Translations under genes and position numbers: made by a program
Notes under the pieces: model-generated
What the model was told of the DNA's origin: nothing
Databases searched by the model: none
Seen by the model: the letters and a program-made list of their open reading frames with translations, nothing else
Origin: a candidate division FCPU426 bacterium
GTDB lineage: Bacteria; Oederibacteriota; JAAXVQ01; JAUVAV01
Assembly: GCA_016929575.1 (NCBI GenBank)
Contig: JAFGIQ010000099.1
Location: 1-32,175, forward strand
Direction of reading: 5' to 3'
Length of the DNA: 32,175 nucleotides
Shown here: positions 1 to 32,175 of the stretch, piece after piece
Layout of the letters: the number at the start of each line of letters is the position of its first letter
Numbering within the stretch: position 1 is the first letter of the stretch

Positions 1-5
1 GGGGG

Positions 6-42
6 AATTGTCCGCAGAGGCGGATCAATTTTAAGCCCCCCC
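6..42 (+). other. Stem-loop upstream of dapA (possible terminator of an upstream gene or 5' UTR structure)
   Basis: aattgtccgc-agag-gcggatcaatt inverted repeat, enclosed by ggggg...ccccccc. Confidence 0.4.
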
Positions 43-132
43 GCGTGATCCGGCAAAAGCGCGGAGGGACAAGACGGGCGCAAAGCAACGGGCAGAGCAG
101 TGGCAATCAACAAACTGTGTCAGGAAGGGGTA

Positions 133-1017
133 ATGAACATGTTGCAAGGATCCATGGTGGCCATAGTCACGCCGTTTAAGAACGATACAATAGACGAACC
201 GGCTTTCCGCAAATTGATTGAGTTTCAGGTGGAAAACGGAACCCAGGTCATCGTGCCTTGCGGCACCACCGGGGAATCCTCCACTTTAAGCGTGGAGGAG
301 CACCACCGGGTGATAGAGATGACCGTGCAGGCGGTCAAGGGACGGGTGAAAGTCCTGGCCGGCACCGGATCGAACAATACCGTTGAGGCCGTGGAATTAA
401 CCCGGGCCGCCAAGGCCGCCGGGGCGGACGCTTCGCTGCAGATTGTCCCGTATTACAACAAGCCGACCCAGGAGGGGGTATACCGGCATTTCATGCGTAT
501 CGCTGAAGCCGCGGATTTTCCCCTGGTGCTCTATAATATTCAAAGCCGTACCGGCATCAATGTGCTGCCGGACACCATCGCCCGGCTGGCGGCAGCGTGC
601 CCGCTTTTAATCGGTGTCAAGGAGGCTTCGGGCAACCTTGAACAAATCAGCCGCTTGCATGCCCTGCTTCCTGAACAGGTCGCCATTTTATCCGGAGACG
701 ACGCCTTGACGCTTCCCATCATGGCCGTGGGCGGAAAAGGGGTTATCTCCGTAGTGGCCAATATTGCGCCCAGGCAAACCGCCGCCTGCGTGCAAAAAGC
801 ATTGGCAGGGGATTTTCACGCAGCCCTGCCGCTGCACGAAAAGCTGCTGCCGCTTATTCGCGCGCTCTTTCTAGAAACCAGCCCGGCGCCGGTTAAAGCC
901 GCGATGGAGTTTTTAGGCCTTTGTTCAGGTGAAATACGGCTGCCGCTGGTTTCAGTGACTGAAGCCACCCGCACCCAATTGCGCCAGGCAATGCAAGACT
1001 TCGGGCTGCTTTCTTAA
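133..1017 (+). CDS. dapA: 4-hydroxy-tetrahydrodipicolinate synthase (longer ORF from 100; likely start at 133 or 139)
   Basis: MVAIVTPFKND, CGTTGESSTL, YYNKPTQEG, LYNIQSRTG, GVKEASGN: typical DapA motifs. Confidence 0.95.
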   Translation: MNMLQGSMVAIVTPFKNDTIDEPAFRKLIEFQVENGTQVIVPCGTTGESSTLSVEEHHRVIEMTVQAVKGRVKVLAGTGSNNTVEAVELTRAAKAAGADASLQIVPYYNKPTQEGVYRHFMRIAEAADFPLVLYNIQSRTGINVLPDTIARLAAACPLLIGVKEASGNLEQISRLHALLPEQVAILSGDDALTLPIMAVGGKGVISVVANIAPRQTAACVQKALAGDFHAALPLHEKLLPLIRALFLETSPAPVKAAMEFLGLCSGEIRLPLVSVTEATRTQLRQAMQDFGLLS

Positions 1018-1070
1018 AACCAGCCGATGCGTATGGGAGGTACCGGGGCGGGAGTACAGGAGGAGAGGAC

Positions 1071-1898
1071 ATGGCGATGAAGGGGCCGAAAAGCAGGATA
1101 AAGGTGGGAGTGGCGGGTGCTGCCGGAAAAATAGGCCGCGCCCTGGTGCGGGCAGTATGTGAACACGAAGCCCTGACCTTGGCGGCAGCATGGGAAGCGC
1201 CCGGGAATGCCTTATTGGGACAGGATGCCGGACAAGTGGCCGGCGCCGGGGACACAGGCATTCCACTCACTGATCAGGCGGAGGCAGGCCTTTTGGCCAG
1301 CGACGTTGTCATTGATTTTACCAACCCGCAAAACACCGTTTTTTTGGCAACAGCCGCCCGGAAGACAGGGCGCAACCTGGTGATAGGAACAACCGGCTTG
1401 ACGGCAGAACAGCTGTACGCGGTGAAACAGGCCGCCAAAAAGACCGCCCTGGTATATGCCACCAATTTTTCAACCGGCGTGAATGTATTGTGGTTTTTGG
1501 CCCGGCAGACAGCCGCGGTTTTAGGGGAGGCCTATGACGCGGAGATTGTGGAAAGCCACCACAACCAGAAAAAAGACGCGCCCTCGGGGACCGCACTGAC
1601 ATTGTTGGAGGAGATTTGCACAGGCAAGGGTCTTGATCCCAAACAGTCGGTCCGGCACGGCCGCCTGGGACTGACCGGAGCGAGAACCCGGGAGGAAGTC
1701 GGCATCCATGCCGTCCGGGCCGGTGATATTGTGGGTGAACATGTCGCTTTGTTTGCAGGACCCGGAGAACGGCTGGAGTTGAAACATCAGGCGCATTCCC
1801 GGGATATATTTGCGCGCGGTGCAGTCCGGGCAGCGGCGTGGATAAAAGGAAAAAAACCCGGGTTTTATCGCATGTCCGATGTTTTGGGCCTGAAATAA
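1071..1898 (+). CDS. dapB: 4-hydroxy-tetrahydrodipicolinate reductase
   Basis: VGVAGAAGKIGRALVRAV Rossmann motif, VIDFTNP, IVESHHNQKKDAPSGTAL, HAVRAGDIVGEH. Confidence 0.96.
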   Translation: MAMKGPKSRIKVGVAGAAGKIGRALVRAVCEHEALTLAAAWEAPGNALLGQDAGQVAGAGDTGIPLTDQAEAGLLASDVVIDFTNPQNTVFLATAARKTGRNLVIGTTGLTAEQLYAVKQAAKKTALVYATNFSTGVNVLWFLARQTAAVLGEAYDAEIVESHHNQKKDAPSGTALTLLEEICTGKGLDPKQSVRHGRLGLTGARTREEVGIHAVRAGDIVGEHVALFAGPGERLELKHQAHSRDIFARGAVRAAAWIKGKKPGFYRMSDVLGLK

Positions 1899-1919
1899 AT
1901 CCAAAGCTTGACCCCGGGA

Positions 1920-1946
1920 AATCCGTGGTCAGGCAGCGGATTTTTT
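1920..1946 (+). terminator. Possible Rho-independent terminator after dapB
   Basis: aatccg...cggatt stem followed by tttttt. Confidence 0.35.
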
Positions 1947-2206
1947 GCTATGCTATTTTACGGTTTTTAAAAAGCGCGGGCCAAGAATGCGCCAACGGCG
2001 TCTATGATCAAGGCTGGGTGCACCTGATGTCCGGAGCGCCTGACCCGGTGTTATCAAAAGCGTGGGACCGGAGGTTTGACAGAGAAAAACCGCGTGTTGT
2101 ATCTGCCGGCAAGCGGCGGCAAACAGCAGATGGCGGCAATGATGCGGATGGCATGCAGGGGCACCGGCATCCACTGCAGAAAGCTGAACAGGAAAGGGTG
2201 TTGCAT

Positions 2207-2611
2207 ATGAGCGCCATTAAACTTGATCGCAAAGGCATTATCATGCTGGGATACGGGATTGTGGACGTGGAAATCACCCGCAACAATGTGTGGCAGGCGG
2301 TGATTGAACCCATTAAAGACGGCCAATATTCCCGCAAACTCAAGCAGCTGTTGAAAAAAAACATAGCAGAACCCGAAGCCAGGAGTATTTACCAGGAAAT
2401 CCTCAATTACAAATGGCTGCAAACGGAAAACCTGGTAAAAGTGGGAAAGCTGGAAGCCGGTTCATCCTTGACCTTGCAGGAAGCGGCCCTGGAATGGATG
2501 AAAGACCATTATCCGGCCTGGAAAGCGGCGCGCCCCACCTCCTGGGAGCTTTCCGATCATTCAGATGAACGGGACCTGGAAGACCTTGATCTTGAGGAAG
2601 ATGAGATCTAG
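2207..2611 (+). CDS. Hypothetical protein (MSAIKLDRKGIIMLGYGIVDVEITRNN...); the 1838 start is probably too far upstream
   Basis: Open frame with acidic C-terminus; internal ATG gives a more plausible protein that does not overlap dapB. Confidence 0.6.
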   Translation: MSAIKLDRKGIIMLGYGIVDVEITRNNVWQAVIEPIKDGQYSRKLKQLLKKNIAEPEARSIYQEILNYKWLQTENLVKVGKLEAGSSLTLQEAALEWMKDHYPAWKAARPTSWELSDHSDERDLEDLDLEEDEI

Positions 2612-2671
2612 CCGCTGCCGGAAAAACGGCCGCAGGCCGGATGACATCCGCCGGTTGGCGAAAGCCGGCTG

Positions 2672-3217
2672 ATGCACCGGGTGTATTTGGGACTGGGGGC
2701 GAATCTGGGCAATCCCAGGGAGCAGCTGCGGTGGGCGGTGGGGCAATTGAACCGGGCGCAGGGGATGAAAGTGGTGCAGGTGTCCTCCTTGTATCAAACC
2801 ATCCCTGTGGGAGGGGGCCCTCAGCCGGATTATCTCAATGCGGCGGTTGCTGCCCAAACCAGCAAAGCCCCGCGGGAGGTCCTGAAGCAGGTCCTGGCCC
2901 TGGAAGAGAAAATAGGGCGCGTCCGCATCACCAAGAACGCTCCCCGCTTATTGGATATCGATGTGTTGTTATATAACAACGCCATTATTGCAGAGCCGGA
3001 TTTGCAGGTGCCTCATTATGACTTGGCGCGACGGGCTTTTGTGCTTGTTCCGCTGGCGGAAATAGCCCCCCGGTTGCAGCATCCTGTCTGCAAGCAAACC
3101 ATGGGGGAGTTGCTGGGAAAGATTTCCCGGGCAGGAACGCGTTGCATTGCGGCCGGCTCCGGCTGGGCCGGGCTTGACAAGGAGTTTTTTCCATGGAAGC
3201 GAACCGCTACATCATAA
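2672..3217 (+). CDS. folK: 2-amino-4-hydroxy-6-hydroxymethyldihydropteridine diphosphokinase
   Basis: YLGLGANLGNPREQL, SSLYQTIPVGG.PQPDYLNAAV, R..KNAPRLLDIDVLLYNN. Confidence 0.95.
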   Translation: MHRVYLGLGANLGNPREQLRWAVGQLNRAQGMKVVQVSSLYQTIPVGGGPQPDYLNAAVAAQTSKAPREVLKQVLALEEKIGRVRITKNAPRLLDIDVLLYNNAIIAEPDLQVPHYDLARRAFVLVPLAEIAPRLQHPVCKQTMGELLGKISRAGTRCIAAGSGWAGLDKEFFPWKRTATS

Positions 3218-3837
3218 TCGAAGGCGTGCTGGGCGTCGGCAAAAGCAGCCTGGGTGAAAGCCTGGCCAAGGAATTTAATGCACGGCTGGTGATGGAAGCG
3301 GCCGAGGACAACCCTTTTCTGTCCAAATTTTACCAGGATATGAAAGGGTATGCTTTTCAAACGCAGATATTTTTCCTGCTCAACCGCTATCGCCAGCAGC
3401 ACGAGCTGGCCCAGGGAGATCTCTTTAAAAGGAACATTATCTGCGATTACCTGTTTACCAAGGACCGCATTTTTGCCTATCTGACCTTGGATGAAAATGA
3501 ATTGAATCTTTACGAGCGGCTGTGCGGGCTTTTGCATGAACATTTTTTAAAGCCGGACCTGGTCATTTATCTGCAGGCCTCCACGGAGGTTTTGCTGCAG
3601 CGGCTGGCCCTGCGCGGCCGCCATTTTGAAAAAAACATCGGGCGGGAATATCTGGAGCGCGTCAACCAGGCATACAACCATTACTTCTTTCACTATCAAG
3701 AGACCCCGCTGCTGGTGGTCAACACCAATGATATTGATTTTGTGAACAGCAAGCAGGACTTGGACGATCTGGTAAAACAGATCCGTGCCATGGGCAAGGG
3801 CACCCAGTATTACAATCCTGTCGGATATCAGGAGTAA
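3193..3837 (+). CDS. Deoxynucleoside kinase (dAdo/dGuo kinase-like)
   Basis: IIIEGVLGVGKSSL P-loop, FYQDMKGYAFQTQIFFLLNRYRQQ; overlaps the folK end by 25 nt. Confidence 0.9.
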   Translation: MEANRYIIIEGVLGVGKSSLGESLAKEFNARLVMEAAEDNPFLSKFYQDMKGYAFQTQIFFLLNRYRQQHELAQGDLFKRNIICDYLFTKDRIFAYLTLDENELNLYERLCGLLHEHFLKPDLVIYLQASTEVLLQRLALRGRHFEKNIGREYLERVNQAYNHYFFHYQETPLLVVNTNDIDFVNSKQDLDDLVKQIRAMGKGTQYYNPVGYQE

Positions 3838-3844
3838 ACAAACG

Positions 3845-4642
3845 ATGGCTTTTACTACGCGGCATCTGGCCGAATGGAAGGCAAAGGGCGAGCGCTTCAC
3901 CATGCTGACGGCATACGATTACTCCTGGGCCCGCCTGGTGTCCGCAGCCGGAGTTCCCGTCATCTTAGTCGGCGATTCACTGGGGCAGGTGGTGCTGGGG
4001 TATAAAAATACCCTGCCGGTAACCATGGCTGATATGGTGCACCATACCGCCGCCGTGGTGCGCGGAGCCCCGGAAAGCCTGGTGGTGGCGGACATGCCCT
4101 TTTTATCGTATCAGGTATCCACCACCGACGCCATCCGTAATGCCGGCCGGCTCATCCAGGAAGGCGGCGCCCAGGCGGTCAAACTGGAAGGCGGCGAAGA
4201 CATGGCCGAAGTCGTAGCCGCGCTGGTGCGTGCGGATATCGCGGTGATGGGGCATATCGGGCTGACGCCGCAGGCCGTACACCAATTGGGCGGTTACCGC
4301 ACCCAAGCCGTGGACGAGGCGGGACAGCAGCGGTTATTGGCCGACGCCCGGGCGCTGGAGCAGGCCGGGGTGTTTGCCCTGGTGCTGGAGAAGGTGCCGG
4401 CTGCCGCTGCCGCCGCGGTGACGCAGGCGTTGGCCATTCCGACCATAGGCTGCGGCGCCGGGCCGGCTTGCGACGGCCAGGTGCTGGTCACCTATGATTT
4501 GCTGGGGGTTTTTAGCGATTATAAACCCAGTTTTGTCAAACGCTACGCGGAATTGGGCAAGACAGCCGTGGAGGCGATGTCTGCTTTTTGTGAAGAAGTC
4601 CGGAATGGAATTTTTCCAACAGATGGGGGAAAAACACCATGA
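3845..4642 (+). CDS. panB: 3-methyl-2-oxobutanoate hydroxymethyltransferase
   Basis: MLTAYDYSWARLVSAAGVPVILVGDSLG, AVKLEGGEDM, HIGLTPQAVHQLGGYRTQ. Confidence 0.96.
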   Translation: MAFTTRHLAEWKAKGERFTMLTAYDYSWARLVSAAGVPVILVGDSLGQVVLGYKNTLPVTMADMVHHTAAVVRGAPESLVVADMPFLSYQVSTTDAIRNAGRLIQEGGAQAVKLEGGEDMAEVVAALVRADIAVMGHIGLTPQAVHQLGGYRTQAVDEAGQQRLLADARALEQAGVFALVLEKVPAAAAAAVTQALAIPTIGCGAGPACDGQVLVTYDLLGVFSDYKPSFVKRYAELGKTAVEAMSAFCEEVRNGIFPTDGGKTP

Positions 4643-5574
4643 TTGCGGAAAAAGTCCCTGTTACCACCCAGCCTGGGCCGGTAAAGCCCAAACGCGCTTC
4701 ACAACTGAAGATCATCCCCGCGGCAAAAGAATTGCAAACCGTGGTGGAAAGATGGCGCCGGGGAAGGAAAAAAATAGGTTTGGTGCCGACTATGGGCGCC
4801 CTCCATGACGGGCACCTTTCCCTGATACGGGAGGCCAGAAAAACCTGCGACCGGGTCATTGTGTCCATTTATGTGAATCCCATCCAGTTTGGACCCCAGG
4901 AGGACCTGGCGGATTATCCCAGGGACGCAAAGCGCGACATCCGGCTTTTACGGGCGGAAAAAGTCGATTGTCTCTTCACGCCCACGGATGAAGAAATGTA
5001 CCCGGCCGGATTTGACACCCGGGTGGTGGTCAATGAAAAATACACCAAGCCTTTGTGCGGCGAATCCCGTCCGCAGCTTTTCGTGGGCGTGGCGACGGTT
5101 GTTGCCAAACTGCTGGCTTTAACCAGGCCGCAGAGGGCTTTTTTCGGACAGAAGGATTATCAGCAATGTCTGGTCGTTACGCGTTTGGCGGCGGACTTGA
5201 ATACAGGCTGTGAAATAGTGATGCTGCCTGTTGTCCGGGAAACGGATGGTTTGGCCAAAAGTTCGCGCAATGTCTATTTGAACGAGGATGAGCGCAGGGC
5301 GGCTCCGGCCATTTACCAGGCCTTGAAACTGGCGGAAGGCATGCTGCAGGTCGGCGAGCGCAATCCCCAGGCGCTGCTGGAAGCTGTGCGCAAACGTTTG
5401 CGCAGCGAGTCGTTGATCCAGATCGAATACGTGTCGGCGAAAAACGCCGACACGCTGGAAGATTTAAACATACTGGCCGGGAGGGTGCTGGTGGCCATTG
5501 CCGTGCGACTGGGCAAGGCGCGCTTGATAGACAACAGCATTGTGGCGGTGCCGACGGGAAGTGGCTCAAAATGA
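4639..5574 (+). CDS. panC: Pantothenate synthetase
   Basis: GLVPTMGALHDGHLSLIREAR, VSIYVNPIQFGPQEDLADYPRD, FFGQKDYQQ; ATGA overlap with panB. Confidence 0.96.
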   Translation: MIAEKVPVTTQPGPVKPKRASQLKIIPAAKELQTVVERWRRGRKKIGLVPTMGALHDGHLSLIREARKTCDRVIVSIYVNPIQFGPQEDLADYPRDAKRDIRLLRAEKVDCLFTPTDEEMYPAGFDTRVVVNEKYTKPLCGESRPQLFVGVATVVAKLLALTRPQRAFFGQKDYQQCLVVTRLAADLNTGCEIVMLPVVRETDGLAKSSRNVYLNEDERRAAPAIYQALKLAEGMLQVGERNPQALLEAVRKRLRSESLIQIEYVSAKNADTLEDLNILAGRVLVAIAVRLGKARLIDNSIVAVPTGSGSK

Positions 5575-5984
5575 GGAGAAGCATGATGAAATCAAAGATA
5601 CACCGGGCCACGGTGACCGGCGCGCATCTGCACTATATGGGCAGCATCACCATCGACCGCGCCTTGTGCGAAGCAGTCGACCTGCTGCCGCAGGAGCGGG
5701 TCCATGTTTTGAATTTGGACAATGGTGCGCGGGTGGAAACCTACGTGATTCCCGGCAAGCGCCGGTCAGGGCAGGTCCGCATCAACGGCGCCGCGGCCCG
5801 CTTTTTTTCCAAGCATGACCGCATTATTATCATCGCCTATGCCGAGGTGGAGGACAAGGAATTGAAAGGATTTAAATCCCGCGTGGCCTTTGTGGACAAG
5901 CACAACCGTCTGTTGAAGATTCGCGAGGCGGCGGTACGGCAGCACCGCCTTTCACTTTCAGCCAGCAAGGGGAAAACCGCATGA
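5571..5984 (+). CDS. panD: Aspartate 1-decarboxylase
   Basis: KSKIHRATVTGAHLHYMGSITID (GS self-cleavage site), NGARVETYVIPG, NGAAARFFSKHDRIIIIAYA. Confidence 0.95.
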   Translation: MRRSMMKSKIHRATVTGAHLHYMGSITIDRALCEAVDLLPQERVHVLNLDNGARVETYVIPGKRRSGQVRINGAAARFFSKHDRIIIIAYAEVEDKELKGFKSRVAFVDKHNRLLKIREAAVRQHRLSLSASKGKTA

Positions 5985-6916
5985 ACAAAAGCATATGCAT
6001 GGATGTGGCCAATGCCAAACAGGAGAAGCAGAGGATTTTGAAGTGGAAGGCGTTGCGCCGGGCGCTGATTATTGCCCATAATTACCAGCCCGAGGAAATA
6101 CAGGAGTTGGCGGATTATACCGGCGATTCCCTGGAGCTGGCGCGCTTGGCTGCGCAGACCGACGCTGAAGTCATTGCCTGTGCCGGCGTGATCTTTATGG
6201 CCGAGAGCGCCAAGATCCTCTCCCCGCAAAAAACCGTGCTCCTGCCGGTGCCGGAAGCAGGCTGCCCCCTGGCCGATACCATTACAGCCGAGGATCTGCG
6301 CCGGGCGCGCCAGCAGCATCCCCAGGCAGCCGTCGTGGTCTACGTCAATTCACCGGCTGAAGTCAAAGCGCTGGCTGATGTATGCTGTACTTCGGCCAAT
6401 GCCATTGCCGTGGTCAATGCCGTGCCCCAGGCAGAGGTCATCCTGGCGCCGGATAAAAACCTGGCGGATTGGGTGGCGCGGCATACGGAAAAACGCGTCA
6501 TTCCCTGGCCGGGCAGCTGCTGCACGCACAACGCGGTTCGCCTCGAAGCAGTGGAGGCGGCCCGGAAGGCGCATCCGCAGGCCAGCGTACTGGTGCATCC
6601 CGAATGCAGGCCGGAGGTGTGCGCGCGTGCGGACGCAGTCTTGTCCACTTCCCAGATGCTTCGCCAGGCGCGGGCGGATGCCAATCTGGAATTCATCATT
6701 GGCACCGAGATAGGGCTTTTATACCGCCTGCGCAAGGAAAATCCGGAAAAACTATTTTATCCTTTATCCGAGGGCATGGTTTGCGCAAGCATGAAATTGA
6801 CCACCTTGCGGCATCTGGGGGACGCCCTGGAATTCATGCCGCAAAAAGTGGAAGTGCCCGAGGAAGTCCGCAGCCGGGCTTTTCAGGCGCTGGAAGCCAT
6901 GTTGCGCATCCAATGA
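5981..6916 (+). CDS. nadA: Quinolinate synthase
   Basis: IIAHNYQPEEIQELADYTGDSLELARLA, GVIFMAESAKILSPQKTVLLPVPEAGCPLAD, VLVHPECRPEVCARAD. Confidence 0.96.
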   Translation: MNKSICMDVANAKQEKQRILKWKALRRALIIAHNYQPEEIQELADYTGDSLELARLAAQTDAEVIACAGVIFMAESAKILSPQKTVLLPVPEAGCPLADTITAEDLRRARQQHPQAAVVVYVNSPAEVKALADVCCTSANAIAVVNAVPQAEVILAPDKNLADWVARHTEKRVIPWPGSCCTHNAVRLEAVEAARKAHPQASVLVHPECRPEVCARADAVLSTSQMLRQARADANLEFIIGTEIGLLYRLRKENPEKLFYPLSEGMVCASMKLTTLRHLGDALEFMPQKVEVPEEVRSRAFQALEAMLRIQ

Positions 6917-6957
6917 ACGCCGGCGTCCCATACCAATCAAGCCCAAGCGGGTAATGC

Positions 6958-7776
6958 ATGCAAAAACGCCTGAAGATCGGAATTATCGGTTGCGGAGCCA
7001 TAGGCGGGCAACTGGCCAAAGCATTGTCGCAAAAGCGTCCGGCGGGCGTCCGCCTTGCCGCCTTGACAGACGTGGAGGCTGACCGGGCCCGCCGGCTTGC
7101 CCGGCGGATGCGGCCGCGGCCGGCGGTAGTATCTTTGGCAGGAGCCGTTAAAACCTGCGACCTGCTGGTGGAGGCTGCGGGCGCCCAGGCGCTGCCGGAT
7201 GTCATTGCCGCGGTTCTGCGCGCGCGCAAACAACTTTTGTGTCTTTCCGTAGGAGCCTTCATTAAACATCCGGAGTGGCTGGAGCTGTTTTGCCGGCGGG
7301 GGGTAGGCCTGCATTTTCCTTCCGGCGCCATTACGGGATTGGACAGCCTGAAAGCAGCCTCGGCCGCGGGCCTGATCCACCGGGTTCGCCTGGAAACCAG
7401 GAAACCGCCTGCCGGGCTTGCCGGGGCGCCTTTTTTCCGCAGGAGCAAAATGGATCCCATGAATTTAAAAAAGCCCCTTCGGATTTTTTCCGGGTCCGCG
7501 CGCCAAGCCATCCGCTTGTTCCCGGCCAATGTCAATGTGGCCGCGGCCGTGGCCTTGTTGGGCATCGGGCCGGACCGGACCCGCGTGGATATTGTGGCTG
7601 ACCCCAAGACGCGGCGGAACACACACACCCTGGAAGTCACGGGGAGTTTTGGGCGGTTTGTCACCGTGACCGAAAATGTCCCTTCAGCGGAAAATCCCAA
7701 AACCAGCATGCTGGCCGCCGCTTCGGCATTGGCGGTTTTGCTGGCCATTGGGCAAGGCAACCACCGCGGCACGTAA
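6958..7776 (+). CDS. nadX: L-aspartate dehydrogenase
   Basis: KIGIIGCGAIGGQLAKAL Rossmann motif, FPSGAITGLDSLKAA, FPANVNVAAAVAL; immediately downstream of nadA. Confidence 0.9.
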   Translation: MQKRLKIGIIGCGAIGGQLAKALSQKRPAGVRLAALTDVEADRARRLARRMRPRPAVVSLAGAVKTCDLLVEAAGAQALPDVIAAVLRARKQLLCLSVGAFIKHPEWLELFCRRGVGLHFPSGAITGLDSLKAASAAGLIHRVRLETRKPPAGLAGAPFFRRSKMDPMNLKKPLRIFSGSARQAIRLFPANVNVAAAVALLGIGPDRTRVDIVADPKTRRNTHTLEVTGSFGRFVTVTENVPSAENPKTSMLAAASALAVLLAIGQGNHRGT

Positions 7777-7955
7777 AGCCGATTTGCCGGTCATTTCTTG
7801 ACAACGAAAAAAGTTTCAAATGTTCATCCGCAAAGGGCAGGCCAACGTCGCAGTGGCAGTGCCATGTTGACAGTGATAGAATAACATGCCGGCACATATA
7901 CGCGCAATTTGGGCCGCAATGATACCGGTACATTCCGCAGCAGGATGATGCCATC

Positions 7956-8693
7956 ATGTTGTTGAAAAAAATCCCACTCTGCCTGACTCTGCCCGAGGCG
8001 GGCGAAAACATTCCGCCCGGATGGATGGATGCAGTTCCCGGAACCACTTTTCCAGAACAGCAGGCCCTGGCAAGGATTTTTGATATATCCGGGCGCCTGG
8101 AGTTTTTCATTAAAGCCGACATGCCGCCTGCCTGGCTGAAAGTGGACGCCCCCCGGAGGGAGGCGGTGCCGGACACCATGCCTGGCCAAAAGCGCGCATT
8201 GCACGCCCTGGGCCGAACACTGCTCGCACAGTATTATGCGCCGTATCACGCGCGGATTAAAAAGGCGGTTGCCAGCCCAAAAATGCGCGTTGGCCTGGAT
8301 TGCCACTGCTTTGTTTCCCGGCCCTGGCCCCGGGAAGAGGGGAGGCCTTTGCAACCGATTATCTGCCTCGGGAACAACGGGGATTTCATGGGCGAATCCC
8401 GTTCAGGCGCCGGAGGCACCACGTGTCCGCCGGATATGATCCGCGACCTGCGCGACTTGATGGCAGCCCGGTTTGCGGACGAAAGAGGACAGGTGCTGCT
8501 TAACACTCCGGTCACGGGCGGCTACACCATTAAGAAGTACGCCACGCGCAAAAAGCCCTGGATCCGGATGGATATTGCCAGGCACATGCTGGTTTCTGCC
8601 GACGGGCAGATCAACCACAAACGCCTGGCTGCCTGGCGGGACAAGATGGAGAGCATAGCGGTGTTATTCTGCAAACTGCAAGGCTGGATGTGA
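7956..8693 (+). CDS. N-formylglutamate amidohydrolase-like protein
   Basis: GLDCHCF, CLGNNGDFMG, NTPVTGGYTIKKYA motifs. Confidence 0.7.
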   Translation: MLLKKIPLCLTLPEAGENIPPGWMDAVPGTTFPEQQALARIFDISGRLEFFIKADMPPAWLKVDAPRREAVPDTMPGQKRALHALGRTLLAQYYAPYHARIKKAVASPKMRVGLDCHCFVSRPWPREEGRPLQPIICLGNNGDFMGESRSGAGGTTCPPDMIRDLRDLMAARFADERGQVLLNTPVTGGYTIKKYATRKKPWIRMDIARHMLVSADGQINHKRLAAWRDKMESIAVLFCKLQGWM

Positions 8694-8769
8694 AGGCCTG
8701 GGTGCAAACACCTGCGGAGAAGATATTTCCGGCTGCCGGAGTCTTGACCGCAGAAAATTAAGCGGGACG

Positions 8770-9663
8770 GTGCGGAGGGGCAGGATGCCCGGACCAAGAT
8801 ATGGATCACGGCAGGGGGCAGAGGTCAAAGCGAAGCGATTGCTGGGCGCACATGTTTCCACTGCCGGCGGACTTCAAAAAAGCTTGGAACGCGCCCGCGC
8901 CTTGCAATGCAACTGCATGCAGGTTTTTACCGGCAATCCCCGCGGCTGGAGCGGTGCCCCGGTGGCAAAGGCCGCAGCAAGGGCTTTTCGTGAGGCGGCC
9001 CCGGTTTTTGGCGTGAAAACGGTGATCATTCATGCCATCTACCTGGTGAATCCCGCGTCTCCCAAGGCCGAAGTGCGGCGGAAATCCCTGGTCTGCCTGC
9101 GCCGGGATTTGGTCTCGGCCGGGCGTCTGGGAGCCAGCGGAGTTGTCCTGCATCCGGGTTCGGATCTGGGTGACAGGCAAGGGGAACAGCGGCTCTTGAC
9201 CGCCCTGCAGCAGCTGCTGCCTGCTGTCCCTGCCGGGTGCCGTTTGCTGCTGGAAGGCATGGCCGGCACCAAAAACAGCATCGGCACTTTGGAAGCTGTC
9301 GGCCGTCTGGCGAGGCAAGCGGGGGAAAAAATAGGCGTGTGCCTGGACTCGGCGCATCTGTGCGCTGCCGGCTACGATCTGCAAACAGCCGACGGTTTTG
9401 CGCGCTTTGTCAAGGATGTAAAAAAGCACATTGGTTTTGCACGCGTGGGCTGCATTCATGTCAATGATTCCAAACATCCCTGCGGTTCCCGCCGCGACCA
9501 TCATGAAAACCTCGGCGAAGGCTACGTCACCGCCAGGGGCCTGCGCAATCTGCTGCACTTCCATCCATTCAGGGCCTTGCCTTTTATCATGGAGACCCCG
9601 GGATTTGACCAGCTGGGGCCGGACCGGAAGAACATGCGGCGCCTGAAAAAATACGCCGGCTGA
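8770..9663 (+). CDS. nfo: Endonuclease IV (AP endonuclease family 2)
   Basis: LLGAHVSTAGGLQKSLERARALQCNCMQVFTGNPRGW, IIHAIYLVNPASP, CLDSAHLCAAGYDL, HVNDSKHPCGSRRDHHENLGEGYV. Confidence 0.95.
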   Translation: MRRGRMPGPRYGSRQGAEVKAKRLLGAHVSTAGGLQKSLERARALQCNCMQVFTGNPRGWSGAPVAKAAARAFREAAPVFGVKTVIIHAIYLVNPASPKAEVRRKSLVCLRRDLVSAGRLGASGVVLHPGSDLGDRQGEQRLLTALQQLLPAVPAGCRLLLEGMAGTKNSIGTLEAVGRLARQAGEKIGVCLDSAHLCAAGYDLQTADGFARFVKDVKKHIGFARVGCIHVNDSKHPCGSRRDHHENLGEGYVTARGLRNLLHFHPFRALPFIMETPGFDQLGPDRKNMRRLKKYAG

Positions 9664-9879
9664 TGCGCAAAAACATGGCTGCCGCCTGTACAGAGCACCG
9701 CCGGCCTGCACTGGCAGCACACAGAGAATGACCTTGCGCAGAGGGAACCTATCTGTCAGAATATTCGCTGGGAAGAATTCAGCTAAGCAGCATTGCTGTA
9801 TGGAATATAGGTCGGCAGGCAGCAAGGTATTACGGTTTTTCTGGCCGTAATCCGCCAGCCATAAAAACACGGAGGTGAC

Positions 9880-10680
9880 TTGATGAAAAACAGGTTGCAT
9901 ACTGCCATGGTTTTAGGAACAGTCATGATGATTGCCGTCCTGCCGTTGATGGCGGGTGCCCAGGATGAAGGCGGGAGACCGCCTGCCCCGGGCCAGGATC
10001 AGGTTTGGGTGGAGGCCTATGTTGATAATGGAACAGTAGTGGCGCCGGGATACTGGCGGCCAAGGATAAACGCCGGATTTGTATGGGTGGACGGGCGTTG
10101 GGATGTAAACATCGGTTATATTCCTGGTTTTTGGCAGCCGGGAAAAAAACATAAAAAAAACCTGGTTTGGGTGCCCGGCTACTGGCTGGGCGGACGCTGG
10201 TATACAGGCCAATGGCGGCCGGCCCAGCGCCGAGGTTTTACCTGGATTCCCGGCCATTGGACAGGAACAGGGCATTGGATGCCCGGCCATTGGAAACCCA
10301 CCAGATCAGGGCCCGCAGGCCAGGCGTGGGAGCCAGGATATTGGACCCCGAAAGGCCGCTGGGTGGAAGGCTACTGGCGGCCTGCTGCTAAAAACGGTTA
10401 TATCTGGATAGCGGGCTATTATAATCCGAGAGGATTGTGGGTTAAGGGATATTGGAAAAAGGCGCCTGCAGGCCAGGTGTGGGAAGACGGTCATTGGGGG
10501 CCGAGGGGCGAATGGGTGGAAGGGCACTGGCGGCTAAAAACCAAAGCCGGAGCAGAGTGGATTCCCGGCCGCTACAACCGGTACGGGAATTGGGTGCCAG
10601 GACATTGGCAGAGCGAGCCAAAAAAACCGCCGCGCAAGCCGCGCCCTGCCCCCCGCCGGGGACGTGGTCCGCGCCGCTAA
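9880..10680 (+). CDS. Secreted WxxGxW (YXWGXW)-repeat protein
   Basis: N-terminal signal peptide (MKNRLHTAMVLGTVMMIAVLPLMAGAQ) followed by more than ten W-(V/I/E)-x-G-x-W units and a basic Pro/Arg tail. Confidence 0.85.
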   Translation: MMKNRLHTAMVLGTVMMIAVLPLMAGAQDEGGRPPAPGQDQVWVEAYVDNGTVVAPGYWRPRINAGFVWVDGRWDVNIGYIPGFWQPGKKHKKNLVWVPGYWLGGRWYTGQWRPAQRRGFTWIPGHWTGTGHWMPGHWKPTRSGPAGQAWEPGYWTPKGRWVEGYWRPAAKNGYIWIAGYYNPRGLWVKGYWKKAPAGQVWEDGHWGPRGEWVEGHWRLKTKAGAEWIPGRYNRYGNWVPGHWQSEPKKPPRKPRPAPRRGRGPRR

Positions 10681-10779
10681 CCCCGCGGCTTTATCCGCAT
10701 CCCGGCAGGAAAACCGAGCGCCCCGAAGCTGCAGAGGCAGCAAGAAATAGTATACGGCAGGCTGGAGGAAGAAACCGCA

Positions 10780-12501
10780 GTGGGTATGCCAGCAGCAGTT
10801 AAAACCAGCAAGCAGATCCAGGAGATGTATTCCTCGGCCTTCACCTTGTCTGACATGGAAGTCTTCATTTTTCCGGAGCTGCTCTATGCCCTGGTGCTGG
10901 CCAATATTTTATCCCCCCGCATCTGGGCCTGGCGCGAGGATCCTTGGTTTGCCGGTGTGGAACACATGACTTTCAACCGCCAAATGCAGCGGTTGAAGCA
11001 ATACATCATGGATCATTACAGTTTCAACCTGGATTTGGAGACCTGGGGGCTCACCACCAAGCAGCGTGAAATGGACCGCTTTGCAGGATTTGTGGCGCCG
11101 GATATTTTTTCGCGCTCCAATGCCTTGTTTGGTTATGAGGGGGACCAATACTATTTCGATGTGGACATCCGCCGCCATTTTGGCCTGGATAAATACACGT
11201 CGGATGTCATTCCCTACTGGAAGACAGAGACGGTTGAGGCGATGGACGCCTTTGTCCACAAGGAGGGATATGCACGCGGAGCCGGTGAATGCGTCTCCTT
11301 GTCCGCGCTCTACGCCGCCGCGGCTTTCATTGTGCTGGGCGTGCCGCTGGAGGATATTTTCATCCTGGCCACGCCGCTGCATTCGCAGAATTTCATTGAC
11401 CGCGAAGACGGCGTGCTGACCAACAACCGCCGCATCCTCACCAAGGGCATGTGGTGCAACGGTTCGGAGCTGTCCACCAAGGCGCGGCGGGCACTGGAAA
11501 AAGAGCGCGTGACCATTGTCAGCCATTGCACGGGCTATGTGCATGTTGATTATCAGGAGGCCACCATTGACCCGGAGGCCTACACCCGCTGTCTTTGTTC
11601 CCTGCAAAATTATCTTACGCAGGATGTGGATTTTGAACTGTTCACCAATTTTCTGCGCGTCCATGAAGGATATCGAAAACACTTTCAATTCCAGCACGAA
11701 CAGCAGGGGCATACCTATTATCTGAACGCGGAAGTCCTGTACCGATACGAGCACGGCAGCAAATGCCGCATTGGCGACGCCAGCCGCAAAAAACTGCTGG
11801 CAGAAATCGACAGCGAAGAGTATACCCTGCAGCCGGATCCCCGGCGGCAGCAGATTCATCTGATCGAGGAAAAACTCAACGGCCGGCCCCTGGCCTGCCG
11901 CTCCGGCGATTTTTGCCTGCAGCTGCGGGAACTTTTTCCCCGCCAGCCAGACCTGGACGGCATGTGCAGGGATCTCAAGGGATTTACCTGCACGCGGCCG
12001 GTATTGCCCAGCACGGAAAAAACCCATCTGCCTGTTTTGCCGCTTGCCTTGCGGCCGGGCATGGACCGGCGGCAGGTAACAGAGGTCCTGTCCGCATTGC
12101 GCGCGCAGCACCGGACCGTGGACCTGGCGTTTTATGCCAACCGCCAAATAGATGCGCGCGGTTGGGATTATTTTCTCGAAGCCTGTATGGAGCGGAATCC
12201 CGTCTCGCTGCAGGCTTTTTCAGAAGTGTCCCTGGCGGAGGCCTGTGCAAAATTGCAGGGGTATCCCGCGGAATCCATTTATGATGACAACCGCCTGGCC
12301 ACACCGGATGAGGTGGTCAATTTCAGGCGGGGCGACGGCTGGGAGAAAGCCGTCTGCCTGCTCAACCTGTGCAAGCACCGCCATCCGGGCGGCCGGGTGC
12401 GCATCAGTCTGACCGGGGGCCAGGTGTGTGTAGAGGCGCAAGGAGAGACATTTTCATTTCCCGCGCAGAGAGGCCTTGCCTTGCCGGCGCGGGAATTATA
12501 A
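10780..12501 (+). CDS. Hypothetical protein with transglutaminase-like Cys/His motifs
   Basis: AGECVSLSALYAAAAFIVLGVPLEDIFILATPLHSQNFID: Cys at a helix N-terminus followed by a His-containing strand. Confidence 0.6.
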   Translation: MGMPAAVKTSKQIQEMYSSAFTLSDMEVFIFPELLYALVLANILSPRIWAWREDPWFAGVEHMTFNRQMQRLKQYIMDHYSFNLDLETWGLTTKQREMDRFAGFVAPDIFSRSNALFGYEGDQYYFDVDIRRHFGLDKYTSDVIPYWKTETVEAMDAFVHKEGYARGAGECVSLSALYAAAAFIVLGVPLEDIFILATPLHSQNFIDREDGVLTNNRRILTKGMWCNGSELSTKARRALEKERVTIVSHCTGYVHVDYQEATIDPEAYTRCLCSLQNYLTQDVDFELFTNFLRVHEGYRKHFQFQHEQQGHTYYLNAEVLYRYEHGSKCRIGDASRKKLLAEIDSEEYTLQPDPRRQQIHLIEEKLNGRPLACRSGDFCLQLRELFPRQPDLDGMCRDLKGFTCTRPVLPSTEKTHLPVLPLALRPGMDRRQVTEVLSALRAQHRTVDLAFYANRQIDARGWDYFLEACMERNPVSLQAFSEVSLAEACAKLQGYPAESIYDDNRLATPDEVVNFRRGDGWEKAVCLLNLCKHRHPGGRVRISLTGGQVCVEAQGETFSFPAQRGLALPAREL

Positions 12502-12611
12502 ATACTGTGCTGTCTTGTCCCCGCGAGCACAGCAACAAACCGGCAGCAATGACCCGACCCAGCCTGTAGGCCCGCGGGGTTCCAGCAAGCACTATAAAAG
12601 GCGCAGGTGAT

Positions 12612-14264
12612 ATGAAAGCATTTTTTTATCTGACCGTCATTCTGGTCGTACTGGCCGTGGCTGGTTTGTATTGGGGAACGGATTATATCTTCAGCCCGGC
12701 GCCGCCACCCAGGCACCTGTCCGAAGCATCTTTGGAATCCGGATTGACCGAAACGCCTGAAGGCCAGCGGGCATGGCAAGGATGCTATACTTTCCGGCGT
12801 GAAGGCCTGAAGGCATGCTATGTCAGCGGACATCCCGAAGTCCGCGGCGCGGCCCTGGGGATTTTCCTGGCCGCAGAATTCAAGGCAACAGAAAAGGCCA
12901 TCCAGCAGCTGTATGAGAGAACCATGCCCAACCGCTGGCTGCGCTGGTTTGCTTTCCGCCTGCTGGCTTGGCAACAGTCCCGCCTGGCCGTTTTCCTGTC
13001 CCCGGAGATACGGCAGGAAATCCTGGGATTTACCCGCACGACTGCAAACGCATTTCCGCTGTATGGGTCGTATTATCACCGGCTGGTGCAATTGCAGGAA
13101 TTGTATGATATGACCCATGCCGGCGGGGATGAAATACGCTTTCGCGGCACGGCCATCGGCCTGGCCGCGGAGCGGACAAAAGAACAGGGCGTGTTTTTAG
13201 CGCACAATTTTGATTGCCTGGCAGGGGACGCCTGGGATCAAAACAAAGTGGTTTGCTGCCTTCGCCCGGACAACGGCTACGCTTTTTTATCCATCACCTG
13301 GCCGGGACAGTTCGGCGTGGTCAGCGGGATGAATGAAGCCGGATTGGGCGTGGCGGTGCTGGCGGTTTCCTCGGCCAAGGATAAAAACAAAGGGCTGCCG
13401 GTTTCACTGGCCGCCAGGAGGATATTAACCGAGGCCGCCGATTTGCGGCAGGCGGTTGCGCTGCTGCAGGAAATGCCCATCATGGTGCGCGAATCGTTTG
13501 TGCTGGGATCGGGCGGGGAAAACAGCTTCGTGGTCGTGGAAAAATCGCCGGAAAAAACAGTGGTCAGAAAAATGCAAAATGGATATATTGCCGCCACCGA
13601 CTATTTTCTGGCTCCGGACATGCATCCGGAGGATTCCCCGGCGTGGCAACAGGGCAGAGAGATATCCCTGGCCCGGTTGCGCCGCGTCAAAACATTGTTG
13701 CGGAAAAAAGAGGAATGGACGGTTTCCGAAGTGGTGGAAATGCTGCGCGACCGCCAGGGGGAATTCGGAGAGCCGCTGGGTTGGGGGCACCGGTCGGCCA
13801 TTAATGCCTTGACCGCCGTGCATTCCGTGGTTTTTGATTTGAAGCACAAGCGGGCATGGGTGGCGGCGGCGCCGCATCAGCTGGGGAAATATGTGCCTTT
13901 TGACCTGCAGGACTTTGGTGCTTTGCCGCCGGCCGACAGTATACCGGCGGATCCAATACTTGCTTCCGGGAAATACAACGAATACCTGGTGTATCGGCAC
14001 GGCCTGCGGGAAGCCGCACTCCTCTATCAGGGTAAAAAATACCAGGAGAGCCTGGCCTGGCTCCAGGAGGTCCGCCCTTTGAATCCGCTGGATTATCAAA
14101 ATTATCTGCTGGCAGGAAAAGCCCTGCAAAAACTGGGCCGGGTGGACGAGGCCGGGTACAATTACCAACAAGCGAAAAGACTGCACCCGGCTTTTTTCTG
14201 GGAAAAAGTGGAACTGGAAAAGCATCTGGAAAATTTGCGCCAGACAACGACGGATATGCCTTGA
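12612..14264 (+). CDS. Membrane-anchored C45/AAT-like NTN-hydrolase family protein with C-terminal TPR-like region
   Basis: N-terminal TM helix; FLAHNFDC, GQFGVVSGMNEAGLGVAVL, C-terminal helical repeat with YNYQQAKRLHP. Confidence 0.7.
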   Translation: MKAFFYLTVILVVLAVAGLYWGTDYIFSPAPPPRHLSEASLESGLTETPEGQRAWQGCYTFRREGLKACYVSGHPEVRGAALGIFLAAEFKATEKAIQQLYERTMPNRWLRWFAFRLLAWQQSRLAVFLSPEIRQEILGFTRTTANAFPLYGSYYHRLVQLQELYDMTHAGGDEIRFRGTAIGLAAERTKEQGVFLAHNFDCLAGDAWDQNKVVCCLRPDNGYAFLSITWPGQFGVVSGMNEAGLGVAVLAVSSAKDKNKGLPVSLAARRILTEAADLRQAVALLQEMPIMVRESFVLGSGGENSFVVVEKSPEKTVVRKMQNGYIAATDYFLAPDMHPEDSPAWQQGREISLARLRRVKTLLRKKEEWTVSEVVEMLRDRQGEFGEPLGWGHRSAINALTAVHSVVFDLKHKRAWVAAAPHQLGKYVPFDLQDFGALPPADSIPADPILASGKYNEYLVYRHGLREAALLYQGKKYQESLAWLQEVRPLNPLDYQNYLLAGKALQKLGRVDEAGYNYQQAKRLHPAFFWEKVELEKHLENLRQTTTDMP

Positions 14265-14381
14265 ATTCCCCTCCAAGAGACAACAGGTGAGCCAGCGTGT
14301 TCCACGCCGGGGATGTGAATGCCAGGCCGCGAAATTTCCGCGTGCACGCCTTTCACGGACGAACACCCAGGGTGATTTCAG

Positions 14382-14409
14382 TTGCATTGCTGACAAAACC
14401 CGCTATAAT
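14382..14409 (+). promoter_or_regulatory. Putative sigma70-type promoter upstream of mnmA
   Basis: TTGCAT - 16 bp - TATAAT. Confidence 0.5.
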
Positions 14410-14540
14410 TCTCCGGTTTCAGCCAAACTCCTGAAAATGCCCAAGGCCGGGGGAAAGTCCATGCAGGCGCAGCCGCGGATAAGGCGGCGGGTGCGCCGGC
14501 CCTGCCGGGGGGTAAAACAGGAAAACAAAGGAAGCAGTGG

Positions 14541-15659
14541 ATGAAAATTGCGGTTGCCCTATCCGGAGGCGTGGATTCCTCAACCGTGGCCAGACGCCTG
14601 CAATCTGCCGGCCATGACGTCATTGGCATTACCATGCGCCTGTGTCCTGAGGATGCGGTTGCGCCGGCAGGCGCCGGCGGGGGCGAAAAAACACCAGCCG
14701 GAATTCCGGAGCATGGCTGCGGGAAATGCGCGGCACCGTGCGCCTGTTGGGACGGCCGGCAGGTGGCACAGAGGCTGGGCCTGCAGCATCATCTGGTCGA
14801 TTTCCGCCAGGACTTTGCGCAATACGTGCTGGACGCTTTCGTGCGCGACTATGCGGCCGGATTGACGCCCAATCCCTGCGCCTGGTGCAACCGCATGATC
14901 AAATTCGGGGTGCTCTGGAAACAGGCGCAGGACCTGGGAGCCGAATATTTGGCCACCGGCCATTATGCGCGTTTGCTGGTCAGCGGAGAAAAAGTGGAAG
15001 TGAAGCGCGCGCTGGATCAGGACCGGGATCAGACTTATTTTTTAGCCCTGGTGCCGCAGGAACAGTTCCGGCATGTGCTTTTTCCCCTGGGGGAGGAAAA
15101 AAAACACGCGGTCGCAGCCGAGGCGCGGCAGGCCGGAATCATGCCGGCACATTCCGAAACCAGCAACGAAATTTGCTTTTTACGGGACCGGAATTACGCC
15201 GATTATCTTAAGGAGAGGATTCCGGAGGCATTTGCCGCGGGAGACATCGTCGACGGGCAGGGAATAAAAGTCGGAGAACACCTGGGGTTGCCGCGCTACA
15301 CTGTGGGCCAGCGCAAAGGACTCGGCGTGGCGGCAGCCCATCCGCTCTATGTCATCCGCCTGCTGCCGGACCGCAACCAGGTAGTCGTGGGCCCTGACGC
15401 CGCTTTATGGACAAAAGAAGTGCGCATCCGGGATCTCAATTGGCCGTCCGACCTGACGCCGGGCGACAGGGAGGTGATGGCCATGATTCGTTACCGGCAA
15501 AAGCCGGTGCGGGCGCAGCTGCGGTTTACAGGCAGGGAAACTGCCCGGCTGCTGTTTCAAGAGCCGGTACGGGCAGCGGCGCCGGGCCAAGTGGCCGCGC
15601 TGTATGACCGGGACCGGCTGTTGGGAGGCGGGCGCATTGTGCCCGCGGAGGAAGCATGA
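14541..15659 (+). CDS. mnmA: tRNA 2-thiouridine(34) synthase MnmA
   Basis: VALSGGVDSSTVA PP-loop, TPNPCAWCNRMIKFG, LATGHYARL, ALDQDRDQTYFLALV, SETSNEICFL, YTVGQRKGLG. Confidence 0.95.
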   Translation: MKIAVALSGGVDSSTVARRLQSAGHDVIGITMRLCPEDAVAPAGAGGGEKTPAGIPEHGCGKCAAPCACWDGRQVAQRLGLQHHLVDFRQDFAQYVLDAFVRDYAAGLTPNPCAWCNRMIKFGVLWKQAQDLGAEYLATGHYARLLVSGEKVEVKRALDQDRDQTYFLALVPQEQFRHVLFPLGEEKKHAVAAEARQAGIMPAHSETSNEICFLRDRNYADYLKERIPEAFAAGDIVDGQGIKVGEHLGLPRYTVGQRKGLGVAAAHPLYVIRLLPDRNQVVVGPDAALWTKEVRIRDLNWPSDLTPGDREVMAMIRYRQKPVRAQLRFTGRETARLLFQEPVRAAAPGQVAALYDRDRLLGGGRIVPAEEA

Positions 15660-16810
15660 ATCAGGCGGACCCAAAAGGGCGGGAAAAAAAAGTGCTGTTG
15701 GTGGGAGCCGGCCTGGCCAATCTGTACGTGCTGACCCACGCCCAGCGGTTTCACTGTCTCCAAGCCGCCATCACGCTGGTGGATGTCAATCCCTTCTGGC
15801 TTTTTTCCAATATGGCTACAGAGGTGGCCGGCGGATTTTACGGTTTAAAGGATTTTCATCTGGATCTGCGGTTGCTGGCCAAACAGCACGGGGCCGCATT
15901 CATCCAGGATGAGGTTGTCTCCCTTTTGCCCCAGCAGCGCAAGGTCATGACCAAGGCGGGCAGGCTGCTGGAATACGATGTGGTTGCTTTTGCCTGCGGC
16001 TCCCTGGCCTCCACGCCCAAGGAGGACGTTCCGGCCGAGGGGGTTTACCCGGTCAAACCCGTGAAAAACGTGCTCCAGATCAGGAATGAAATTGAAACCT
16101 GCCTGGAATTGTTTCCGGAAAAAGTTTTGGAAGTGGCGGTTTTGGGCGGGGGGGCAACGGGGGTGGAATATGCCTTGAATATTTCGGAATTGCTCGCCGA
16201 GCGGCATCTGCCCCAAGGCTGGACCTGCACCCTGATTGAAGCCAAACCGGGTATATTGCCCGGATTTCCCAAAGCCGCGGCAGCGGCTGCGGAAAAGATG
16301 CTTCGGGTCAATGACGTGAAGCTGAGAACCGGCGTTAAGATACAGCATATTCAATCCCATCGCGTGGTCCTGGAATACGGCGAGACACTGGCCTTTGACC
16401 TGGCGGTGGTGGCTTTGGGGGAGCGGGTGGCGGATCTTTTTTTGCAGGCCGGATTGGGAACGGATGAATTAGGCGCCCTGCGCGTGGAGCCAACCCTTCA
16501 ATCCGGCAGTTATCCGGAGATATTTGCCGGCGGCAACTGCGCGCGGGTAAAAGGAGGGCCGGCTGCGCGGACGACCCAGAGCACCTGGCAGCAGGCGCCC
16601 GTTTTGCTGCACAACCTGCTGGCCGCACTGGCGGATAAAAAGCAGCGCCGCGCCTTCAGGCCGCGGAAAAACCGCCGGTTCATCTCCCTGGGAAAAACCA
16701 ACGCCCTGCTGGTGGACGGGCCGTTTGTCTGGCAGGGGCCGTGGGTGCTGCAATGGAAACGCTGGCGCGACCGCCGCCTCATGCGGCGGATCAGGACCTA
16801 TGACGCCTGA
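15656..16810 (+). CDS. FAD-dependent pyridine nucleotide oxidoreductase (NDH-2-like)
   Basis: VLLVGAGLANLYVL and VAVLGGGATGVEYALNISELL dinucleotide-binding motifs; ATGA overlap with mnmA. Confidence 0.85.
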   Translation: MNQADPKGREKKVLLVGAGLANLYVLTHAQRFHCLQAAITLVDVNPFWLFSNMATEVAGGFYGLKDFHLDLRLLAKQHGAAFIQDEVVSLLPQQRKVMTKAGRLLEYDVVAFACGSLASTPKEDVPAEGVYPVKPVKNVLQIRNEIETCLELFPEKVLEVAVLGGGATGVEYALNISELLAERHLPQGWTCTLIEAKPGILPGFPKAAAAAAEKMLRVNDVKLRTGVKIQHIQSHRVVLEYGETLAFDLAVVALGERVADLFLQAGLGTDELGALRVEPTLQSGSYPEIFAGGNCARVKGGPAARTTQSTWQQAPVLLHNLLAALADKKQRRAFRPRKNRRFISLGKTNALLVDGPFVWQGPWVLQWKRWRDRRLMRRIRTYDA

Positions 16811-16903
16811 GGCGGGAGGCCGCACGCGGGCCATATCCGCGATATAGGGCCGCCGCATAACGCAGCCAGCCGTTTCAGCCGGCGCCCGGCTGGGTAAAAT
16901 CAT

Positions 16904-16932
16904 TTGCATTTCCCAAATCCCTCAAGTATAGT
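16904..16932 (+). promoter_or_regulatory. Putative promoter upstream of the WYL regulator
   Basis: TTGCAT - 17 bp - TATAGT. Confidence 0.45.
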
Positions 16933-17165
16933 ATTCCAGCATGCTGCACATAAGATATACAGGGCCTATGTCATGTTTAGCAGCCGCATAAAAAGCCTTT
17001 TCACCATTCCCGCTTATTATCCCTTCTTGTACTTAAGGCTTGCCGACCCGAAAGTCTGTTTTTTGGCAGATACTTGAAAAACCGCAAGTTAAAAGACACG
17101 GGATTGTCTGTTTTTGTTTGTAATGTCGGTTCTCTGATTTTTGGCGCCAGCCGGAAAGAGGAGAT

Positions 17166-18131
17166 ATGGATCTTTTTGACCGGATATTCAAACTGCATCA
17201 GATTCTCAGCCAGTCGCACTATCCTGTTTCCCGGATCAAACTGCAAACCCAGTTGGAATGCTCGCGCGCCACAGTAAACCGCTGCCTCGACGATTTGAAA
17301 GATTACCTGCATGCGCCGGTAGAATACAACCGTAAGGCCGGCGGCTATCAGTATGCCAAAGACCGCAAAGCAGCCTATGAGCTTCCGGGCTTATGGTTCA
17401 ATGCCTCCGAACTGAGGGCGCTGCTGGCCCTGCAGCAGCTTTTGTCCGATATACAGCCAGGACTTCTGGAGGCGCATCTCGCCCCCTTTAAAAAGCGCAT
17501 AGAGCAGATCCTGTGTTCCAAGCGGGCCGGGACCGGCCGGGCCGGCAAATGCATCCGCTTTTTGGGAATGGCAAGCAGGCCTGCGGAGGCGGACACATTC
17601 AGGACAGTTGCAAATGCACTTCTGAAATACAGGCGCCTGCGCATCACCTACCACAGCCGGTCGCGCAATGCGACCACCGTGCGCGCAGTGTCGCCCCAGA
17701 GGCTGGTGCACTACCGCAGCAACTGGTATCTGGATGCCTGGGATCACCGCAAACGCGCGCTCCGCAGCTTTGCCCTGGAGCGCATCAAACAGGCGGATCC
17801 CGTCAAACAACCGGCGAAAAAAATCCCCGCATCCAGGCTGGACGCTTATTTTGCGGCCGGCTACGGCATCTTTGCCGGAAAGCCAAAAAATATTGCCGTC
17901 CTGAAATTCTCCGCCGAAAGAGCCCGCTGGGTGGCCGAGGAAAAGTGGCATCCGCGGCAGAAAGGACGGTTTGAAAGCGGCTGCTACATATTGGAAGTGC
18001 CGTACTCGGACCACCGGGAACTGGTCATGGACATATTAAAACACGCGCCGCATGTGGAAGTGCTGGCGCCCGGGAGCCTGAAAAAGGAGATCAAAGGAAT
18101 CCTGGGCGCGGCCATAAAAAAATGCAAATAA
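17166..18131 (+). CDS. HTH + WYL-domain transcriptional regulator
   Basis: N-terminal winged HTH (FKLHQILSQSHYPVSRIKLQTQLECSRATVNRCLDDL), WYL region (LVHYRSNWYLDAWDHRKRALRSFALERI). Confidence 0.9.
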   Translation: MDLFDRIFKLHQILSQSHYPVSRIKLQTQLECSRATVNRCLDDLKDYLHAPVEYNRKAGGYQYAKDRKAAYELPGLWFNASELRALLALQQLLSDIQPGLLEAHLAPFKKRIEQILCSKRAGTGRAGKCIRFLGMASRPAEADTFRTVANALLKYRRLRITYHSRSRNATTVRAVSPQRLVHYRSNWYLDAWDHRKRALRSFALERIKQADPVKQPAKKIPASRLDAYFAAGYGIFAGKPKNIAVLKFSAERARWVAEEKWHPRQKGRFESGCYILEVPYSDHRELVMDILKHAPHVEVLAPGSLKKEIKGILGAAIKKCK

Positions 18132-18253
18132 ATTTTCCCAGGCTCAGGAATTGAGACAGGGGTGTGGTAGAAAGTGTGAAAGGATTTTGCCAAAAACCGG
18201 TCTAAATGGATGGGATTTGTCTGTTCCCAATCATTTCAAAACCGGAGGAAAAA

Positions 18254-19069
18254 ATGAAAAAATCAAGGACAATAAGAGTCAAAGGCGCTGACATATCTGT
18301 AATTTCGGTCAATGGACAGGACTACATTTCATTGACGGATATGATAAAAGCGAAAGATGGTGATTTTTTTATTTCAGATTGGTTGAGAAACAGAAATACG
18401 GTTGAATTTTTAGGCATTTGGGAAAAGGTTTTCAATCCGTCTTTTAATTATGGCGAATTCGCCATAATTACCCGTCAAGCCGGTTTGAATAATTACAAAT
18501 TAAGCGTTAAGGAATGGGTTGAAAAAACCAACGCCATCGGTTTGAAAGCGACGGCTGGAAGATACGGCGGCACATACGCTCATAAAGATATAGCATTTGA
18601 GTTTGGCATGTGGGTCAGCGCCGAGTTCAAGATATATTTAATCAGGGAATTTCAGCGGTTGAAAGAGGAAGAAAACAGGCGCCAGTCGCTTGACTGGAAC
18701 CTGCAACGCACGTTGGCAAAAGTCAATTACCGCATTCACACGGATGCCGTCCAGGAAGCGCTGCTGCCGCCGGTCGTTTCCAAGCGCCACGCTGCGCAAA
18801 TCTATGCCAATGAGGCGGATGTTCTAAATGTCGCCTTGTTCGGCAAAACCGCCAAGGAATGGCGGCAAGCCAATCCGGGCCAGGGTGGAAACATCCGTGA
18901 CCAAGCAGCGCTTGAACAGCTGGTTGTGCTTTCTAATCTCGAAAGCATCAATGCCCTGCTTATTCATCAGGGCATGTCACAATCCGAACGGCTGGCAAAA
19001 CTGAACCAAACCGCGATAAGCCAAATGAAATCACTGCTGGACAATAAAACAGTCAAGCGGCTGAAATGA
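18254..19069 (+). CDS. KilA-N domain protein
   Basis: YISLTDMIKAKDGDFFISDWLRNRNTVEFLGIWE, GLKATAGRYGGTYAHKDIAFEFGMWVSAEFKIYLIREFQRLK; RBS ggagg upstream of the ATG. Confidence 0.88.
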   Translation: MKKSRTIRVKGADISVISVNGQDYISLTDMIKAKDGDFFISDWLRNRNTVEFLGIWEKVFNPSFNYGEFAIITRQAGLNNYKLSVKEWVEKTNAIGLKATAGRYGGTYAHKDIAFEFGMWVSAEFKIYLIREFQRLKEEENRRQSLDWNLQRTLAKVNYRIHTDAVQEALLPPVVSKRHAAQIYANEADVLNVALFGKTAKEWRQANPGQGGNIRDQAALEQLVVLSNLESINALLIHQGMSQSERLAKLNQTAISQMKSLLDNKTVKRLK

Positions 19070-19206
19070 ATATGAGCCGATATTACGCCCATTCACGGGA
19101 AGGTAAAAGCGAGGAGCATTGGCATAAGCTGGAGGAGCATCTCTATGCAGTGGCCGAGATGGCCGGGGAGTTTGCGGGAGAGTTTGGGGCGCGGGAAAAA
19201 GCATGA
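19066..19206 (+). pseudogene. Truncated N-terminus of a type I-C-like Cas3 (HD domain start), 46 aa
   Basis: MNMSRYYAHSREGKSEEHWHKLEEHLYAVAEMAGEFAGEFGAREKA*: YYAHS...W..LEEHL..VAE.A.EFA..FGA pattern of I-C Cas3 N-termini, then stop; ATGA overlaps on both sides. Confidence 0.75.
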
Positions 19207-21845
19207 TAGATAAATCACTGGTCAACCTATGGGCGAAAACAGATAAAAACGATCAATCTCGGTGGCATCCGCTTATCCTCCATATGATGGATGTTGCTGC
19301 AGCAGCAGAGTGTATTCTAGCGCGTGAACCTGAATCTACCCGTGTCAGGATGGCGGCGTGTTTGGGAATGGAGTGGGAAGATGCCCAGCCATGGCTCTTA
19401 CTTATTGCCGCTTGTCATGATTTGGGAAAAGCATGTCCAGGGTTTCAGTGCAAATGGCAAAACATGACAGGGCTTGATTCCGGACGAAATCCGAATACCC
19501 AAATAAACCATGCTTTTGTAAGTCAAATTGCCTTGACTGAACTCCTTCAAAGTAATGGTTGGCCGGAAGAATTGGCAGAGTTGGTGGCGGATGCAGTCGG
19601 ATGTCATCATGGAAACCGGGCTGCACCGACGGAGCTTGATTATTTAATAGGCGATAGGCGTGCCCTGGGCCGATACGATTGGGCAAAAGCACGACAGCGA
19701 CTTGTCGAAGTGCTGCTAGATGTTTTCAAACCTTCTCGGGTTCCTGTCAAAGAAGAACTTTCCGGCTCGGATTTTATGTTGTTGTCTGGACTTGTGAGTT
19801 TTGCTGATTGGATTGGTTCCAATGATGAATGGTTTTCGTTCGGAAGCACCGAAGATTGCAATGACCTAGCGTATTTTTATTCAAAACGGCGAATAGTTGC
19901 CGATGGAGCGTTAGATGCCATTGGTTGGACAGCCAGAACACCGTTATCCACAGAGTTAAAGACGTTCGGACAAGTATTTCGATTTACTCCTCGTCCCTTG
20001 CAACAGTCGGTTGTGGACGCATTGACTTTGTTAAAAGCTCCGGCCATTTTACTGGTCGAAGCTCCCATGGGAGAAGGCAAAACCGAAGCAGCTTTTTATG
20101 CGCACCTGGAATTGCAACGGCGATTCGGGCACAGGGGGTTATATGTCGCATTGCCGACCAAGGCAACTGGAAACGCCATGTTCAAACGGGCTTTAAAATT
20201 TATAACCGATCAAGGCGCAGGCAGGCAGCTTGATATGCAACTGCTGCATGGAGCAACTATGCTTAACGATATATTTAAAAATCTTAGGCTGAATGGCATT
20301 TTCGATCCAGAAAGCGGTGGAGAAGTTCGCGCAGGGGAATGGTTTACGCATAAAAAACGGGCCTTGCTCTCGGAGTATGGCGTAGGAACCGTAGATCAAG
20401 CGCTGCTACCCATTTTGCCTGTGAGGCATAATTTTGTGCGCTTGTGGGGCTTGGCCAACCGGGTTGTGGTTTTTGATGAAATACATGCATACGATGCCTA
20501 TACAGGGACACTATTGATTCATCTGCTGCGCTGGCTCCTGGCGTTGGGGTCATCCGTCGTGCTGCTTTCGGCAACCCTGCCGCCTTCAATCAGACGCAAG
20601 TTGGCGGATGCGGTGAATGCTTCGCTACCGAAGAAAGATAAAAAATACCCCCGCCTGACCGTTTTTCAACCAGGTTCAGTAAGGCAGGTGCATTTCAGGG
20701 CAGACCCAACGCGCCACCGAACCGTGAGCTTGATTGGAATTAAGCCGGAACTAGAAAACATGTATGTGGCGTTGGAGGAGCATCTTGTCAAAGGCGGAAT
20801 GGGGCTGGCGCTGGTAAATACCGTGCAACGAGCGCAGGATTTGTATCGGTCGTACCCAGTGGGTGAACCAGTGGTGTACGAAGGTCAGCGTATTGGTAAA
20901 AAGCTTTTGGATGGGACCGAAGTGTATCTTTTTCATGCACGCTTTCCGGCTGATCGCAGGCAAAAGCGCGAAGATTATGCTTTAAAAGTATTCGGAGAGA
21001 GCGGAGATCGAGTAGGGAGGAAGATTCTTATTGCCACCCAGGTGGTGGAGCAAAGCCTTGATCTGGACTTTGATTTGATCGTAACAGATTTAGCACCCAT
21101 TGACCTTATCCTTCAAAGGGCAGGCCGTTTGTGGCGGCACGCGCGGGATAATCGGCCTTTAAAAGAACCAATCATGATAGTGGCCGGGCTTAGGGGAGAT
21201 GAGCCGCCTTCATTTAAAAAACCATTGTGGTGGGGCAGCGTGTATCACGAGCATTTATTATTGCGTACATGGTGCTTGCTGAAAGGAAAGAAGAATTTGA
21301 TCTTACCCGGTGAGATAGATGTTCTGGTACAAGCTGTATACGAAGAAGCAGTGGATATACCGGAGTTCTTGCAGGAGCGAATGGGGAAAGCAATGGAAAA
21401 TGGAGATGGCGAGACTATCACTATGCGCGGCCAGGCTAACCAGGCAATAATTGGTCTGCCCGACGACGCATCCTGGAACGATCCCGCACGATTCGTTCTT
21501 TATGACGAAGATGAACCGGGTGTGAATCGAGTACTCATGGCTCAAACCCGGCAGGGCGTAAATTCATGTATTGCTATCCCACTATTGCCGGAAGACGGCT
21601 ACGCTTCGGGAGCGATCACGGATAGTGGCCAGGCTAAGCAATGGTTTTTAAAGGCAGTAAGTCTTTCGCGACCAGGGGTGGTCAGCAGACTTCTAACCCA
21701 AGGAGTGCCGGAGGACTGGAAAAAATCGCCCCTTTTGCGTAATTGTTTTCCGCTGGTGCTGGACTCGGAAGGACGTTGGATTGAAGATTTAAAAGTTAAA
21801 CTGGATGATGATCTGGGAATCGTTTATGAGACCAAGGAGGGGTGA
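19203..21845 (+). CDS. cas3: CRISPR-associated helicase/nuclease Cas3, type I-E
   Basis: HD motif ACHDLGKACPGFQCKWQ; helicase motifs APMGEGKTEAAFYA, DEIHAYD, LLSATLPP, QVVEQSLDLDFDLIVTDLAPIDLILQRAGRLWRH. Confidence 0.96.
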   Translation: MIDKSLVNLWAKTDKNDQSRWHPLILHMMDVAAAAECILAREPESTRVRMAACLGMEWEDAQPWLLLIAACHDLGKACPGFQCKWQNMTGLDSGRNPNTQINHAFVSQIALTELLQSNGWPEELAELVADAVGCHHGNRAAPTELDYLIGDRRALGRYDWAKARQRLVEVLLDVFKPSRVPVKEELSGSDFMLLSGLVSFADWIGSNDEWFSFGSTEDCNDLAYFYSKRRIVADGALDAIGWTARTPLSTELKTFGQVFRFTPRPLQQSVVDALTLLKAPAILLVEAPMGEGKTEAAFYAHLELQRRFGHRGLYVALPTKATGNAMFKRALKFITDQGAGRQLDMQLLHGATMLNDIFKNLRLNGIFDPESGGEVRAGEWFTHKKRALLSEYGVGTVDQALLPILPVRHNFVRLWGLANRVVVFDEIHAYDAYTGTLLIHLLRWLLALGSSVVLLSATLPPSIRRKLADAVNASLPKKDKKYPRLTVFQPGSVRQVHFRADPTRHRTVSLIGIKPELENMYVALEEHLVKGGMGLALVNTVQRAQDLYRSYPVGEPVVYEGQRIGKKLLDGTEVYLFHARFPADRRQKREDYALKVFGESGDRVGRKILIATQVVEQSLDLDFDLIVTDLAPIDLILQRAGRLWRHARDNRPLKEPIMIVAGLRGDEPPSFKKPLWWGSVYHEHLLLRTWCLLKGKKNLILPGEIDVLVQAVYEEAVDIPEFLQERMGKAMENGDGETITMRGQANQAIIGLPDDASWNDPARFVLYDEDEPGVNRVLMAQTRQGVNSCIAIPLLPEDGYASGAITDSGQAKQWFLKAVSLSRPGVVSRLLTQGVPEDWKKSPLLRNCFPLVLDSEGRWIEDLKVKLDDDLGIVYETKEG

Positions 21846-23362
21846 TGAGCCGATTCAACTTGATAGATGAAAAGTGGATACCAGTACGAATGCGGGATGG
21901 AACCCGCGATGAACTGGGTATCAAAGACACGCTGCTGCGCTCCAAGGAAATTGCGGGCATCGAGGATCAGTCACCACTTGTGGTAGCAGCCCTGTATCGT
22001 TTTCTGCTCGCGGTACTGTATCGCGCACTAGAAGGGCCGACAGATATAAAAGAGGCCAAAGATCTGTTCAAGGCAGGGTTGTCGGTAAAAAAAATTAAAG
22101 CGTATTTGGAAAAATGGTGGGAACGTTTCTATCTTTTTGATAAAAAATATCCATTTGGGCAAAATCCTAATGTCTCGGAAAGTGAAATCGAACCGTGGAC
22201 CAAACTAACCTCCGAGTATAATGCTTCATCCAACAAAGTGCTTTTTGATCACACCGATGCAAAAGATCCGGGAATAAGAGAGCCAAAAGAATGCGCACGG
22301 TGGCTGCTCTCTACAATGACTTTTTCAATCTCCGGTGGCAGAGGGTATTACCCATCGCCTTCGCCCAATGCCATGATGTGTATTCCACTTGGGGAAAATC
22401 TTCATGAAACGCTCTGTTACAATCTGGTGCACTACCCAAATCGAAAAGTAATGGAAATGGATTCGGCTTTGTGGGAACGAAAACCGAAGTCGTTACCACT
22501 TAAAAAGCCAAAGCAGACAGCATCAGGCTATGCAGACCTATACACTTGGTTGCCCAGAATGGTTCTTTTTGAAGAACACGCTTCGGGTAACGTGGAAAGC
22601 ATGCGGTTTGTTGCTGGGATAGGCTTTGATAATCCATCTGAAAATCCTGATCCCATGCAGCCTTATAAAAATGATGATAAATATGGGCGGATGCCTATTC
22701 AATTCAGAGAAGATAAAGGAACCTGGCGGGATTTTGATTCTCTACTCCCAGATAGCGAAACTCTCGCTCCTTTAACCATTCAGAATGCGCTCCAATTGGC
22801 AGGGAGTAAAACCGAGAGACTACCGAAATCTCTTTTAGTGCTCGGTTTAAGATATTCTCCCCCGAGTGCGAATGTTGATTTCTGGCGCATGGAGCGGTTC
22901 ACATTGCCGGAAGCGCTGGCGAGCGATCGCGTTATTCGGACGGAAATACATCAACTGCTCGAAGAAGCCCAAGAAACGCAAACATCACTTTGGTCGTCTT
23001 GCTGTACTTTTGCCCGACATCTTTTACGTCGAGGAGAGAAAGAACCGGACAATAAGGATGTTAAGGCGTTTGTGAAACAAATACCTATAATAGCTTGGTA
23101 CTGGTCCACCCTTGAAACTCGTTTTCATGAAGTTCTAAGTGCGTACACCCTTGACCGAAATCCTGATGATATCCGTTGCCAGTGGCTGAAATATATCCGG
23201 GATAGCTTGCGGAGTGCTTGGGAACAGCATCGAGCTTCGGTTTCCATGGGGGATGCCTGGGCTATCCGTGCAGTCGTGAAAGCCGAAAAGCCGGTGCGAA
23301 GAAAACTAAAGGAATTGAACGATGAGATATTAAAACTTGAACCACAAAAGGAGGGGGCATGA
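21842..23362 (+). CDS. casA: Type I-E Cascade large subunit Cas8e/Cse1
   Basis: FNLIDEKWIPVRMRDG, position after cas3, size. Confidence 0.95.
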   Translation: MMSRFNLIDEKWIPVRMRDGTRDELGIKDTLLRSKEIAGIEDQSPLVVAALYRFLLAVLYRALEGPTDIKEAKDLFKAGLSVKKIKAYLEKWWERFYLFDKKYPFGQNPNVSESEIEPWTKLTSEYNASSNKVLFDHTDAKDPGIREPKECARWLLSTMTFSISGGRGYYPSPSPNAMMCIPLGENLHETLCYNLVHYPNRKVMEMDSALWERKPKSLPLKKPKQTASGYADLYTWLPRMVLFEEHASGNVESMRFVAGIGFDNPSENPDPMQPYKNDDKYGRMPIQFREDKGTWRDFDSLLPDSETLAPLTIQNALQLAGSKTERLPKSLLVLGLRYSPPSANVDFWRMERFTLPEALASDRVIRTEIHQLLEEAQETQTSLWSSCCTFARHLLRRGEKEPDNKDVKAFVKQIPIIAWYWSTLETRFHEVLSAYTLDRNPDDIRCQWLKYIRDSLRSAWEQHRASVSMGDAWAIRAVVKAEKPVRRKLKELNDEILKLEPQKEGA

Positions 23363-23871
23363 GTGGATTTATTGAATGGCTGGAAAAAATAAATGAGAAG
23401 AATTCAAAGGTTAGGGCTGTCTTGCGGCGCAGTTTGGCCTTTGAACCTGGGGCGTATGTCGAGGCTTACCCGTATGTCGAACCGTTTGTCAAAGGGGAGG
23501 CGAATTCTTTACGAAGAGAGGTTCATTATCTTGTGGCCGGACTTTGGGCAATGCATAAACAGGAAAGCCGAGCAGGAGAATCAATGTCCCTTGGGAGAGC
23601 AAGCGCAATCCATCAAATAGCCAGCGGGTCTACAAGTACGGAACGTCGTTTTATTACCCTGCTTGATGCCGATCATGACCAGTTGCCGCATCGCTTGCGC
23701 CAGATGGTCGCGCTCCTAAAAGAGTATGCGATTGATTTTGAAGCGTTACTAAAAGGCCTTTTAAATTGGAATGACGATCGGAAAAGGACACAGAATGCCT
23801 GGGCGCGTGATTTTTACAAGCACGTTGAAAGTGAACCGGAAACCACCAACACAAAGGAGAAAATAAAATGA
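23359..23871 (+). CDS. casB: Type I-E Cascade small subunit Cas11/Cse2
   Basis: FIEWLEKINEKNSKVRAVLRRSLAFEPG, position between cas8e and cas7e. Confidence 0.92.
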   Translation: MSGFIEWLEKINEKNSKVRAVLRRSLAFEPGAYVEAYPYVEPFVKGEANSLRREVHYLVAGLWAMHKQESRAGESMSLGRASAIHQIASGSTSTERRFITLLDADHDQLPHRLRQMVALLKEYAIDFEALLKGLLNWNDDRKRTQNAWARDFYKHVESEPETTNTKEKIK

Positions 23872-25031
23872 AAAATCTAATCGAAATTCACGCTATACAG
23901 AACTATGCTCCATCAAATTTAAACCGAGATGATACTGGGGCGCCAAAAGATGCTTTGTTCGGCGGCACTCGCCGCGCGCGTATATCCAGCCAATGCTTGA
24001 AACGGGCTGTCAGGCAATATTTTGATGAAAAGAAAAAAGCCGGGTTTTTCAAGCCGGAAGAACTCGAGGTCCGCACCAAACGTGTTTATCAAGCCATAGC
24101 AGAACTGCTCGAAGGAAAAAAGCGTGATAAGGCCGAAGCGCTTGCCAAAGCAGAAATTGCGTTATCTTACGTGAAGTTAAAAGCGGCGGACGAAGATAAG
24201 ACCCAATACTTGCTTTTTCTGGGTCAGAAAGAGATAGCAGATTTAGCCAAATCCATTTATGAATACTGGGATCAGATCGTAGCTGCACCAGAAGATACCA
24301 GCGAGAAGGGGAAAGGAAAAGGGAACAAGAAGAAGGAAGCGGCCAGCGGTGCGCCAAAAGAAGTGCAGGAGAAGATTGCTTCTATTTTTAATGGTGGCAA
24401 GGCCGTAGATCTGGCGCTTTTTGGCCGCATGTTGGCAGATATGCCGGAGAAAAACCAGTATGCAGCTTGTCAGGTTGCGCATGCTATCTCGACCCATGCC
24501 GTGGATCGGGAGTTTGATTTTTATACGGCGGTGGATGATCTTAAACCTGAAGACAATGCAGGGGCGGATATGATCGGAACGATTGAGTTTAACTCAGCTT
24601 GTTTCTATCGGTATGCTGTAGTGGATGTAGAGAAGCTCACGGACAATCTTCAAAAAGATACGGAGCTTGCAAATAAAGGATTGCGTGCTTTTCTGGAAGG
24701 CTTTGTAGTGTCTGAACCAACGGGCAAACAAAATACATTTGCCGCGCATAATGCGCCGGAGTTTGTGGCTATATCTGTGCGGCACAATACGACGCCGCGC
24801 AACCTTGCCAATGCGTTTGAGACAGCTATTCGCTCACGAAAAGACGAATCGTTGACGAAAAAGTCTGTGGAAGAACTTATTAAAAAGGCCAATGCTCTCC
24901 AGAAAGCATTTGGCGGTGATGAAAAAACGTTTGTACTTAATTTGACCGAGGCCAAACTTGAAGGGTTTGGAAATTCAGTTACTTCTTTGCAAGAGCTTTT
25001 AGATAAAAGTCTCGCGGCTGTACAGGGGTGA
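23868..25031 (+). CDS. casC: Type I-E Cas7e/Cse4
   Basis: IEIHAIQNYAPSNLNRDDTGAPKDALFGGTRRARISSQCLKRAVR. Confidence 0.97.
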   Translation: MKNLIEIHAIQNYAPSNLNRDDTGAPKDALFGGTRRARISSQCLKRAVRQYFDEKKKAGFFKPEELEVRTKRVYQAIAELLEGKKRDKAEALAKAEIALSYVKLKAADEDKTQYLLFLGQKEIADLAKSIYEYWDQIVAAPEDTSEKGKGKGNKKKEAASGAPKEVQEKIASIFNGGKAVDLALFGRMLADMPEKNQYAACQVAHAISTHAVDREFDFYTAVDDLKPEDNAGADMIGTIEFNSACFYRYAVVDVEKLTDNLQKDTELANKGLRAFLEGFVVSEPTGKQNTFAAHNAPEFVAISVRHNTTPRNLANAFETAIRSRKDESLTKKSVEELIKKANALQKAFGGDEKTFVLNLTEAKLEGFGNSVTSLQELLDKSLAAVQG

Positions 25032-25034
25032 CCT

Positions 25035-25715
25035 ATGCCAACATTACTAATTCGTTTAGTTGGCCCCATGCAATCCTGGGGAACCACCAGCCGCTTTGAT
25101 CAACGCGATACAGGGAAAGAACCGAGCAAGTCAGGTGTTATTGGACTCTTGGCAGCGGCGTTGGGGATTGACCGCGAAAATTGGACGGAATTGGAACCGC
25201 TCACAAAAATAACCATGGCGGTTCGCCATGACCGGCCTGGTTCACCAAAACGAGATTATCAGACGGCCCAACATATTATCTCGGCGGATCATTCGAAAAG
25301 ACATGAGACCGCAGTTACTTTTCGGGATTATTTGGCCGATGCGGCATTTCTTGTAGGTCTTGAAAGCAAGAATAGATCATTGTTGGAAAGAATTCAAAGC
25401 AGTCTACTCAATCCCGTTTGGCCCTTGGCCTTGGGGCGCAAGTCCTATGTGCCATCGGAGTCTATCTGGATTGAGTGTGGATTGCATGATGCCCCGTTGC
25501 GGAAAAGCATAACTCAATGGCCTTGGATTTCAGCCCTGCGCAAATGGGAGGAATTGCCTGAGAAGCTTTTAGTTTCTTTTGAGTCCGAGGACGGGTCAGG
25601 TGTGCTTAAAATGGATCAACCGCTTTCGTCTTTTGCAGAGCGGCGCTTTGGAGCGCGGTTTGTACGCTCGGAGTGGATTCCTTTCCCCAAGGAGGCGATC
25701 CATGTTTCTGCATAG
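25035..25715 (+). CDS. casD: Type I-E Cas5e
   Basis: LLIRLVGPMQSWGTTSRFDQRDTGKEPSKSGVIGLLAAALGI. Confidence 0.96.
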   Translation: MPTLLIRLVGPMQSWGTTSRFDQRDTGKEPSKSGVIGLLAAALGIDRENWTELEPLTKITMAVRHDRPGSPKRDYQTAQHIISADHSKRHETAVTFRDYLADAAFLVGLESKNRSLLERIQSSLLNPVWPLALGRKSYVPSESIWIECGLHDAPLRKSITQWPWISALRKWEELPEKLLVSFESEDGSGVLKMDQPLSSFAERRFGARFVRSEWIPFPKEAIHVSA

Positions 25716-26382
25716 AATTATTTTAGACCCACGCTGTAAAGAAGTCCGGCGCGATCTTGCTGATCCCTACCAGCTTCACTCTACACTATGCCGTGCTTTC
25801 AGTACACCTGATACGAAATGTTCTGAAGGGGAATTTTTATGGCGGCTTGAACCCGAGAAGAATTCTGACGGAATGCCGCGTATTTTGGTCCAAAGCCGGA
25901 AGCGGGCGGACTGGAAGGGTATAGGTGTGCAGGGTTGGCTGGCCAAAGCCGATCCGGCAATTGATCTTGGTGAACGACTTAAACTTGATTCACTCAAAGT
26001 TGGACAGCGGTATCGGTTCCGGCTTCGGGCTAATCCTTGCATATCACGAAAGGGCAAACGCCTGGGACTGCTCAAACTGCCGGAGCAGGAAGCCTGGATT
26101 GCCCGCAAAGGGCAGCAGCACGGATTTTCATTGCCACAATTTTCGTCCTTTGATCTTTCCGAGGCTTCGCAGCCAAGAATAGATGTGCGGGTTTCTCAGG
26201 AACAAATGATACAAGGGGAACAGCAGTCGGGGAATTTGATTAAACTTTTATCGGTATTGTTTGACGGTGTTCTTACGGTTACCGAACCGGATAAGTTTAT
26301 AAACACACTGCAAACCGGTATCGGACATGGCAAGGCAATGGGGCTTGGGCTTCTTTCAGTAATGCCAATATCGTTTTCATAA
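25702..26382 (+). CDS. casE: Type I-E Cas6e crRNA endoribonuclease
   Basis: MFLHRIILDPRCKEVRRDLADPYQLHSTLCRAF, C-terminal TGIGHGKAMGLGLLSV; start overlaps the casD end. Confidence 0.95.
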   Translation: MFLHRIILDPRCKEVRRDLADPYQLHSTLCRAFSTPDTKCSEGEFLWRLEPEKNSDGMPRILVQSRKRADWKGIGVQGWLAKADPAIDLGERLKLDSLKVGQRYRFRLRANPCISRKGKRLGLLKLPEQEAWIARKGQQHGFSLPQFSSFDLSEASQPRIDVRVSQEQMIQGEQQSGNLIKLLSVLFDGVLTVTEPDKFINTLQTGIGHGKAMGLGLLSVMPISFS

Positions 26383-26392
26383 GATAAAGGGG

Positions 26393-26411
26393 AGGTGGCA
26401 AAATACCACCT
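26393..26411 (+). terminator. Terminator-like hairpin after cas6e
   Basis: aggtgg-caaaata-ccacct stem followed by gcctttt. Confidence 0.4.
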
Positions 26412-26666
26412 GCCTTTTAACGAAATTGAATATTGACAACTTGGGTACAATTTGTACTACACTTGTTGAATGGATAGGTACATTTTGTCCTCCCCCTTTT
26501 GCATCTTCAGTTGTCGACAAACTGTAGACAACTTGTCGACGGTTGGAATCGAAGTGTCCGAAATAATCGGACAGTTGAAAAAAACAAAACATTATGCAAG
26601 AAACCCGGCTATTTTCTGTCTAACCGTGTAGTAAGTCACACTACTACACAAGGGGAACAAAAGCAG

Positions 26667-27775
26667 ATGGTCAATCAATATGCGGAGATGTTGAATCAGA
26701 TTAAGGCTCGAATTCGTCAGGCCCAGACGCGCGCGATGTTTTCCGCGAATGCGGAAATGATCAGGATGTATTGGGATATTGGGCGTATCATTCGCGAACG
26801 GCAACAGCAGAAAGGCTGGGGAGCGGGGGTTATTCCGAGGTTGTCCCGGGATATCAGCAATGAATTACCGGAGGTAAAAGGATTTTCCGAAAGGAATATT
26901 GGAAGAATGATAGCGTTTTATCGGGAATATTCTGATTCGACAGTAATTTTGCCACAGCCTGTGGCAAAATTACTGTCGCGTACAAAAGAGCCACAAGCTG
27001 TGGAAGGTTTTGTGTCAAAGATCCCCTGGGGTCATAATATACTGCTCATGGAAAAGGTGAAAAATATTGCAGATCGGTTTTGGTATATCCGGCAAGTGAT
27101 CGATCAAGGCTGGAGCAGGGATGTCTTGCTGATAATGATAAAAAACCAGGCACACAAACACCAGGGAAAAGCAGTGCATAATTTTAAAATGAAGTTGCCC
27201 CCGGTTCAATCAGACTTGGCAGAGCAGGCGCTGAAAGATCCGTATGTTTTTGACTTCCTTACACTGGAGGAGCCCTTTCATGAGCGGGAATTGGAGACAA
27301 GCCTGATCCGTCATTTGCAAAAGTTCTTATTGGAGTTGGGGCAAGGCTTCGCATTCGTCGGCCGGCAGTATCATGTGGAAATCGGAGATGAGGATTATTA
27401 TATTGACCTGCTCTTTTATCATCTCAAACTTCGCTGTTTCATTGTAATCGAACTGAAAAAGGGAGCCTTCAAACCGGAATATATAGGAAAAATCAATTTC
27501 TACTGTAACATCGTCGATGATCAATTAAAACAAAAAGAAGATAAACAGACCATTGGATTGATTCTCTGTCAGAATAGAAAATCTGTATTGGCTGAATACT
27601 CTTTAAGAGGTGTTGGCAAACCGATTGGTGTTTCAGAATATGAGCTGACCAGGACATTACCAAAAAAATTAAAATCATCACTACCCAGTGTTGAGGATAT
27701 TGAACAGGAATTGAATATTAACCAAGAAACAAAACTTAAAAGAAAGATAAAAATGGCAAATAAAGGGAAATTAAA

Positions 27776-27779
<4 letters not shown>
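26667..27779 (+). CDS. DUF1016/YhcG-like PDDEXK nuclease domain protein embedded in the cas operon
   Basis: N-terminal ARTAMFSANAEMIRMYWDIGRII-type region, IPWGHNILLMEKVK, C-terminal YYIDLLFYHLKLRCFIVIELKKGAFKPEYIGKINFY (D..E-x-K nuclease core); stop overlaps the cas1 GTG. Confidence 0.92.
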
Positions 27780-28994
<1,215 letters not shown>

Positions 28995-29054
28995 TTTGAT
29001 TGGTAAAAATATTTGCTTTTGAAAAAGGTTGGGATTAAAGGGGATTCTAGAAGT

Positions 29055-30120
29055 ACGTTCCCCGCACGAGCGGGGATGAACCGTTTGCCCCTTTCCATAT
29101 TGGCGTTAGTGTAATACGTTCCCCGCACGAGCGGGGATGAACCGCGTGGATTGCTTAATGAACACTTTGAGGCAATACGTTCCCCGCACGAGCGGGGATG
29201 AACCGACATTGCAGATTCTGTTTGTGGTTCAGTTTACACGTTCCCCGCACGAGCGGGGATGAACCGAACGACCAGGTGGATATGACTACGCAGGCACTAC
29301 GTTCCCCGCACGAGCGGGGATGAACCGGTTGACTGAGGATTTTAGTGGAGGAGACAATCACGTTCCCCGCACGAGCGGGGATGAACCGCCTTTGGTCTGT
29401 TTTTGGTTTTATCCCAATAAACGTTCCCCGCACGAGCGGGGATGAACCGCATACTGCCACATTCTTCGGGATTGGGATAGTACGTTCCCCGCACGAGCGG
29501 GGATGAACCGCAATTCTAACCAATCTATAGGAGAACGATTACACGTTCCCCGCACGAGCGGGGATGAACCTTTAAAATCCGCGCTCATACCTCAACCGCC
29601 TTGACGTTCCCCGCACGAGCGGGGATGAACCGTGATTCCTTCGTCACTCCTGTTAGATTTTTAAACGTTCCCCGCACGAGCGGGGATGAACCGCGCCGAT
29701 AATCCTTGCGCGCACTTTTTCTCATACGTTCCCCGCACGAGCGGGGATGAACCGTTTGCGTTGTATATTCCGCACCGATTGCATCAACGTTCCCCGCACG
29801 AGCGGGGATGAACCGTGGTATATGGGCGCGGTGGTGGAGGAAGCGCTACGTTCCCCACACGAGCGGGGATGAACCCACTACGGCCAAGGATTCAGCCGCC
29901 CCCTTTGCACGTTCCCCGCACGAGCGGGGATGAACCGAGATGACGCGGGTTAACGTGACAGGGTGGAATACGTTCCCCGCACGAGCGGGGATGAACCGTG
30001 CGGGAGTGTGGAAATCGCTGGATAGGACTAACGTTCCCCGCACGAGCGGGGATGAACCGCAATACGGCATTTACCGTCTGGCTGCCAGAATACGTTCCCC
30101 GCACGAGCGGGGGTGTTTCT
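29055..30120 (+). CRISPR. Type I-E CRISPR array, 18 repeats / 17 spacers, repeat acgttccccgcacgagcggggatgaaccg (29 nt), spacers 32 nt, period 61
   Basis: Repeats begin at 29055 + 61k for k=0..17; the last copy (30092-30120) has a degenerate 3' end, placing the leader on the cas2 side. Confidence 0.99.
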
Positions 30121-30238
30121 GTGGAACAAGCAAGGGCCTATTGTGGCATAAATATATTTACGCATATGCAATTAATACCATGAGTGAATAGTCTGACTGT
30201 GTAGGGGGATAATCCTGCACAGAGGAGGAAGAAAAGGC

Positions 30239-30808
30239 ATGGCAACAAGCATTGGCGATAATCTGATCCCGTCCCATGGAGGCTACCGCAAGCTGCGAAG
30301 TTTTCAAGCTGCGCAACTGGTTTACGACGGCACCGTGATTTTTTGCGATCGTTTTGTGAATAAGCGTTCGCGCACTCATGACCAAATGGTCCAAGCAGCC
30401 CGCAGCGGAGTGCAAAACATTGCCGAAGGAAGCATGGCCTCGGCTACTTCTAAAAAGACTGAATTGAAACTGACCGGTGTGGCCAGGGCCAGCCTGGAGG
30501 AATTGCTCCTTGATTATGAGGATTTTTTGCGGCAGGGAGGATTGCCGCGCTGGGAAAAAGATTCAGCCCAGGCACTTGCGGTTAGAAAAAAGTATTTGTC
30601 CGACCAGTCCGGCACGTCTGACCAGTCGGACAAATATTGTTTAAAAACAGCCTCGGCCGAAGTGGCAGCAAATACGCTGATCTGCCTGATCAACCAGGCG
30701 AGTTTTCTATTGGGGCGCCAAATAAAATACCTGGAAGAGCATTTTTTAAAGGAAGGCGGATTTACAGAGAGGCTATACAGCATGCGGCAAAGCTATAGGC
30801 GGAAATAG
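30239..30808 (+). CDS. Four-helix-bundle protein (23S rRNA IVS-type family), copy 1
   Basis: RSRTHDQMVQAARSGVQNIAEGSMASATSKKTELKLTGVARASLEELLLDYEDFLRQ, NTLICLINQASFLL. Confidence 0.9.
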   Translation: MATSIGDNLIPSHGGYRKLRSFQAAQLVYDGTVIFCDRFVNKRSRTHDQMVQAARSGVQNIAEGSMASATSKKTELKLTGVARASLEELLLDYEDFLRQGGLPRWEKDSAQALAVRKKYLSDQSGTSDQSDKYCLKTASAEVAANTLICLINQASFLLGRQIKYLEEHFLKEGGFTERLYSMRQSYRRK

Positions 30809-30990
30809 AATTGCGCGGACCCCAAGCGGCCGCGAAAACGCCGGGATGTTCGCGATGGGGGATTATGATATAAATAAAAGCAATAATGAATTTGGGAGAT
30901 TGATGTTCAGTATGAAGGGTGGTGAATATAGGTACTTTCGCGGAGCACGGCGGTTTTGTGTTTGCGTGGCATAGATTTTTAGGTGCCACG

Positions 30991-31022
30991 GTCGCCCCCC
31001 GTGCGGGGGCGTGGATTGAAAC
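30991..31022 (+). repeat. Single type I-C-like CRISPR repeat gtcgccccccgtgcgggggcgtggattgaaac
   Basis: 32-nt sequence with GTCGC start, GTGGATTGAAAC end and internal GC hairpin, as in I-C repeats. Confidence 0.85.
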
Positions 31023-31053
31023 ATGCGGGATGCTACATCTGCTGGTACTTACG

Positions 31054-31082
31054 GTTTTCCCCGCACGAGCGGGGATGAACCG
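31054..31082 (+). repeat. Solo type I-E-like CRISPR repeat gttttccccgcacgagcggggatgaaccg
   Basis: 26 of 29 positions match the main array repeat (first three bases differ); lies 31 nt after the I-C-like repeat. Confidence 0.9.
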
Positions 31083-31180
31083 GAAGGTTCGATTGGTGTA
31101 TGAAAATAATTTCAAAATTATTGAAAGGAATAATAATCCGGGCGGTCTAAATTAATTTAGAAAATAAAAGGAGCCCGGTG

Positions 31181-31732
31181 ATGGATGACAAACAGGGGTT
31201 GATTTAGCAGCACGGCGGGTACGAAAAACTAAAGTCCTATCAAACAGCTGAAATTGTGTATGACGCCACGGTTGTTTTTTGCGGCCGCTTTATTGACAGG
31301 CGCTCGCGCACTCATGACCAGATGGTCCAGGCCGCGCGCAGCGGCAAGCAAAATATTGCCGAGGGCAGCATGGCATCAGCCATATCCCGGAAAACCGAAC
31401 TCAAGCTTATAGGCGTGGCCCGGGCCAGCCTGGAGGAATTGCTGCTGGATTACAAGGATTTTTTGAGGCAAAAAAATCTATTGCTTTGGGACAAGGATCA
31501 TCCCAAGGCCAAGAAGATTAGGGCTTTGGCTTTTGTTTTGAATAGGTCCTATGGGACATATAGGACCTATATTGAAAAAGAAAATTCTGAAACTGCGGCC
31601 AACACGCTGATCTGCCTGATTCATCAGGCCGATTATCTGCTGGACCGGCAGTTGCATCAGCTGGAAGAGCGGTTTTTAAAAGAAGGCGGTTTTACGGAAA
31701 GGTTGTTTCGAATGCGGCAGCGGCAGAGATGA
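31181..31732 (+). pseudogene. Four-helix-bundle protein copy 2; in-frame TAG at codon 9, or shorter ORF from GTG 31256
   Basis: MDDKQGLI*QHGGYEKLKSYQTAEIVYDATVVFC... aligns with copy 1 through the stop. Confidence 0.65.
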
Positions 31733-31866
31733 TGCAAATAAAGCGCGAACTCTAAACCGGCGCAAAAAATCCAAGGAATGCGTGACGGCAAGTATTATTA
31801 GGATAATAAGGTGAAAAATCATGATTAGGAAAAGAACAAGCTTACCCCCCTCCCTGCGGTTTGGAT

Positions 31867-31895
31867 TGACAACCCCACCCCGTTGTATGCTAATC
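31867..31895 (+). promoter_or_regulatory. Putative promoter upstream of uvrA
   Basis: TTGACA - 17 bp - GCTAAT. Confidence 0.45.
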
Positions 31896-31960
31896 TAAAT
31901 ATTTCACTTTTTGCGTCTTATGCCGGCACGCGGGGCGCGCCGGCAGGAGAAGGGATAACC

Positions 31961-32175
31961 ATGGGTTTGGAACACATCATTGTCAAGGGCGCCCGCGAGC
32001 ACAATCTCAAAAACCTCACGGTCACCATTCCGCGCAACCAGCTGGTGGTGATCACCGGCTTGTCCGGTTCGGGCAAATCCTCCCTGGCGTTTGACACCAT
32101 CTTTGCCGAGGGCCAGCGGCGCTACGTGGAGTCCCTTTCCGCCTATGCCCGGCAGTTCCTCGGGCAGATGGACAA
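31961..32175 (+). CDS. uvrA: UvrA excinuclease subunit A (partial, runs off window)
   Basis: [67 protein letters not shown]. Confidence 0.98.

Follow-up and report, generated by a model that had tools for sequence, protein, structure and literature searches.

Almendros and co-workers are said to have described in mBio in 2014 an exchange of CRISPR-Cas functional modules in Escherichia coli, between subtypes I-E and I-F. That one subtype has replaced another is mostly deduced from trees or from patterns of presence and absence. For E. coli the I-E/I-F exchange is cited in passages of PMC4489801, and the orphan I-F arrays of this species are an example of a short array left behind after the loss of cas genes (PMC8616872). 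These two cases are the closest precedents for the locus described here, and a fossil of one system replacing another is not unprecedented. A description of a hybrid I-C/I-E array was not found in the open papers that were searched. What the present locus offers is a putative replacement scar that can be read in the sequence on both sides of the new system, and the route of replacement is testable in close relatives.

The locus lies in a stretch of 32,175 nt (the window) of contig JAFGIQ010000099.1, assembly GCA_016929575.1, from a candidate division FCPU426 bacterium. The genome comprises 2.83 Mb in 327 contigs and is 87% complete, so that intact I-C genes could sit in the missing part. Our preferred reading, to which we give a probability of about 0.78, is that an I-E cassette overwrote an I-C locus where it stood and that the chimeric mini-array at its right is the leader end of the dead I-C locus. 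We favor this because a Cas3c stub is left on one side, an I-C leader and repeat on the other, and a complete-looking I-E system stands between them, and additionally because the genome shows no I-C Cas1 or Cas8c and relatives show no such island at the site. Remnants of the older system are thus found on both sides of the new one, on the same strand and at a single site. The features are collected in Table 1.

Table 1. Features of the window that bear on the I-C and I-E systems.
Feature	Position	Strand	Basis or remark
WYL-domain regulator	17166-18131	+	matches N-terminal WYL part of PADLOC WYL-Cas3c model and CRISPR-associated WYL models
KilA-N protein (PDC-S22), defence-island passenger	18206-19069	+	stop overlaps start of Cas3c stub (ATGA)
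Relic I-C cas3, N-terminal ~43-45 codons, MNMSRYYAHSREGKSEEHWHKLEEHLYAVAEMAGEFAGEFGAREKA*	19066-19203	+	protein similarity, PADLOC
I-E operon, complete-looking: cas3, cas8e, cas11, cas7, cas5, cas6, yhcG, cas1, cas2	19203-28994	+	
yhcG passenger within I-E operon	26499-27779		
Main I-E array, 17 full repeats and an 18th losing its 3' part after 30112	29055-30112	+	
944-bp segment splitting I-E repeat into two halves	30113-31056	+	18-bp TTCCCCGCACGAGCGGGG on both sides
Gene A, 4-helix-bundle suffix domain (TIGR04258)	30239-30808	+	domain match
I-C leader	30815-30990	+	G004 alignment; profiles of I-C leaders
I-C repeat GTCGCCCCCCGTGCGGGGGCGTGGATTGAAAC, first (leader-proximal), 32 nt	30991-31022	+	sequence at coordinates, genome search
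I-C-type spacer, 34 nt	31023-31056	+	interval between I-C repeat and I-E repeat core
Lone I-E repeat without first three bases, core TTCCCCGCACGAGCGGGGATGAACCG	31057-31082	+	repeat search
Gene B, 4-helix-bundle suffix domain (TIGR04258), in-frame TAG near start	31196-31732	+	

The first-pass annotation of this DNA had reported an I-C repeat followed by an I-E repeat, and both sequences are present where it placed them. The I-C repeat is 32 nt long, ends in GTGGATTGAAAC and has 94-97% identity to the I-C repeats of several relatives, which puts it in the I-C class. It occurs as a single copy in the genome as assembled (2.83 Mb, 327 contigs, 87% complete), so the locus does not hold an I-C array of at least two repeats around a spacer. 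The core of the I-E repeat (31057-31082) does not differ from the main-array repeat, and no further copy occurs outside that array. When the full repeat is scored the agreement is 26/29, and the three mismatches are its first three bases (GTT instead of ACG). Since these all fall at the 5' end, the natural boundary lies at 31056/31057 and the interval is 34 nt (31023-31056), not 31. The earlier interval of 31 nt (31023-31053) is better drawn to 31056.

This length is informative. The first I-C spacer of a genome of the same family (G004) is also 34 nt, the other I-C arrays examined have units of 65-66 nt and thus spacers of 33-34 nt, and every spacer of the main I-E array (17/17) is exactly 32 nt. 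A spacer of the I-C length and not of the I-E length counts for the I-C relic reading. As a spacer owned by the I-E system the stretch does not fit, being 34 nt long (31 nt in a 29-nt repeat frame) and having an I-E repeat on one side only. The first-pass annotation had also offered cross-type integration by Cas1-Cas2. In such a scenario the I-E Cas1-Cas2 would have added a spacer next to a repeat of the I-C type, or vice versa. The one thing that points to it is the mixed repeats themselves. Spacer integration duplicates the repeat that is attacked, and both flanks of a new spacer then carry the same repeat type, so mixed flanks speak against this proposal, and a 34-nt spacer behind a full I-C leader fits the I-C machinery. 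We find cross-type integration hardly credible.

The origin of the spacer was sought by a search against phages and plasmids, a check that the annotation had proposed, and the matches were at chance level only. There was no match to I-C cas genes, nor elsewhere in the window, and anti-cas or self-targeting spacers were rejected since no match rose above shuffled levels. The unit does not look like a viral mini-array or solitary repeat unit either, as its flanks are cas genes and the chromosomal genes ndh and uvrA. No phage structural genes were seen among the window proteins scanned.

A full I-C leader lies directly upstream of the I-C repeat, which makes chance a poor explanation of the mini-array. 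A profile of 28 I-C leader and repeat sequences, taken from I-C loci of other genomes and from G004, matches 30815-31022 over its full length with an E-value of 1.5e-24. With the repeat omitted and three doubtful leaders dropped, the leader-only profile still matches (E 1.8e-8). The G004 match has 86% identity over 88 nt (30935-31022), was the only relative found in that search and lies directly 3' of I-C cas1 and cas2 in a complete operon with the order cas3-cas5-cas8c-cas7-BRO-cas4-cas1-cas2 (names by resemblance). The alignment extends back to GCGGACCC...TTCGCG, the opening element of I-C leaders, which begins a few bases past the stop of gene A. Judged from these sequence matches, the I-C part is the leader end of an I-C locus and not a stray repeat. 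Behind gene B a further, decayed I-C leader was suspected (shuffling p of ~0.025) but rejected, as the profile of I-C leader starts misses the site.

On the left flank, a Cas3 remnant that had been noticed earlier does exist (19066-19203) and is of the I-C type. Over 38 aa, the stub shows 53% identity to the N-terminal end of the I-C Cas3 encoded by another genome (G044; E 6e-8). In PADLOC it scores best against Cas3c models (7.6e-6 and 3.6e-5), in contrast to the I-E Cas3 downstream, whose start matches Cas3e. The stub is located between the KilA-N gene and the I-E cas3 and terminates where the latter begins. A caveat on the replacement reading is that this stub is short, with 38 aligned residues. 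I-C Cas1 and Cas8c gave no match in the 87%-complete genome, where a functional I-C system with both cas1c and cas8c was thus not found, and a scan of the window for other I-C proteins or cas remnants gave none beyond the stub. The WYL gene may have headed the former I-C operon, its matches being suggestive only. The KilA-N gene was considered as an I-C-specific gene and rejected, since its relatives are not beside I-C cas3 in the 26 loci examined.

The two flanks could also be explained by I-E and I-C loci that were adjacent in one defence island, where the I-C locus decayed by deletion and happened to become joined to part of another I-E array, with no replacement at all. G004 carries both I-C and I-E systems, on separate contigs, and the island is full of defence-type passengers (yhcG, KilA-N, 4-helix), both of which are compatible with loci that sat side by side. 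This account does not readily give a stub immediately left of the I-E cas3 and a leader right of the I-E array, on the same strand and in I-C order, and we regard it as rather unlikely. The co-occurrence of I-C and I-E in a genome of the same family also counts for the I-C relic reading.

The I-E system between the relics appears intact and probably provides the cell's working immunity. DNA homology to the I-E locus of G004 starts at 27767, just before cas1. For cas1 and cas2 the identity to the G004 counterparts is 90% and 78%, whereas cas3, cas8e, cas7 and cas5 are only 24-36% identical, and this sharp break (window 27767-29055), with cas1-cas2-leader close and the effector genes distant, suggests that the I-E effector module has also been exchanged relative to the adaptation module. 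As a separate observation, passengers occupy the position between the effector and the adaptation genes in several loci: yhcG in the I-E operon of the window, BRO in the I-C and I-E operons of G004 and 4-helix genes in other I-C loci (window 26499-27779, L101, L032).

The surroundings of the site were compared with related genomes, which the first-pass annotation had suggested inspecting for I-C arrays. In the window ~15 kb separate ndh and uvrA. Two relatives (G002 and G003) have mnmA-ndh followed directly by uvrA and a third (G006) has one small gene between ndh and uvrA, and in these three genomes neither I-C arrays nor any other CRISPR lies between ndh and uvrA. Among the relatives, none was found to carry an intact I-C locus here; in G004 the relevant contig stops ~1.9 kb upstream of uvrA, with the I-C locus on another contig.

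The junction between the I-C spacer and the I-E repeat can be described more precisely. The last repeat of the main array retains its first 21 bases and diverges from 30113, and the 18 bp TTCCCCGCACGAGCGGGG found at 30095-30112 recurs at 31057-31074. Deleting the 944-bp segment together with one copy of TTCCCCGCACGAGCGGGG regenerates a perfect I-E repeat. These observations would be best explained if the segment had entered the last I-E repeat and an 18-bp direct duplication had formed in the process. It is not proof, since terminal CRISPR repeats often decay at their 3' end and a decayed terminal I-E repeat could mimic the duplication. In the I-C operon of G004 (L032:7396-8600) a BRO/ANT gene stands at the start of cas4, with a truncated, interrupted copy of the cas4 start of ~100 bp upstream. 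This would be an insertion with target duplication, with a geometry similar to that of the split I-E repeat in the window.

In a scan of ~85,000 genomes, the end of an I-C repeat with an I-E repeat 22-52 nt behind it was found in one other record, the pattern being narrow, limited to the I-C-then-I-E order and possibly leaving out records very near the window's own genome. This record, CAIQWD010000068.1 (L044:35-272), is an uncultured delta proteobacterium MAG in which a single I-E repeat closes a run of I-C repeats. No further I-E repeat occurs in its genome, and Cas1c and Cas8c were not detected there. The resemblance to the window lies in the lone I-E repeat after the I-C part. In contrast to the 34 nt of the window, 46 nt lie between the two repeat types there and an I-E array is missing; the leader is not visible since the contig starts inside the array, whereas the window has a full leader.

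This second case bears on the possibility that an assembly chimera joined the I-C leader-repeat-spacer to the I-E repeat. The junction is seen in a single contig of a fragmented assembly, and CRISPR arrays often break assemblies, as seen for the I-C contig of G004, which ends inside its array. However, the I-C and I-E repeats have no long k-mer in common, and the shared stretch next to the I-E repeat, 18-26 nt, would fall below the usual length of assembly k-mers. Additionally, the far flank offers independent evidence in the form of the Cas3c stub, and a similar junction exists in an unrelated genome. We consider a chimera very improbable.

The two 4-helix genes around the mini-array differ in their closest relatives. 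Gene A groups with free-standing 4-helix copies. Its 5' UTR carries a conserved element, CTGTGTAGGGGGATAATCCTGCACAG (window 30196-30236), that is common to the leaders of BRO/ANT genes in relatives. For gene B the seven best relatives among 247 genomes (71-74% identity) are all I-C operon genes directly before cas4, and the relatives ranked after these seven are not near I-C genes. Gene B is thus likely to be a further I-C relic, and its I-C operon type counts for the I-C relic reading. It lies downstream of the leader, out of the I-C order, which implies at least one more rearrangement in the history of the locus. A tandem duplication of the unit I-E repeat, 4-helix gene and leader was rejected, since the sequences upstream of genes A and B are unrelated and their closest relatives differ.

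A TIGR04258 4-helix gene, apparently of a distinct subfamily, also stands directly before cas4 in 9/30 I-C loci (L106, L109, L110, L112, L113, L114, L118, L123 and L127; family confirmed for four) sampled from the phylum to which the second hybrid genome, the delta-proteobacterial MAG CAIQWD010000068.1, belongs. The survey presents the TIGR04258 4-helix genes as an accessory family, one of a set of passengers that use the slot before cas4. No link between 4-helix genes and CRISPR was found in the papers searched.

If the locus was replaced in place, the island between ndh and uvrA would once have held an I-C system. An I-E cassette, from cas3 to the array, would have recombined into this island, and the I-C operon would have been lost from about codon 43 of cas3 to the region before the leader. 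On the left the Cas3c stub would have survived, and on the right the leader of the I-C locus with its first repeat and newest spacer. The remainder of the I-C array would have been lost, so that this spacer now abuts an I-E repeat. For this last junction, the most economical route would be the entry of the 944-bp piece (gene A with the I-C leader-repeat-spacer) into the last I-E repeat, with the 18-bp duplication. We infer this order and mechanism of events. The first-pass annotation had likewise proposed an in-place replacement of I-C by I-E, which the stub and the leader with its repeat support. It had placed the recombination at the repeats, and for this part the junctions give no support: the left junction is inside cas3, and the junction of spacer and I-E repeat keeps no part of a second I-C repeat.

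The relic probably yields no usable standard crRNA. From crRNA processing as established, a dead unit is expected, since an I-C handle lies 5' of the spacer and an I-E hairpin 3' of it, and neither Cas5c (none seen) nor Cas6e alone would be sufficient for a complete crRNA. The I-C Cas1 and Cas8c, not found in the genome, point the same way. One could go further and imagine that CRISPR repeats are preferred landing sites for defence cassettes with a short target duplication, that I-C and I-E repeatedly overwrite each other at arrays, and that the residual I-C leader still drives transcription into the I-E repeat and so supplies Cas6e with a hybrid RNA of regulatory function, a combined picture to which we lend only slight credence.

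Compared with the known systems, the locus resembles the I-E/I-F exchange of E. coli in that related lineages swap type I subtypes and relic arrays persist without cas genes. It resembles the orphan I-F arrays in that a short array outlasts its cas genes. Unlike in the orphan I-F arrays, no spacer here matches I-C cas genes, there is no sign of an anti-cas role and the second cognate repeat is missing. Unlike in the I-E/I-F exchange, the subtypes involved are I-C and I-E, a Cas3c stub lies on one side with an I-C leader-repeat-spacer on the other, and the spacer is bounded by repeats of two types.
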